In this document: positions 1-64,000 of the stretch, piece by piece
How the letters are laid out: every line of letters starts with the position of its first letter
Numbering within the stretch: the stretch's first letter is position 1
NCBI GenBank assembly: GCA_947447955.1
Contig: CANFLS010000002.1
Coordinates: forward strand, 135,072-199,071
DNA length: 64,000 bases
Reading direction: 5' to 3'
From: Flavobacteriales bacterium
Lineage (GTDB): Bacteria; Bacteroidota; Bacteroidia; NS11-12g; UBA955
Notes under the pieces: model-generated
Database searches by the model: none
What the model saw: the letters and a program-made list of their open reading frames with translations, nothing else
What the model was told of the DNA's origin: nothing
Translations under genes and position numbers: made by a program

Positions 1-6
1 TTTTGG

Positions 7-14
7 TATCTTTG
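7..14 (+). promoter_or_regulatory. Bacteroidota -7 box TATCTTTG of ffh (5 nt before ATG)
   Basis: TATCTTTG followed by TGTCT then ATG at 20; matches TAnnTTTG. Confidence 0.7.
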
Positions 15-19
15 TGTCT

Positions 20-1333
20 ATGTTTGAAAACCTGCAATCCCGGTTAGAAAAAGCGTTCAAATCATTGAAAGGCCAAAGCAATATCAATGAATTAAACGTA
101 GCTGAAACTGTTAAAGAAATCCGAAGAGCCTTAATTGCGGCCGACGTTAACTTTAAGGTTGCAAAAACTTTTACCGACGATGTTTTAGAAAAGGCACGTG
201 GCGAGAATGTAATAAAATCAATTTCTCCAGGTCAATTATTAACGAAAATTGTAAACGACGAACTGGTTAAATTACTCGGTGGTACAACCCAAGAATTATC
301 TACAAAAGGTTCTCCAGCAATTATTTTAATTGCAGGCTTACAAGGATCAGGTAAAACAACATTTACCGGAAAACTAAGTAAATATTTAAAAGCGCAAGGC
401 AAAAACCCGTTGGTGGTTGCCGGCGACGTATACCGACCTGCCGCACGTGAACAATTGCGCGTGTTGGCAAGTCAAACTGAAGTAGGATACTACACCGAAA
501 ATGAAAGTAACAATCCTATTTCTATTGCTGAAAATGCAATAAAATATGCAAAAACGAATAATCACAACGTTGTAATTGTTGATACCGCGGGTCGTATTGC
601 AATTGATAAACAAATGATGGACGAAATTGCATCCCTCAAAAAAGCATTAAATCCTACTGAAATATTATTTGTTGTTGACTCAATGACAGGTCAAGACGCG
701 GTAAATACTGCTAAGAATTTCAATGATGTTCTTGATTTTACAGGCGTGGTTTTGACAAAATTAGATGGTGATACACGCGGTGGTGCTGCCCTTTCTATTA
801 AATCTGTTGTAAACAAACCAATTAAATTTGTTTCTAACGGCGAAAAAATGGATGCTCTCGATGTCTTCCATCCTGATCGTATGGCTGGTCGTATTTTGGG
901 TATGGGTGACGTTATTTCTTTGGTTGAAAGAGCGCAGGCTACTTTCGATGAGGATGAAGCACAGCGTTTATCTAAGAAAATTGCCAAAAACAAATTCGAT
1001 TTTGAAGATTTCTTGAGCCAACTTCAACAAATTAAGAAAATGGGTAACATGAAAGATTTGTTGGGGATGTTGCCAGGTGTGGGAAGTAAAATCAAAGATT
1101 TAGATATTGACGACAATGCCTTTAAAGGAATTGAAGCGCTAATTCAATCAATGACTCCACAGGAAAGAGAAAAACCAGAATTATTAAATGCTAGCCGCAA
1201 ACAAAGAATTGCCATAGGTAGTGGTCGGTCGGTGCAAGAACTCAATAAATTGCTCACTCAATTTACCCAAATGCGCCAAATGATGAAGTCTATGAATAAT
1301 AACAAAGGCAAAATGAAGGGTTTGATGCGTTAA
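20..1333 (+). CDS. ffh: Signal recognition particle protein Ffh (SRP54 GTPase)
   Basis: MFENLQSRLEKAFKSLKGQ..., GLQGSGKTT P-loop, DTAGR, TKLDGDTRGGAALS, Met-rich C-terminus. ORF-track start (GTG 14) overlaps the -7 box; ATG 20 preferred. Confidence 0.97.
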   Translation: MFENLQSRLEKAFKSLKGQSNINELNVAETVKEIRRALIAADVNFKVAKTFTDDVLEKARGENVIKSISPGQLLTKIVNDELVKLLGGTTQELSTKGSPAIILIAGLQGSGKTTFTGKLSKYLKAQGKNPLVVAGDVYRPAAREQLRVLASQTEVGYYTENESNNPISIAENAIKYAKTNNHNVVIVDTAGRIAIDKQMMDEIASLKKALNPTEILFVVDSMTGQDAVNTAKNFNDVLDFTGVVLTKLDGDTRGGAALSIKSVVNKPIKFVSNGEKMDALDVFHPDRMAGRILGMGDVISLVERAQATFDEDEAQRLSKKIAKNKFDFEDFLSQLQQIKKMGNMKDLLGMLPGVGSKIKDLDIDDNAFKGIEALIQSMTPQEREKPELLNASRKQRIAIGSGRSVQELNKLLTQFTQMRQMMKSMNNNKGKMKGLMR

Positions 1334-1339
1334 TAGCAA

Positions 1340-1975
1340 ATGGAAAACCACTTAGCAGATATTCGCAAGGAATATTTAAAGGGACATATTTCGGTAGAAA
1401 TGATGCCTGAAAACCCATTAGAAGCCTTAAAAACTTGGGTTGCCCAAGCCATAGAGGCAAAGGTGGAAGAACCAACTGCCATGAGTATTTGTACTGTTTC
1501 TAAAGATAATATTCCATCGTCTCGACAAGTTTTATTGAAGGAAATTCAATCGGAGGGACTTGTATTTTATACGAACTACAACAGTAGAAAAGGACAAGAA
1601 ATAGAAAACAATCCCAACATTGCATTGAACTTTTTTTGGCCAGCATTAGAGCGTCAAATTAGGGTGCAATGTGTTGCTTCAAAAATTTCATCGGTAGAAA
1701 GTGACACGTATTTTTATTCTAGACCTAAAACTTCTCAAGTTGGTGCCATTGTCAGTAATCAAAGTTCAATTATTGACAGCGATTTAAATTTAGAAGCTGA
1801 AATTGAACGTATTTTAGAGAGTAACAGCGAAATCAAGCGGCCGGAAAATTGGGGAGGATATATTTTAAGACCAAACTACTTTGAATTTTGGCATGGAAGA
1901 GCCAGTCGCGTACATGACCGAATATCCTATAATTTGGAGAATGGCGTTTGGACAAAAAATAGGTTATCACCATAA
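1340..1975 (+). CDS. pdxH: Pyridoxamine 5'-phosphate oxidase
   Basis: SSRQVLLKEI, FYTNYNSRKGQEIENNPNIALNFFWPALERQIRVQ, C-terminal FWHGRASRVHDRISY. Confidence 0.96.
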   Translation: MENHLADIRKEYLKGHISVEMMPENPLEALKTWVAQAIEAKVEEPTAMSICTVSKDNIPSSRQVLLKEIQSEGLVFYTNYNSRKGQEIENNPNIALNFFWPALERQIRVQCVASKISSVESDTYFYSRPKTSQVGAIVSNQSSIIDSDLNLEAEIERILESNSEIKRPENWGGYILRPNYFEFWHGRASRVHDRISYNLENGVWTKNRLSP

Positions 1976-2003
1976 CCTAGAGAGACCAAATTTATAAAAA
2001 GGC

Positions 2004-2034
2004 ATAAAAAAAGGCTACCGTGAAGTAGCCTTAA
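2004..2034 (-). terminator. Intrinsic terminator downstream of the THX gene
   Basis: AAGGCTAC-CGTGA-GTAGCCTT hairpin followed by T-run on the minus strand. Confidence 0.75.
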
Positions 2035-2052
2035 ACTTGGATGAACCAAAAG

Positions 2053-2172
2053 TTATTTCTTTTTAGCTTTTGCTTTTACTTCAACTTTTTTAGTTTCGCG
2101 ATATGGACGTGTTTTTCCATATGAACCCATAAAAATTTTTCCTTTTTTCGTTTTTTTGTCGCCTTTTCCCAT
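2053..2172 (-). CDS. 30S ribosomal protein THX-like (39 aa), missing from ORF track
   Basis: Translation MGKGDKKTKKGKIFMGSYGKTRPYRETKKVEVKAKAKK; MGKGDKKTKxGKIxxGSYGKxRP is the THX signature; followed by terminator. Confidence 0.9.
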   Translation of the reverse strand: MGKGDKKTKKGKIFMGSYGKTRPYRETKKVEVKAKAKKK

Positions 2173-2206
2173 GATAGTTTCTTTTATATATTGTTAATTT
2201 AAATTT

Positions 2207-3034
2207 TTATTTTCCTTGAGCCTTATCTGAAAAGCCCTGCATTAAATCGGTTGAGATACCAGTAAAACTAAAGCCACCGTCGTGGTATAGGTTTTGCATG
2301 GTAACCATTCTGGTATAATCACTGAACAAACTTACGCAATATTGCGCACATTGATCCGCTGAAGCATTTCCCAAAGGACTCATTTGATCTGCGTAATTGT
2401 AAAATGCATCAAATCCACCTACTCCACTACCCGCAGTTGTTTTGGTTGGACTTTGAGAAATTGTATTCACACGCACTTTTTTAGCTTTCCCATAATGGTA
2501 ACCAAAACTACGCGCGTAGCTTTCTAACAAAGCTTTGGCATCGGCCATTTCGCCATAATCTGGGAATGTGCGTTGTGCGGCAATATAACTCAATGCAACA
2601 ATACTACCCCAATCGTTCATGGCATCTGATTTCATTAATGTTTGCATCAAACGATGAAATGACATTGATGAAATATCTAAAGTGGTGTGCATGTAATCAT
2701 AATTAGAATCGGTGTAAGGGTTTTTCTTACGAACATTCAAACTCATACCCACACTATGTAAAACAAAATCAATTTTGCCATTGAAAGCTTTCAACGCGCC
2801 ATCAATTAGGTTTTGTATATCGTCCATTTTGGTAACGTCAGCATAAATTAAAGGGGCGTTTAATTTGGTTGCCAACTCTTCAGTTTGCCCAATTTTAGCA
2901 GCCACAGGAGCGTTTGTTAAAACAATATTCGCGCCTTCGGCATGACACTGTTCAGCAACTTTCCACGCAATAGAAGCTTCGTTTAGCGCTCCAAAAACAA
3001 TTCCGTTTTTACCTTTTAAAATTTGATTTGACAT
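2207..3034 (-). CDS. fabI: Enoyl-[acyl-carrier-protein] reductase (NADH) FabI
   Basis: SDR fold; GIVFGALNEASIAWKVAEQ, YxxxxxK-type active site region, ISQSPTKTTAGSGVGGFD. Confidence 0.93.
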   Translation of the reverse strand: MSNQILKGKNGIVFGALNEASIAWKVAEQCHAEGANIVLTNAPVAAKIGQTEELATKLNAPLIYADVTKMDDIQNLIDGALKAFNGKIDFVLHSVGMSLNVRKKNPYTDSNYDYMHTTLDISSMSFHRLMQTLMKSDAMNDWGSIVALSYIAAQRTFPDYGEMADAKALLESYARSFGYHYGKAKKVRVNTISQSPTKTTAGSGVGGFDAFYNYADQMSPLGNASADQCAQYCVSLFSDYTRMVTMQNLYHDGGFSFTGISTDLMQGFSDKAQGK

Positions 3035-3382
3035 AATAAGATGATGGCAACAAAAATACTCCTATTTACACGAAAATGAAAATGATTTAATCGGTTTTGA
3101 AAAATAGACAGAAAACGGCTTGTTGCAATCTTGCATTATATTATTATATTGTCTTTTACGTGTAATTTTGAAATTTGACATTTCAAATTATTTCAATTGC
3201 GATTTCTTAGAAGAGTGTTTTCAAAGTCAATGATTATCCATTATTTATCAAAATCTTAGCACTAATTCAAACAATGAAAGTTCAAAAAAATGTCATTATT
3301 AATTAGATTTCCTTTAATTCATGTCGTGCAATTTGAAAATGTGAAAATTAAGTCTTTTATTTACATATAATTTTAAATAAAT

Positions 3383-6118
3383 ATGAAGAAACATATACTA
3401 TCCATTTGTCTCACACTATTCATAGGTGTAAATCTATTTGGTCAATTGGTTCAAATAAATCAACCAATTGTGAATGATTTACCGATAAAAAATACCTACG
3501 GTAAAATCAATGGTAGATCCGCTACAAATCCAAAAAGTTGTAAAGGAGATACAAGCTATTTCCCAAATATCGGTTCTACTCAATACCAAACCTTATCTAT
3601 TGGTACAGGTCAAGGGTTAGGTCAATTTTATGGAGCACCAACAGAAATAACGGTTTCTGGTTTTAGATTTTATGGATTCTTTCAATATGATACTGCTAAA
3701 AAAGTAACGAAGACTTCAATCAAATGTAGAATCTACAAAGCGGGTGCCGATTCTTTGCCGACAGGTTCGCCATTGGCAACCACTGTGATTCAAATTGACA
3801 CCATTCAAGGTGTGCTATATTTAAGCAGAATGACAAGAAACGTCGTTTTCTCCTCTCCAATAGTTTGTAATTTCCCATATATTATTACTGTTGAATCAGA
3901 TAGCACAAATTCTAGACCAGGTATAGTATCAAACTCTTGGACATACGGAGATGGCGATTACAGAAACTTAGCCGTTGGTTCAGTAAGTGGCAAATGGTAC
4001 CGTTGTTTACAATTGAATATCGCAGGAACAACATTTAATGCCCACATGCAATTGTATCCTTTTGTTAAATATAAATTCGGAACTGATTTTACTCCAAATT
4101 TGAATTGTTACAATGCTACAGATACAATTCGTTTGACAAACCTTTTTAAAGGTAGCGTAAATGGAAGCGTATTTTACAACTACTATCACTATTATGAAGA
4201 ATTGGGTTATGGTTATGATAGATATTGTCATAATTGGGTAATTAATAATTCAAACTACTTTTATAACACTGTAGATTTAAAATACAAACCAGCAGTTAAA
4301 ACTAATTTAAACATCGAACTGCGTTCAATGGTTGTAAGTTACACAAGTGGAGTTTGTTGGGATACCACTATTAAAACTGTAGAATTTAGGCCTATTACAC
4401 CATCATTATTAAAACCTGCAAATGGTTGTATTGGTGATACATTAAAAATTGGAATTTCTGGTGACGCAGGTTCAACATTAAACTGGTATCGCAAAGTGAC
4501 CGATACAAAACCATTTAATTTAGGCAATTCATACGTTGTAAATAATTTGCAAAAAGCTGATACATTTGTAGTTCTAGCAACCAACGGAAGTTGCACATCT
4601 GGTTTCTTAACCATTAATCTAGCCGCGAATAAATACCCTACTAAAATTACAACCCGCAACGATTCATTATGCTCAAGTGCAACTGCCAATTTAATTGCAA
4701 ACGCTGATAATGGCCAAATTGATTGGTATAATTCTTCAACAGGTGGTACCAAAGTTTATACAGGAAATACATTAACAACAACTAAATTATATAATGACAC
4801 CTCATTTTACGTAACCGCCAATAACAACGGTTGTGCTTATAAAGGTTCACGTATTTTGGTTAAAGCCTTTGTTGGAAGTTCATTTGCACCACCATTACCT
4901 ACGGTTGTAACGGATACAACAGTATGTTTTACTTCTACAAAAAATTACACATTAAGCGCATCTACCACTAGTGGCAATACTTGTAGATGGTACGACGTAG
5001 CATTGGGTGGTAAACCAATAAGTACAGGAAATACATATTCTATCAGTTTAAACATCAGAGGAACTTCTACGTATTACGTTGAATCATGGAATGGAAACTG
5101 CGGAAGCGGTAGAACACCTGTAAATATTTTGGCAGCAAAATATCCCCCAACATTTGTTAAAAAGAATGCTACCATTTGTTCTGGTGATTCAGCGAAAATT
5201 TCTGCATCAACCATGTGGGGTAATATTGATTGGTACATGGACAAAAAAACAACAACATCCTTTTCTAGTGAAAAATTCTTGACGTTGGGTGGCTTAACAA
5301 ATCCAAAAAACTACATTTATTTTAAAACCAAGGATACCGTTTGCATAAATCCTAATTTTGATAGTGTTTTGGTAACCGTAAATACATTCCCTAAAGTAAC
5401 CAAAGAAATACACCAAGATGTTTGTCAAAAGGCATTGGGTGAATTGGGTGTTGAAATTCCATCTGGAAATGTATATTGGTATGAAGACGATCAAACTGTA
5501 ACCGTTTTTGCTACCGGCAAAACTGTTTCTTTGGGTCAAATGTGGTCTAACATCACTTTGTATTACCAAACAGAAGCGAATGGCTGTTACAGCCCAAAAA
5601 CGCCTTTAACAATAAACGCATTGCCTCGACCAACCGCAGGATTCACATGGACATTGGCTTGGCCTAGAAAAGTATCTTGTGTTCCTATTACAACCACGGG
5701 TATGACATTCAAATGGTATTGGGGTGATGGTGCAAATACAACAGGTTTAGGTGTTAACGCAAAACATCAATATGCAGATGAGGGAGATTATGTAATCAAA
5801 TTGGTTACAACTAGCACAACCAATGGTTGCACAGACACTGCAGACATTCCAGTTTCAGTAAGTCATTTGAGTACAAAAAATATTTCTAACCCAGCGGTTA
5901 AAATTTATCCTAATCCTGCACAAATTGGAAATATACTAACCATTTCTGGAATCAACGTTACAGAAATCAAATGGTTTGATATCAGTGGAAGAGAAATTGC
6001 TACAGAAAAAGTAATTGAAAACAATACAATTATTCCATCAAAATTAAGCCAAGGATTATACTTCATTCAAGGCAGAAATAAAGACCAAGTATTTAAAGCA
6101 ACAATTCAAATACAATAA
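3383..6118 (+). CDS. Secreted T9SS cargo protein with Ig-like repeats, a PKD domain and type A C-terminal sorting domain
   Basis: Signal peptide; repeated ICSGDSAKI...IDWY Ig_7-like modules; YWGDGANTTGLGVNAKHQYADEGDYVIKLVTT (PKD); C-term VKIYPNPA...LSQGLYFIQG. Confidence 0.88.
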   Translation: MKKHILSICLTLFIGVNLFGQLVQINQPIVNDLPIKNTYGKINGRSATNPKSCKGDTSYFPNIGSTQYQTLSIGTGQGLGQFYGAPTEITVSGFRFYGFFQYDTAKKVTKTSIKCRIYKAGADSLPTGSPLATTVIQIDTIQGVLYLSRMTRNVVFSSPIVCNFPYIITVESDSTNSRPGIVSNSWTYGDGDYRNLAVGSVSGKWYRCLQLNIAGTTFNAHMQLYPFVKYKFGTDFTPNLNCYNATDTIRLTNLFKGSVNGSVFYNYYHYYEELGYGYDRYCHNWVINNSNYFYNTVDLKYKPAVKTNLNIELRSMVVSYTSGVCWDTTIKTVEFRPITPSLLKPANGCIGDTLKIGISGDAGSTLNWYRKVTDTKPFNLGNSYVVNNLQKADTFVVLATNGSCTSGFLTINLAANKYPTKITTRNDSLCSSATANLIANADNGQIDWYNSSTGGTKVYTGNTLTTTKLYNDTSFYVTANNNGCAYKGSRILVKAFVGSSFAPPLPTVVTDTTVCFTSTKNYTLSASTTSGNTCRWYDVALGGKPISTGNTYSISLNIRGTSTYYVESWNGNCGSGRTPVNILAAKYPPTFVKKNATICSGDSAKISASTMWGNIDWYMDKKTTTSFSSEKFLTLGGLTNPKNYIYFKTKDTVCINPNFDSVLVTVNTFPKVTKEIHQDVCQKALGELGVEIPSGNVYWYEDDQTVTVFATGKTVSLGQMWSNITLYYQTEANGCYSPKTPLTINALPRPTAGFTWTLAWPRKVSCVPITTTGMTFKWYWGDGANTTGLGVNAKHQYADEGDYVIKLVTTSTTNGCTDTADIPVSVSHLSTKNISNPAVKIYPNPAQIGNILTISGINVTEIKWFDISGREIATEKVIENNTIIPSKLSQGLYFIQGRNKDQVFKATIQIQ

Positions 6119-6139
6119 ATTTAGAGCAAAACTAAATAT

Positions 6140-6171
6140 AAAAAAGGACGCAATAAAATGCGTCCTTTTTT
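6140..6171. terminator. Bidirectional intrinsic terminator between convergent genes
   Basis: AAAAAAGGACGCA-ATAAAA-TGCGTCCTTTTTT. Confidence 0.88.
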
Positions 6172-6182
6172 ATTGTATACGT

Positions 6183-7211
6183 TTACGATTCAACATCTTT
6201 GAATCCCATTGACATTAAATTAAATGCCATTACAAGAATCATAATTGCCAAGCCCGGTATGATTGCCAAATAAGCCTGATCCAATACCAAATATCCTAGG
6301 TTTTCTTTCACCATAATTCCCCAACTTGGAGTTGGTGGAGCAACACCTAATCCCAAAAATCCCAATCCTGCTTCCAATAGTATTGCGGCAGCAAAGTTTG
6401 TAGTTGCCAACACCGAAAGAGAACCTTTTAAATTCGGTAAAATATGCTTGAACATGATATAAAACGAAGAAAATCCTGTAATCTTTGCCGACAAAATAAA
6501 CTCTCTGTTTTTCATCTGCATGGTTTGCCCTCTTACAACCCTAGCAACTTCTACCCAGCTACTTAAGCCTGTTGCAAGCAAAACTTGAAAATAGCCTTTT
6601 CCTAGAAAGAAACTCAAACCAAGGGCAATCAAAAGTGTAGGCACCGACCAAAAAACGGTTATCAACCAAGTCAAAACCAAATCTATTTTCCCGCCAAAAT
6701 AACCTGAAATCAATCCAATAAATACACCAATAATCAATGAGATCATCATTGACAAAAAGCCAATGCTCAGCGAAACACGGGTACCAATTACCAAGCGGCT
6801 ATAAATATCTCTGCCAAATCTGTCAGTACCAAGTATGAATTTTCTTGACTGTATTTTTCGTCCCTCAATAGAATCTAAAAGAACAGTTTTTACCAACCCA
6901 GTTTTTTCATTAAAAAAGGTAACTGAATTATTTTTGAGGGATGTTTTATCTCCATCCGAAACTGAAATCAACTCGCCCAAACCATCATCACCGGTTAACC
7001 AGTAAAAGAAAGACCTAGGAGCAATCCTGTTTTTTTCAACGTATTTAACCTGGGTTCCTGGCGACAAACTCGCCCATTCTGGCATAATTTGATTCGCATC
7101 TACTGAAGAATCAGGAGTAATTGAATATCCCAAAATACCCAATACAAAAAAGAAGGCACATACCGAAAATCCAGTAACAAATAAAGATTGTTTAAATAGT
7201 TTTCTTAACAT
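6183..7211 (-). CDS. ABC transporter permease, DppC/OppC-type
   Basis: LGTDRFGRDIYSRLVIGTRVSLSIG and LLEAGLGFLGLGVAPPTPSWGIMV EAA-loop region. Confidence 0.92.
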   Translation of the reverse strand: MLRKLFKQSLFVTGFSVCAFFFVLGILGYSITPDSSVDANQIMPEWASLSPGTQVKYVEKNRIAPRSFFYWLTGDDGLGELISVSDGDKTSLKNNSVTFFNEKTGLVKTVLLDSIEGRKIQSRKFILGTDRFGRDIYSRLVIGTRVSLSIGFLSMMISLIIGVFIGLISGYFGGKIDLVLTWLITVFWSVPTLLIALGLSFFLGKGYFQVLLATGLSSWVEVARVVRGQTMQMKNREFILSAKITGFSSFYIMFKHILPNLKGSLSVLATTNFAAAILLEAGLGFLGLGVAPPTPSWGIMVKENLGYLVLDQAYLAIIPGLAIMILVMAFNLMSMGFKDVES

Positions 7212-8658
7212 GATTTATGCCATTTTTATGATACAAATCAAGCGCAGCTATTATCGCAGTATATGCCCACAAAGGAACTGCCACTTTATCATATTGACTA
7301 TAATTATTCAACACCGCATGGGTATAATATGTCATTAAACTCAGCAAAGCGATATATCCAGTTAACTTTACTTTCAACTCAGTAGCATTATAAATTACCT
7401 TGAAACCATAGGATATTGTAGTTAAAACTACGATAACCAAAATAGCCAAGCCAATGTATCCCATTTCGCTCATTGCCGAAAAAAATTCGCTGTGGGCATC
7501 TCCTAAATCGCCTGAGTTGGTGCTAATTAATGTAAGTTCGGAACTCTTTTGAAAAGGGCCGTATTTGAAAACATATGTTCCTGGACCAAAACCAAACAAA
7601 GGACGTTCTGAAACCATGCGAGCAGCACAGTTCCATCTATTAATCCTTTCTAAATTACTTGGATCGGTGGTGATATTACTTACGGACTTAACATGTCCCT
7701 CCAACTCATCACTGCTCCCTTGTTTGTTAGATTCTAATGAATACAATATATCATCTTGTTTCACAACTGCTATTGTAGAAACCGTGAATAAAACAATGAG
7801 TATCCAAGAAAAGCGGATTTTCATTCTTAATAACGTATAAAGACCTGCAGAAACTATTAAACTTAACCAAGTTGCCCGTGTAAAGCTTACAATGATGCCA
7901 AATAATAAAACCAACAGTAGGAATATAAATACAGGACTAAAAAAGACGTGTACATTAAATTGACGGATATAAAATGTATAAAAAACGAGTACAAAAAAAG
8001 CAAAAGCAATGGCAGCAGCATACATTCCATGATCTGGAAAAAATGGCCATGAAATTCCATAACTAGAACTTCTAGAGAATCCATCGGCAGAATGCATGAC
8101 CAGGGTATACATTACCAATAAGAGTGTGAAAATTGTAAATGCTCTTAAAAACCAATGTATTCGATTGTAATCTTTAAATATTTTAACCGCAAAAAAGAAG
8201 AATAAGGTTATATACCAAGTTCTGGCAAGCGCAAATTTAAAACTCACTAATGGCATTGAACTAAAAACACTCGATACCCAGAGCCAAATTACATAGGCAA
8301 AAACAACAAGAACCAATGGGTGCTTGAAAATTGCTTTATCTATTGATCCATTTTTTAAAACATGAAACAGCAGCAACAGAAACAATAGGATATAAACGGG
8401 CTCTGTAGGCAACGACATACCCAATCCTCCCCCCAAATTATCATAATTAATTGATAGTGGCGCCAAAGCACCAAAAAACAATAAGGCTTTCTCAGTATGA
8501 AGAATACAGGCTAAAAAAACCAAAACAACTACAGGTATCAAAAACATCCAATACCATTGGAACACAGCAGCCGCTGCAAATAGAAATGCCAAAAGCACAC
8601 TGCCAACAATAAGCAGGATTTTTTGTTTCGGAAGAAACTGTGCAGGCAATAAATTCAT
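7192..8658 (-). CDS. O-antigen ligase / polymerase family membrane protein
   Basis: Multiple TM helices; FGFGPGTYVFKYGPF and DAHSEFFSAMSEMGYIGL typical of Wzy_C proteins. Confidence 0.85.
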   Translation of the reverse strand: MNLLPAQFLPKQKILLIVGSVLLAFLFAAAAVFQWYWMFLIPVVVLVFLACILHTEKALLFFGALAPLSINYDNLGGGLGMSLPTEPVYILLFLLLLFHVLKNGSIDKAIFKHPLVLVVFAYVIWLWVSSVFSSMPLVSFKFALARTWYITLFFFFAVKIFKDYNRIHWFLRAFTIFTLLLVMYTLVMHSADGFSRSSSYGISWPFFPDHGMYAAAIAFAFFVLVFYTFYIRQFNVHVFFSPVFIFLLLVLLFGIIVSFTRATWLSLIVSAGLYTLLRMKIRFSWILIVLFTVSTIAVVKQDDILYSLESNKQGSSDELEGHVKSVSNITTDPSNLERINRWNCAARMVSERPLFGFGPGTYVFKYGPFQKSSELTLISTNSGDLGDAHSEFFSAMSEMGYIGLAILVIVVLTTISYGFKVIYNATELKVKLTGYIALLSLMTYYTHAVLNNYSQYDKVAVPLWAYTAIIAALDLYHKNGINHVKKTI

Positions 8659-8661
8659 GGA

Positions 8662-9711
8662 TTATTTTCTGCGGAACAATTCAAAACAAGCCAAGAAAAT
8701 AGACGTTGCTATAAATGTTCCTATCAATGAAATAATAATGATAAAGGTTCTTTTAGGCCAAGCTTTGATTTCAGGCACAGTAGCAGACTCAACTGTGAAT
8801 TTGTGCGATAATGTTTCTCCAACGTCAACTTTACGTTTTTCGAACTGGGTAATCAAATCGCTCTCCTTTTCTTCCTCTAACTTAATTAATTCATTTAAGG
8901 CAATGTAATCACCACCACTTGCAACCAAAGTTTTTTGCTCTTCAAGTAATTTCTTCATTTCAGAAACTTTACCACTAGACTGCGCTTTGTAAATTTCCTC
9001 CGCTAAAGCCCTACTTTGCTCTTCGTAGTTCGTAACTCCTTGCTGACCTAATTTTCTCAACTCATCTTTGATGTTTTGAATTTTCCCTTGCTTGTCCTTT
9101 AATGCCCTCTCAACAATTTGTAAAGCAGGAGTAGCAACTTGGTTTTGAATTTCAGTGGTAATACTATCGTATAAGATTGCAATTCCATTGGCCAAATCAG
9201 CTGCCATTTTAGGATTCTCATCCAATACTAAAATTTCAATACTCAGGTAACGTGTTCTGTTAAAGCTAAAATTTTCTTTAATTTTATTATCAAGTGCATA
9301 TTGAGGAAATTGTTCTGTTTTAGGATCAATACCATAATGTTTCATCAGTTGGAAATTTCTAACCAAACGACCCAATAAAGTACCTGATTGTAAAACTTGC
9401 AACGCTTTTTCTGCTTCTATTTCTTCCCCAAATTCCAAAGGATCTGATTGACGCTGATTTAACTCAGTAAGCAATGCATTTGAAATTGAGTTGTTTTTGG
9501 TGGGATAAAAAATATGTCGTGCAGAATATTTAGGCTTTGTAATTGCAGGATGAGTAAGCACCACCGAAAAAACAATTGCACAAATTGCACTAATTATAAA
9601 TACTTTTCTCCACCGCCAAAAGAAATTTACTACACCAACTAAAGTAATTGGCTTAACTTCACTTTCATTAATTAAATTATTTTCAGAGCTGGATAGATTA
9701 TCTTGATTCAT
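8662..9711 (-). CDS. Wzz/chain-length determinant family protein
   Basis: N- and C-terminal TM segments, central coiled coil, VESATVPEIKAWPKRTFIIIISLIGTF C-terminal motif. Confidence 0.85.
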   Translation of the reverse strand: MNQDNLSSSENNLINESEVKPITLVGVVNFFWRWRKVFIISAICAIVFSVVLTHPAITKPKYSARHIFYPTKNNSISNALLTELNQRQSDPLEFGEEIEAEKALQVLQSGTLLGRLVRNFQLMKHYGIDPKTEQFPQYALDNKIKENFSFNRTRYLSIEILVLDENPKMAADLANGIAILYDSITTEIQNQVATPALQIVERALKDKQGKIQNIKDELRKLGQQGVTNYEEQSRALAEEIYKAQSSGKVSEMKKLLEEQKTLVASGGDYIALNELIKLEEEKESDLITQFEKRKVDVGETLSHKFTVESATVPEIKAWPKRTFIIIISLIGTFIATSIFLACFELFRRK

Positions 9712-9810
9712 GTTTTTAATTATACGCTTTCAAAAATATCTAAACGAAACGATTATCTAATCTATTTCCTAAGAAATATTAAGATTATCCACAATTTTTT
9801 TTAGTTTTTA

Positions 9811-10473
9811 CTATAAATCGAAGAATTTGAGTGCCAAATCAATGGCTCTATCATCGGTTTTATTGAAATCTTCAGCCAAATATACCTGCTCAATTCTATA
9901 ATTTTGACGTTGAAAAGTTGCTACAATATTTTTTACCATGGTGGTATTTAATTTCAAATTCACCAAAAGTTCACCATCGCTCGTAACATTAACCATCATC
10001 CCTATAATTTTAGCTCCGTTCTCTTCTGTCCATCGGGCCAAAATTGAAGGTGCAAAATCTTTATCGCTTAATCGAAGTACAATTACGGCACCAATACCAC
10101 GATAAGTTAATGACTCTGTAATGAGTTTGTTAATTTGTTTTTGATCTACAACACCCACAAAATTGTCATCTTCATCAACCACAGTTAACACGCTTAATTC
10201 GTTGGCCGCCAAAATGGGAACGATTTCATAAATGTGTTGATTTTCGTTTACTTTTGGTGAAAAAGGATTAGACAAGATTACATCCTGCAACGACAAGTGT
10301 TTGTCTTGAACCGCATGCAATGACGATAATCGGGCATAATTGTAAAGCTTCTTTTTGTCAATAATTGGCAATTCAGCTACGCCTTGACTCACCATGAAAT
10401 CAATGGCTCCTTCAACGGAATCAGTAATTCTTAACCCATCTAAATGGTCGCTGATAAGTTCTTGCGCAATCAT
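9811..10473 (-). CDS. CBS-domain protein
   Basis: Paired CBS-like motifs: GVAELPIIDKKKLY, LSVLTVVDEDDNFVGVVDQKQI. Confidence 0.85.
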   Translation of the reverse strand: MIAQELISDHLDGLRITDSVEGAIDFMVSQGVAELPIIDKKKLYNYARLSSLHAVQDKHLSLQDVILSNPFSPKVNENQHIYEIVPILAANELSVLTVVDEDDNFVGVVDQKQINKLITESLTYRGIGAVIVLRLSDKDFAPSILARWTEENGAKIIGMMVNVTSDGELLVNLKLNTTMVKNIVATFQRQNYRIEQVYLAEDFNKTDDRAIDLALKFFDL

Positions 10474-10518
10474 AATAACACAAATATAGGGAATTAAAAT
10501 CCCTAATATTTTAAAAAT

Positions 10519-11040
10519 CTACCAAGAATGGGAATCTTCGTTAAACCATGTATTTTGAATTTTCATAGTGCGTTCAATGAGTTCACGAACACAAGCTTCT
10601 CCCCCATTTAATGGTGAAATATATTTGCAAACTTCTTTCACATCAACAGCTGCATCTTTGGGGCAACAACTTAATTCCACTTGTTTCAGCAAAGGAATAT
10701 CTGGCATGTCATCACCCATATATACAACATCGTTTGCTGTTAAATTGGTTTTGGTTAAAAAATCAGCAAAAGCAGCTTCCTTATGTTCTTGACCCAAATA
10801 AATATGCGAAATCCCAAGTCCCTCAAAACGCTTGCGCATTCCTTCTGATTTACCCCCGGAAATAATTGCAATTGCGTACCCTTGTTTTGCAGCATGTTGC
10901 AAGGCATAGCCATCTTTTATATTTACGCTACGCAACATTTGGCCCTCTTCGTTAACCAGAACATCACCTTGCGTTAAAACACCGTCAATATCAAAAGCAA
11001 ACGCCTTAATATTTTTGAATATGGGAATTAAATTTGTCAT
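10519..11040 (-). CDS. kdsC: 3-deoxy-D-manno-octulosonate 8-phosphate phosphatase (KdsC-type HAD)
   Basis: FAFDIDGVLTQGDV, IISGGKSEGMRKR, VVYMGDDMPDIPLL. Confidence 0.92.
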   Translation of the reverse strand: MTNLIPIFKNIKAFAFDIDGVLTQGDVLVNEEGQMLRSVNIKDGYALQHAAKQGYAIAIISGGKSEGMRKRFEGLGISHIYLGQEHKEAAFADFLTKTNLTANDVVYMGDDMPDIPLLKQVELSCCPKDAAVDVKEVCKYISPLNGGEACVRELIERTMKIQNTWFNEDSHSW

Positions 11041-11414
11041 TACTCTTCTTTCATATCTAATAAACCAAGTTTATACTGAAACATCATACCCAATTGATTT
11101 GCCTTATCAATCATTAAATTGGCTTTTTCACCGGCAAAATGCGTTGTTACCGCCATTTTTAGGCAATCTTGCCAAATTTCAAAATCCAAATTTTGTAAAC
11201 CTAGCTTTGAATGAACCCCATAGGCACTGCCTTGATAGGGATGATTGATTGCGTCAATGTCAAGGATAAACGTCCAAAATGTATAAATTCTTGGCAAATG
11301 CTCAGACAAATTCAAATGTTCAAAATGTTTTCTGGTTAAATCGTTTTCCAATAGTTTTTCATATTGGAAATCGACCACCTTCATTACATCTTCAAACGAT
11401 GAAATATCTGTCAT
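11040..11414 (-). CDS. Group III truncated haemoglobin
   Basis: FxxxLENDxxRKHFEHLNLSEHLPRIYTFWTFILD...YQGSAYGVHSKL...FEIWQDCL; stop overlaps kdsC start (TAATG). Confidence 0.85.
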   Translation of the reverse strand: MTDISSFEDVMKVVDFQYEKLLENDLTRKHFEHLNLSEHLPRIYTFWTFILDIDAINHPYQGSAYGVHSKLGLQNLDFEIWQDCLKMAVTTHFAGEKANLMIDKANQLGMMFQYKLGLLDMKEE

Positions 11415-11423
11415 ATAGGCTTA

Positions 11424-12395
11424 TTACCAACCCAATACCCAAGAAAAAATCAAAGGTGCTACAATGGTTGCATCACTTTCAACAATAAACTTAGGCGTGT
11501 CTATATCTAATTTACCCCAAGTTATTTTTTCATTAGGCACGGCACCAGAATAACTACCGTAACTCGTTGTACTGTCAGAAATTTGGCAGAAATAAGACCA
11601 AAAAGGAATGTTTTCCATTTCCATATCTTGATATAACATTGGCACTACACAAATTGGGAAATCACCGGCAATACCACCACCAATTTGGAAAAATCCAATT
11701 CCTTTTCCTTCACTATTTTTCACATACCAATCAGCCAACCAAGCCATATACTCAATACCACTCTTCATGGTAGATGCTTGAATTTGATTTTTAATTACAT
11801 AACTCGCAAAAATGTTACCCATGGTAGAATCTTCCCATCCTGGAACCACTATAGGTAAATTGCGCTCTGCTGCAGCCAACATCCAGCTGTCTTTTGGATC
11901 AATTTCGTAGTACTGCTCTAATTCGCCACTTAACAAAATTTGATACATATATTCATGAGGGAAATAACGCTCACCTTTATCTTCTGCACCTTTCCAAATT
12001 CCCCAAATATGTTTTTGTAATCTTCTGAAAGCTTCTTCTTCAGGGATACAAGTATCCGTTACACGGTTGTAATGATTTTCAAGTAAATCCCACTCATCTT
12101 GAGGACTTAAATCTCTATAGTTAGGAACACGTTTGTAATGCTTGTGCGCTACGAGGTTCATGATATCTTCTTCAAGGTTTGCACCTGTGCAAGAAATAAT
12201 GTCAATTTTACCCTGACGAATCATTTCAGCTAAGCTTTTACCTAATTCAGCGGTTGACATGGCTCCAGCCAAAGTAACCATCATTTTACCACCTTCAGTT
12301 AGGTGCGTTTCATAACCTTTAGCGGCATCAACCAATGCAGCAGCATTGAAATGCAAATAATGTTTCTCGATAAATTGAGAGATAGGACCTTTCAT
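11424..12395 (-). CDS. Deoxyhypusine synthase-like protein
   Basis: MVTLAGAMSTAELGKSLAEMI, IDIISCTGANLEEDI, VPGWEDSTMGNIF, ITWGKLDID with Lys at the DHS catalytic position. Start at ATG 12395, 5 nt after TATCTTTG, preferred over 12425. Confidence 0.9.
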   Translation of the reverse strand: MKGPISQFIEKHYLHFNAAALVDAAKGYETHLTEGGKMMVTLAGAMSTAELGKSLAEMIRQGKIDIISCTGANLEEDIMNLVAHKHYKRVPNYRDLSPQDEWDLLENHYNRVTDTCIPEEEAFRRLQKHIWGIWKGAEDKGERYFPHEYMYQILLSGELEQYYEIDPKDSWMLAAAERNLPIVVPGWEDSTMGNIFASYVIKNQIQASTMKSGIEYMAWLADWYVKNSEGKGIGFFQIGGGIAGDFPICVVPMLYQDMEMENIPFWSYFCQISDSTTSYGSYSGAVPNEKITWGKLDIDTPKFIVESDATIVAPLIFSWVLGW

Positions 12396-12400
12396 TGAGG

Positions 12401-12408
12401 CAAAGATA
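12401..12408 (-). promoter_or_regulatory. -7 box TATCTTTG of the DHS-like gene
   Basis: Minus strand TATCTTTG-CCTCA-ATG. Confidence 0.65.
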
Positions 12409-12472
12409 CAATAAGCATTGCACACCTAAAAACGTTAATAAATTGGTAATGGAGTATTGTTTTTGAGGGACA

Positions 12473-13210
12473 TTATTCGCCCAACCACCATTTTCTCTTG
12501 AACACCTTCTTTTTAGGAATGTGATGCACCAATTTTTCTTGGATAAATCTCACTGCTTCATCTAAATCGTCAGTTACTAAAAATAGATTTTCATCCTCCG
12601 GCGAAATTGTATTTTGAAGATTCATAACATGAATTTGCTCTTTCAATTTTTCCCAATATTCAACTCCAACAATTACCACTGGAAACCAAGGCATTTTCTT
12701 GGTTTGAATGAGGGTTAATGCCTCAAACATTTCATCGAAAGTTCCAAATCCCCCAGGAAAAACAACAAAACCGAATGAATATTTAAAAAGCAGTACTTTT
12801 CGCACAAAGAAATATTTTATGTCAACCCAAACATCTAAATAAGGATTGTGTTTTTGTTCAAAAGGCAATTCAATATTCACACCTACGCTTTTGCCACCTG
12901 CTTCTTTAGCACCTTGGTTTGCGGCCATCATTATTCCAGGCCCACCACCAGTTAAAACAGTAAAACCAACTTTACTGACCATAGCTCCCATTTTTTTTGC
13001 TTGTTGGTAATAGGGATGACTTTCTTCAAAACGGGCAGAACCGAATATACTAATACAAGGACCAACGAAATGGAGTTTCCTGAAACCTTTAATAAATTCG
13101 AATAGTACTTTCACTGCAAATTTTAATTCAGTGAAACGGGTATGTGGTCCTTCCAACATCTTAATATCAGAAATACCAACCAATCGGGAATTGTGGTGTT
13201 TTTTGGGCAT
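12473..13210 (-). CDS. TIGR00730 / LOG-family Rossmann-fold protein
   Basis: VLTGGGPGIMMAANQGAKEAGGKSVGVNIELPFEQ and VVFPGGFGTFDEMFEALTLIQT. Confidence 0.93.
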   Translation of the reverse strand: MPKKHHNSRLVGISDIKMLEGPHTRFTELKFAVKVLFEFIKGFRKLHFVGPCISIFGSARFEESHPYYQQAKKMGAMVSKVGFTVLTGGGPGIMMAANQGAKEAGGKSVGVNIELPFEQKHNPYLDVWVDIKYFFVRKVLLFKYSFGFVVFPGGFGTFDEMFEALTLIQTKKMPWFPVVIVGVEYWEKLKEQIHVMNLQNTISPEDENLFLVTDDLDEAVRFIQEKLVHHIPKKKVFKRKWWLGE

Positions 13211-13237
13211 AAAAAAAGGGCCGAATTACGGCCCTTC
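13211..13237 (-). terminator. Intrinsic terminator of ndk
   Basis: AAGGGCCG-TAATT-CGGCCCTT then TTTTT on minus strand. Confidence 0.8.
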
Positions 13238-13255
13238 AATATTCGTTAAAAAGAA

Positions 13256-13675
13256 TTAGAATCTTTCGTTTTCAGCAAAGAAAAAGTTTCCTTCAATTGC
13301 AGCATTCTCATCGCTATCACTTCCGTGAATTGCATTTGCATCAATACTTTTTGCAAACAAATTGCGAATTGTACCCGCTTCAGCTTCAGAAGGATTAGTA
13401 GCGCCAATCACTTTTCTAAAATCTTCAACTGCATTGTCTTTTTCTAAGATTGCAGCATAAATAGGTCCGCTAATCATAAATTCAACCAAATCTTTGTAAA
13501 AAGGTCTTTCGCTATGAACAGCGTAAAACTCACCTGCTTTTTCAGCAGATAAATGCGTGTATTTCAAAGCAACTACTTTGTAGCCAGCTTGAATAATGTG
13601 ATCTAAAATTTTTCCTGCATGTCCGTTTGCAACAGCATCAGGCTTAATCATTGTAAAAGTACGGTTGGTTGTCAT
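13256..13675 (-). CDS. ndk: Nucleoside diphosphate kinase
   Basis: [30 protein letters not shown] active-site His. Confidence 0.97.
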
Positions 13676-13720
13676 TTGATTTTGAAAATTCGGTGCAAAT
13701 TTCGTGATTTAAAAGGACAA

Positions 13721-14926
13721 TTATGCTATATAATCGGTTAAATAATAAAAGTTGTCGGTTAAATTTCCATTAACGCAAATTGTTGCCTTTTCAATTAATG
13801 CAGATTTATCAGCAAAAAGTGCGGGCAAAACATGTTGTAACATCAATTCTCCAAATTCTTCAGAAGCATCCTTTGGCAATTCATTAGGCAAATTTCCAAC
13901 TGCCATCACGTCAATACTGTTTTCTGTAAATGGCTTACAAGGTGTTTGATTTATTTTGTCCCACCCAATCACCGGATTTTGAATTGTTGTTGCATCATAA
14001 GTAATGGGAACAGAACCATCTACATCACAACTAATATCAGCAATTACTTGAATTTTAAAATCATCCCTACCCGTATCCTCCTTAGAAAATAATGCAGGTA
14101 GATCTTCGGTCCAAAAAATGCCATTCATCAAAATATCTGTAACCCTTGTAAATGAATCAAACGAACTTTGATATTCATTGTGGTGGTCGTAGAAATAGTG
14201 TGTATCCCAATTGGTTTTTTCAGGATGGCAATATAAATCAGGACTATTTAAATGAACAAAAACAGGTTGAGAATATTGAACACTTAAGAATTGTTGTGGG
14301 GTAACTTCTTTGATTCGCATGCTTCTCAGGAAGTCTAGAGCGCCTTGCGCTACCCTTCCGCCACCTGTCAATGCAATCTTTATTGGAGGAAGCTTTATGG
14401 CCAATGCATTTGATAAAATTTCAGAATAATCAATACTCTGCCAAGCAGGATTCAGATGAAACAAACCTGTTTTATTTCCGTATGTTAAAAATCCATTATA
14501 TGCGCCAACAATTCCAGCAAAACGGCCAAATCCAAGCACCCTTTGACCCGTTTCCCATTTCAAAACTTCGTAATCAATTAACCGAATTTGTTTTTTGATA
14601 ATTTCTTTCAACAACAATTGGTTATATGGTTGTTTTTTAATGGTATGCGAAAAGAATAAATATGTTTTTTGAGGGATAAGATATTCTTTGGGAACTTCTT
14701 TTATGCCCAACATAATATCGGCGGTTGAAACATCTGTTCGAACTTCTATTCCAACCTCTTCATAGGCTTCATCTGAAAAACATCGGGTTGCACAAGATTC
14801 AACCACAATTTGAACCATAGGAAATCTGTTTTTTAATGCAACACATTGAACTGGAGTGAGCGCCACACGGTTATCTGGTGGATTTTTTCGTTCTCTAATA
14901 AGCGCAATTAAAATTGGGTGTTGCAT
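13721..14926 (-). CDS. Saccharopine dehydrogenase (LYS1/LKR)-like / alanine dehydrogenase-PNT N-terminal domain protein
   Basis: IRERKNPPDNRVALTP; LGFGRFAGIVGAYNGFLTYG; IALTGGGRVAQGALDFL; VIADISCDVDGSVP. Confidence 0.8.
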   Translation of the reverse strand: MQHPILIALIRERKNPPDNRVALTPVQCVALKNRFPMVQIVVESCATRCFSDEAYEEVGIEVRTDVSTADIMLGIKEVPKEYLIPQKTYLFFSHTIKKQPYNQLLLKEIIKKQIRLIDYEVLKWETGQRVLGFGRFAGIVGAYNGFLTYGNKTGLFHLNPAWQSIDYSEILSNALAIKLPPIKIALTGGGRVAQGALDFLRSMRIKEVTPQQFLSVQYSQPVFVHLNSPDLYCHPEKTNWDTHYFYDHHNEYQSSFDSFTRVTDILMNGIFWTEDLPALFSKEDTGRDDFKIQVIADISCDVDGSVPITYDATTIQNPVIGWDKINQTPCKPFTENSIDVMAVGNLPNELPKDASEEFGELMLQHVLPALFADKSALIEKATICVNGNLTDNFYYLTDYIA

Positions 14927-14930
14927 TAGA

Positions 14931-14938
14931 CAAATGTA
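14931..14938 (-). promoter_or_regulatory. -7 box TACATTTG of the saccharopine dehydrogenase-like gene
   Basis: Minus strand TACATTTG-TCTA-ATG(14926). Confidence 0.55.
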
Positions 14939-14944
14939 AAAAAC

Positions 14945-14952
14945 TATCTTTG
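14945..14952 (+). promoter_or_regulatory. -7 box TATCTTTG of the HMCES/YedK gene
   Basis: TATCTTTG-AAT-ATG(14956). Confidence 0.65.
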
Positions 14953-14955
14953 AAT

Positions 14956-15672
14956 ATGTGCTTTTCTTACGCTATTAATTTTTCACCGGAATCATTGAAA
15001 ACAAAATTTGGAATTAAAGATGTGACTTTGCCAACCCAAGGGTTCTTTTTTAGTGGTTTTGAACATCCAAGAATGCCAATACTCGGTTTAAATGAAAATG
15101 AATTCGAAGTAACGAATATGGAATGGGGACTAATACCAAATTGGGTAAAGTCGAAAGAGCAAGCCCTTGAACTTAGAAAAAATTCATTAAATGCACGTTC
15201 TGAAACTGCCTTTGAAAAGCCAATGTTTTACGGGGCTTGGGAGAGCCATCCGTGTATTGTTTTGGCAAGTGGTTTCTTTGAATGGAAACAAGTTAACAAA
15301 GAAAAAATCCCTCATTACATTTATGCTGCGAATGGCGAAATACTAACAATGGCGGGCATTTATGATATTTGGACCAACAACATCACCGGCGAAAATATCA
15401 AGAGCTTTTCAATTTTGACAACACACGCCAATCAAATGATGTCTGAAATTCACAATGTAAAACAAAGAATGCCAGTGATTATTGATCCAAATCATGCAAT
15501 ATCGTGGCTAAATTCAACGGCAACTGAAAGACTTGATTACTGCAAACCATGCAATGATGATTATTTAAGTGCGCATATTGTTTCTCAAAAACTCAGTAGT
15601 AATAAAATCTACCGCAATGAATCATGGGCCATAGAACCCGCGAAAATTGCAAATCAAACAACGCTTTTCTAA
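14956..15672 (+). CDS. SOS response-associated peptidase / abasic-site processing protein (HMCES/YedK family)
   Basis: MCFSYAIN with Cys2; NARSET; CIVLASGFFEWK; QRMPVI. ATG 14956 gives the required Cys2; upstream start at 14914 would bury it. Confidence 0.93.
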   Translation: MCFSYAINFSPESLKTKFGIKDVTLPTQGFFFSGFEHPRMPILGLNENEFEVTNMEWGLIPNWVKSKEQALELRKNSLNARSETAFEKPMFYGAWESHPCIVLASGFFEWKQVNKEKIPHYIYAANGEILTMAGIYDIWTNNITGENIKSFSILTTHANQMMSEIHNVKQRMPVIIDPNHAISWLNSTATERLDYCKPCNDDYLSAHIVSQKLSSNKIYRNESWAIEPAKIANQTTLF

Positions 15673-15722
15673 GAGTTAAAAAGATGAACACAAACAAAAA
15701 AGTGTACATTTGCAAATATTTT

Positions 15723-16928
15723 ATGCGTATCTCATTTACTGTAATTTTCAGCGTTGCAATCATGTCTTGCCAAGGCAATCAAGCACAAAGCAACCAAAAT
15801 CACGCAGATTCTACCAAAAAAGAAGTCAATTCACAAAAAGAATCTAATTTAACAAAAGACAAAACCGCGACATCAACAGTCGTTGAGCCATTTAAATATG
15901 GCAAATTCACTGGATTGCTTTCTGGTGATACACAACAATTAAATTCCGGATTAAAAAATCGTAAAATTTGGTTAAATTATGCCCGCCATACAAATACAAA
16001 ATGGTCTGTATTGTCGAATAGAATGAGCAAACCTATCTCTGAATGGGTTAAAGCAGCAAAACTAGAAAAAGAAAATGAACCTAAAACCCTTATTTATCCT
16101 TTTGCAGGCGGTGATTTTTACTATTCGCATTTATTTTTCCCAAAACAAGATACCATCATTATGGTTGGATTGGAACCAGCCGGATATTTGTTTGATGTTG
16201 AAAATTCAGATTCCCTCAAATTAGCTAAATATCTTAATAACCTTGAACAATCACTCTATTTTCCTCATAAACTCGGTTTCTTTAGAACATTGAGTATGGA
16301 AGTTGATTTCACTAAGGGCTATTTAAATGGAACCATCCATACTTGCCTTTATTATATGTCGAAATTCGGATATCAAATTACTTACATCAAAGCCTTTGAT
16401 ATTGATGAAAATGGCAATCCAACCAAAGAAATAGAAGTGGGAACTACTGCACATAAACGCCAAGCCATCCGCATTGGTTTCCAAGATAAAAATGGAACAG
16501 GTGCTGTTAAAGAGTTGATTTATATTTCTGGGGACTTGAGCGACAAAGGTTTATTGGCTAGCGCTACCAAAAAGGGCAATGGCTTATATACTTTTTTAAA
16601 CAACCGCAAACAGATTGTTTCTTTCTTTAAAGCAGCGAGTTATTTGATGCACAATGATTATTTCTCAAAAATCAGGGGTATCATGACAAGAAATAGCAAA
16701 CGCATTTTACAAGATGACAGTGGTGTTCCATTCTCTATTTTAAAATCTACAGGATTTAACGTTACCGTTTATGGAGAATACACCAGAACCATTCAATTGT
16801 TTAGAACCAGGGTTCAACCAGATATGAAAGCCGAATACGCCGCAAAGAAACCTGCCAAACTACCTTATAACATCGGTTATAATGCAGAATTTAAACAATG
16901 TAACATGCAATCTGCAGTAAAAAATTAA
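15723..16928 (+). CDS. Uncharacterised lipoprotein
   Basis: MRISFTVIFSVAIMSCQGN lipobox-type signal; ORF open from 15624, alternative ATG 15684. Confidence 0.7.
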   Translation: MRISFTVIFSVAIMSCQGNQAQSNQNHADSTKKEVNSQKESNLTKDKTATSTVVEPFKYGKFTGLLSGDTQQLNSGLKNRKIWLNYARHTNTKWSVLSNRMSKPISEWVKAAKLEKENEPKTLIYPFAGGDFYYSHLFFPKQDTIIMVGLEPAGYLFDVENSDSLKLAKYLNNLEQSLYFPHKLGFFRTLSMEVDFTKGYLNGTIHTCLYYMSKFGYQITYIKAFDIDENGNPTKEIEVGTTAHKRQAIRIGFQDKNGTGAVKELIYISGDLSDKGLLASATKKGNGLYTFLNNRKQIVSFFKAASYLMHNDYFSKIRGIMTRNSKRILQDDSGVPFSILKSTGFNVTVYGEYTRTIQLFRTRVQPDMKAEYAAKKPAKLPYNIGYNAEFKQCNMQSAVKN

Positions 16929-17777
16929 ATGTCAGATTTCATTTCATTAACCATCCAACCAAATTCAACGGAAGAAGAATTTAAAGAGATTATTGTTGCA
17001 TTGATTAGTGAATATCCATTCAACTATTTCAATACAGAAAATGATGTTGTAATTGCACACGCAAAAGGATCAGATATTTCAGAGTCTGATAAAGTTGAAA
17101 TAGAAGATGTTTTAACTAGTTTCTCAACCAATTTAACTTGGGAATACCAACAAAAAGAAAATTGGAATGAACTTTGGGAAAAGAATTTCTTTAATCCACT
17201 TCAAATTGAAAATGTGCATATCCGTGCCACTTTCCACCCAGAAGTAACAGAAGGAATTGTCATTACCATTGAACCCCGCATGAGCTTTGGAACTGGCCAC
17301 CATTCCACCACGCATTTAATGATTTTGGAAATGTTGAATAACATGGACAAAATTAATAATGCCACAGTGTTAGACATGGGTGCTGGAACCGGTATTTTAG
17401 GAATTGTTGCCGAAAAGCTAGGCGCTAAAAAAGTTACTGGAATTGAAATTGATGATTGGGTTGTTGACAATGCCAACGACAATGTTGCTATCAATCATTG
17501 CGAAGTTACTGAAATGCTTCTTGGTACTGCAGAAACTTTAGATAATTATAACAACCATTATTTTGATGTGATTTTGGCAAATATTCACAGAGAAGTGATT
17601 TTGAATGACTTAGATGCCTATTTAAGGGTATTAAAACCAAATGGTTTGATTTTAATTAGTGGATTACAAATTGTTGACTTGCAATTGGTTAACGCCGTAT
17701 GTTTAGAAAAATCATTAGAAAAAATTGCAGAAAACACCCGTAATGAATGGGGTGTGTTGGGTTATCTGAAAAAGTGA
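16929..17777 (+). CDS. prmA: Ribosomal protein L11 methyltransferase
   Basis: IEPRMSFGTGHHSTTHLM, VLDMGAGTGILGIVAEKLGA, DVILANIHREV. Confidence 0.95.
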   Translation: MSDFISLTIQPNSTEEEFKEIIVALISEYPFNYFNTENDVVIAHAKGSDISESDKVEIEDVLTSFSTNLTWEYQQKENWNELWEKNFFNPLQIENVHIRATFHPEVTEGIVITIEPRMSFGTGHHSTTHLMILEMLNNMDKINNATVLDMGAGTGILGIVAEKLGAKKVTGIEIDDWVVDNANDNVAINHCEVTEMLLGTAETLDNYNNHYFDVILANIHREVILNDLDAYLRVLKPNGLILISGLQIVDLQLVNAVCLEKSLEKIAENTRNEWGVLGYLKK

Positions 17778-17814
17778 TTGTAAATTTGGGGATATTGCTT
17801 AAGGAGGGAAAAGC

Positions 17815-19677
17815 TTGTCTGATATCATAAAATTATTAACCGATGCCGTTGCAAATCAAATTGCCGCTGGAGAAGTTGTTCAACGACCTGCAAGTGCAGT
17901 AAAAGAGCTTCTTGAAAACAGCATCGACGCTGGAGCCACACAAATCAAGCTTTTGATAAAAGATGGTGGCAGCACCCTCATGCAAGTCATAGACAATGGC
18001 AAAGGAATGAGTGAAACCGATGCACGAATGTGTTGGGAACGCCATGCCACTTCTAAGATTAGAAAAGCCGAAGATTTATTTTCTTTACATACTTATGGTT
18101 TCAGAGGTGAAGCTTTGGCTTCAATTGCGGCGGTTGCCCAAGTTGAAATGAAAACCAAACGCAAAGAAGATGAAGTTGCAACGTTTATAAGAATTGAAGC
18201 GAGTGAAGTCATTGAACAACGCATAGAAACTGCACCTGAAGGTACCTCAATTGCAATTAAAAACCTGTTCTACAACATTCCGGCACGCCGCAATTTTTTA
18301 AAATCCATATCAGTTGAAACCAAACATATCTTTGAAGAGTTTCAACGCCAAGCGATGGCAAATCCGCATATCCATTTTATTATTTATAACAATAATTCTG
18401 AAGTTTATAATTGGGCGCCCAAATCCCAACTTGAACGACTGGCTGATACCTTAACCAAGAAAAATACAACTGAATTTTTACCCCTTGAAGAGATAACTGA
18501 AATTGTTGAAATCACTGGTTTTGTTGGTACTCCCAATATCTCTAAGAAAACCCGCGGTGACCAATATTTCTTCATGAATGATAGATTTATCAAAAGCGCT
18601 TACTTTCATCATGCGGTAATGGCAGCCTATGAAGGATTAATTGATACTGATAGTTTTCCAACCTACACGCTTTTTTTGAAAGTTGAACCGAGCAAAGTCG
18701 ACGTAAACGTGCATCCCACAAAAACAGAAGTAAAATTCGAGGATGAAAAACACATTTACAATTTAATAAAGGCGGCGGTAAGAAAAGCACTTGGAACATT
18801 TGTAGTACAACCAAACTCTGAAATATTGGGGATGGAAAATATCAATCAATGGCTATCGCAACCAAATAATCTACAGCAATCTCATGATTGGAATCGAATA
18901 GAACAGCCTTATACAGAAAAAGTTGATTCCAGATACAATCCATTTACGCAAGATCGCAAACCATACGATAGAAATTCTAACCAAGATTGGCAAAAGATTT
19001 TAGGTTCAGTTGAACCCCATTTTAATCAACAAACCATCCAATCAACATTGGGAAATACCCATCAACAAGATGCATTTCCAGCAACTGAAAATGACATTGC
19101 CATACTGGGTTGGTTTAACCTAGCCGAACGCTATGTAGTTGCAAATGTGGAGGGAAATTTGTATATTATAGATAAAAGATTGGGACATCAGCACATCCTT
19201 TTCCAACAGTATTTTAAGCAATTGGAGCAATTAAAAGGAACAACCCAACAATTGTTATTTCCCCGAAACGTTGAATTGTCGCCGAGCCATTTGGCTGTGG
19301 CCTTAGAAATAATTGACGACTTGAAACATTTGGGATTCGATTTGGGTCATTTTGGGGGAAATTCAATTCTGGTAAATGGATTGCCAGCTCAAATTTCTTC
19401 CGCTGATGAGCAAAAACTGATAGAACACATTTTAGAGGATTATTTAAATACCCAAGGTGATTTAAAATTAACCAAACACCAAAGCTTGGCATTAAGTATG
19501 TCGAGGCAAGGTGTCAACTATTCTCAAAATTTCACCTCTAGCGATGAAGTTAAGTTTTTAATCAAAGAAATTTTTGCTTTATCCAATCCACAATTTACAT
19601 TTGATGGCAAGTTGGTTTTCGTAAAACTAACTGCTGAAACAATTTTCGACCTATTTAAAAAACAACGCGTACTATGA
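17815..19677 (+). CDS. mutL: DNA mismatch repair protein MutL (TTG start)
   Basis: VANQIAAGEVVQRPASAVKELLENSIDAGA, GFRGEALASI, DVNVHPTKTEVKF; TTG start 7 nt after GGAGG. Confidence 0.96.
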   Translation: MSDIIKLLTDAVANQIAAGEVVQRPASAVKELLENSIDAGATQIKLLIKDGGSTLMQVIDNGKGMSETDARMCWERHATSKIRKAEDLFSLHTYGFRGEALASIAAVAQVEMKTKRKEDEVATFIRIEASEVIEQRIETAPEGTSIAIKNLFYNIPARRNFLKSISVETKHIFEEFQRQAMANPHIHFIIYNNNSEVYNWAPKSQLERLADTLTKKNTTEFLPLEEITEIVEITGFVGTPNISKKTRGDQYFFMNDRFIKSAYFHHAVMAAYEGLIDTDSFPTYTLFLKVEPSKVDVNVHPTKTEVKFEDEKHIYNLIKAAVRKALGTFVVQPNSEILGMENINQWLSQPNNLQQSHDWNRIEQPYTEKVDSRYNPFTQDRKPYDRNSNQDWQKILGSVEPHFNQQTIQSTLGNTHQQDAFPATENDIAILGWFNLAERYVVANVEGNLYIIDKRLGHQHILFQQYFKQLEQLKGTTQQLLFPRNVELSPSHLAVALEIIDDLKHLGFDLGHFGGNSILVNGLPAQISSADEQKLIEHILEDYLNTQGDLKLTKHQSLALSMSRQGVNYSQNFTSSDEVKFLIKEIFALSNPQFTFDGKLVFVKLTAETIFDLFKKQRVL

Positions 19678-20321
19678 TTCAAAACATGCCCCCAGGTTTG
19701 AAAAACATCCTAATCATTATGGGTTTAGGTTCAATGGCACAATTGGCTTTGCCAAGACTTGGAATTGACCCATCAGAATGGTATTTATACTACCCAGATA
19801 GTTCGCAATTTAGAATTTGGCAATTGGTAACACATATTTTTTGTCATGGTGGAATTGGCCATATCCTTTTTAATGCATTGGCACTGTTTTCATTTGGAAT
19901 GGTGGTAGAAATGCGATTGGGAACCCCAAGGTTTTTAAAGTTGTTTTTTATTAGCGGATTGGGTGCCGTTTTGTTACATTTTATTTGGTATGCATTTTTT
20001 ATTCATAGTCAAACTGGATTTTTCTTCCCTAACCATGCAGTTGGGTCAGACATTCCTTACCCTGCAATGCTCGGAGCAAGTGGTGCCCTATATGGCGTTA
20101 TGACAGCCTTCGCTGTTTTGTATCCTAATGAAAGCATGATATTCTTGTTTATTCCCTACCCCATCAAAGCCAAATACTTGGTTCCCGTAATTGTTGGAAT
20201 TGATGTATTTTTAGGGGTCTTAGATTTACAATCCGATTCAATTGCTCACTTTGCTCATATCGGTGGCGCATTGTCTGGATTTATAATCATTAAAATTTGG
20301 CAAAAATATAGAAAAGTATAA
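19674..20321 (+). CDS. Rhomboid family intramembrane serine protease
   Basis: HGGIGHILFNALALFSFG, GASGALYGVM, IAHFAHIGGALSGF. Confidence 0.93.
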   Translation: MIQNMPPGLKNILIIMGLGSMAQLALPRLGIDPSEWYLYYPDSSQFRIWQLVTHIFCHGGIGHILFNALALFSFGMVVEMRLGTPRFLKLFFISGLGAVLLHFIWYAFFIHSQTGFFFPNHAVGSDIPYPAMLGASGALYGVMTAFAVLYPNESMIFLFIPYPIKAKYLVPVIVGIDVFLGVLDLQSDSIAHFAHIGGALSGFIIIKIWQKYRKV

Positions 20322-20324
20322 ATC

Positions 20325-21137
20325 ATGAATAACAAACCATTTACATTGTTGAACAAGCCATTGAGTCCGCTGAATGGTGTTGTTGTGAATTTGATTTGGG
20401 TAAATGTATTGTTGTATTTAATTCTGAAAATTATTGGGTTTTTTCCTGGTGGAATAATCGCTACGGAAAGTCTGGTTTTTGACCCCGCAAAATCTTATTT
20501 GCTTTATTTCTATACATTTATTACGAATATCTTTGTTCATGAAGGATTTATGCACCTTCTCGGAAATATGCTTTGGTTATATTTCATTGGCACAATCATA
20601 GAAAACTTAATTGGGGAAAAACACATTTTGAGATTATTTCTTTTGGGGGGACTTTCGGGTACAATTTTATATGCGTTGGTACTTCAAATTTCTGGCGATT
20701 CAAACATGTTGCTTGGTGCATCGGGCGGAGTTGCCGCTCTCTTAATTAGTTCAGCCATGATTGCTCCAACTTACAGCGTTTTTCTGTTTGGGATTGTTCA
20801 AATTGAATTAAGATGGATCGTGATTGTGAAAATCGCCTATGATATCATCGCACTTTTATTGCATGCAAATTTTGGTGGAAATTTGGCACATTTGGGTGGC
20901 TATTTATTTGGTTTGGCTTATATCACCGAAGTTCAGGGAAAATGGAATTTTCCAAACATAAAATTTCCCTCAAAATCAACCAAACCAAAACGTTCTGCAA
21001 AAGTCAATATCAATTCAACCTCATTTCCGAGCCAACAAGAAGTTGATGCAATTTTAGACAAAATTAGCAGCGGCGGTTATGATAGCCTTACTCAAAAAGA
21101 AAAAGAAAAGTTATTTTCGGCAAGTAAAAATAAATAG
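20325..21137 (+). CDS. Rhomboid family intramembrane serine protease (second copy)
   Basis: HEGFMHLLGNMLWLYFIG, GASGGVAALL, GNLAHLGGYLFGL. Confidence 0.93.
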   Translation: MNNKPFTLLNKPLSPLNGVVVNLIWVNVLLYLILKIIGFFPGGIIATESLVFDPAKSYLLYFYTFITNIFVHEGFMHLLGNMLWLYFIGTIIENLIGEKHILRLFLLGGLSGTILYALVLQISGDSNMLLGASGGVAALLISSAMIAPTYSVFLFGIVQIELRWIVIVKIAYDIIALLLHANFGGNLAHLGGYLFGLAYITEVQGKWNFPNIKFPSKSTKPKRSAKVNINSTSFPSQQEVDAILDKISSGGYDSLTQKEKEKLFSASKNK

Positions 21138-22249
21138 TGAAACTTCTCATTAAAATATTCAACTTTGTTATATTTCCTGTAACGATAGTTATAGGTTTGT
21201 TACTTATGGCATCAGGACAAGTTGCATCTTTTTCGCCAAAAATCAATAGTTTCTTACCTCTAATAGGTCTTGCTTTTCCAGTATTATTTGCGTTGAATTT
21301 ATGTTTCCTTATTTATTGGTTGATTCAGTTAAAATGGAAAAGTCTTATTCCTGCTGCCTTTTTCCTATTTAATTTGGGGCAAATGAGCCTATACTTTCAG
21401 TGGAATTCCAAACCAGATTTTCAATCTCGGCCACAAGATTTATGTAAGGTAATTACTTACAATGCAAATTTATTCGGTGCGTTTTCGGAAAGTTGGCAAC
21501 AAGATTCCGTATTTCAAATTATACAAACTGAAAATGCAGATATTGTTTGTTTACAAGAAGTTTATGCAAAAAATGAAACAATGATATCGTTGTTTCAAAG
21601 AATGAAAAAACGCTGTAATTATCCATACGGGGTAGTTTATAAACTCACTGAAAACAGACCGTATGGCATGATGATTCTGTCTAAACACCCTATTCATAAA
21701 TGGAAACGCATTTCCTTAGGTGAAAATACAGGAAATATGGCCATGTGGGTAGATGTAAAAATGCATTCCAATGAATTTGCAGTTGATAAAACTATCCGAA
21801 TTTATAATGTTCACCTACAATCATTTAGATTCAACAAATCCGATTATAAAACCATCGAAAACGTCAATTCAAACAAAGAACTTGATAAGGAACGTACAGA
21901 CGGTTTAATTACCAGAATGAAACTTGCTTACTCAAAAAGAGCCAATCAAACCGAAATTTTAACCAATAATCTTGCTGAATGCAAAATCCCTAAAATTGTA
22001 GTCGGTGATTTCAATGATGTACCAGCAAGTCATACTTACAGAAAAGTTTGTAATGGCTTGGGAGATGCCTTCGTAAAATGTGGAAGAGGATTGGAAAGAA
22101 CTTATAAAGGACCCTTTCCAAGTTTCAGAATTGATTACATTCTATTTTCAGACCCAATGACCTGCATAGATTATAACAGCAGGGCAAATGTTCCTGGTGA
22201 TCACAAACTCATTTCGTCTATTTTCAAAATAGACCAATTGTTTTATTAA
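21137..22249 (+). CDS. Endonuclease/exonuclease/phosphatase family membrane protein
   Basis: TYNANLFG, ADIVCLQEVY, VVGDFNDVPASHTYR, PGDHKLISS; GTG start overlapping preceding stop (TAGTG). Confidence 0.9.
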   Translation: MKLLIKIFNFVIFPVTIVIGLLLMASGQVASFSPKINSFLPLIGLAFPVLFALNLCFLIYWLIQLKWKSLIPAAFFLFNLGQMSLYFQWNSKPDFQSRPQDLCKVITYNANLFGAFSESWQQDSVFQIIQTENADIVCLQEVYAKNETMISLFQRMKKRCNYPYGVVYKLTENRPYGMMILSKHPIHKWKRISLGENTGNMAMWVDVKMHSNEFAVDKTIRIYNVHLQSFRFNKSDYKTIENVNSNKELDKERTDGLITRMKLAYSKRANQTEILTNNLAECKIPKIVVGDFNDVPASHTYRKVCNGLGDAFVKCGRGLERTYKGPFPSFRIDYILFSDPMTCIDYNSRANVPGDHKLISSIFKIDQLFY

Positions 22250-22974
22250 CGGCGTTGCATATTGCGTTGGGCTTCTGCTCTTTGCAATTCAACAATTGTT
22301 CTCTGTGCAGCATAGAATTTTGGCGATATTTTCAAAGCTTCTTGCAATGATTGCGCAGCACCCAAAACATCATGACGGCTATTTTGTAAAAGAGAATTCA
22401 AATACAAAAACGCTGCCTTCGCTGGAACTTCTTCTTGTATTTGCGCTTCCAAATGTGCCAATCTAACCTTCTTTTCCATGTTGTCTGAAGCTTTCATGAT
22501 TTGCTGAATCATTGAATCAACCACAGCAATTTTTCCCCTTGCAGTTTCAATAAACGCCATATCCCAATAGTAAGTATAGTTCTGTGTGTTCTTCCAAAGA
22601 TCAAAAAACATGTTGTACGACAATGTATCCTTGCCCTGTTCAAGTAACAACTTTCCTTTGATTTCTTTCAAATATTCATTGTTGTTATTGAGGGACAATC
22701 CTTTGTCTACGAAAAACATTGCAGTGTATGGATTTCTAACAGCTGAAGGATTAACTGCATAGAAATAGTGATACAGCGCCAAACTATCATAAGCCCATTT
22801 GCCTATTGTAGAATCGTTTGCCAACCATTGCGTTAATATTTGGGCACTGGTTGCATGATCTAGTGCTTTTTGCGAAAACTCATACGACTTTTTAAATGAT
22901 GACTCGTTTTGTTTATTGCCACAGCCAGCGAATAAAACTCCTACAACCAAGAAAACTAATAAATATTTTTTCAT
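22246..22974 (-). CDS. TPR-like lipoprotein
   Basis: MKKYLLVFLVVGVLFAGCGNK lipobox; helical repeats. Confidence 0.65.
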   Translation of the reverse strand: MKKYLLVFLVVGVLFAGCGNKQNESSFKKSYEFSQKALDHATSAQILTQWLANDSTIGKWAYDSLALYHYFYAVNPSAVRNPYTAMFFVDKGLSLNNNNEYLKEIKGKLLLEQGKDTLSYNMFFDLWKNTQNYTYYWDMAFIETARGKIAVVDSMIQQIMKASDNMEKKVRLAHLEAQIQEEVPAKAAFLYLNSLLQNSRHDVLGAAQSLQEALKISPKFYAAQRTIVELQRAEAQRNMQRR

Positions 22975-22998
22975 TTTTACAATATTACAAAGATTGGA

Positions 22999-23466
22999 TT
23001 AATTGCCTTCAACAACACGTTTTAAATTAAATTCATCTTTCAAAACATGGTAAGCCATTTCGGCATAATAGGCCAACGCGTCGATGGTAGGTCCTAAGCT
23101 ATCTGGTTTAAATGCAGAACCGGGTACTCGGTAACTTAAAACCACAACATTGTCGCGGGTGTTATATGAAAATTTGCCCAAGTGTAGATTCAAATTCACA
23201 ACCAATAATTCTTCCAAAAATTCAGCACGCTTTACCGTCGGACCGTAACAAAATGGAACAGTAATTTGAAAAACAGTTTTGTCTTGTTCAAAAATAAAGT
23301 AATTCCATGGGGTTGATTGTTTATCGTCCCAAGCGTCAATATAAATTGGAGTTTCGTTTTTTAATAAAATCCACTGACCCTGTTCATCCGCTTGAGATTC
23401 CTCTTTACTCAATCCCATCTCAACAATTGCCAATTCAACTGTTTTTACTAAATCATTAATTTCCAC
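22999..23466 (-). CDS. YbjN-like domain protein (GTG start)
   Basis: Size and pattern (YIDAWDDKQ...VPFCYGPTVKRAEFLEELLVVNLNLHLGKF) resemble YbjN/type III chaperone-like fold. Confidence 0.55.
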   Translation of the reverse strand: MEINDLVKTVELAIVEMGLSKEESQADEQGQWILLKNETPIYIDAWDDKQSTPWNYFIFEQDKTVFQITVPFCYGPTVKRAEFLEELLVVNLNLHLGKFSYNTRDNVVVLSYRVPGSAFKPDSLGPTIDALAYYAEMAYHVLKDEFNLKRVVEGN

Positions 23467-23470
23467 GAAA

Positions 23471-23478
23471 CAAAGATA
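23471..23478 (-). promoter_or_regulatory. -7 box TATCTTTG of the YbjN-like gene
   Basis: Minus strand TATCTTTG-TTTC-GTG. Confidence 0.6.
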
Positions 23479-23622
23479 CTTTGTAAATTTTACTCAAAAT
23501 AATTCTGTCAATAAAAATACAGTCAAACCCTAAGATTAATATAAACCTAAAAATCAAATAATTTGGCTTATAATGAGGAAATTACTATCTTGCACATCAA
23601 TACTTAGTGTAAAACTGACACC

Positions 23623-25017
23623 ATGAAAATTTTCAAAACTATTCAACTTATTTTATTAATTGCAATCATTGCAATTGGTGGATGCAGATCAACCAATGAA
23701 TCTACATCTAAAACAAATTTAAATGCCCCAGAATGGAGCAAACAATCAGTTATTTACGAAGTAAATGTACGTCAACATACTGCTGAGGGTACATTTAAAG
23801 CTTTCACAAGAGATATTCCACGTATTAAAGAATTAGGCGCAGATATTCTTTGGATCATGCCAATTAATCCTATTGGTATTAAAAATAGAAAAGGAACTCT
23901 GGGCAGCTATTACAGCGTTAAAAATTATACCGCAATCAATCCTGAATTTGGAAATCTAGATGATTTCAAAGCAATGGTGAAAGAAGCGCATAACCATGGT
24001 CAAAAAGTAATTATCGATTGGGTTGCAAACCATACATCTTGGGATCACTCATGGATTACTGAACATCCAGAATATTATGAAAAAGATAGCACTGGAAAAA
24101 TCATTACTCAATACGATTGGTCTGATGTTGCAAAATTAAATTATTCAAATATTGATTTAAGAAAAGCGATGATCGAATCAATGAAGTTTTGGGTAAAAGA
24201 ATGTGACATTGATGGATTCAGATGCGACGTTGCATTTTTGGTTCCTGCAGATTTTTGGGTAGTTGCAAGAACAGAGTTAGAAGCATTAAAACCAGTTTTT
24301 ATGTTGGCGGAAATGGAAACCCAAACAGATATCAATCCCAATCCAAAAGAATATTATACAAATGCATTTAATGCAAATTACTCTTGGAGTTTTCACGGAT
24401 TAAGTTCTGAAATTGCATTAGGCAAAAAAACTTACAAAGATTTCCAAAATCATATTAAGAAAACCTACACCGAAACACCATCAGATGTTTATCGCATGCA
24501 TTTTTTAACAAATCACGATGAAAACTCTTGGAATGGAACAGTTGATGAAAAATACGGCGACAAATGGCAGTTATTTAGCGTGTTAAATTATACATTGCCA
24601 CAATCATTGCCCTTGATTTACAGCGGAGAAGAAGCAAATAATAAAAAAAGATTGCAGTTTTTCGAAAAAGATCCAATTATTTGGGGGGATACTACGCTCT
24701 TTGGTTGGTATAGAAAAATGAATGCATTAAAACATAACCAACCTGCTCTTGCCAATGGTAAATACGGCGCTCCTACCAAATTTATTAATTTAAATAACTC
24801 AGAAGATTTAAGCTCTTTAATTGTTTATGAAAGAACAATGGATGGAAAATCTATATACGTAGTTGCAAATATGTCTGCCGGAACCCAATCATTTAAAAAT
24901 CTTGGTGGTTATGTTCCCAATGAAAAAGACATTTATGTATCAAGTAAATTTGAGAATAAAAACGGAGAGTTTATTCTGCCTAGTTTCGGGTTTGTTTTAT
25001 TTACCGTAAATAACTAA
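23623..25017 (+). CDS. Alpha-amylase family glycoside hydrolase (GH13), lipoprotein
   Basis: Lipobox AIGGCRS; VIIDWVANHTS, IDGFRCDVAF, FMLAEMET, FLTNHDENSW. Confidence 0.93.
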   Translation: MKIFKTIQLILLIAIIAIGGCRSTNESTSKTNLNAPEWSKQSVIYEVNVRQHTAEGTFKAFTRDIPRIKELGADILWIMPINPIGIKNRKGTLGSYYSVKNYTAINPEFGNLDDFKAMVKEAHNHGQKVIIDWVANHTSWDHSWITEHPEYYEKDSTGKIITQYDWSDVAKLNYSNIDLRKAMIESMKFWVKECDIDGFRCDVAFLVPADFWVVARTELEALKPVFMLAEMETQTDINPNPKEYYTNAFNANYSWSFHGLSSEIALGKKTYKDFQNHIKKTYTETPSDVYRMHFLTNHDENSWNGTVDEKYGDKWQLFSVLNYTLPQSLPLIYSGEEANNKKRLQFFEKDPIIWGDTTLFGWYRKMNALKHNQPALANGKYGAPTKFINLNNSEDLSSLIVYERTMDGKSIYVVANMSAGTQSFKNLGGYVPNEKDIYVSSKFENKNGEFILPSFGFVLFTVNN

Positions 25018-25020
25018 AAG

Positions 25021-26370
25021 ATGAAGCCGCGTTTATCAATCATTCAAATTGTAAATATGAGCATTGGATTCATGGGAATCCAATTCGGTTGGGCCTTGCA
25101 AATGGCCAACATGAGTTCTATTTACGAATATTTAGGTGCAGCCCCAGATAAATTGCCGTTTTTATGGTTAGCGGCTCCCCTAACGGGATTATTGGTACAA
25201 CCTATAATTGGTTATTTAAGCGATAAAACTTGGCATCCTATTTTAGGCAGACGAAGACCCTATTTTTTGTTTGGGGCAATACTAAGTTCTATCGCACTGA
25301 TAATCATGCCAAATTCACCACAATTATGGATGGCAGCAGGTTTGCTATGGATACTAGATTCTTCCATTAATATATCAATGGAACCATTTAGGGCATTTGT
25401 GGCTGATAAATTACCTGAAGAACAAAGAACCCTTGGTTTTTCTATGCAAAGTTTATTCATTGGATTGGGTAGCGTAGTTGCTAGTTCATTGCCTTGGATA
25501 TTGTCTCATTGGTTTGGAGTTACCAACGTTTCAGACAAAGGTCAAATTCCCTATAACGTAAAAATTAGCTTTTACATTGGAGCTGTCGCATTCATTACAT
25601 TTGTACTATATACCGTTTTTACAACGAAAGAATATCCCCCAACAGAAGAAGAAATTAAAGAATTAAAAAGCAAGAAAGGTGGATTTGTAAATGGATTCAA
25701 AGAGATTTTAGATGCCATTTTAAAAATGCCAAAACGCATGAAGCAACTTGCGTTGGTGCAATTCTTAACTTGGCCGGGATTGTTTCTAATGTGGTTTTAT
25801 TACACCCCAGCCGTGGGTAACTTCATTTATGGAGGCTCTGCCGATGGCTCATCAACTGTAATAGTAAAAGATTGGATTTCGATAGTAGATCAAAACAAAC
25901 TCATGTACACCAGAGGTACCGAATTCGCAGGATTAACGTATTCATTCCAAAACATCATTACATTTTTATTCGCATTTTTAATACCATTTTTGGCCTCAAA
26001 ATTATCAAACAAGTATACCCATATGTTGTGTTTGCTTATTGGAGGATTTGGTTTATTGTCTATTAATTTTATTGACAAAGACAGTATTCTAGGACTTTAC
26101 GGAGTAATGGCATGTGTTGGCATTGCATGGAGCAGCATTTTATCCATGCCTTACAGTATGTTAAGTGGATGTTTGCCAGAAAACAAGATTGGAATTTACA
26201 TGGGTATTTTTAACTTCTTCATTGTTTTGCCTGAAATAATTGCAGCACTATTCTTTGGAGATTTTATGAAAAATATCCTTCACAACAACCAAATTTATGG
26301 CGTAATGTGCGGTGGAGTTTTACTCATAATTGCTGCAATGTTAACTACCAGAATTACTTCTGATAATTAA
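25021..26370 (+). CDS. MFS sugar transporter (GPH/SLC45-like)
   Basis: GVQ-like FGWALQMANMSSIYEYLGA, PIIGYLSDKTWHPILGRRRPYFLFGA. Confidence 0.9.
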   Translation: MKPRLSIIQIVNMSIGFMGIQFGWALQMANMSSIYEYLGAAPDKLPFLWLAAPLTGLLVQPIIGYLSDKTWHPILGRRRPYFLFGAILSSIALIIMPNSPQLWMAAGLLWILDSSINISMEPFRAFVADKLPEEQRTLGFSMQSLFIGLGSVVASSLPWILSHWFGVTNVSDKGQIPYNVKISFYIGAVAFITFVLYTVFTTKEYPPTEEEIKELKSKKGGFVNGFKEILDAILKMPKRMKQLALVQFLTWPGLFLMWFYYTPAVGNFIYGGSADGSSTVIVKDWISIVDQNKLMYTRGTEFAGLTYSFQNIITFLFAFLIPFLASKLSNKYTHMLCLLIGGFGLLSINFIDKDSILGLYGVMACVGIAWSSILSMPYSMLSGCLPENKIGIYMGIFNFFIVLPEIIAALFFGDFMKNILHNNQIYGVMCGGVLLIIAAMLTTRITSDN

Positions 26371-26374
26371 ATTA

Positions 26375-27688
26375 TCAATTCAATTGGGTTGATTGTTTTC
26401 TTGCAAAAAGAAAATAAAATATCAATCCCAATACTGAAGTACTTAATCCCAATACACTTTCAATTGGCCTGTCTTTGATAAAATAATAAGCCACTCCAGT
26501 TGTCATTACAAGAAAAATTATTGGGGTAAAAGGATAACCCCAAGCCTTATATCCTGCTGGTTTTCCCTGTTTATAACGCAAAACAAATAATCCAAAAACG
26601 GTTAATAGGGTAAACAATGATAGTGTGAATGCAACATAATAAATAAGCGATTCGAAATTCATAGTGTACATCAAAACCAAACTCAAAACACTTTGGGTAA
26701 TAATTGCAACTCTTGGTGTTCCATCTTGAGCAGATTTCCCTAAGTAAGATAATTTCGGAATACTTGAAAACATTGACTTCATTACTCTTGGGCCCGTAAA
26801 AATCATTGAGCTAATAGTAGAGATTAATAATAAGCTTATAATTCCCCCCATCACATTTCCTATTGAATTACCTAGCAATGACTTAGCCGCAATCAAGCCA
26901 ATTTCTTTATTTCCAACCAATTCACTCATTGGGGTGGAAAGTAAAAAAACAGAGTTTAAAAGAACATACATCACAATTACAATGGATGTTCCCAAAAGAA
27001 TACTTTTAGATAAGTTCTTTTCAGGATTTTCAATACTTCCAGCAATATAAGAACTTGCATTCCATCCACTGTAAGCAAAAGACACCCAAACCAAACTAAT
27101 TGCAAATGCAGGTGTTATCATTCCACCGTGGAACAATTCATTCCAAGCAGCATTTGAAGGAGCAAATGAAATCGCTACTGGTGACAAATAGTATCCGAAG
27201 GATACAAAAATGAGGATAATCAACACCTTGGCCAAGGTTGATATTTTTTGAAACAACAATCCCAATTTCATACTGTAAATATGAATGAGAGAAATAATTA
27301 CTATTACACAAACAGCCAATAATTTTTCATTCACTTCTCCATAAAATCCATGAACATATGCACCCAGTGCCAAAGAAGCACCTGCAATTGGTGCGGCAAA
27401 TCCAACAGTGCTACTTACAAATCCAGCCATATATCCAATTGAAGGATGATATATTTTGGTCAAAAAATAAAATTCGCCGCCATCTTCAGGAAGCCTGCTT
27501 GAAACCTCTGCATAACAAAACGCACCCAACAAAGCCAAAACACCGCCTATGAGCCAAATCATAATGATTGAAAACCCCGAATGAATATCAAATAATTGAA
27601 AGCCCAAACTTGTAAAAACACCTGTGCCCACCATATTGGCAACAACCATACTCGTTGCTCCCCAGAAATCAATTTTGCGTATCGCCAT
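26375..27688 (-). CDS. APC superfamily amino-acid permease
   Basis: MVANMVGTGVFTSLGFQL, GGVLALLGAFCYAEVSSRLPEDGGEFYFL. Confidence 0.92.
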   Translation of the reverse strand: MAIRKIDFWGATSMVVANMVGTGVFTSLGFQLFDIHSGFSIIMIWLIGGVLALLGAFCYAEVSSRLPEDGGEFYFLTKIYHPSIGYMAGFVSSTVGFAAPIAGASLALGAYVHGFYGEVNEKLLAVCVIVIISLIHIYSMKLGLLFQKISTLAKVLIILIFVSFGYYLSPVAISFAPSNAAWNELFHGGMITPAFAISLVWVSFAYSGWNASSYIAGSIENPEKNLSKSILLGTSIVIVMYVLLNSVFLLSTPMSELVGNKEIGLIAAKSLLGNSIGNVMGGIISLLLISTISSMIFTGPRVMKSMFSSIPKLSYLGKSAQDGTPRVAIITQSVLSLVLMYTMNFESLIYYVAFTLSLFTLLTVFGLFVLRYKQGKPAGYKAWGYPFTPIIFLVMTTGVAYYFIKDRPIESVLGLSTSVLGLIFYFLFARKQSTQLN

Positions 27689-27772
27689 AAAATTCCTTCA
27701 AAAAAACACCATTTATTGCATTGTTTTTGCAACTCATTAAAATATTTCATTGTTACAAACTTTTATTGACGT

Positions 27773-27780
27773 TATTTTTG
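27773..27780 (+). promoter_or_regulatory. -7 box TATTTTTG of the ACMSD gene
   Basis: TATTTTTG-CTGA-ATG(27785). Confidence 0.55.
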
Positions 27781-27784
27781 CTGA

Positions 27785-28813
27785 ATGCAATTGTCTGAAA
27801 ATCGATTTTTTACTGTAGATATTCATACCCATATCATTCCTTCTGATTTACCTCAATGGAAAAAGAAATTTGGTTACGGAGAATTTATAACCTTAGAACA
27901 TCACAAGCCTTGTTGTGCCAATATGATGATGGATGGTGAGTTTTTCAGAGAAATTGAAAGCAATTGCTGGGATCCCGAAGCACGTTTGAAAGAATGCGGC
28001 CATCACCATGTAGATGTTCAAGTAATCAGTACCATTCCAGTTATGTTCAGTTATTGGGCAGAACCAAAACATACGCTTGAAATCTCTAAATATTTAAATG
28101 ACCATATTGCTGAAGTATGTAATTTATTTCCAAAACGTTTTGTTGGACTAGGCACATTGCCAATGCAACACGCAGATATGGCAATTAAAGAGCTACGCCG
28201 CTGCAAGGAAATTGGTTTAAAAGGCATTCAAATTGGATCACACATCAATGATTGGAACTTAAACGAACCCGCATTATTCCCCATATTTGAAGCCATGCAA
28301 GACTTAGATATGGCCTTGTTTGTTCACCCTTGGTGGTGGAGTGCAAAAACCAAAATGCCAAAATACTGGTTACCGTGGTTAGTTGGAATGCCTGCAGAAA
28401 CATCCTTGGCTATTTGTAGTATGATTTTTGGAGGGATATTCGAACGATTACCGAAACTTCGCGTTGCTTTTGCTCACGGCGGTGGTGCTTTCCCTGCAAC
28501 TATTGGAAGAATTGAACATGGATGGCAAGCGCGCCCTGATTTGGTTGCTGTAGATAATATCCATAACCCGAAAAAATATTTAGGGCAATTTTGGCTAGAT
28601 AGTTTGGTTCACGATCCTAAAATGTTAGAAATTGTTGTTGATTTGGTAGGTGCTAATCGTGTGACTTTAGGAACTGATTATCCTTTCCCTCTTGGAGAAG
28701 ATAAACCAGGGGAATTGATTAAAACTAGCAATTACGATTTAAAAACCAAAGAAATTCTACTTGGTGACTCTGCTCTAGAATGGTTAAATATGGAGAAAAA
28801 ATTCTTTATCTAA
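27785..28813 (+). CDS. Amidohydrolase, 2-amino-3-carboxymuconate-6-semialdehyde decarboxylase (ACMSD)-like
   Basis: VDIHTHIIPSDLPQWKKKFGYGEF, FVHPWWW, FAHGGGAFPATIGRI, LGTDYPFPLGE. Confidence 0.9.
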   Translation: MQLSENRFFTVDIHTHIIPSDLPQWKKKFGYGEFITLEHHKPCCANMMMDGEFFREIESNCWDPEARLKECGHHHVDVQVISTIPVMFSYWAEPKHTLEISKYLNDHIAEVCNLFPKRFVGLGTLPMQHADMAIKELRRCKEIGLKGIQIGSHINDWNLNEPALFPIFEAMQDLDMALFVHPWWWSAKTKMPKYWLPWLVGMPAETSLAICSMIFGGIFERLPKLRVAFAHGGGAFPATIGRIEHGWQARPDLVAVDNIHNPKKYLGQFWLDSLVHDPKMLEIVVDLVGANRVTLGTDYPFPLGEDKPGELIKTSNYDLKTKEILLGDSALEWLNMEKKFFI

Positions 28814-28921
28814 TTGTTTGCCATTATTTAATCCTTGAAATTAATTCATTAACCGATAAAAACATTGATTCATACTTATAAGCATAATTTCAATTTATCA
28901 AATGATTATATTTGTATAGAA

Positions 28922-29710
28922 ATGAAAAAGTCGATTTTTAGTTTTTTAGCATTTGTTTTGGTTTGCAGTTGTGCATTTGGTCAAAATTTAAGTCCTCAAA
29001 AAGGATTCTACCCTATTCAAAAAACGCAACGAAAAATGACCCAACTTGCCAAAAACAAAATGTTGATGCAAGGACAAGAAATGAACATGGTAACGAATAT
29101 GAATATGTATTCAACCATTAATATTCAAAGCCCTGTTTCTGATAGTCAGAAGATTACTATCACATTCAATAAAATTGAAGGCGATATTGAAGTTATGGGC
29201 AAAAAACAAAATATTCCCGATGCTGCAAAAACTTTCAAACCTATCGTTTTAACTACAACCAATCAAGGTATCATAAATTCTATCACTGGCAGTCCTGAAC
29301 TACTCAAACAAATGGAACAATCATACAGTGGTAGTTTCCAATTGAACAAAAAATACACTCAGTTTTTAAATGTAAAATCAATAAAAAATATCGGAGATAG
29401 TTGGTTGGATAGCAATATTGATGGAGGCAATTCCATGATCACACAATATACTTACGATAGAAATGAAAATGGCAATGCAATTTTAAGTTTTATAACTTCA
29501 ATGATTGTCCAAAGTGATATGAATCAAAATGGAATTATTATTCACAACGACTTATTAGGAAAAATGACTGGATCTATGACGGTTGATACTAAATCTAATT
29601 ATATAATTTCAACGGCAGGAAACATAAACCTTGAAGGTCGTATGGAAATGAACACCCAAGAAATTCCAGTAAATATTAATTCTACTTTTAACGACTCAAT
29701 AATAAAATAA
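28922..29710 (+). CDS. Secreted hypothetical protein
   Basis: Signal peptide MKKSIFSFLAFVLVCSCAFGQ; ORF open from 28865; TATATTTG box 7 nt before ATG. Confidence 0.65.
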   Translation: MKKSIFSFLAFVLVCSCAFGQNLSPQKGFYPIQKTQRKMTQLAKNKMLMQGQEMNMVTNMNMYSTINIQSPVSDSQKITITFNKIEGDIEVMGKKQNIPDAAKTFKPIVLTTTNQGIINSITGSPELLKQMEQSYSGSFQLNKKYTQFLNVKSIKNIGDSWLDSNIDGGNSMITQYTYDRNENGNAILSFITSMIVQSDMNQNGIIIHNDLLGKMTGSMTVDTKSNYIISTAGNINLEGRMEMNTQEIPVNINSTFNDSIIK

Positions 29711-29712
29711 AT

Positions 29713-30597
29713 ATGAAAAATATTTTTATTTCAACCCTTTCAATTCTTTTGATTTTTAATGCAAATGCGCAGATTAAACCGATGCCTGGATTTTATCCAG
29801 AAGGCGTTTTTAAAAGAGAACAACGCATAAAAACATCATACATAACGACCTCTTCCAAGCCTAATGAAGTTTCTACAAATATGCGTTCCGTTGGTAAAGC
29901 ATATGTACTTAAACCTGGTTACAGACAAGATGAGACAACTACACAAGCAGAACAAAAAGGGAAGCAACACGTTGAATATACTTTTACCGAAATTTTTGGC
30001 GTAAAAACTGTCGATGGAAATCCTATAGATTTAGGCAACCCAATCGAAGATTTTACAGTTTACGCTTACCGTGCAAATTATAATAACAAAGGTGAAGCAA
30101 TAGAATGGGACGGTAAAAAGATATATATGGATGCAATGGAAAATGGCAATTTGCAAATTTTAGATCCAGGCTATCAATGCACCTACTTTTTACATTCAGA
30201 TGTACCAAGAAATGTTGGCGATGTTTGGGTAGATAGTCAGTTTTGTTTCCCATTAACTAAGAAAATTACAAGTCAACTCACATTTGAAAAAATGGAGAAA
30301 ATACATCTTGAGAATAATCTTAAAACCGATCCAGATGTTGAAGTTGCAAGATTGAATTTAACTGGAAATGTGAATGTCAAAGGAGTTGTTACTGCTTTAA
30401 ACTCAGATAAAATGGTAAATTTAAGCGGAACTATTACTGCATTTATTCATGTTGACCCAAGAAATAACAGAATACACCGTTTCAAAGGTGAAATAAAATT
30501 AAAAGGTGAAATCATGATGAATGGTAAAATGCAACCATACGATATCACCATGAAAGTGAACGAATGGTCTATGGATCCTTCTAACGTTTGGAAATAA
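29713..30597 (+). CDS. Secreted hypothetical protein, similar layout to preceding gene
   Basis: Signal peptide ...ILLIFNANAQ; PGFYP motif near N-terminus as in upstream neighbour (KGFYP). Confidence 0.65.
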   Translation: MKNIFISTLSILLIFNANAQIKPMPGFYPEGVFKREQRIKTSYITTSSKPNEVSTNMRSVGKAYVLKPGYRQDETTTQAEQKGKQHVEYTFTEIFGVKTVDGNPIDLGNPIEDFTVYAYRANYNNKGEAIEWDGKKIYMDAMENGNLQILDPGYQCTYFLHSDVPRNVGDVWVDSQFCFPLTKKITSQLTFEKMEKIHLENNLKTDPDVEVARLNLTGNVNVKGVVTALNSDKMVNLSGTITAFIHVDPRNNRIHRFKGEIKLKGEIMMNGKMQPYDITMKVNEWSMDPSNVWK

Positions 30598-30598
30598 T

Positions 30599-31078
30599 TC
30601 AATCTTGAAGCTTTAACGCTTCAGCAATTTCATCGTACTTATATCCTTTTGATAAAAGATATCTTTGAATTTTAATTGTCTTTTCAAATTCAGTACCCGT
30701 TTTTAAAGTGGTACGTTTTTTCTCGGCAAGTGAAATCAACGTTTGAAGATAAACTTTAGGATCAATTTTATCCATGCTGTTTTCTATCAATTTCTTACTC
30801 ACTCCAGCATTATTCAATCCATTCACAATTTTTTGTTTGCCCCATGATTTAACTTTAAATTTTCCTTTCACATAGGCTTCAGCAAAACGCTGCTCATTTA
30901 AAAAATTGCTCGAAATAAGTTCTATTAAAATTTGATTGGCTTCATCTTCGGTTAACCCATAATCTCTACACTTCTGATAAACTTGCTTATGACTTCTTTC
31001 TTGATAGGCACAATATTTCTCAAGCTTTTTAAGTGCTTCCGTCATAGAACTAACTTTATTTGGCTTTTGAAAACTCAT
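30599..31078 (-). CDS. recX: Regulatory protein RecX
   Basis: ALKKLEKYCAYQERSHKQVYQKCRDYGLTEDEANQILIEL...NEQRFAEAYVKGKFKVKSWGKQKI. Confidence 0.9.
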   Translation of the reverse strand: MSFQKPNKVSSMTEALKKLEKYCAYQERSHKQVYQKCRDYGLTEDEANQILIELISSNFLNEQRFAEAYVKGKFKVKSWGKQKIVNGLNNAGVSKKLIENSMDKIDPKVYLQTLISLAEKKRTTLKTGTEFEKTIKIQRYLLSKGYKYDEIAEALKLQD

Positions 31079-31243
31079 GCTTTATCACAAAATTAAGAAT
31101 GAAATAATTGACTTACGCCTGAAACAGCAATAAATGCAAAAAAAAACATTGAATATGACAAAAAATGTAAAAATAACGCTACCAAACTGACACTTTTTCA
31201 GCCTATTTAGTTTGGAATACCGATTGATAGATGATAGTTAGTT

Positions 31244-33052
31244 ATGAAAACCGGACAAATATCAGTACAATCAGAAAACATTTTTCCAATTATTAAAAAG
31301 TTTCTTTATACCGATCAAGAAATATTTTTAAGAGAATTGGTAAGTAATGCAGTTGATGCAACTAAAAAACTTTCTACGCTTTCTAGAGTTGGTGAATTTG
31401 AAGATGATATCGACAATTGCAAAGTTGAGGTTAAAATTGACGAAAAGAAAAAAACCATTACCATTTCCGATAGCGGTATCGGAATGACCGAAGAAGAAGT
31501 TGAAAAGTATATCACTCAGTTGGCTTTTTCTGGTGCAACAGAATTCGTAGAAAAATGGAAAGATAAAGAACCAGATCAAATGATTGGTCATTTTGGTTTG
31601 GGATTTTATTCAGCTTTCATGGTTGCAAAAAACGTGACCATTCAAACAAAATCATTTCAAAAAGGTTCAGAAGCAGTTGAATGGAATTGCGACGGATCTA
31701 CCTCTTATACATTAGACAAAGGAAAACGTAAAAAACGTGGTACCGATATCATTTTACATTTGACAGACGAAGATGCAGAAGCCTATTTATCTCAATGGAA
31801 AGTGAAAGAATTATTGCGCAAATATTGCCGATTTCTTCCAATTCCCGTTGAATTTGAGGGTGAAGTAATTAATAATACAAATCCTATTTGGACAAAAAAG
31901 CCAGGTGAATTAACGGATGAAGATTATAAAAAGTTCTACGAAGAACTTTATCCAATGCAGGAAGCTCCTTTGTTTCAAATACACATCAATACCGATTATC
32001 CTTTCAATTTAACGGGTGTATTGTATTTCCCGAAAATCAATCAAGCTTTAGACAACAGAAAAGATAGGGTTCAACTTTATTGCAACCAAGTGTTTGTTAC
32101 TGAAGACGTAAAAGATGTTTTGCCTGAATATTTGGTATTGTTACAAGGTGTAATTGACTCTCCAGATATCCCATTAAACGTAAGTAGAAGTGCGCTGCAA
32201 AGTGATCTTAACGTAAAGAAAATCACTTCTCACATTTCTAAAAAAGTAAGTGACAAACTTCAGGAAATTTTCAATTTAGATAGAGCCGATTATGAAAGTA
32301 AATGGGAATATTTAGACCTCATTACCAAATATGGGATGCTTTCAGACGAAAAATTTGCTGAAAGAATGAAAGATTTCTGTTTGGTGAAAACTACAGAAGG
32401 AAAATTACATACCATTCAAGAATGGATTGATCATTCCAAAGTAAATCAAACCGACAAAAATGGAGAAACCGTTGTTTTGTATGCAACTGATTTAAGTGCT
32501 CAACACATGAGTGTGAAAAATGCAAAAGACATGGGCTATGAAGTAGTTGTTCTCGATGGTCAATTAGATGTGCATTTTGCAGGTTTTGCCGAAGGAAAAT
32601 TTGAAAAAACCAAATTCAGATGTGTAGATGGCGGACCAATGGATCAACTTATTGAAAAAGATGTTACCATTGAATCTGTATTAACCACAGAGCAACAAGA
32701 TGAAATTGAAAAAAAAGTAAAATCAATTATCAATGAAATTGCATTCGACGTTAAAATGGAATCAATGCCTCCGCAACAAGAGTTCATTTCAATTCACAGA
32801 AGTGAATGGGAACGCAGAATGGATGAATATGCAAAAATGGGACAATCAATGCCATTTGGAGATTTAGGATTGAAAAAACAAACCATGGTAATCAATTCCA
32901 ACAACCCAATGGCAACCAAAATATTGCAAAAAAGCGAATCTGATCAAAAAGAATCCATTCAGTATTGCATAGATTTGGCATTGCTAGAAAAGCAACAATT
33001 AAAAGGTGAAGCGCTAGAGCGATTCATTCTAAAAGCAAAACAATTGTTATAA
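31244..33052 (+). CDS. htpG: Molecular chaperone HtpG (Hsp90)
   Basis: ELVSNAVDATKKL, ITISDSGIGMTEEE, MIGHFGLGFYSAFMVA, PLNVSRSALQSD. Confidence 0.96.
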   Translation: MKTGQISVQSENIFPIIKKFLYTDQEIFLRELVSNAVDATKKLSTLSRVGEFEDDIDNCKVEVKIDEKKKTITISDSGIGMTEEEVEKYITQLAFSGATEFVEKWKDKEPDQMIGHFGLGFYSAFMVAKNVTIQTKSFQKGSEAVEWNCDGSTSYTLDKGKRKKRGTDIILHLTDEDAEAYLSQWKVKELLRKYCRFLPIPVEFEGEVINNTNPIWTKKPGELTDEDYKKFYEELYPMQEAPLFQIHINTDYPFNLTGVLYFPKINQALDNRKDRVQLYCNQVFVTEDVKDVLPEYLVLLQGVIDSPDIPLNVSRSALQSDLNVKKITSHISKKVSDKLQEIFNLDRADYESKWEYLDLITKYGMLSDEKFAERMKDFCLVKTTEGKLHTIQEWIDHSKVNQTDKNGETVVLYATDLSAQHMSVKNAKDMGYEVVVLDGQLDVHFAGFAEGKFEKTKFRCVDGGPMDQLIEKDVTIESVLTTEQQDEIEKKVKSIINEIAFDVKMESMPPQQEFISIHRSEWERRMDEYAKMGQSMPFGDLGLKKQTMVINSNNPMATKILQKSESDQKESIQYCIDLALLEKQQLKGEALERFILKAKQLL

Positions 33053-33069
33053 TAATATTGGTATCTAAC

Positions 33070-33104
33070 AAAAAAAGGGTTGGTATTCACCAACCCTTTT
33101 TTTG
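33070..33104. terminator. Bidirectional intrinsic terminator between htpG and metallophosphoesterase
   Basis: AAAAAAAGGGTTGGT-ATTC-ACCAACCCTTTTTTT. Confidence 0.9.
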
Positions 33105-33118
33105 TTTCAGTTAAAATT

Positions 33119-34366
33119 TTAAACCAAGGTAAAAACTGAAATTTCAGGGTAAATCCCCATTCTTCCTGGATAACCTAAATACCCAAATCCCCTATTCACA
33201 TACAAATGCTGGTTGTTTTCAGTATACAAATCCATCCATTCGTTGTAAATAAACTTGGCTGGGCTCCATCTATAAAATGCGGTATCTACTCCAAATTGTA
33301 AACCATGGGTATGTCCTGCAAAGCTTGCTTTAATATCCGGTTTGAAATTCAAAACTTGTTGACGCCAATGTGTTGGATCATGGCTCAACAATAATTTCAC
33401 AGGAATATCATCAGCGCCTTTATATGCTTTTTCTAAATCGCCATATTTAGGAAACTTGCCTAAGTTACTCCAGTTTTGAATTCCTAAAATGGCAATTTTA
33501 TCACCATCTTTTTCAATGATGCGGTGTTCATCCATTAATAAATTCCAACCCATCGATTTGTGATGTTGCAAAATATCTAAAAAATTCTGATGCTTTGCTT
33601 CTGGTGTTTCCCATTGCACATAATCACCATAATCATGATTCCCCAGTGTTGAATAAACACCCATTGGTGCTTTAATTTCTTTAAACACATCAATCCAATC
33701 TTCTGCCTCTTTTGATGTGTCATTCACCAAATCTCCAGTAAAAAATATCAAATCAGCTTTTTCATTCATGATTAAACTGACACCCCTTTTTACCGCTTCC
33801 CTATCCCAAAAACTACCCGAGTGAATATCGGAAATTTGCACAATTTTCAATCCTTTGAATGCTTCCGGCAAGCCATCAATTTTTAAAGTTCTACGTCTAA
33901 CAATATAATTATGAGCTCCTTTAAAAATCCCCCAAACAGCAGAACTAATAAATAAGGAACCAATTCCTAAAGCCATGTAATTCAAAAATTTCAAACGTGA
34001 AATCCCATCGTTGGTTGTGTTCTGAATGATCTCCTTTTTCGTAGCATATTGAATAGCCCAACGAAATAGTCTTATTAAATCGTCAATCAATAAAAAAACC
34101 ACCCATATCAATTTTACAATAAATATAATAAGTACGAATGCTCCAAAGAACTTCATAATTGCTGATGGCTGAATGTGAATCAGTCTTATTAAAACAAAAA
34201 CTGAATACATCAATATTGAATAACCCCAATAAATGATTTTAGCCTTTTTGATTTTGGAGGGACTTGCGTTTCGCATTAGAAATTTGATTCCTTGCCAAAC
34301 GTATAAATCAATTCCAATAAAAATTAAGAAGAAAGTTATAGGACCGAATAGTTTGCTCTTTAACAT
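33119..34366 (-). CDS. Membrane-associated metallophosphoesterase
   Basis: KIVQISDIHSGSFWD, DLIFFTGDLVND, YSTLGNHDYGDY, ASFAGHTHGLQFG; MLKSKLFGP start (34366) follows TAATTTTG box. Confidence 0.9.
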   Translation of the reverse strand: MLKSKLFGPITFFLIFIGIDLYVWQGIKFLMRNASPSKIKKAKIIYWGYSILMYSVFVLIRLIHIQPSAIMKFFGAFVLIIFIVKLIWVVFLLIDDLIRLFRWAIQYATKKEIIQNTTNDGISRLKFLNYMALGIGSLFISSAVWGIFKGAHNYIVRRRTLKIDGLPEAFKGLKIVQISDIHSGSFWDREAVKRGVSLIMNEKADLIFFTGDLVNDTSKEAEDWIDVFKEIKAPMGVYSTLGNHDYGDYVQWETPEAKHQNFLDILQHHKSMGWNLLMDEHRIIEKDGDKIAILGIQNWSNLGKFPKYGDLEKAYKGADDIPVKLLLSHDPTHWRQQVLNFKPDIKASFAGHTHGLQFGVDTAFYRWSPAKFIYNEWMDLYTENNQHLYVNRGFGYLGYPGRMGIYPEISVFTLV

Positions 34367-34462
34367 TACATGCAAAATTACATGAATCAACTTTGAATAC
34401 AGATGTTCATCGTCAAAAAATGAAAAATGTTAGTTAAAATCAAATCCATGAGATATTTTCAA

Positions 34463-34470
34463 TATTTTTG
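34463..34470 (+). promoter_or_regulatory. -7 box TATTTTTG of the BNR-repeat gene
   Basis: TATTTTTG-AAGTT-ATG(34476). Confidence 0.55.
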
Positions 34471-34475
34471 AAGTT

Positions 34476-37400
34476 ATGCAACGATTATTCGGATTTGTAT
34501 TTGCACTTTGCGCAACACTTACATTATCAGCTCAAATTGATAAAATTATAGATAACTATCCAATTAGAAATATTGGACCTGCTGCAATGAGTGGCAGAAT
34601 TACCGCCATTGCGGTGCCAAGAAATACCGCTACCATCAACTTTAAAAACACAATTTATATTGGTGCAGCAAGCGGTGGAGTTTGGAAAAGCACAAATGCA
34701 GGTATTTCATGGAATCCAATTTTCGATGAACAAGATATTCAAAGCATTGGTTCAATTGCCATAGATCCGAACAATGCCAATGTTATTTATGTTGGAACTG
34801 GTGAAGGGAATCCAAGGAATAGCCACAACAGTGGAAAGGGCATTTATAAAAGTTTCGATGCCGGTAAAACATGGAAATGCATTGGATTGGAAGCAACGAA
34901 AACAATCCATAGAATTGTAATAAATCCTTTAAATTCAAATCAAATTTATGTGGCTGCAATGGGAAGTGTTTGGGGTCCAAATGAAGATCGAGGAGTTTTC
35001 AAAAGCAATGACGGCGGACAAACTTGGCAAAAGGTTCTTTATACAAATTCAACAACAGGATGCGCAGAATTGATTCTCGACATAAATAATCCAAATAAAA
35101 TCATTGCCAATATGTATGATTTTCAAAGAAAACCATATACCTACAGAAGTGGTGGTAATGGTGGTGGACTTTATGTTTCAAATGATGCCGGAAGCAATTG
35201 GACAAAATTATCATCTAAAAATGGACTGCCTGAAGGCAATTTAGGCCGAATAGGCATCGCTATATCATCGTCTAATCCAGATAGAATTTACGCCTTGATA
35301 GAATCAAAAAATACTGCCTTTTATCGTAGCAATGATGGAGGGACAAATTGGTATAAGACTTCGCAAAATCCGAACATTGGCAACAGACCATTTTATTATT
35401 CAGAAATTTACGTAGATCCAAAAAATGAAAATCGTGTTTTCAGTATTTGGAGTCAAATTTCAAAAAGTGAAGACGGAGGGAAAAACTGGGAAATATTGGC
35501 AGATTGGGGACATATTCATCCTGATCACCATGCATTTTTTGTTCACCCCGACGATCCAAATTTTATGATCAATGGCAATGATGGAGGTTTGAATATTTCT
35601 TCTGATGGGGGACAAACTTGGCGATTTGCAGAAAATATTCCCGTAGGTCAATTTTACCACGTCAATGTAGACAATCAAATCCCTTACAATGTTTATGGAG
35701 GTTTACAAGATAATGGAAGTTGGATTGGTCCTGGATTTTTATTCAAAAACGGGGGTATTCAAAATCATGATTGGCAAGAATTACTTTATGGAGATGGATT
35801 TGACGTTGCCCCAATTGAAAACAACCCCAATGAGGGTTATGCGATGTATCAAAGTGGCAATTTCTTTCACTATAATTTGAAAACGCAAAAAACTTCCTTC
35901 ATAAAACCTGTTCACCCAAATGGTATTAACTTAAGATTCAATTGGAATGCGGCGCTGAGTCTTATCCCTCAAAAACCAAATTCACTTTATTATGGAAGCC
36001 AGTTTTTACATGTAAGTCATAATAAAGGTGCAACATGGGAAATTATTTCTCCAGATTTAACAACCAACGATACTGCTAAATTGCACCAAGCTCAAAGCGG
36101 TGGATTAACCATTGACGCCACTGGAGCCGAAAATTATTGTACAATCATTAGCATCGCTCCAAATCCTTTAAATCCAGAAAAAGAAATCATCGTTGGTACA
36201 GACGATGGACAGGTTCAACAAACAATTGATGGCGGCAAGAGCTGGTCGAATTTAACTGGAAATATTAAAGGACTACCAAAAAATGCGTGGATCCCAGTTA
36301 TATTTCTTGATACAATAAGTCAATCTGTTCAATCTAAAAATAACAAGTTCAATGATACAAAAATCAATATTTGGGTGGTAGCAAATAATTACCGCCAAAA
36401 CGATTGGAACCCTTATTTATTTAGGTCAATTGATGGTGGAACAACTTGGCAGTCTATGATTACTCCAACGGTAAAAGGACATTGTTTGTCAATAGCAGTT
36501 GATCCTAAAAACCATCAATTGGTATTTTTGGGAACAGACCAAGGGCTTTATGTGAGTTTAAATGGCGGAATATCATGGAAAAAATGGAAGAAATTCCCTT
36601 CATGCCCTGTTCAAGATTTAAAAATTCAAACAATAGAGAATGATCTGGTTATTGGAACATTTGGACGAGGAATTTGGATTATGGACGATATTTCAGCGTT
36701 AAGGAAATTAACAACTGAAATAAGTTTTACTAAGAACATTCAAATTTTAGGTAACAGTCATGGATATATATTTGATTACAACCAACCCAATGGAATGCGT
36801 TTTGGCGCCGATGGAGTTTGGAGTGCACCGAATAAACCATATGGTTGCAACGTAAATATGTATTTGAATAAGAAAACGGATGATAAAAAAATTGAATTAA
36901 CTGGAACTGTCTACAACTCAAAAAATCAATTAATTAGAACCCATAAATTCAGTTTTGACAGCTCTGGTTTTTATAGAATTTCATGGAGAATGATTGAGGA
37001 TGGTTTTTATTTCCCTACAAATCAAACTCCCAAAGCGGATGAAACTTTGCCATCTGGCAGAACTGTTGAGCCATGTAAATATAAATTGATAATCACTGAT
37101 AAAAGCAATAATAAAGACAGCGCATTTGTGGAAGTGATTTACCCGAACTACGAAGTTGACAAAAAGTTGTATGATCAACAAACTGTTGCCTATAATATAT
37201 TTAAGCCTATTGTAAAAAGGGCCTATGATGCCTTTGAAGGAATTAAACAAATTGAAAAAACTTTGAATTCTTTAAACGATTACAAATGGGAAAATGACAG
37301 TATCAAAAAATATATTGAGAAAATGAAAAAACCATTGTCTGATAGTATTACTGTTTTGAAAAACCTATTCATGATGCCCGATGAAATTACTTATTACGAG

Positions 37401-37625
37401 GAATCAACGGTTAGGCTAAATGATTTATTGAGCAATGCAAATAGCCTTATAAGTCAAGGATTAAGCGTTGATCAAAATGCATTCAATGCAATTAAAAATG
37501 CAAAGAATGAAACTGAAAAAGTTTGCCAAAGAATCAATGAATTTTCGAAATCCCAATGGATACCTTTTGCTGAAAAATTGAAAAAAGAAACCATACAGAT
37601 AGCACCGAAAGAAAACAAATATTGA
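34476..37625 (+). CDS. Secreted BNR/VPS10 (sortilin-like) repeat protein
   Basis: Repeated (F/Y)xSNDGGxTW / SxDGGxxW motifs; signal peptide. Confidence 0.88.
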   Translation: MQRLFGFVFALCATLTLSAQIDKIIDNYPIRNIGPAAMSGRITAIAVPRNTATINFKNTIYIGAASGGVWKSTNAGISWNPIFDEQDIQSIGSIAIDPNNANVIYVGTGEGNPRNSHNSGKGIYKSFDAGKTWKCIGLEATKTIHRIVINPLNSNQIYVAAMGSVWGPNEDRGVFKSNDGGQTWQKVLYTNSTTGCAELILDINNPNKIIANMYDFQRKPYTYRSGGNGGGLYVSNDAGSNWTKLSSKNGLPEGNLGRIGIAISSSNPDRIYALIESKNTAFYRSNDGGTNWYKTSQNPNIGNRPFYYSEIYVDPKNENRVFSIWSQISKSEDGGKNWEILADWGHIHPDHHAFFVHPDDPNFMINGNDGGLNISSDGGQTWRFAENIPVGQFYHVNVDNQIPYNVYGGLQDNGSWIGPGFLFKNGGIQNHDWQELLYGDGFDVAPIENNPNEGYAMYQSGNFFHYNLKTQKTSFIKPVHPNGINLRFNWNAALSLIPQKPNSLYYGSQFLHVSHNKGATWEIISPDLTTNDTAKLHQAQSGGLTIDATGAENYCTIISIAPNPLNPEKEIIVGTDDGQVQQTIDGGKSWSNLTGNIKGLPKNAWIPVIFLDTISQSVQSKNNKFNDTKINIWVVANNYRQNDWNPYLFRSIDGGTTWQSMITPTVKGHCLSIAVDPKNHQLVFLGTDQGLYVSLNGGISWKKWKKFPSCPVQDLKIQTIENDLVIGTFGRGIWIMDDISALRKLTTEISFTKNIQILGNSHGYIFDYNQPNGMRFGADGVWSAPNKPYGCNVNMYLNKKTDDKKIELTGTVYNSKNQLIRTHKFSFDSSGFYRISWRMIEDGFYFPTNQTPKADETLPSGRTVEPCKYKLIITDKSNNKDSAFVEVIYPNYEVDKKLYDQQTVAYNIFKPIVKRAYDAFEGIKQIEKTLNSLNDYKWENDSIKKYIEKMKKPLSDSITVLKNLFMMPDEITYYEESTVRLNDLLSNANSLISQGLSVDQNAFNAIKNAKNETEKVCQRINEFSKSQWIPFAEKLKKETIQIAPKENKY

Positions 37626-37644
37626 TGTAATAGATAGAAATCAA

Positions 37645-40134
37645 TTACTGTAGAGTCAGTATTACAAATTGCTCACTTTTTACCAATACCTTCCTCGAAT
37701 TCCTATCAATGTAATTTTTATCATTCACCATTTCTTGTGATCCATTATTTTGTATTTTATTAATATCCAACTCCTTCACCCAAAGAAAACTTTTTGCATC
37801 AATAAAATTTGACAAATCAAATTCCAAATCGGAATTCGCAGTATTAAATAGAAATATTACATTCTTCCTGAAATAAGTTCTTTCAACAACCAATTGATTA
37901 TCAGAAAGAGCTGTTACTTTACAATCTCCATATAACAATGGCATTGATTCCGAACGAAATTTAAGTAAATTCTCTACTTTTAACTTGTTTTCTTGCTCTT
38001 GTCTTAAAATTGAATCTCCATCCTCTTTAAACCTCATCATTCTGCGGCTGTCAGGATCATTTGCCCCGGGCATTCCGATTTCATCACCATAATAAACAAC
38101 AGGTATACCAGGAATTGCGATCATAAATGCAACCAAATTCTGCAATCGATTATATCCAATTTCTTTGGCTACAATATTCCTGTCCCAACCAGCTTGTTTC
38201 ATATTTTCACCGTCTTTTAAACTTCCATCAGCCAAAGAAATGAACCTAGGTCTATCTTGATTCCCAGTAATATTTCCCATGGTATGATGAGAACCATACG
38301 TCTTTTTGCTGTCGTTTAAAACCTGTGCCAAGTTTTTACAACCACCTTTGGTATCCTTGAAAACAGAAACGGCGGCATCGTACAAATTAAAATCAAATTG
38401 AGCATCTAACAATCCAGACCCCAAATATGATCCAATTAATTCTGGACTTCCATAAGTTTCACCAATTTGATACAAACTTCTATTTTGAGGGATAATTACC
38501 TTCGTTTTTAATTTCTTTGTTAAGGTCCGCCAAAAAATATCTGGAATATGTTTTGTTGCGTCATGTCTAAATCCGTCAACATTATAATTCTGGAACCACC
38601 AAACAGCACTATCTGTCATTGCATCCACCACTTCAGGTTTGAAAAAGTTGAATGTCGGCATAAAATCATCAAACCACGTAGTAAGCCTATATTCATCCCA
38701 TCTTTCAGTATTTTTTGAGCCATCTGGTAAATAGAGAGAAGTATACCAATCTGGATGTTGTTTAAATAAAGGATGTTCCTGATGAATATGATGGGCAACA
38801 TAATCAAATAGCACGTTTATTCCATTTTTGTGTGCCACTTCAATCATATCATCTAACTCTTTCTTTGTGCAAAAACGTTCATCTGTTTGTGTACTTGAAA
38901 TTGGCCAATAACCATGGTAACCGCTGAATTTTGTTTTTGGATTTTCCCACTGACCATAGGGTCCTGCAGGATTTTTAATAATTGGAGATATCCAAAGTGT
39001 ATTGACAGACAACTTTTTAAAATAACCACTTTCAATCTTCTGTTTTAACCCAACAATATCTCCACCTTGGAAATCTAATTTCTTATTTATATCTGGTCTG
39101 TTTAATGGCTTGTTATTTGATTTATTCCCGTCTTTAAAACGATCAATCATAGGATTGTAAATAACCATCGTTCGTGAGTCCGTTCTATCTTGAAACTTGC
39201 TAATGTCCTCTAAAATTTCATTTCCAACCAAAGGAACCAAAATGTCATTACTTAAAGTTTCAGTATTAGAAACCCAACATCTTAAATAACTTCTATTCGA
39301 TTTTGATTTCGTAGGTATATATACTTCGATAAAACTCATTTCAATCAAACCATTTTTCCTATACTTATGCTGAATTGAAGTTTTCAATATTACATTGTCC
39401 AGTAATGCAATAATGTTAAACTTCTTTTTGTTTTCAAGGTAAAACTTCTCTGAAATACCTGCTAACAAATTTGTTACTAAGTCTACTTTAATAAAATTCT
39501 CATCTATATTCGAGTGAACTGCAGTTTTCAATTCAATTTCCTTTTCTTTATAAATGAAACGTGAATTATACCCTCCCATTCCATTGCTCACACTGTCTTT
39601 ATTGTACGGATCACGAATTTCTTTAGTTCCATTTAAAACAAGAACATATTGATGACTTCCTTCAGATACATAAACTTCACCAGACCAAAGTCCATTATTA
39701 AAAACCAAATTCATAGCATTGGGATTCCAATTGTTAAAAGTTCCCTTGATTTGAATTTTGGAATATTTATGATTTGCATCTTTAAACGCAAATTTTCTCA
39801 ATTTTTTATGACTTTTTTTAATGGGTACTGTTAAAACTTTATGAGAATTTTTGAGTTCTATATTTAATCCAGAGATAGAAAATGCATGTTCTTCATTTAC
39901 CGTAATTACGCATGAATCCGTTTTGCCATCCCAATTGACTTTATAGCCATATTCATCAACTGTTGAAACACATTGAATCAATGCTGCATCTGGAACAAAA
40001 TCAGTAAGCCAAACTGTAGTTTTCCCTGTATTTAACTGTACCGGTTTGAAAAAATCTTGACCAAATTGTTGTGAAAAAGCACAATTGCAGTAACTTAAAA
40101 ATAAACATATGATAATTGATTTTACCTTATTCAT
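37645..40134 (-). CDS. Alpha-amylase family glycoside hydrolase (GH13) with N-terminal carbohydrate-binding/Ig-like modules
   Basis: NVLFDYVAHH, VDGFRHDATKHIP, YQIGETYGS, GNQDRPR, IPVVYYGDEIGMPGANDPDSRRMM; FNNWNPNAM CBM-like motif. Confidence 0.9.
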   Translation of the reverse strand: MNKVKSIIICLFLSYCNCAFSQQFGQDFFKPVQLNTGKTTVWLTDFVPDAALIQCVSTVDEYGYKVNWDGKTDSCVITVNEEHAFSISGLNIELKNSHKVLTVPIKKSHKKLRKFAFKDANHKYSKIQIKGTFNNWNPNAMNLVFNNGLWSGEVYVSEGSHQYVLVLNGTKEIRDPYNKDSVSNGMGGYNSRFIYKEKEIELKTAVHSNIDENFIKVDLVTNLLAGISEKFYLENKKKFNIIALLDNVILKTSIQHKYRKNGLIEMSFIEVYIPTKSKSNRSYLRCWVSNTETLSNDILVPLVGNEILEDISKFQDRTDSRTMVIYNPMIDRFKDGNKSNNKPLNRPDINKKLDFQGGDIVGLKQKIESGYFKKLSVNTLWISPIIKNPAGPYGQWENPKTKFSGYHGYWPISSTQTDERFCTKKELDDMIEVAHKNGINVLFDYVAHHIHQEHPLFKQHPDWYTSLYLPDGSKNTERWDEYRLTTWFDDFMPTFNFFKPEVVDAMTDSAVWWFQNYNVDGFRHDATKHIPDIFWRTLTKKLKTKVIIPQNRSLYQIGETYGSPELIGSYLGSGLLDAQFDFNLYDAAVSVFKDTKGGCKNLAQVLNDSKKTYGSHHTMGNITGNQDRPRFISLADGSLKDGENMKQAGWDRNIVAKEIGYNRLQNLVAFMIAIPGIPVVYYGDEIGMPGANDPDSRRMMRFKEDGDSILRQEQENKLKVENLLKFRSESMPLLYGDCKVTALSDNQLVVERTYFRKNVIFLFNTANSDLEFDLSNFIDAKSFLWVKELDINKIQNNGSQEMVNDKNYIDRNSRKVLVKSEQFVILTLQ

Positions 40135-40217
40135 AGCAAGTGTAAAATTAACACTTTACTATCAATATGAAAAATGATTCAAATCGGAAAAAAATCTGCG
40201 TATTATTTGATAGTCGT

Positions 40218-41102
40218 TTAAACCTCAGTTCGTTTATCGTATCCCCAATTTAATTTGCTACGCAATGTATCCATGAAATTGACATTTGAGAGACGCATCA
40301 AAATAAGAGGAAAATCGGCTTTTCTAACCGCCATGTTTACTTCTTCAGTAATACTTTGACTTCGCGAATCTAAACTGGCCAAATAACTGCTTGCCCTTCC
40401 TTCAATTTCAAACGAAATAACAACATCATCACTTACAACAACCGGCCTTACATTTAAATTGTGAGGCGCAATTGGGGTAATAACGAAGCTATCACTCTTA
40501 GGGAAAATAATTGGTCCCCCACAACTTAAAGAATAACCTGTAGAACCTGTAGGAGTAGATACAATAAGTCCATCACTCCAATAACTATTTAAAAATTCAC
40601 CATTTAAATATGCATGAACAACAATCATGCTTGAGGTTTCTTTTTTGTGAATTACAAAATCATTTAAGCCATAATTAAAATCAAAAATCTTTTGGTTAGA
40701 TTCAAGATTAAGCAACGACCTAGGTTCAAGAATATAATTTCCTTTTTCTAATTCATCAATTGCAAATTCCAATTCATCGGTTGCTATACCCGCCAAAAAA
40801 CCCAATCTTCCCGTATTAATAGAAAGAACAGGAATACGGCTGTCACGAACAAGTTGCAGCGTATCTAGAATTGTGCCATCGCCACCCACACTAATTAAAA
40901 CATCAAGTCCAACATTGTCTTTATCAAAATAATCAAAAATATGAGGGACAATATTCGCTGAAACCTGCATATAAATAAAATCTTCCAGCGATGGTGGGCA
41001 AAAGATTTGATATCCCCTATTATGGAGGGACAATATTAAACTTGCCAAAGCATCTCTATGCTTGGGATCTCTTACTGATTTAGCGTAAACACCAATTCTC
41101 AT
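40218..41102 (-). CDS. nadK: NAD kinase
   Basis: LISVGGDGTILDTLQLV, NTGRLGFLAG, DGLIVSTPTGSTGYSLSCGGPI. Confidence 0.95.
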   Translation of the reverse strand: MRIGVYAKSVRDPKHRDALASLILSLHNRGYQIFCPPSLEDFIYMQVSANIVPHIFDYFDKDNVGLDVLISVGGDGTILDTLQLVRDSRIPVLSINTGRLGFLAGIATDELEFAIDELEKGNYILEPRSLLNLESNQKIFDFNYGLNDFVIHKKETSSMIVVHAYLNGEFLNSYWSDGLIVSTPTGSTGYSLSCGGPIIFPKSDSFVITPIAPHNLNVRPVVVSDDVVISFEIEGRASSYLASLDSRSQSITEEVNMAVRKADFPLILMRLSNVNFMDTLRSKLNWGYDKRTEV

Positions 41103-41105
41103 AAT

Positions 41106-42494
41106 TTATATGGCATGTCTGAATGAAATATTAAATACCCAACCACCTATATTGTTTTTGGACACGTCAAATCTAGTCAATATATCATAATATGCCAACA
41201 TATCAATACCGAAACCAACACATCTCAACATTTGAGTATTTAAAACATTATTTCCACTTGAGTTAATTGCATCTGGCTCAATGATTTTACCTAGATCTGA
41301 ATACATACTTAGCCAAATACTTAATGGCATTTTATTGTAGTTTTCTGTTATTCCTACTTTTTGCAAATCCACTTTACCTAAAAACAAGGCCTTTCTAAAG
41401 GCAATTTTTGCCATAAAAGAACCTCTTCCATCAACAACATAGGATTCAAAACCCCTCACATAATCTTGATTATATCCTAGCTGTCTAGAATTTAAATATG
41501 TTAAATCACCAAACTTATATTGTGTAAAAAACAAAGTCGCAACATGATGATGGTTGTCAATATTCAAAAAATTCCTCCACCGAAATGAAACAGCCTCAAC
41601 CCAATTGAATTTCTCATAACCCTGATTTGTTAACGAAAAATTAAACTTCATTTCATTACCCTTGGTTGGATAATGCCTTTGATTTCGTGAATCATGCGTT
41701 ACATTTAAATATCCAGTTTGCGATAATTGTTTATTCCCAAACACAAAAAAACTTGGATTGACAAAACTTGCCTGTTTACTTATTTCATGGTAATTCAAAG
41801 AATAGCCAAATTCCAAACTATTTTGATAATTGATTTTTCTAAATGCACTTACATCAACATTTGTGATTCGTTGGGCATAATCTGGTTCTAAATCAAACAA
41901 TTTAATTCTATTATTTTCGGTAGAAAGCCATATTTCATGACTTTGACTATAAGAGGATTTAAACTTACCACCCCAACCATTGCTATAGTTAGAACTTGGG
42001 AGTTCATAACTCAAACCGTAAACTTGATTATAACCACCTACTAATGTGAGCATTAATGTGTGATTTAATCCAAACAAATTAAAAAAAGCAAAGTCACCAC
42101 CAAAATACAATCTACTTAATTGTTTTGTTTTCGCCCAGTTGTAAAAATTCCTATCTGCAAATCCACCGGATGGATAATACCAATAATAAAATTCCTCAAC
42201 TACTGAAATAAACAATGTATCATGAACCTGTTTGCAAACAACTTCATTAAATAAACTCAAACTACTAATGCGCAACTCCCATCGTTCAATGAGTGAGTCA
42301 GAAATAAATAGTTTTCTTCCCGGTTCAAAATTTATTTCTCTGAAAATTGTTTTTTCTTTAGTCCTAACGAGTCCCTTAATTGTAACAACACTTATGGAAT
42401 CCAAGTTATTTGTATAATGAGACTGCTCAAAATTTCCCTTTATTTGAGGGATGTGATAGAATATGCAAAAAAGAAGAATTAAACAGATTCTCAA
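41106..42494 (-). CDS. Outer-membrane protein, POTRA plus Omp85/BamA-like beta-barrel
   Basis: POTRA-like ISVVTIKGLVRTKEKTIFREINFEPG; barrel strands; YPTKGNEMKFNF and YVRGFE motifs. Confidence 0.75.
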   Translation of the reverse strand: MRICLILLFCIFYHIPQIKGNFEQSHYTNNLDSISVVTIKGLVRTKEKTIFREINFEPGRKLFISDSLIERWELRISSLSLFNEVVCKQVHDTLFISVVEEFYYWYYPSGGFADRNFYNWAKTKQLSRLYFGGDFAFFNLFGLNHTLMLTLVGGYNQVYGLSYELPSSNYSNGWGGKFKSSYSQSHEIWLSTENNRIKLFDLEPDYAQRITNVDVSAFRKINYQNSLEFGYSLNYHEISKQASFVNPSFFVFGNKQLSQTGYLNVTHDSRNQRHYPTKGNEMKFNFSLTNQGYEKFNWVEAVSFRWRNFLNIDNHHHVATLFFTQYKFGDLTYLNSRQLGYNQDYVRGFESYVVDGRGSFMAKIAFRKALFLGKVDLQKVGITENYNKMPLSIWLSMYSDLGKIIEPDAINSSGNNVLNTQMLRCVGFGIDMLAYYDILTRFDVSKNNIGGWVFNISFRHAI

Positions 42495-42991
42495 ACTAAA
42501 TTTCTTTCATAAGTTTTAAATGAAAAATCAAATTGGTGTTGATCATCTTTATTGTGGTCTTCAACAAAACTACAAGTATAATTCTGATAATTAACTGGAG
42601 GGAAAAAAGTATCGGCATTTTCAAAATTCCCATCAACATGTGTTAGGTATATTTTGTTGGCAAATTCCAAAGCTTGTTCATAAATCTGCGCACCTCCAAT
42701 TATCATAATCTCTTCGCTTTCCGATTGTTTAGCAATATCAAAAACTTGGTCCCATGAATTAACCAAAACAAATCCTTCCGCTACCTCATTTAGCTGTCTA
42801 CTCAAAACAATATTCAAACGATTTTTTAGCGGTTTGCCTAAGCTTTCCATAGTTTTACGACCCATAATTACAGGCTTACCCTTTGTTCTTGCAATAAACC
42901 ATTTAAAATCAATTGGCAAATGCCAAAGGAGTTGGTTATTCGCACCCAATTCATTGTTCGAACCTATTGCAGCAATAATAGAAATTTGCAT
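42491..42991 (-). CDS. folA: Dihydrofolate reductase
   Basis: MQISIIAAIGSNNELGANNQLLWHLPIDFKWF, GKPVIMGRKTMESLGKPL; start at ATG 42991 not 43048. Confidence 0.94.
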   Translation of the reverse strand: MQISIIAAIGSNNELGANNQLLWHLPIDFKWFIARTKGKPVIMGRKTMESLGKPLKNRLNIVLSRQLNEVAEGFVLVNSWDQVFDIAKQSESEEIMIIGGAQIYEQALEFANKIYLTHVDGNFENADTFFPPVNYQNYTCSFVEDHNKDDQHQFDFSFKTYERNLV

Positions 42992-43053
42992 TTGTACTGC
43001 GAATTTAAGATTATTTGAAATGAATACCAATGAAATGATTTTTACCATAAATG

Positions 43054-43083
43054 AAAAAGCCCTTCAAATTCAAGGGCTTTTTC
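43054..43083 (-). terminator. Intrinsic terminator of the FAD oxidoreductase gene
   Basis: AAAAAGCCCTT-caaatt-CAAGGGCTTTTT hairpin. Confidence 0.8.
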
Positions 43084-43103
43084 AGAATTAGGTTTTATTT
43101 TAT

Positions 43104-44531
43104 TTAAATATTGTACCCTGTTAAATTAATTTCCGTTTGTTCTTGATAATCAGAATCAGTATTGATGCTCCATAAATTTTGATCTCTATCAGTTTCAATT
43201 TGACGCGCAATCAATATCCCCATTAAAATTGAATGGTCTTGATTGTTGTATTTGAATGAACCATAACGACCAATGGGATATAAATTTTTAAATTCCTTCA
43301 AATAATCAATTACAGGCTGTAAGTTATCCATATATCCAGTTTCGTATACCGGATAGCATTTAGGAATTCTCATCACTGAGGTATTCAAAATATTAGAGGA
43401 AGACTCAATCAAATTTAATGTTCTAATTTCTTTTGCTGCCAATTCAGCCAACTGCTCATCCGAATAACCCCAAAGTTCTTCATGGTCAAAGCTCCAAAAT
43501 TCCATACAGAGAATAGTCGTTTTCTTTTCTTTATTAATTGAAGGACACCAATTTCTAAAGTTAGTAATTCTACCATGTTTTACTTCCGGTGAATGCACAT
43601 AAATCCAGTTATCTGGGAATAATTGATTACTATCAACCTCCAAATAAACCAAAGTCGTATTTCTAAAATAAAGCTTTTTTGACAATTCCAATATTCCTTC
43701 ATCAAGAACCGACATACCTTGTAGCAATAAAGTTAGGGGCATTGTAGATATGATGATATCGGCAGTGTAAACAATCCCATTTTCATCTGTAAGCGACTTA
43801 ACAGTTTTATCTATAACTTCTATTTCTTTGATTTTTTTATTGAATAATATCTCACCACCTTTATCAATAATAGATCTCGCCATTTTTTCATAAACTTCAC
43901 CTGTTCCTTGTTTTGGGTATGCAAATTGATCCACCAAAGTTTTATGTTTATTTCCTTTATTGCCAAAAATTGCAGCTTTTACTGCTTCGTATAAAGACAA
44001 TTTCTTGATTCTTTGTGCCGCCCAATCAGAATCAATTTGATCACAACTAATTCCCCAAAGTTTTTCAGAATATGTTTTGAAAAACATTTGAAATAACTTC
44101 TTACCAAATTTATCGGTAACCCAATCTTCAAAAGTATCGAGATTTTTTTTACCAAAAACACGTTGAAATGTATAACTCAATAAGATTTGAATAATCTCAA
44201 GTGGAGATAAATTTTTGAGGACATTCCCTAATTTTAAAGGATAATCAAAAAACTTATTCTTGTAATAAATTCTTGTCAATCTATTGACTAAGGTATAATC
44301 ATCTTCAACAACTTCATGAAAAAGATCATTTACAATTTTATCGCTTGAAAAAAATCTATGTGGGCCACAATCAACAATTTGCCCAAAGAGTTCAAAGCTT
44401 TTGGCCATACCTCCAACAGAACCAGTAGATTCAATTACAGTAACTTTATTTCCTTTTTTAGTTAATTCATAGGCCGCAGTTAATCCCGCGGGACCAGCGC
44501 CTATAATTATGACCGATTTTTTATCTGACAT
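43104..44531 (-). CDS. NAD(P)/FAD-dependent (amine oxidase/UDP-galactopyranose mutase-like) oxidoreductase
   Basis: VIIIGAGPAGLTAAYELTKKGNKVTVIE; VDCGPHRFFS; C-term LYPIGRYGSFKYNNQDHSILMG; ATG 44531 preferred. Confidence 0.85.
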   Translation of the reverse strand: MSDKKSVIIIGAGPAGLTAAYELTKKGNKVTVIESTGSVGGMAKSFELFGQIVDCGPHRFFSSDKIVNDLFHEVVEDDYTLVNRLTRIYYKNKFFDYPLKLGNVLKNLSPLEIIQILLSYTFQRVFGKKNLDTFEDWVTDKFGKKLFQMFFKTYSEKLWGISCDQIDSDWAAQRIKKLSLYEAVKAAIFGNKGNKHKTLVDQFAYPKQGTGEVYEKMARSIIDKGGEILFNKKIKEIEVIDKTVKSLTDENGIVYTADIIISTMPLTLLLQGMSVLDEGILELSKKLYFRNTTLVYLEVDSNQLFPDNWIYVHSPEVKHGRITNFRNWCPSINKEKKTTILCMEFWSFDHEELWGYSDEQLAELAAKEIRTLNLIESSSNILNTSVMRIPKCYPVYETGYMDNLQPVIDYLKEFKNLYPIGRYGSFKYNNQDHSILMGILIARQIETDRDQNLWSINTDSDYQEQTEINLTGYNI

Positions 44532-44694
44532 TGAATAGTTACAAATTAAACTATCAATGACCAAAGTACCATAAATGGCGATTTTTTTATTTCAACATTT
44601 TATGACATTTCAATTAATCCATATCAAATCCCTCAAAATCAATTTCTTCAAGCATTTGATTCCTGATTTTGCCGTTTAAGTCGCTTTATTGCAC

Positions 44695-44702
44695 TATCTT
44701 TG
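44695..44702 (+). promoter_or_regulatory. -7 box TATCTTTG of der
   Basis: TATCTTTG-CGGA-ATG(44707). Confidence 0.7.
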
Positions 44703-44706
44703 CGGA

Positions 44707-46017
44707 ATGAGTCGTATTGTTGCCATTGTTGGACGCCCAAATGTAGGAAAAAGCACATTATTTAATCGCCTTACAGGAGAGCGAAAAGCCATTGTTGATG
44801 ATTTTAGTGGTGTTACACGTGACCGCCATTATGGCCGCAGCGATTGGAATGGTATAGACTTTACTGTTATTGATACCGGTGGATTTGTACCATTGTCGTC
44901 TGACGTTTTTGAAGCAGCAATTCGCGATCAAGTGCATATTGCAATTTCTGAAGCGTCGGTAATCATTTTTGTAGTTGATGTTCAAACAGATGTGAATCCA
45001 ATGGATGAAGAGTTTGCAAAAATCTTACGCAGAAGTAAAAAGCCAGTATTGCTTTGTGTAAACAAAGTAGATAACGATAGATTGAGATTAGAATCATCTG
45101 CCTTTTATTCTTTAGGATATGATACTTTATATGAAGTTTCATCAGCAAATGGATCAGGTACGGGAGAATTGTTAGATTCAGTTGCGGAACATCTTAAAAA
45201 TGAACAACCTCTTAGCGATCATGAATTAGACTTGCCTAGAATTGCAATTGTAGGAAGGCCAAATGTTGGTAAAAGTAGTTTGATCAATGCGCTTATTGGC
45301 GTTGATAGAAATATTGTTACTGAAATTGCAGGTACCACCCGCGATAGCATTGACACTATTTACAATGCCTATGGCAAAGAAGTAATTCTTGTAGATACCG
45401 CAGGTATTCGTAGAAAAAGCAAGGTTAGCGAAAATATTGAATTCTACTCGGTAATGCGTTCGTTAAGAGCACTTGAAAATTCAGACGTAGTGGTTTTGGT
45501 TATTGATGCAACACTAGGTTTAGAGTCACAAGATCAGAATTTATTTTGGATGGCCCACAGACTTGGAAAAGGAGTTGTTATACTTGTAAATAAATGGGAT
45601 TTGGTTGAAAAAGAAACCAATACGCATCTTGAATTCACAGCGCACATTCAAAGCCAAATTGCACCCTTTGTAGATGTTCCAATTTTATATATTTCGGCTG
45701 TTACCAAACAGCGTTTATACCAAACCATGGAAACTATTTTGAATGTATATACCAACTTAACTCAAAAAATTCCAACTAGAAAATTGAACGATTATCTTCT
45801 CCCTATTATGGAAAACACACCTCCACCAAGTAGAAAAGGTAAATTTGTTAAAATTAAGTATGTTACACAGTTGCCAAGTAAAAGACTTGCATTCGCTTTG
45901 TTCTGCAACTTGCCACAATATGTAGCAGAAAGTTATACGCGTTTCATTGAAAATAAAATGAGAGAAGAATTTCCACTTACAGGAATTCCAATCAGCTTAT
46001 TTTATAGAAAAAAATAA
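44707..46017 (+). CDS. der: Ribosome biogenesis GTPase Der (EngA)
   Basis: Two G domains GRPNVGKSTLFN and GRPNVGKSSLIN, KH-like C-terminus; ATG 44707 preferred over 44689. Confidence 0.97.
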   Translation: MSRIVAIVGRPNVGKSTLFNRLTGERKAIVDDFSGVTRDRHYGRSDWNGIDFTVIDTGGFVPLSSDVFEAAIRDQVHIAISEASVIIFVVDVQTDVNPMDEEFAKILRRSKKPVLLCVNKVDNDRLRLESSAFYSLGYDTLYEVSSANGSGTGELLDSVAEHLKNEQPLSDHELDLPRIAIVGRPNVGKSSLINALIGVDRNIVTEIAGTTRDSIDTIYNAYGKEVILVDTAGIRRKSKVSENIEFYSVMRSLRALENSDVVVLVIDATLGLESQDQNLFWMAHRLGKGVVILVNKWDLVEKETNTHLEFTAHIQSQIAPFVDVPILYISAVTKQRLYQTMETILNVYTNLTQKIPTRKLNDYLLPIMENTPPPSRKGKFVKIKYVTQLPSKRLAFALFCNLPQYVAESYTRFIENKMREEFPLTGIPISLFYRKK

Positions 46018-46019
46018 TT

Positions 46020-47045
46020 TTGACAAAAGACATCCGAGATTTAGATTTAACTGAGTTATCCGAAGAGTTAAAAACTTTAGGACAACCATCATTTCGTGCC
46101 AAACAAATTTGGCAATGGCTGTGGCAAAAAGGAGCCAGAAGTTTTGACGAAATGACAAATCTCTCGAAAGATTTAAGGTCGGTACTTGCAGATAATTTCA
46201 CATTTCACAAAACAGAAATTATCACCTCACAATATTCAAACGATGGTACGATAAAAGTTGTTTTCGAATTGCACGACGGAAATAAAATTGAGGGAGTATT
46301 AATTCCCTCAATGTCAAGAACAACCGCTTGTGTAAGTAGCCAAGTGGGTTGCAGTTTAGATTGCAAATTTTGTGCAACTGGATATTTGAAAAGAAGTAGG
46401 AATTTAACAGCCGCTGAAATTTTTGATCAGGTATGGCAAATTAACGAACTCGCTGAAAAGCATCATGGAAAACGATTAGACAATATTGTTTACATGGGAA
46501 TGGGAGAACCCTTACTCAATTACGCCAATGTTTTGAGAAGTGTTAACATTATTACGAGTGCTGAAGGATTGGGAATGTCGCCAACCCGATTAACACTCTC
46601 AACCGCAGGAATAGCTAAAATGATTGTAAAACTTGCCGATGACGGTGTTAGAACCAATTTGGCTTTAAGTTTACACTCTGCAAACAATGCAAAACGCAGT
46701 GCCATTATGCCAATCAATGATTCTAATAACTTAGAAATGTTGGCTGAGTCTTTGGCCTATTGGTATGATAAAACTGGAAACAGACCAACTTTAGAGTATA
46801 CAGTTATTGCAGGAGTTAATGATGGCGTTGAAGAAGAAAAAGAATTGGCAACTTTTGCAAGAAAATTCCCATCCAAAATTAACCTAATAGAATACAATCC
46901 AATTACATTAGCAGACTATCAACCTACAAGCAGATTAGACGCATTTGCAGATAGTTTAATTGCGAAAAAACTCATTGTTAATGTTCGACGCAGCCGCGGA
47001 AAAGACATTGACGCAGCCTGTGGTCAATTGGCGTTAAAATCCTAA
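46020..47045 (+). CDS. rlmN: Dual-specificity RNA methyltransferase RlmN (TTG start)
   Basis: SSQVGCSLDCKFCATG radical-SAM motif, YMGMGEPLLNYANVL, C-terminal DAACGQL Cys. Confidence 0.95.
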   Translation: MTKDIRDLDLTELSEELKTLGQPSFRAKQIWQWLWQKGARSFDEMTNLSKDLRSVLADNFTFHKTEIITSQYSNDGTIKVVFELHDGNKIEGVLIPSMSRTTACVSSQVGCSLDCKFCATGYLKRSRNLTAAEIFDQVWQINELAEKHHGKRLDNIVYMGMGEPLLNYANVLRSVNIITSAEGLGMSPTRLTLSTAGIAKMIVKLADDGVRTNLALSLHSANNAKRSAIMPINDSNNLEMLAESLAYWYDKTGNRPTLEYTVIAGVNDGVEEEKELATFARKFPSKINLIEYNPITLADYQPTSRLDAFADSLIAKKLIVNVRRSRGKDIDAACGQLALKS

Positions 47046-47788
47046 AAAAACAACTTCCAATACATTTTTTCAGCGCTAGCATTCCATTTACCTCCGAATA
47101 ATTTTTCCATTTCATCATGCAACATAAGTTTGGTGTATTGCTTTTGCTTCTTTTTAATGGGTAAATTCGGATTTAATCCTTTTGCATTGAGCACAACTTT
47201 ATCTGCGAACCAATTCGTGTGAAATGCTGGAATACCGAGGCCCAAAATTACACCTGGAAGGCCATGAATGACTTCAGGTCCTTGCGAACCGATTAATTCT
47301 TCTGCGAAGAACGCATAAATAAGTATGCTATCCTGAAATTTAGCAACTGCTTTTCTACAATTGTATCCTGCAATATTGCGCTTGTCATTTGTGATTTTCC
47401 ATCTGAAGTTAAAATTAGAATCGCATATAATAAACTCATTTCCGGCAAAATCCTTTTTCAATTTTAGAGAATCTGGATAAAGTATTACCTCATTCGCTGC
47501 CGATGGAATAAGCCACTCAGGCACTATAAAACTAGGTTCATTTTCAGGGTCTATTCTATAAGTTGAAACACCATTTTTACCAACGAGTATATATTTTTCC
47601 TTCTTAAATTTTGGAATATCTTTTTTAAATTGCTCTACCCATGATTCGTTTGGCAATTGCTTATGAATATTCGTTGTTTTTGTAAAATAAATTGTAAATG
47701 AATCAGAAAACTGCGCGCTCAAACCTGAAGTAAGCAACAAAAGTATACTCCAAACGTATGATTTTTTATTTATTAAGATTGATTTCAT
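47042..47788 (-). CDS. GLPGLI family secreted protein
   Basis: IHGLPGVILGLG motif; signal peptide from ATG 47788. Confidence 0.85.
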   Translation of the reverse strand: MKSILINKKSYVWSILLLLTSGLSAQFSDSFTIYFTKTTNIHKQLPNESWVEQFKKDIPKFKKEKYILVGKNGVSTYRIDPENEPSFIVPEWLIPSAANEVILYPDSLKLKKDFAGNEFIICDSNFNFRWKITNDKRNIAGYNCRKAVAKFQDSILIYAFFAEELIGSQGPEVIHGLPGVILGLGIPAFHTNWFADKVVLNAKGLNPNLPIKKKQKQYTKLMLHDEMEKLFGGKWNASAEKMYWKLFF

Positions 47789-50582
47789 TTGAAGATTCGT
47801 TAGAGGTTGAACTTTTAGGTTTGTTTTTGAATTTGTATACAACATTCAATAGAAAATACCGCTTGAATGCCGAATTGGTAGTTTCGAAAATTTGATTGCC
47901 CGACACATATCGAGAGTAGTTTATGTTTTGATTCAACAAGTCATTCACTTTTAAACTGAAAATAACTTCTCTTTCCTTTTTATACGTATAACTAATTTGA
48001 CCATTGACTAACTTATTGTTTGGAACATTATAAATGGAGGTTTGCTGCCTAAAGTTCGCTTCATAATCAACCGACAGGCTCCAACCATTGCTTTCGTCTT
48101 TGGTTTTTATTTTTTTATCAAATGTAGTTTTATTAAATGGTCCAAGATTGATTCCTGCCTCAACACTTTGAGTATAGTTTATATTGCTAAATGATTTGTT
48201 CAATTCACTGGTATTGCTATTTCGGGTGAAATTGTATTGAAAATCTATCATGAAAATCTCACCCAATTCGATATACGTGCTTGGTTGTATAGTCAAGGAT
48301 TGGCTCATGTTTTTTCCTAATAATTCATTTTGAATAATTTGACTTGATGACCGATTTATTCCTGCACTTAAACCAAATGAAATGGGTGTTCCAGAAATTC
48401 CCTTATTCAAATAAAGCCAACTATTTAGATTGTAATTCCCATTCCCCATTTCAGTAGATGACAATGTTCTTCCCAAACTATCAATGTTAGAAGTACTAAT
48501 GAAATTACTGGCATAATAATTAAAATTACCCGTTAACATGTACCAAGATTGTTTTAACATGTTTCCACCGTGATAACTCCATCCATAATTATGAGACAAC
48601 CCTTGACTCAATTTCGTATTACCCTTAGAAATATATAGTGGATTAGAATTGTTCAGAATCGGTTGTAGCATTGATGCCGTTGGCAAATTAACTTGCGCAT
48701 TGTAAAACAAATTAATGGAACCAGTTTTTGAATAATTCCAAACTACATTCACACTCGGCAACAATGCAGAATATGACTTATCAAGGTTTATTTGTCGTGT
48801 TTTTTCATCTTGAAGGATAGTTGATGTTTGAGGGCGAAGTCCGGCGCTTACATTCCATTTCTTGATATGCCATTGAACACCAAAGTTTCCACTCATTTTT
48901 GATTGTCCCAATAGATAATCATTCCCCAAAGAATCAATTTTCACAATACCTCCTGAAGAATTATATACATCCAGCAAATTCCATTGTTTTGATAGGTTAT
49001 AATCCATTCCAAAGGTTAAATCAAACGATTTATTTAATGGTTCCACATAATTTAATGTTGCACCAAATGTTTGACTCTTATTTGAATTTTGACGATTCTG
49101 ATTTAATAAAACCATGTCATATCCATTCAGTGTATTTCTGAACGCATTGATTGAATTTTGTCTATTGGCTCCGTCTCTATTCGAAGTTGATAAAGCCATA
49201 GTACCACTGAGTATTCTACCCTTTTTTGAGAAATTATGGGATATTCTCATATTAGTGTTAAATGTATAACTAAGCGATGAATCCAGTCCGTTTTTTCCTT
49301 GGTTATTCAATGTGTCCGTTTGATTCAGTGATGACAATCCCTTGTAAAGAGAATTTGACAATGATCCACCTACTGTTCCTTTTGCAGTAACCAAGAGCGA
49401 TGTAAATGAATCAATTTGATAATCCCAGTTTCCCGATATTTTCAATTGATTTTTATTGGAAGTATCATTCGTTTCTGATGTATTCCAAAATTCTTGGTTG
49501 GATAACAATTGAATTCTCTTTGACGTATTCCTATTAATCACACCCAAAGTTTTGTAAGAAGCATTCATATTCAACTTGTGTTTCCCCCATTTATTGGAGT
49601 AAATCATGCCCAATTCCTTTGATGAAGGTAACCCTTGGTTTGAACCTAATTCGTCATCAATACTATAGGTTGTTGTGGTACTTCCATCTCCGTTTATTGA
49701 AACGTTATTGCCAGTACCGTACTCACTTCTTTCATTCCAATTCATTCCAATATTTGCAGTGTTGCCACTTAGTCCGAATAAGCTAAACTTTCGTTTTGCC
49801 TTAAAAGAACTAAATAGTAATCGCTGTTCAGAAAATTTCAAATCTGTAGAACTTGCCAAACCAATTTTTCCAAAATATCCTTTTTTTGAATCTTCATTTA
49901 AACGGATATCTAATGTTTTGACTTTAGATGCAGTGTTATCACCTGTGCGTTTTGCCTCGTCGCTTTGAGCATCATAAACCTTTACTTCTTTAACATTTTT
50001 AGCATCTAAATTCCGGGTGGCAATGGTAGGGTCATCCCCAAAGAATTCTTCTCCATCAACCAAAACGCGTTGCACTTTCTTGCCTTGTGCGGTAATTTCA
50101 CCGTTTCTATTTACTTGTAAACCAGGTAACTTCTTAAGTAAATCTTCAACTGTGGCGTTTGCTTTGGTTTTAAAACTATCGGCTAAATAAATTAGGGTAT
50201 CCCCTTTTATTTTCATTTTACCCCTTTGGGCTTTCACAAAAACTGTTTCAATTAATTGCGACATTTGAATCATGTTCATGTTTCCCAAGTCTAATTGATT
50301 ATTTTGAATTTCAATATTATCAATATAATCGGCATAACCCGGAGACGTAGCCATAAGAATTACTTTCTTGAATGGCATATTTTTTAATTCAAAAGCACCA
50401 GATTTAGTGGTTCTTGCAAAGCCAATCAAAACGCTATCGGCAGAGTTTAATGCCATCACCGAAACATTTTCCAAATTCAAATTATTCGTCGAATCAATAA
50501 ATCGACCTGAAATGGAAAAATTTTGTGCCGTAAGAAAATTTGCAATAAAAATGCATATGTAAAAGAGTATTTTTCTTTTCAT
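47766..50582 (-). CDS. Outer-membrane beta-barrel / TonB-dependent receptor-like protein with N-terminal carboxypeptidase-regulatory-like domain
   Basis: FSISGRFIDSTNNLNLENVSVMAL; plug-like ATVEDLLKKLPGLQVNRNGEITAQGKKVQRVLVDGEEFFGDDP. Confidence 0.9.
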   Translation of the reverse strand: MKRKILFYICIFIANFLTAQNFSISGRFIDSTNNLNLENVSVMALNSADSVLIGFARTTKSGAFELKNMPFKKVILMATSPGYADYIDNIEIQNNQLDLGNMNMIQMSQLIETVFVKAQRGKMKIKGDTLIYLADSFKTKANATVEDLLKKLPGLQVNRNGEITAQGKKVQRVLVDGEEFFGDDPTIATRNLDAKNVKEVKVYDAQSDEAKRTGDNTASKVKTLDIRLNEDSKKGYFGKIGLASSTDLKFSEQRLLFSSFKAKRKFSLFGLSGNTANIGMNWNERSEYGTGNNVSINGDGSTTTTYSIDDELGSNQGLPSSKELGMIYSNKWGKHKLNMNASYKTLGVINRNTSKRIQLLSNQEFWNTSETNDTSNKNQLKISGNWDYQIDSFTSLLVTAKGTVGGSLSNSLYKGLSSLNQTDTLNNQGKNGLDSSLSYTFNTNMRISHNFSKKGRILSGTMALSTSNRDGANRQNSINAFRNTLNGYDMVLLNQNRQNSNKSQTFGATLNYVEPLNKSFDLTFGMDYNLSKQWNLLDVYNSSGGIVKIDSLGNDYLLGQSKMSGNFGVQWHIKKWNVSAGLRPQTSTILQDEKTRQINLDKSYSALLPSVNVVWNYSKTGSINLFYNAQVNLPTASMLQPILNNSNPLYISKGNTKLSQGLSHNYGWSYHGGNMLKQSWYMLTGNFNYYASNFISTSNIDSLGRTLSSTEMGNGNYNLNSWLYLNKGISGTPISFGLSAGINRSSSQIIQNELLGKNMSQSLTIQPSTYIELGEIFMIDFQYNFTRNSNTSELNKSFSNINYTQSVEAGINLGPFNKTTFDKKIKTKDESNGWSLSVDYEANFRQQTSIYNVPNNKLVNGQISYTYKKEREVIFSLKVNDLLNQNINYSRYVSGNQIFETTNSAFKRYFLLNVVYKFKNKPKSSTSNESSNEINLNK

Positions 50583-50624
50583 TAAAAAGTATAACGTTTA
50601 ATTAAGTTAAATGTTGCAAATGAA

Positions 50625-50648
50625 TAAAAAAGGCTCTTTCGAGCCTTC
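50625..50648 (-). terminator. Intrinsic terminator downstream of UXS gene
   Basis: AAGGCTC-GAAA-GAGCCTTTTTT on minus strand. Confidence 0.75.
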
Positions 50649-50651
50649 ATT

Positions 50652-51635
50652 TTAACCTTTAAATTCTCTATGGTGAGAATCTTCATATAATCTTTCCTTG
50701 GGAAGGGCCTTAAAATAATCCCAAGTAATTTTCAAGCCTTCAGCTCTTTCAACTTTTGGTTCCCAACCTAAAACTTCTTGAGCCTTCGTAATGTTTGGCT
50801 GACGTTGTTTTGGATCATCGGTTGGTAATGGATGATAAATCACCTTTTGGTCGGTTCCTGTTAATTTGATGATTTCCTCAGCAAACTGAGCAATGGTAAT
50901 TTCAGAAGGATTACCAATATTCACTGGATCAGCACAATCGCTTAACAACAACCTATAAATTCCCTCTACCAAATCATCTACATAACAAAAACTGCGTGTT
51001 TGACTACCATCGCCAAATACAGTTAAATCTTCACCACGTAATGCTTGTCCCATGAAAGCAGGCAAAACCCTACCATCATTTAGACGCATTCTTGGTCCAT
51101 AAGTATTAAAAATACGTATTATTCTGGTTTCCAATCCATGATAAGTATGGTAAGCCATGGTGATTGCTTCTTGGAAACGTTTTGCTTCATCATAAACACC
51201 ACGAGGACCAACAGGGTTTACATTTCCCCAATAATCTTCGGTTTGTGGATGAACCGTAGGATCTCCATAAACTTCACTTGTGCTAGCAACCAATATTCTC
51301 GCTTTTTTAGCCATTGCCAATCCTAAAAGATTGTGTGTACCTAAAGAACCAACTTTTAAAGTTTGAATTGGAATTTTAAGGTAATCAATAGGACTTGCAG
51401 GAGATGCAAAATGGAGTATATATTTTATTTCACCTGGAACATGAACAAATTTACTTACGTCGTGGTTGTAAAATTCGAACTGTTCTAAATGAAACAAATG
51501 TTCAATATTACGTAAATCACCCGTAATTAAATTATCCATACCAATTACATGGTAGCCTTCTTTGATAAATCTATCACAAAGATGACTTCCCAAGAAACCG
51601 GCAGCGCCAGTAATTAAAACTCTTTCTTTTTTCAT
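50652..51635 (-). CDS. UDP-glucuronate decarboxylase (UDP-xylose synthase-like SDR)
   Basis: [64 protein letters not shown]. Confidence 0.93.
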
Positions 51636-52939
51636 TTAATATCTTGTCTTCCAATACTATAATAACTGAAGCCATGTTTTTTCACAACTTCAAGATCAAA
51701 TAGATTTCTACCGTCAAAGATAACCTTTTCAGCTAACTGAGCGCCAATTTTCTCAAAATCAGGCGTTCTAAATTCTGGCCATTCTGTTGCAATTACCAAG
51801 AAATCTGAACCGATTAAGGTTTCATAGCTCGATTCACAGTAGGTAACTTTATCTCCTATCAATTGCTTTACATTTTCCATGGCTTCAGGATCATAACATT
51901 TCACAGATGCCCCTCTTTCAATTAAGGCATCAATCATTTCCAAAGCAGGAGCTTCACGAATATCGTCGGTGTTTGGTTTGAATGCCAATCCCCACATTGC
52001 TACAGTTTTACCAGAAATACTTCCAAAATGTCCATCAATTTTAGGCAATAAGGCTTTTTTCTGATCTGCATTCACATCTTCTACAGCTTTCAATATTTTG
52101 AAATCGTAGTTCACTTGTGCGGCACTATGCACCAAAGCTTGTACATCTTTAGGAAAACAACTTCCCCCATAACCAATACCAGGAAATAAGAAGCGCTTGC
52201 CAATACGGTCATCGCTACCAACACCTTTTCTAACCATATCTACATCGGCACCCATCAATTCGCACAAACGTGCAATCTCATTCATGAATGAAATTTTGGT
52301 TGCCAAGAAGCTATTTGCTGCGTATTTGGTTAACTCAGCACTTTTACAATCCATATGCATAACAGGATTTCCTTGACGCACATAAGGTGCATACAATTCA
52401 TCCATTACGTCGAAGGCTCTTTGATTTGCAGCACCAATCACAACGCGATCTGGTTTCATGAAATCATCAACGGCTACACCTTCACGCAAAAATTCAGGGT
52501 TTGAAACAACGTCAAATGCACCTTTAAAGTTTGCAGCAATAGCAGCATGCACTTTATCAGCTGTACCTACAGGCACAGTGCTTTTGTCAACAATTACCTT
52601 GTAGTCGGTCATTATTTTACCCAAATGATCGGCAACACCCAAAACATAGCGCAAATCAGCAGAGCCATCTTCACCCGGAGGGGTTGGCAATGCTAAAAAG
52701 ATTACTACACTATCTTTGATTGCTTCTTCTAAGTTGGTAGTGAATTTCAATCTACCTTCTTTTAAGTTGCGTTTGAAAAGGATTTCTAAACCTGGTTCAA
52801 AAATTGTAATTTGACCATTGCTCAAACGATCAACTTTACTTTGATCAATATCTACGCAAATTACATCGTTACCCGTTTCAGCGAAACATGTTCCACTTAC
52901 CAAACCTACGTAACCAGTACCAACTACAGCTATTTTCAT
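51632..52939 (-). CDS. UDP-glucose 6-dehydrogenase
   Basis: [55 protein letters not shown]. Confidence 0.95.
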
Positions 52940-52946
52940 GTTATTC

Positions 52947-54071
52947 TTATTTATTTTTATAAAATTGTAAAATTGTATTTATTATATATTCTTGATTTTC
53001 AATGGATAATTCCGGACAAATTGGCAAACTCAAAACACGGTCACACATCTTTTCTGATATTGGTAAACTCACATTTTGAAAATAAGCCTGTTGCTTATGC
53101 AACGGAATGGGATAATAAATCATTGAAGGAATGCCATTATTATTCAAAAATTCTTTCAGCGAATCTCTATCCTCTTTCGACTTTAACGTAAGGGTATATT
53201 GATTAAACACATGTGTTGAATTCATTTCTTTTTGAGGGACATGAAACCAATCAACTGAATCAAAACTTTGGTTATACCTATGAGCCGCTGCTTGTCTTGC
53301 GCTTGTAAAAGATTTCAAATGAGGCAATTTAACACCAAGTATGGCAGCTTGTATCGTGTCTAACCTTGAATTAATTCCAATAACTTGATGTTTGTATTTT
53401 TCACCTTGGCCGTGGTTTGCAATCATGCGAATCTTCATTGCCAAATCGTCATCATTTGTGAATACTGCCCCGCCATCGCCAAAGCAACCCAAATTTTTTG
53501 AAGGAAAGAAAGATGTCGTTCCAATGTGACCCAATGTCCCTCCAAATCCAGAAATAGAAGGAGAACAATACTCAGAACCAATGGCTTGTGCATTGTCTTC
53601 TATTACGTATAGATTATGCTTTTTTGCTATGTCTAAAATAACTTCCATGTTTGCCACTTGACCAAACAAGTGAACTGGAGCTATTGCCTTTGTGTTGGCG
53701 GTAATCGCTTGTTCAATTAGACTTTCATCAATCAGAAAAGAACTTTCATTAATATCAACAAAAATTGGTTTTAATTTTAGAAGATAAATAACTTCCGCCA
53801 AAGCAGCATATGAAAAAGAAGGGGTGATGATTTCAGATCCTTCTGGTAAATTTAGAGCCATAAATGCCAATTGTAAGGCATCAGTTCCGTTGGCGCAAGA
53901 GATTACATGCTTTACATTTAAAAGCTGTGCCAAATTATATTCAAAGTTCTTTACTTGCGAACCTTGAATATATGCAGCGGACTCCATTACCTCGATTACA
54001 GCTTTATCAATATCACTTTTTAAGCGATGATATTGAGCTTGTAAGTTTACCAATGGAATAGTATGCGGCAT
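52947..54071 (-). CDS. DegT/DnrJ/EryC1/StrS family aminotransferase
   Basis: CANGTDALQLAFMAL, VHLFGQVANM, IEDNAQAIGSEY, FFPSKNLGCFGDGGAVFTND. Confidence 0.95.
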   Translation of the reverse strand: MPHTIPLVNLQAQYHRLKSDIDKAVIEVMESAAYIQGSQVKNFEYNLAQLLNVKHVISCANGTDALQLAFMALNLPEGSEIITPSFSYAALAEVIYLLKLKPIFVDINESSFLIDESLIEQAITANTKAIAPVHLFGQVANMEVILDIAKKHNLYVIEDNAQAIGSEYCSPSISGFGGTLGHIGTTSFFPSKNLGCFGDGGAVFTNDDDLAMKIRMIANHGQGEKYKHQVIGINSRLDTIQAAILGVKLPHLKSFTSARQAAAHRYNQSFDSVDWFHVPQKEMNSTHVFNQYTLTLKSKEDRDSLKEFLNNNGIPSMIYYPIPLHKQQAYFQNVSLPISEKMCDRVLSLPICPELSIENQEYIINTILQFYKNK

Positions 54072-54107
54072 AAATGTCGCAAAAATACAATTAATTACAA
54101 GGAAATC

Positions 54108-54878
54108 TTATAAATTCTTTGCGCGTTGACGATTTACTTCGTAAACGAAAATTCCAGAAGCAACCGACACGTTTAATGATTCAACTCCATTGGGTGATAA
54201 TGGAATTTTCAGGAGTTGATCACACAATTTGGCAACATCCAAACTGATACCCGTTTCTTCACTTCCCATAACAATGGCAACTGGTCCTTCAATGGTGGAA
54301 GTAAATAAATTACTAGAGGCACCTTTCTCAGAAGCCCCAACAATAGATAATCCACTGTTTTTCAACAACTTAACAGTCCCATACATTGAGTTTGTACGAC
54401 AAACTGGAATTTTGAACAATGCACCAGCTGAGGTTTTAATGGCGTCAGGATTGATGGCAGCACCACCTTTTTCAGGAACTACAATTGCATGAACTCCTGC
54501 GCAAGAAGCAGATCTTGCAATGGCACCAAAATTACGAACGTCGGTAACCCCATCCAATATCAAAACGAATGGCTCCTCACCTTTTTCATAAGTATCGGCA
54601 ATTACATCCTCCAGTTTTGCAAAATCCACAGCAGAAATTGCAACAACAATTCCCTGGTGATTTCCCCGAACTAGGGTATTTAATTTTTGAATAGGAACTT
54701 GCTTCCAAATGATATTTCTATCTCGAAGCATTTTTAAAATATCTAATAATTGGCCTTGAAGAACTCCTTCTTGTATCCAAACTTTGTCGATAGTTTTGCC
54801 TGATTCTAAGGCCTCAATTACGGGATGAACTCCGTAAACAAATGAATCTCTTTTCTGTAATGGATCTTTTCTGAACAT
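54108..54878 (-). CDS. rlmB: 23S rRNA (guanosine-2'-O-)-methyltransferase RlmB / TrmH family
   Basis: VYGVHPVIEALESGKTIDKVWI, DGVTDVRNFGAIARSA, IVMGSEETGISLDVAKLCDQLLKIPL; ATG 54878. Confidence 0.92.
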   Translation of the reverse strand: MFRKDPLQKRDSFVYGVHPVIEALESGKTIDKVWIQEGVLQGQLLDILKMLRDRNIIWKQVPIQKLNTLVRGNHQGIVVAISAVDFAKLEDVIADTYEKGEEPFVLILDGVTDVRNFGAIARSASCAGVHAIVVPEKGGAAINPDAIKTSAGALFKIPVCRTNSMYGTVKLLKNSGLSIVGASEKGASSNLFTSTIEGPVAIVMGSEETGISLDVAKLCDQLLKIPLSPNGVESLNVSVASGIFVYEVNRQRAKNL

Positions 54879-54905
54879 AAAAAAGTCCCGCCTTTCGGCG
54901 GGACA
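54879..54905 (-). terminator. Intrinsic terminator of the DUF2723 gene
   Basis: GTCCCGCC-GAAA-GGCGGGAC then TTTTTT on minus strand. Confidence 0.88.
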
Positions 54906-54917
54906 AAATATCATTAA

Positions 54918-57900
54918 TTAAAATAAACCTGCAGACTCGCGTTTGTATTCCGCAGCCCAAGCCATTTTGTTTTTACTTGTTGCAAATTCAACTGCCCTGT
55001 TGATGAAATATTGACTATTGCTCAACTCTCTTTCAAACACACCATTTCCTTCTTGTCCCTCAGCCAATTTTTTGAAGAATTTAGCAAACTGTATGTTTTC
55101 TTTTACGCTTGCATCCAAAACCTCTTTGGCTTTTTTCTCATCGCCTAATTGTAACAATGCAATACCGTATTCAGTTCTGTATTCTCTGCGCAATGGCATT
55201 ACTGATTCAGGAATTTCGGTTAAAATATGATTTAACACTTTAACACCTCTTGTTTTATAATTAGGAATTGAATCTTTAAATGCTTCATAATAGGCAATTG
55301 CATTTGCATAACCTCTTAATGGTGAAGGTACTTGCGCCATTGGAACTTGAACATCTTTACCACCAGCAGTCATTACTGAATATCCATTTTTAATGTCTTT
55401 GCCAATTTGCTCTAATCCGTTAATTCTTTCGATATAGAAATTAGCCAACAACAAAGACATTTGTTGTAAATCATTTGGAACATAAGCTGCTTTGTCATCC
55501 AAGAAGAAGTTTTTCTTTTCCTTCATGTTGTAATATTTGAAGCGATTAGTCAAATTATTATACAATTTAAACTCTTGAATGCGTATTGGTTGTCCACGGT
55601 CAGAACCACCTTTAATTGGTACGAAACGATAAACCAATCCTTCCAATTGCAAATAGTTATTCAAGAACGCAAAATCATACCCAGAAACAGAAGTGAAATA
55701 AATTGGTCTCTTCCATCCTTCTTTTGCAACTGTTGCTATTAAGTCGTACATAACCAAATCACCTTTTGATAAACGACCACTGGTAATATCAACTGAAATT
55801 GTATCTTCAATTAAGTTAGCTTCACTAGGTGCAACTACACCCGCAGCAAGAACTGCAGCTTTGTCAACCTTAATGAAGAATTTGTTGCCATTCCATTCAA
55901 TACCTTTGGTTTCTCCACCATTTCTCTTTTTCGCATCTTGCATTTCTTTGATGATCTGAGAAAGTTCGCGACGCTGAGGATAAGCAGCAGCATTGATGGT
56001 AATTCCATAAGGTGATTCAAACGCACCCGTTTGCAAATCTTCCTTCGCCCATGATAAAGGCAATGGAGTAGATTTATAAACAGTATCTTTTAAAATCATA
56101 CTATACCAATCTGTAGGTAATAAAGATTGGTTGATAATTCTCACATCTGTTCTAATGCCTTCAACGTTTTGTGCATACCACAAAGGATAAGTATCGTTAT
56201 CGCCGTTACAGAATAATACCGCATTCGGCTCTAATGGCTCTAAGAAGTTTTTAGCCATATCTATACCGATATAACGTCCAGAACGATCATGATCATCCCA
56301 GTTTTGATAACCCATATTTATTGGCACCAAAACGATACTCAAAGCGGCAGCCCCAATTGCAGAAGCTCCTTTTAAGTATTTTTTGAGAATTTCTGCTAAA
56401 GAAATTACGCCTAAACCAATCCAAATACAGAATATTTGGAAAGAACCTACAACCGCATAATCACGTTCGCGGGGTTCTGAAGGAGGTTGGTTCGTATAAA
56501 CAATAATCAATAAACCTGTAAACACGAACATGGTCATGATTAACCAAAAATCACGTTTCTTTTTGCCGTATTGCAAAACCAAACCCAAAATACCTAAAAT
56601 CAAAGGCAGGAAGAAAAATGCATTTTTAGCTTTCTGATTTTGATAGTACTCTGGCAAGTCTTTCATAGGACCCACATTTAGGTTATCAATAAATGGAATA
56701 CCCGAATACCAATTTCCATCAACTTTACTATTTCCAGAAACGGCTTGTTGGTCATTCAAACGGCCAATAAAGTTCCATGCAAAATAACGCATGTACATAT
56801 ACCGGATTTGATGGGTGAAGAAGTATTTCAAGTTATTGCCAAATGTAGGACTTTCATATTCCAAGGCCTGCAATTCTTGCTTGTCTTGTTCGGTCAATGC
56901 CTTGCCTGAATTTTGAAGTTCATCTATCCTGTTTTGAACATCGTCCATGCCGCTGTTGGTTCTGTAACCTCTGGCATGACGCTGTTCCATACTTCCCATT
57001 CGAGGGAAAATGGTATTGTAGTTTTCTGCTCTACCATCTCCATCCATATCGTATGGCTCAAACAAAGTTTCGATGTTTTCATCTCCTTCTTCATAACGGT
57101 CTTTTGCTTTGAAAAACCTTCTGCCTTTGTCTTTTTGACCTGTAGCTGGAGCATTAAAGTACGGACCATATAAAAGAGGACGATCACCATATTGTTCACG
57201 GGTAATATAACCGTAGAATTTAAATGGATCTTCAGGATTATTCATGTCAATAGCTGGATTAGCCATACTGCGAATAATTACCATTGCATAAGAAGAATAA
57301 CCGAAAATTACGAAGCCCATTGTCAAGAAAATCACATTCCAATTGTGACTTCCTTTTTTGTGTGACCAAACTAACAAATAAATAATTGCAGCAAAAACCA
57401 AAGCAATTGCGAATATTGATCCACTGTAGAAAGGCATGCTAAATCCATTCACGAACAATTTGTCCATGTTTGCCAATAACCAAGGAATACCTGGATAAAT
57501 TATTTTCATTACAAAACCCAAAGCCACTGCACTTCCAATAAGTGCCATGAAGATTCCTTTCGGTGAAACCGTATATTTTTTGAAATAATATGCCAAACAA
57601 ACAGTTGGAATTACAAGTAAGTTCAACATATGCGTTCCCAATGCAAGACCAATTAAGAAACCGATAAATACAATCCAACGATCTACACCTTCAGATTCTT
57701 CGCTTTTGTACCATCTTAATAATGCCCAGAAAGTCAATGAAGTAAAGAATGATGACATTGCATATACCTCCGCTTCAACTGCGCTAAACCAAAAAGAATC
57801 AAGGAATGTGTTGGTTAATGCCGCAACAATACCCGCTGAAAATATCAAGGTATTTCTTTGTGCATTTTCAGGAGAAACCAATTTCTCAGCAAACATTACT

Positions 57901-58190
57901 GTAATCCAATAAGTAAACATTACACAACCTGCTGAAGAAACAGCAGAAAGCATGTTTACCCAAAATCCTACTTGATCTGGAGATTTTGCCATCAAGGCAA
58001 ACAATCTACCAATCATCAAAAACAAAGGTGCCCCAGGAGGGTGAACTACTTGAAGTTTGTATGCTGCGGAAGCAAATTCACCACAATCCCACAAACTTAC
58101 AGAAGGCTCTAAAGTTAGTGTGTAAACTACCAAAGCAATGGCAAACATGAGCCATCCTATGATTACATTTAAGCGAGAAAATGAATTCAT
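54918..58190 (-). CDS. DUF2723 polytopic membrane protein (GT-C-like / protein O-mannosyltransferase-like)
   Basis: LEPSVSLWDCGEFASAAYKLQVVHPPGAPLFLMIGRLFA; multiple TM; large C-terminal domain. Confidence 0.88.
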   Translation of the reverse strand: MNSFSRLNVIIGWLMFAIALVVYTLTLEPSVSLWDCGEFASAAYKLQVVHPPGAPLFLMIGRLFALMAKSPDQVGFWVNMLSAVSSAGCVMFTYWITVMFAEKLVSPENAQRNTLIFSAGIVAALTNTFLDSFWFSAVEAEVYAMSSFFTSLTFWALLRWYKSEESEGVDRWIVFIGFLIGLALGTHMLNLLVIPTVCLAYYFKKYTVSPKGIFMALIGSAVALGFVMKIIYPGIPWLLANMDKLFVNGFSMPFYSGSIFAIALVFAAIIYLLVWSHKKGSHNWNVIFLTMGFVIFGYSSYAMVIIRSMANPAIDMNNPEDPFKFYGYITREQYGDRPLLYGPYFNAPATGQKDKGRRFFKAKDRYEEGDENIETLFEPYDMDGDGRAENYNTIFPRMGSMEQRHARGYRTNSGMDDVQNRIDELQNSGKALTEQDKQELQALEYESPTFGNNLKYFFTHQIRYMYMRYFAWNFIGRLNDQQAVSGNSKVDGNWYSGIPFIDNLNVGPMKDLPEYYQNQKAKNAFFFLPLILGILGLVLQYGKKKRDFWLIMTMFVFTGLLIIVYTNQPPSEPRERDYAVVGSFQIFCIWIGLGVISLAEILKKYLKGASAIGAAALSIVLVPINMGYQNWDDHDRSGRYIGIDMAKNFLEPLEPNAVLFCNGDNDTYPLWYAQNVEGIRTDVRIINQSLLPTDWYSMILKDTVYKSTPLPLSWAKEDLQTGAFESPYGITINAAAYPQRRELSQIIKEMQDAKKRNGGETKGIEWNGNKFFIKVDKAAVLAAGVVAPSEANLIEDTISVDITSGRLSKGDLVMYDLIATVAKEGWKRPIYFTSVSGYDFAFLNNYLQLEGLVYRFVPIKGGSDRGQPIRIQEFKLYNNLTNRFKYYNMKEKKNFFLDDKAAYVPNDLQQMSLLLANFYIERINGLEQIGKDIKNGYSVMTAGGKDVQVPMAQVPSPLRGYANAIAYYEAFKDSIPNYKTRGVKVLNHILTEIPESVMPLRREYRTEYGIALLQLGDEKKAKEVLDASVKENIQFAKFFKKLAEGQEGNGVFERELSNSQYFINRAVEFATSKNKMAWAAEYKRESAGLF

Positions 58191-58287
58191 CGTATATTAT
58201 TTTTTTCGTTAATTGATTATTTAAAAGGCGAAAATAAGGATTCCAATTGCCAAAAGGAAACGTTTTCTATAAATATGTGTTTTAAGA

Positions 58288-59820
58288 TTAAAGTTTTACC
58301 GTATTCGTACAATTCGTTAATCTATTCATAACAACTGGCAAAGTTAACAATGCCAACATATCAAAAATTGGAGGACCAACTGGTTGGCCACTCACAGCCA
58401 CACGAAGTGGTTGCAAAATTTCACCCGTTTTTATACCCTTAGATTCGCAATAGTTTTTAAATTGTTGTTCAAATTCAGCAGGATTAGATGCTGCATTTTC
58501 TTGAAAATAAACACCCAAATCTAACAAAAGTTGATTCGTTTCTGGCTTCCATTTTTTAGCAACAACATCTACATTGTATTCCGTTGGCTCAACAAAGAAG
58601 TAGGCAGCTGCTGCAGGAATTTCATTCGCAAACTGTACTTTTTCCCTCAACAAACCAATGATTGTTTCTGCATATTCGCGATTAATATTTCCGAATTTTT
58701 CCTCGAAAATCGAAGCAATTGCATCGTAAATTTCAGAAACAGACTTCTTATTCATGTACTGGTGGTTGAACCAAAATGCTTTGTTCAAGTCAAATTTGGC
58801 ACCACTCTTACTCACTCTATCTAAACTAAATGCTTGTATCAATTCATCCATTGAAAACAACTCTTGGTTATCGCTCGGATGCCATCCTAACAAAGCTAGC
58901 ATATTGGCAACTGCTTCAGGGTAGTAACCAGCTTCTCTATAACCGGAGCTTTTTTCATTTGTTTTGGGATCTGTCCAATCAATAGGAAAAACTGGGAATC
59001 CCAAACGATCTCCATCTCTCTTGCTTAATTTACCATTTCCTTCAGGCTTCAACAACAAAGGCAAATGTGCAAACTCAGGCATATTTTCTTCCCAACCCAA
59101 GAAACGATAAAGCATAACATGCAAAGGAGCACTTGGCAACCATTCTTCGCCGCGAATTACATGAGAAATTCCCATTAAATAATCGTCAACTACATTGGCC
59201 AAGTGATATGTTGGCATGCCATCTCCTTTAAGAAGGACTTTGTCATCCATTGTATTTGTGCTTACAACTACCCAGCCTCTAATTACATCATGAAAACGCA
59301 CTTCTTCTTTTCTAGGAAGTTTAATACGAATCACATAATTATCACCGCGATCTAAACGCTCTTTCACTTCATCAGCAGATAAAGTCAAAGAGTTTTTCAT
59401 ACTCATTCGGCTAATAGAATCATAAGCAGGTTGCATTTTACTCGCTTCTAATCTCTTACGCATTTGCTCTAAATCATCTTCAGAATCAAACGCATAGTAT
59501 GCCAATCCCTCAGAAATCAATCTTTCGGCGTATTGGCGGTACATTGGTTTTCTTTCGCTTTGGCGATACGGCGCGTGAGGACCACCTTGTTCTGGTCCCT
59601 CATCAATTTCAATACCAACCCATTTTAAACTTTCACGGATATACTCTTCAGCTCCAGGAACAAAGCGGTTTTGATCGGTATCTTCGATACGCAAAATCAT
59701 GGTACCACCATGTTTTCGAGCTAATAAATAATTGTACAAAGCTGTTCTTACACCACCAATGTGTAAAGGTCCTGTAGGACTTGGAGCAAAACGAACGCGA
59801 ACGGGTCTTTCTGTTGACAT
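58288..59820 (-). CDS. gltX: Glutamate--tRNA ligase
   Basis: VRVRFAPSPTGPLHIGGVRTALYNYLLA, RIEDTD, KLSKRDGD; start ATG 59820. Confidence 0.97.
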   Translation of the reverse strand: MSTERPVRVRFAPSPTGPLHIGGVRTALYNYLLARKHGGTMILRIEDTDQNRFVPGAEEYIRESLKWVGIEIDEGPEQGGPHAPYRQSERKPMYRQYAERLISEGLAYYAFDSEDDLEQMRKRLEASKMQPAYDSISRMSMKNSLTLSADEVKERLDRGDNYVIRIKLPRKEEVRFHDVIRGWVVVSTNTMDDKVLLKGDGMPTYHLANVVDDYLMGISHVIRGEEWLPSAPLHVMLYRFLGWEENMPEFAHLPLLLKPEGNGKLSKRDGDRLGFPVFPIDWTDPKTNEKSSGYREAGYYPEAVANMLALLGWHPSDNQELFSMDELIQAFSLDRVSKSGAKFDLNKAFWFNHQYMNKKSVSEIYDAIASIFEEKFGNINREYAETIIGLLREKVQFANEIPAAAAYFFVEPTEYNVDVVAKKWKPETNQLLLDLGVYFQENAASNPAEFEQQFKNYCESKGIKTGEILQPLRVAVSGQPVGPPIFDMLALLTLPVVMNRLTNCTNTVKL

Positions 59821-59835
59821 AAAAATTGAAAGGTG

Positions 59836-59843
59836 CAAAGATA
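59836..59843 (-). promoter_or_regulatory. -7 box TATCTTTG of gltX
   Basis: Minus strand TATCTTTG 15 nt before ATG. Confidence 0.6.
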
Positions 59844-59862
59844 CGGAAACAAACTTGTTTTG

Positions 59863-59870
59863 TATCTTTG
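59863..59870 (+). promoter_or_regulatory. -7 box TATCTTTG of the yqeY-like gene
   Basis: TATCTTTG-CAGT-ATG(59875). Confidence 0.65.
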
Positions 59871-59874
59871 CAGT

Positions 59875-60318
59875 ATGAATCTAATTGAACAAGTGAATGC
59901 TGGTGTAATGGCAGCAATGAAAGCCAAAGACGCCGATAGGTTGAGAGCACTTCGTGGAATTAAAAGTGCATTTTTATTATTGCAAACTGGCGAAGGTGTT
60001 ACCGAAGTAACTGACGACATGTGTATTAAAGCACTACAAAAGCTTGCAAAACAAAGAAAAGATTCTTTAGAAATTTACAATACCCAAGGTAGAGAAGATC
60101 TTGCTGTTGTTGAAAGACAAGAACTTAGCATCATTGAAGAGTTTTTACCTGCTCAAATGAGCGAAGCTGATGTTCGCGCAAAAATCCAAGCTGTAATTAC
60201 CGAATCAGGTTTTTCTGGACCAGAAAATATGGGCAAAGTAATTCCATTGGCAATGAAAGCATTGAGCGGTCAAGCAGACGGAAAATTGATTTCACAATTG
60301 GTTAAAGAGCTTTTATAA
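59875..60318 (+). CDS. GatB/YqeY domain-containing protein
   Basis: MNLIEQVNAGVMAAMKAKDADRLRALRGIKSAFL...EEFLPAQMSEADVRAKI...GQADGKLISQLVKELL; ATG 59875. Confidence 0.93.
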   Translation: MNLIEQVNAGVMAAMKAKDADRLRALRGIKSAFLLLQTGEGVTEVTDDMCIKALQKLAKQRKDSLEIYNTQGREDLAVVERQELSIIEEFLPAQMSEADVRAKIQAVITESGFSGPENMGKVIPLAMKALSGQADGKLISQLVKELL

Positions 60319-60330
60319 GCTTTTTACCAA

Positions 60331-61179
60331 TTAGTTTTTATAGAAAAGCGCCAAAGCAGCGCGCAATTGACCATCATCCAAAAGCTTCTTGGCGGTTTGG
60401 TGTATATCACCCAATCCGAATTGCTCAAGTGCATTGTCAATTTCTTCGGTTGTAGGAATCGTAGTCAATGTAGCAAGCTTTCCAATATCATTGGCAGTTA
60501 GCACTTTGCTTTGCTTAAGTTCGTTAGGCAAAGCATCATAACCTATGGTTTTTTGCATGGGTTGCGCCAATTCAAACAGGCTATTCTCGTCTGTTTTGCA
60601 ATACCAACTTCCGCCCAAACGTCCAACCAGATTCATTTTAAGTTGAGATATTTTACCGTCATCACCCAAAACGTCTTCGTTGATATGCACTTTAATTACC
60701 TGGCAAATTACCAAATTCCCCGCGCCACCACCGGTGCCCATTTCTTTTACTTCAAGCACTTTGCATTCTAATTGAACCGGACTTTCTGCCACCCTAAAAG
60801 GTTTGATTAAATCCGAAGCCAAAGGAGTAAATCCAGCTTTTTCAAATTCATTCACGCCATATTCCCAAGGTGCTGCTGCAACGTTCATTTTCTCAACCAT
60901 TTCGAGGGTAACCACATTTATTACAACCTCTGGAACCTCCTTCACATTTAAATAAGTATGCTTTGGTGTTCCATCTCTGCCACTGTTGTTTGGTGCAAAA
61001 ATGACAATTGGTGGATTGGCGCTAAAAATATTAAAGAAGCTAAATGGTGCCAAATTAGGTTCTCCATCTTTGTTAATGGTGCTTGCAAAACAAATAGGTC
61101 GAGGACCGATACTCCCTATTAAATATTGATGTAACTGAGGAATCGGAATTTCTTTTGGGTCAATTGTAAGCATAGTCAT
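60331..61179 (-). CDS. Flavin reductase family protein
   Basis: IGSIGPRPICFASTINKDGEPNLAPFSFFNIFSANPPIVIF; FMN-binding split-barrel pattern. Confidence 0.9.
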   Translation of the reverse strand: MTMLTIDPKEIPIPQLHQYLIGSIGPRPICFASTINKDGEPNLAPFSFFNIFSANPPIVIFAPNNSGRDGTPKHTYLNVKEVPEVVINVVTLEMVEKMNVAAAPWEYGVNEFEKAGFTPLASDLIKPFRVAESPVQLECKVLEVKEMGTGGGAGNLVICQVIKVHINEDVLGDDGKISQLKMNLVGRLGGSWYCKTDENSLFELAQPMQKTIGYDALPNELKQSKVLTANDIGKLATLTTIPTTEEIDNALEQFGLGDIHQTAKKLLDDGQLRAALALFYKN

Positions 61180-61183
61180 ATTA

Positions 61184-62398
61184 TTAAATTACATGGCCCA
61201 TTTTGGCTCTTTTGGTATCTAAATATTTGGCATTGTGAGGATTAGGCACAACAAGCAAAGGTATGTTTTCAATGATTTCTAAACCGTAACCAATTAGGCC
61301 AGTACGTTTTTTCGGGTTGTTACTGAGTAAGCGCATTTTTTTAATTCCCAAATCACGGATAATTTGAGCACCCACACCGTAATCTCTTTCATCCATTCCA
61401 AATCCAAGTTGTAAATTGGCTTCTACCGTATCCAAACCTTGTTCTTGTAATTTGTATGCTTTCAGTTTATTTAACAAACCTATTCCACGTCCCTCTTGAT
61501 TCATATAAACGATGACTCCCTTGCCTTCTGCTTCAATTCTTTCCATGGCTTTTTGTAATTGCTCTCCGCAATCGCATCTGCAACTTCCAAAAATATCACC
61601 GGTTAAACAACTGCTGTGCACGCGAACCAAAACAGGTTCGTCTTCAGTCCATGTGCCTTTGATCAATGCCAAATGCTCTTGTTCTGTATCTTTTTGTTTG
61701 TATGCTATTAAATCAAAGTCGCCAAATTTTGTAGGCATTTGAACAGAAATTTCACGTTTGATTAAACTTTCATGTGCAATTCTATATTTGATTAATTCTT
61801 CAATACTTACAATTTTCAAATCAAACTTTTTAGCCACGTGAATGAGATCAGGCAAACGAGCCATGCTCCCATCTTCATTCAAAATTTCAACGATGCAACC
61901 TGCCGGTTCAAATCCCGCCATTCTCGATAAATCAATAGCCGCTTCAGTATGTCCTGCCCTGCGCAAAACTCCTTCTTTCTTGGCACGCAAAGGAAAAATA
62001 TGTCCTGGTTTTCCTAATTCATCATTTTTGGTGTTCGGGTCAATTAACGCCATGATGGTTTTTGATCTATCCTGAGCAGAAATACCTGTGGTGCAACCAT
62101 TTCCTAAAAGATCAACACTTACTGTAAATGCTGTTTCATGTGTGGCGGTATTTTTACCGACCATCATGTCTAAAGCCAATTCTTCACAACGCTCTTCAGT
62201 TAAAGGAACACAAATTAATCCGCGTCCTTCTTTGGCCATAAAATTCACCAATTCTGGAGTCATATTTCGGGCAGCGGTCAAAAAATCTCCCTCATTTTCC
62301 CTATCTTCATCATCAACTACAATTACAACTTTTCCATTTTTAATATCTTCAATGGCTTCTTCAATGGTATTTAAAACGATGATATTTTCTGTTGACAT
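61184..62398 (-). CDS. ribBA: Bifunctional 3,4-dihydroxy-2-butanone 4-phosphate synthase / GTP cyclohydrolase II
   Basis: [70 protein letters not shown]. Confidence 0.96.
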
Positions 62399-62494
62399 AT
62401 GCTAATTTTTCACAAATTTACAATCAATTTTACCGTGTTTATTTTTTTTATTTTTTAAGATAGAAATCTCTCGATTAATCGCTTACTTCGAACA

Positions 62495-62956
62495 ATGGAT
62501 CAGCCGAATAAATCAGACGTAATATTAGCGGTAAAAAATCGTATACTTTCCATGCTAAATACTGTAACTGAAAGTTTAGAATCTGAAAGAAATGCAATTC
62601 AGCAAGAAACCAAAAGTTCTGCAGGAGATAAATATGAAACACAAAGAGAAATGCTTCAAGCCGACATTCGACGTTCTGAGCATCAATTAAATGAATCAAC
62701 CAATCATCTAGATATCATAGACCACTTATTTGACTTTCACGGAAAAATCATAATAGGCACAATGGTAGAATTAAAACAAGAAAAACAGAATATGTTAATT
62801 TTTATTGGCCCAGCTATTGGAGACGTAATGGTTAACCAAACAAAAATCAAAACTGTTTCGCAAGCTTCACCATTTGGACATTTACTTATGGGTAAAACGA
62901 CTGGTGATAGTATTGTTTTCAATCAAAAATCATTTTCAATCGTTAATTGTTATTAA
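62495..62956 (+). CDS. GreA/GreB-like C-terminal domain small protein
   Basis: SSAGDKYETQREMLQADIRRSEHQL plus C-terminal GreA/Rnk-like barrel (IGPAIGD...ASPFGHLLMGKTTGD). Confidence 0.7.
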   Translation: MDQPNKSDVILAVKNRILSMLNTVTESLESERNAIQQETKSSAGDKYETQREMLQADIRRSEHQLNESTNHLDIIDHLFDFHGKIIIGTMVELKQEKQNMLIFIGPAIGDVMVNQTKIKTVSQASPFGHLLMGKTTGDSIVFNQKSFSIVNCY

Positions 62957-62959
62957 GGA

Positions 62960-64000
62960 ATGGTGGACTTAAAATCATATTTTTCGGAGTTAAATCAAAA
63001 GCAATCAGATTATTTCAATGAGGGAATTACCCTATCCATTGACTTCAGGAAATCTCAACTATTGTTATTGAAAAAAGCAATTGAAGCGTATCAAGATGAA
63101 ATTACAGAAGCGCTTTTACTTGATTTGGGAAAATCTGAATTTGAAAGTTATACCACAGAAATTGGATTTGTTTTAAGCGAATTAAAACATACAATTAAGA
63201 ATATTGGGAAATGGAGCTCGGACATCAATGTCAAATCTCCAATGGCCCTGTTTCCCTCAAAAAGCAAAATAATAAACCAACCCCATGGAAAAACGCTCAT
63301 TATTGCGCCATGGAATTATCCGTTCCAATTATTAATTGCACCACTTATTGCTTCAATTGCAGCAGGAAATACATCATTACTAAAGCCTTCTGAATTAACT
63401 CCAAAAACAGCTGCAGTACTCAGTAAAATTATTCATGCCACATTCTCAGAAAATTACATTGATATCGTTGAGGGAGATGGTGCGGAAATAGTTTCAAGTG
63501 CAATTGATCATTTTCAACCCGATTTTATATTTTTCACAGGATCAACCGCGGTAGGAAAAATTATTGCAAAACAAGCTGCTCAATATTTGATTCCAACAGT
63601 ATTGGAATTGGGAGGTAAAAGTCCGTGTATTGTAGATGGTTCTTCTTCTGTAAATATCACTGCAAAACGTATCTTGATGGGCAAAACCATCAATGCGGGA
63701 CAAACCTGTGTTGCCCCAGATTATATTTTGGTTTACGAAAAACATTTGCCTGAGTTTGTTCAATCTATGAAAACTGCAATCCATGAGTTCTATGGAAAAC
63801 ATCCTTTAGAATCGGCAGATTATACAAAAATTGTCAATACACATCATTTCAATAGGTTGTTGAAATTAATGGAAGGTACCGACGTCATTCTTGGTGGAGA
63901 ATATGATCTAGAAATTAGAAAAATAGCACCCACTTTGGTACGGGTTCCAAACATGGATCATCCTATTATGAAGGAAGAAATTTTCGGTCCCATTTTGCCA
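62960..64000 (+). CDS. Aldehyde dehydrogenase (3' end truncated by window); missing from ORF track
   Basis: ATG 62960, open to window end (347 codons): IIAPWNYPFQLLIAPLIASIAAGNTSLLKPSELTP, FFTGSTAVGKII, VLELGGKSPCIVD, INAGQTCVAPDYILV, EEIFGPILP. Confidence 0.95.
   Translation, partial: MVDLKSYFSELNQKQSDYFNEGITLSIDFRKSQLLLLKKAIEAYQDEITEALLLDLGKSEFESYTTEIGFVLSELKHTIKNIGKWSSDINVKSPMALFPSKSKIINQPHGKTLIIAPWNYPFQLLIAPLIASIAAGNTSLLKPSELTPKTAAVLSKIIHATFSENYIDIVEGDGAEIVSSAIDHFQPDFIFFTGSTAVGKIIAKQAAQYLIPTVLELGGKSPCIVDGSSSVNITAKRILMGKTINAGQTCVAPDYILVYEKHLPEFVQSMKTAIHEFYGKHPLESADYTKIVNTHHFNRLLKLMEGTDVILGGEYDLEIRKIAPTLVRVPNMDHPIMKEEIFGPILP

Follow-up and report, generated by a model that had tools for sequence, protein, structure and literature searches.

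A probable compact divergent promoter made of two outward-facing -7 boxes between gltX and yqeY in a Flavobacteriales genome

In a stretch of 64,000 nucleotides from a Flavobacteriales bacterium (the window), two translation-related genes, for glutamyl-tRNA synthetase (gltX) and a YqeY protein (yqeY), diverge from a symmetric 37 bp element at 59835-59871. The element is very probably a compact divergent promoter read by the housekeeping sigma factor of Bacteroidota, with two -7 boxes, a leaderless yqeY and a gltX leader of 11 nt. Its two consensus -7 boxes point away from each other, and the 17 bp A/T-rich centre would serve as upstream DNA common to both. The yqeY mRNA driven by the plus-strand box is predicted to begin with the A of the yqeY start codon, and the gltX mRNA driven by the minus-strand box 11 nt ahead of the gltX ATG; the housekeeping sigma factor would act at both, and on steric grounds the polymerase would occupy the element in a single orientation at any one time. 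The palindrome arises because the same non-palindromic promoter word is placed twice in opposite orientations, and neither a dimeric regulator nor a shared -7/-33 element is needed to account for it. The sequence, its conservation, the fixed box-to-ATG spacing and the single copy are directly established. Such palindromes in Bacteroidota can thus be read as two -7 boxes and not as regulator sites, and here the compact divergent promoter joins the glutamyl-tRNA synthetase gene with the YqeY gene. The features are as follows:

58288..59820, minus strand: gltX, glutamate--tRNA ligase, 510 aa (TIGR00464)
59835..59871, no strand: 37 bp element with an outward-facing -7 box on each side of a common 17 bp centre, invariant in five species
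59836..59843, minus strand: gltX -7 box TATCTTTG, predicted start 59831, 11 nt leader (spacing rule from F. johnsoniae)
59845..59861, no strand: A/T-rich centre, putative upstream spacer for both promoters, with the inner repeat AAACAA-AC-TTGTTT at 59847-59860; 17/17 identical in genomes G006 and G007
59863..59870, plus strand: yqeY -7 box TATCTTTG, matches TAHHTTTG, predicted start 59875 = A of ATG
59875..60318, plus strand: yqeY, 147 aa (PF09424)

The element reads GCAAAGATACGGAAACAAACTTGTTTTGTATCTTTGC, and a sequence-only reading of the window had given its letters and coordinates exactly. That reading had also named both flanking genes correctly (gltX by TIGR00464, YqeY by PF09424) and had taken the outer arms for the -7 boxes of the two divergent genes, which is supported: TATCTTTG is found on each strand, fits the consensus and is correctly placed before both ATGs. 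In F. johnsoniae the -7 box is TAHHTTTG, transcription starts 4-5 nt downstream of it, and a motif at -33 can hardly be made out (PMC6847099). The element carries TAnnTTTG, in the TAHHTTTG form, at 59863-59870 on the plus strand and at 59843-59836 on the minus strand; the yqeY ATG lies 4 nt past its box, and by the F. johnsoniae spacing rule the predicted yqeY and gltX start sites are 44 bp apart. The gltX start was taken as the ATG at 59820 and not as the upstream TTG of the ORF list, on the basis of conservation and promoter position. With TATCTTTG on both strands at the right gene distance, the element resembles the Bacteroidota sigma-ABfr promoter (-33 TTTG / -7 TAnnTTTG; PMC6847099; PMC7366714), but differs from it in having two outward copies with one spacer and no -33 TTTG. 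A TTTG or TTG at -33 is absent from both promoters, where -38 to -30 reads AAAGATACG or AAAGATACA; the opposite -7 box falls in this region, but in the wrong orientation for a -33 TTTG. Since the -33 motif is also weak in F. johnsoniae, its absence does not disqualify the element as a sigma-ABfr promoter.

The two arms, GCAAAGATAC and GTATCTTTGC, are perfect 10 bp inverted copies, and their paired pattern occurs once in the window (0.00 expected from shuffles). The element had been described as a near-perfect 37 bp palindrome; this holds for the arms and is overstated for the whole, where only 13 of 18 pairs match in register about the outer dyad axis at 59853.0 and the inner repeat AAACAA-AC-TTGTTT has an axis of its own at 59853.5 (both axes read from the sequence). 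Because the outer and inner axes differ by 0.5 bp, the inner repeat is a separate dyad and the 37 bp do not form a single unbroken palindrome. The inner symmetry is no more than mildly unusual: 1.4% of shuffles yield an inner repeat of 6 bp or longer with a loop of 3 or shorter, and a comparable repeat is present in 7 of 554 17-mers (~1.3%) upstream of -7-like boxes in the source genome. This and the other source-genome statistics refer to a 459 kb sample, made up of the window and stretches L035-L054 of G000. The arms could pair in RNA, but a transcription terminator or attenuator hairpin with a 10 bp stem is extremely improbable. Both predicted starts lie outside the element, with both arms upstream of each, so neither mRNA would carry both arms; this was the ground for rejecting a terminator. 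There is also no T-run after the stem, and the arms fit the promoter consensus in the right place.

All 37 bp are identical across five species of the genus, while the four-fold sites of gltX and yqeY show only ~51-52% identity between G000 and G006, the largest distance among them. If the positions were free and are treated as independent, the chance of 37 identical bases at the four-fold rate is ~1e-11. We concluded that the element is functional, because it is invariant in five species while the four-fold sites are only about half identical; the symmetric arms proposed by the sequence-only reading are likewise unchanged in the five species and under strong constraint. For the centre we compared other promoter spacers of the window, which are often 15-17/17 identical in G007. 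Only two other window promoters are comparable in G006, with spacers identical at 11/17 positions each versus 17/17 for the centre of the element. With other spacers conserved in G007 and only two controls in G006, the conservation proves function and not an additional bound factor, and we rejected it as proof of the latter. The fully conserved 17 bp centre in G006, where the others stand at 11/17, leaves room for an extra bound factor.

The strict paired motif is single-copy in each close genome, with one copy in the source genome, and across 70 family genomes the gltX/yqeY locus accounts for 15 of its 28 sites. In sister genera (loci L006, L007, L009, L010 and L055-L061) gltX and yqeY are also divergent, 32-33 bp from start to start, and the yqeY and gltX boxes persist facing outward, although only 1-2 bp separate them (for example GCAAAGTTAACTATCTTTGC) versus 19 bp in the window; the predicted start sites are there 26-27 bp apart versus 44 bp. 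These observations bear on whether the centre might also be an operator, bound through the inner AAACAA-AC-TTGTTT by a dimeric regulator of both genes. The rarity of the inner repeat among comparable spacers and the complete conservation of the centre in five species are consistent with such a site, but the centre is missing altogether in the sister genera, and good conservation to G007 is seen in other promoter spacers too. Moreover, the inner motif with one mismatch allowed has 4 matches in the 459 kb of the source genome, itself included, and no clear second promoter site with the motif was found in this sample. An operator role for the centre is thus quite unlikely. The element occurs once per genome and so is not a regulon operator; a multi-copy operator is ruled out by the one strict copy in G000 and, for the inner motif, by the lack of any other clear promoter site across the 459 kb.

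Gene order varies as well. In the window's genus, at L008, L013-L017 and L020, yqeY is followed by gltX on one strand, and gltX begins at the yqeY stop codon or close to it. Divergent in some genomes and codirectional in others, the gltX-yqeY pair therefore remains linked even as the geometry of its promoter changes, and the alternative yqeY-then-gltX arrangement suggests that the two genes are coupled as neighbours. It had been proposed that each promoter recruits polymerase via the -7 region of the other, so that transcription of gltX and yqeY would be mutually exclusive or balanced. The distance of about 19 bp between the boxes on which this proposal drew was measured as 19 bp, and with just 44 bp between the predicted starts the footprints of two polymerases should overlap. 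In E. coli, competition at bidirectional promoters is documented under strong activation of one direction (PMC12825309), and polymerase competition between the gltX and yqeY promoters would be sterically plausible. However, the use of the opposite -7 box as an upstream element is disfavoured by a gap that changes from 19 bp to 1-2 bp, by the missing -33 TTTG and by the wrong orientation of that box; given the changing geometry, a mechanism that requires the boxes to be 19 bp apart is difficult to square with the data. The codirectional order of yqeY and gltX in some genomes of the window's genus also speaks against a switch, as does E. coli, in which no competition in basal transcription was seen at any of the five bidirectional promoters tested (PMC12825309). 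A mutually exclusive switch is therefore unlikely, and the compact divergent promoter with two separate boxes remains the preferred reading. It shares with the E. coli bidirectional promoters (Warman et al.; PMC12825309) short symmetric DNA and, by prediction, divergent transcription with overlapping polymerase sites. Those promoters, however, have one shared -10, and their starts are typically 10, 18 or 23 bp apart (PMC12825309); the gltX/yqeY element has two separate -7 boxes with a 19 bp gap and its predicted starts are farther apart.

Divergent -7 pairs are found elsewhere. A second compact pair lies at 14931-14952 of the window, between ORFs of 401 aa (minus strand) and 238 aa (plus strand), with a gap of 6 bp and ATGs 3-4 nt past the boxes; it is kept in G007. 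Of 79 genomes of the order, 64 have at least one match to the divergent pattern that is closely followed by an ATG, and at least 45 sites among the matches listed for these genomes have a close ATG on both sides. When 139 genomes of the class were sorted by gap, those with a match numbered 26 (0-4 bp), 21 (5-9 bp), 44 (10-14 bp), 32 (15-19 bp), 50 (20-24 bp) and 41 (25-29 bp); the 10-14 and 15-19 bp figures were hand-counted for the same 139 genomes from larger searches of 276 genomes. Gaps of 10-14 and 20-24 bp are thus better represented among divergent pairs than gaps of 5-9 and 15-19 bp. Helical phasing is hinted at by this alternation, in a class sample that is uneven and made of related genomes that are not independent. 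The 19 bp gap of the window falls outside the favoured gap classes. Overlapping boxes that share a TA (CAAADDTAHHTTTG), which come nearest to the shared -10 of E. coli, show only a modest excess over the reversed-pattern control in the 79 genomes of the order and are absent at the gltX/yqeY locus.

The spacing of the yqeY box reaches well beyond the window. Among 54 yqeY loci from the order, 37 have a TAHHTTTG box that ends exactly 4 nt before the ATG; the distance is 5 nt in 3 more, and several further loci have near-consensus boxes at 4 nt. The upstream neighbours vary among many of the 4-nt loci, including loci where the neighbour is not gltX, so the 4 nt spacing belongs to the yqeY promoter itself and does not depend on the pairing with gltX. 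From this spacing yqeY appears to be leaderless, with a predicted mRNA that starts exactly at the start codon. As a class-wide feature a leaderless yqeY is ruled out: Bacteroidales relatives have leaders of 18-19 nt or no nearby box. In the 459 kb sample, 30 of 145 long-ORF ATGs stand 4 or 5 nt after a box, compared with 3 of 56 for the reversed box, and 4-5 nt is the commonest spacing of an ATG after a -7 box. Bacteroidota mRNAs lack Shine-Dalgarno sequences. Leaderless mRNAs make up 5.5% in F. psychrophilum, and leaders under 10 nt about 3.7% in B. thetaiotaomicron; yqeY resembles such messages in having its start codon at the predicted 5' end, but the prevalence of the 4-5 nt spacing suggests many leaderless mRNAs in this lineage, unlike the published Bacteroidota maps. 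If the leaderless reading is true, leaderless mRNAs would be used far more in this order than in the Bacteroidota examined to date, and yqeY would make a good test gene for ribosome start on leaderless messages in the phylum. A broader and more tentative possibility is that many genes of the order are leaderless, with a -7 box fixed 4 nt ahead of the AUG, yqeY being a deeply conserved case, and that divergent pairs pack back-to-back with a roughly helical gap preference, which would give Bacteroidota a form of bidirectional promoter made of two -7 boxes and not of one shared -10. At L001-L005, L008 and L013-L017 a TTG often stands just in front of the -7 box of the yqeY promoter (TTGTATCTTTGC or something close to it) and may make it an extended -7 element.
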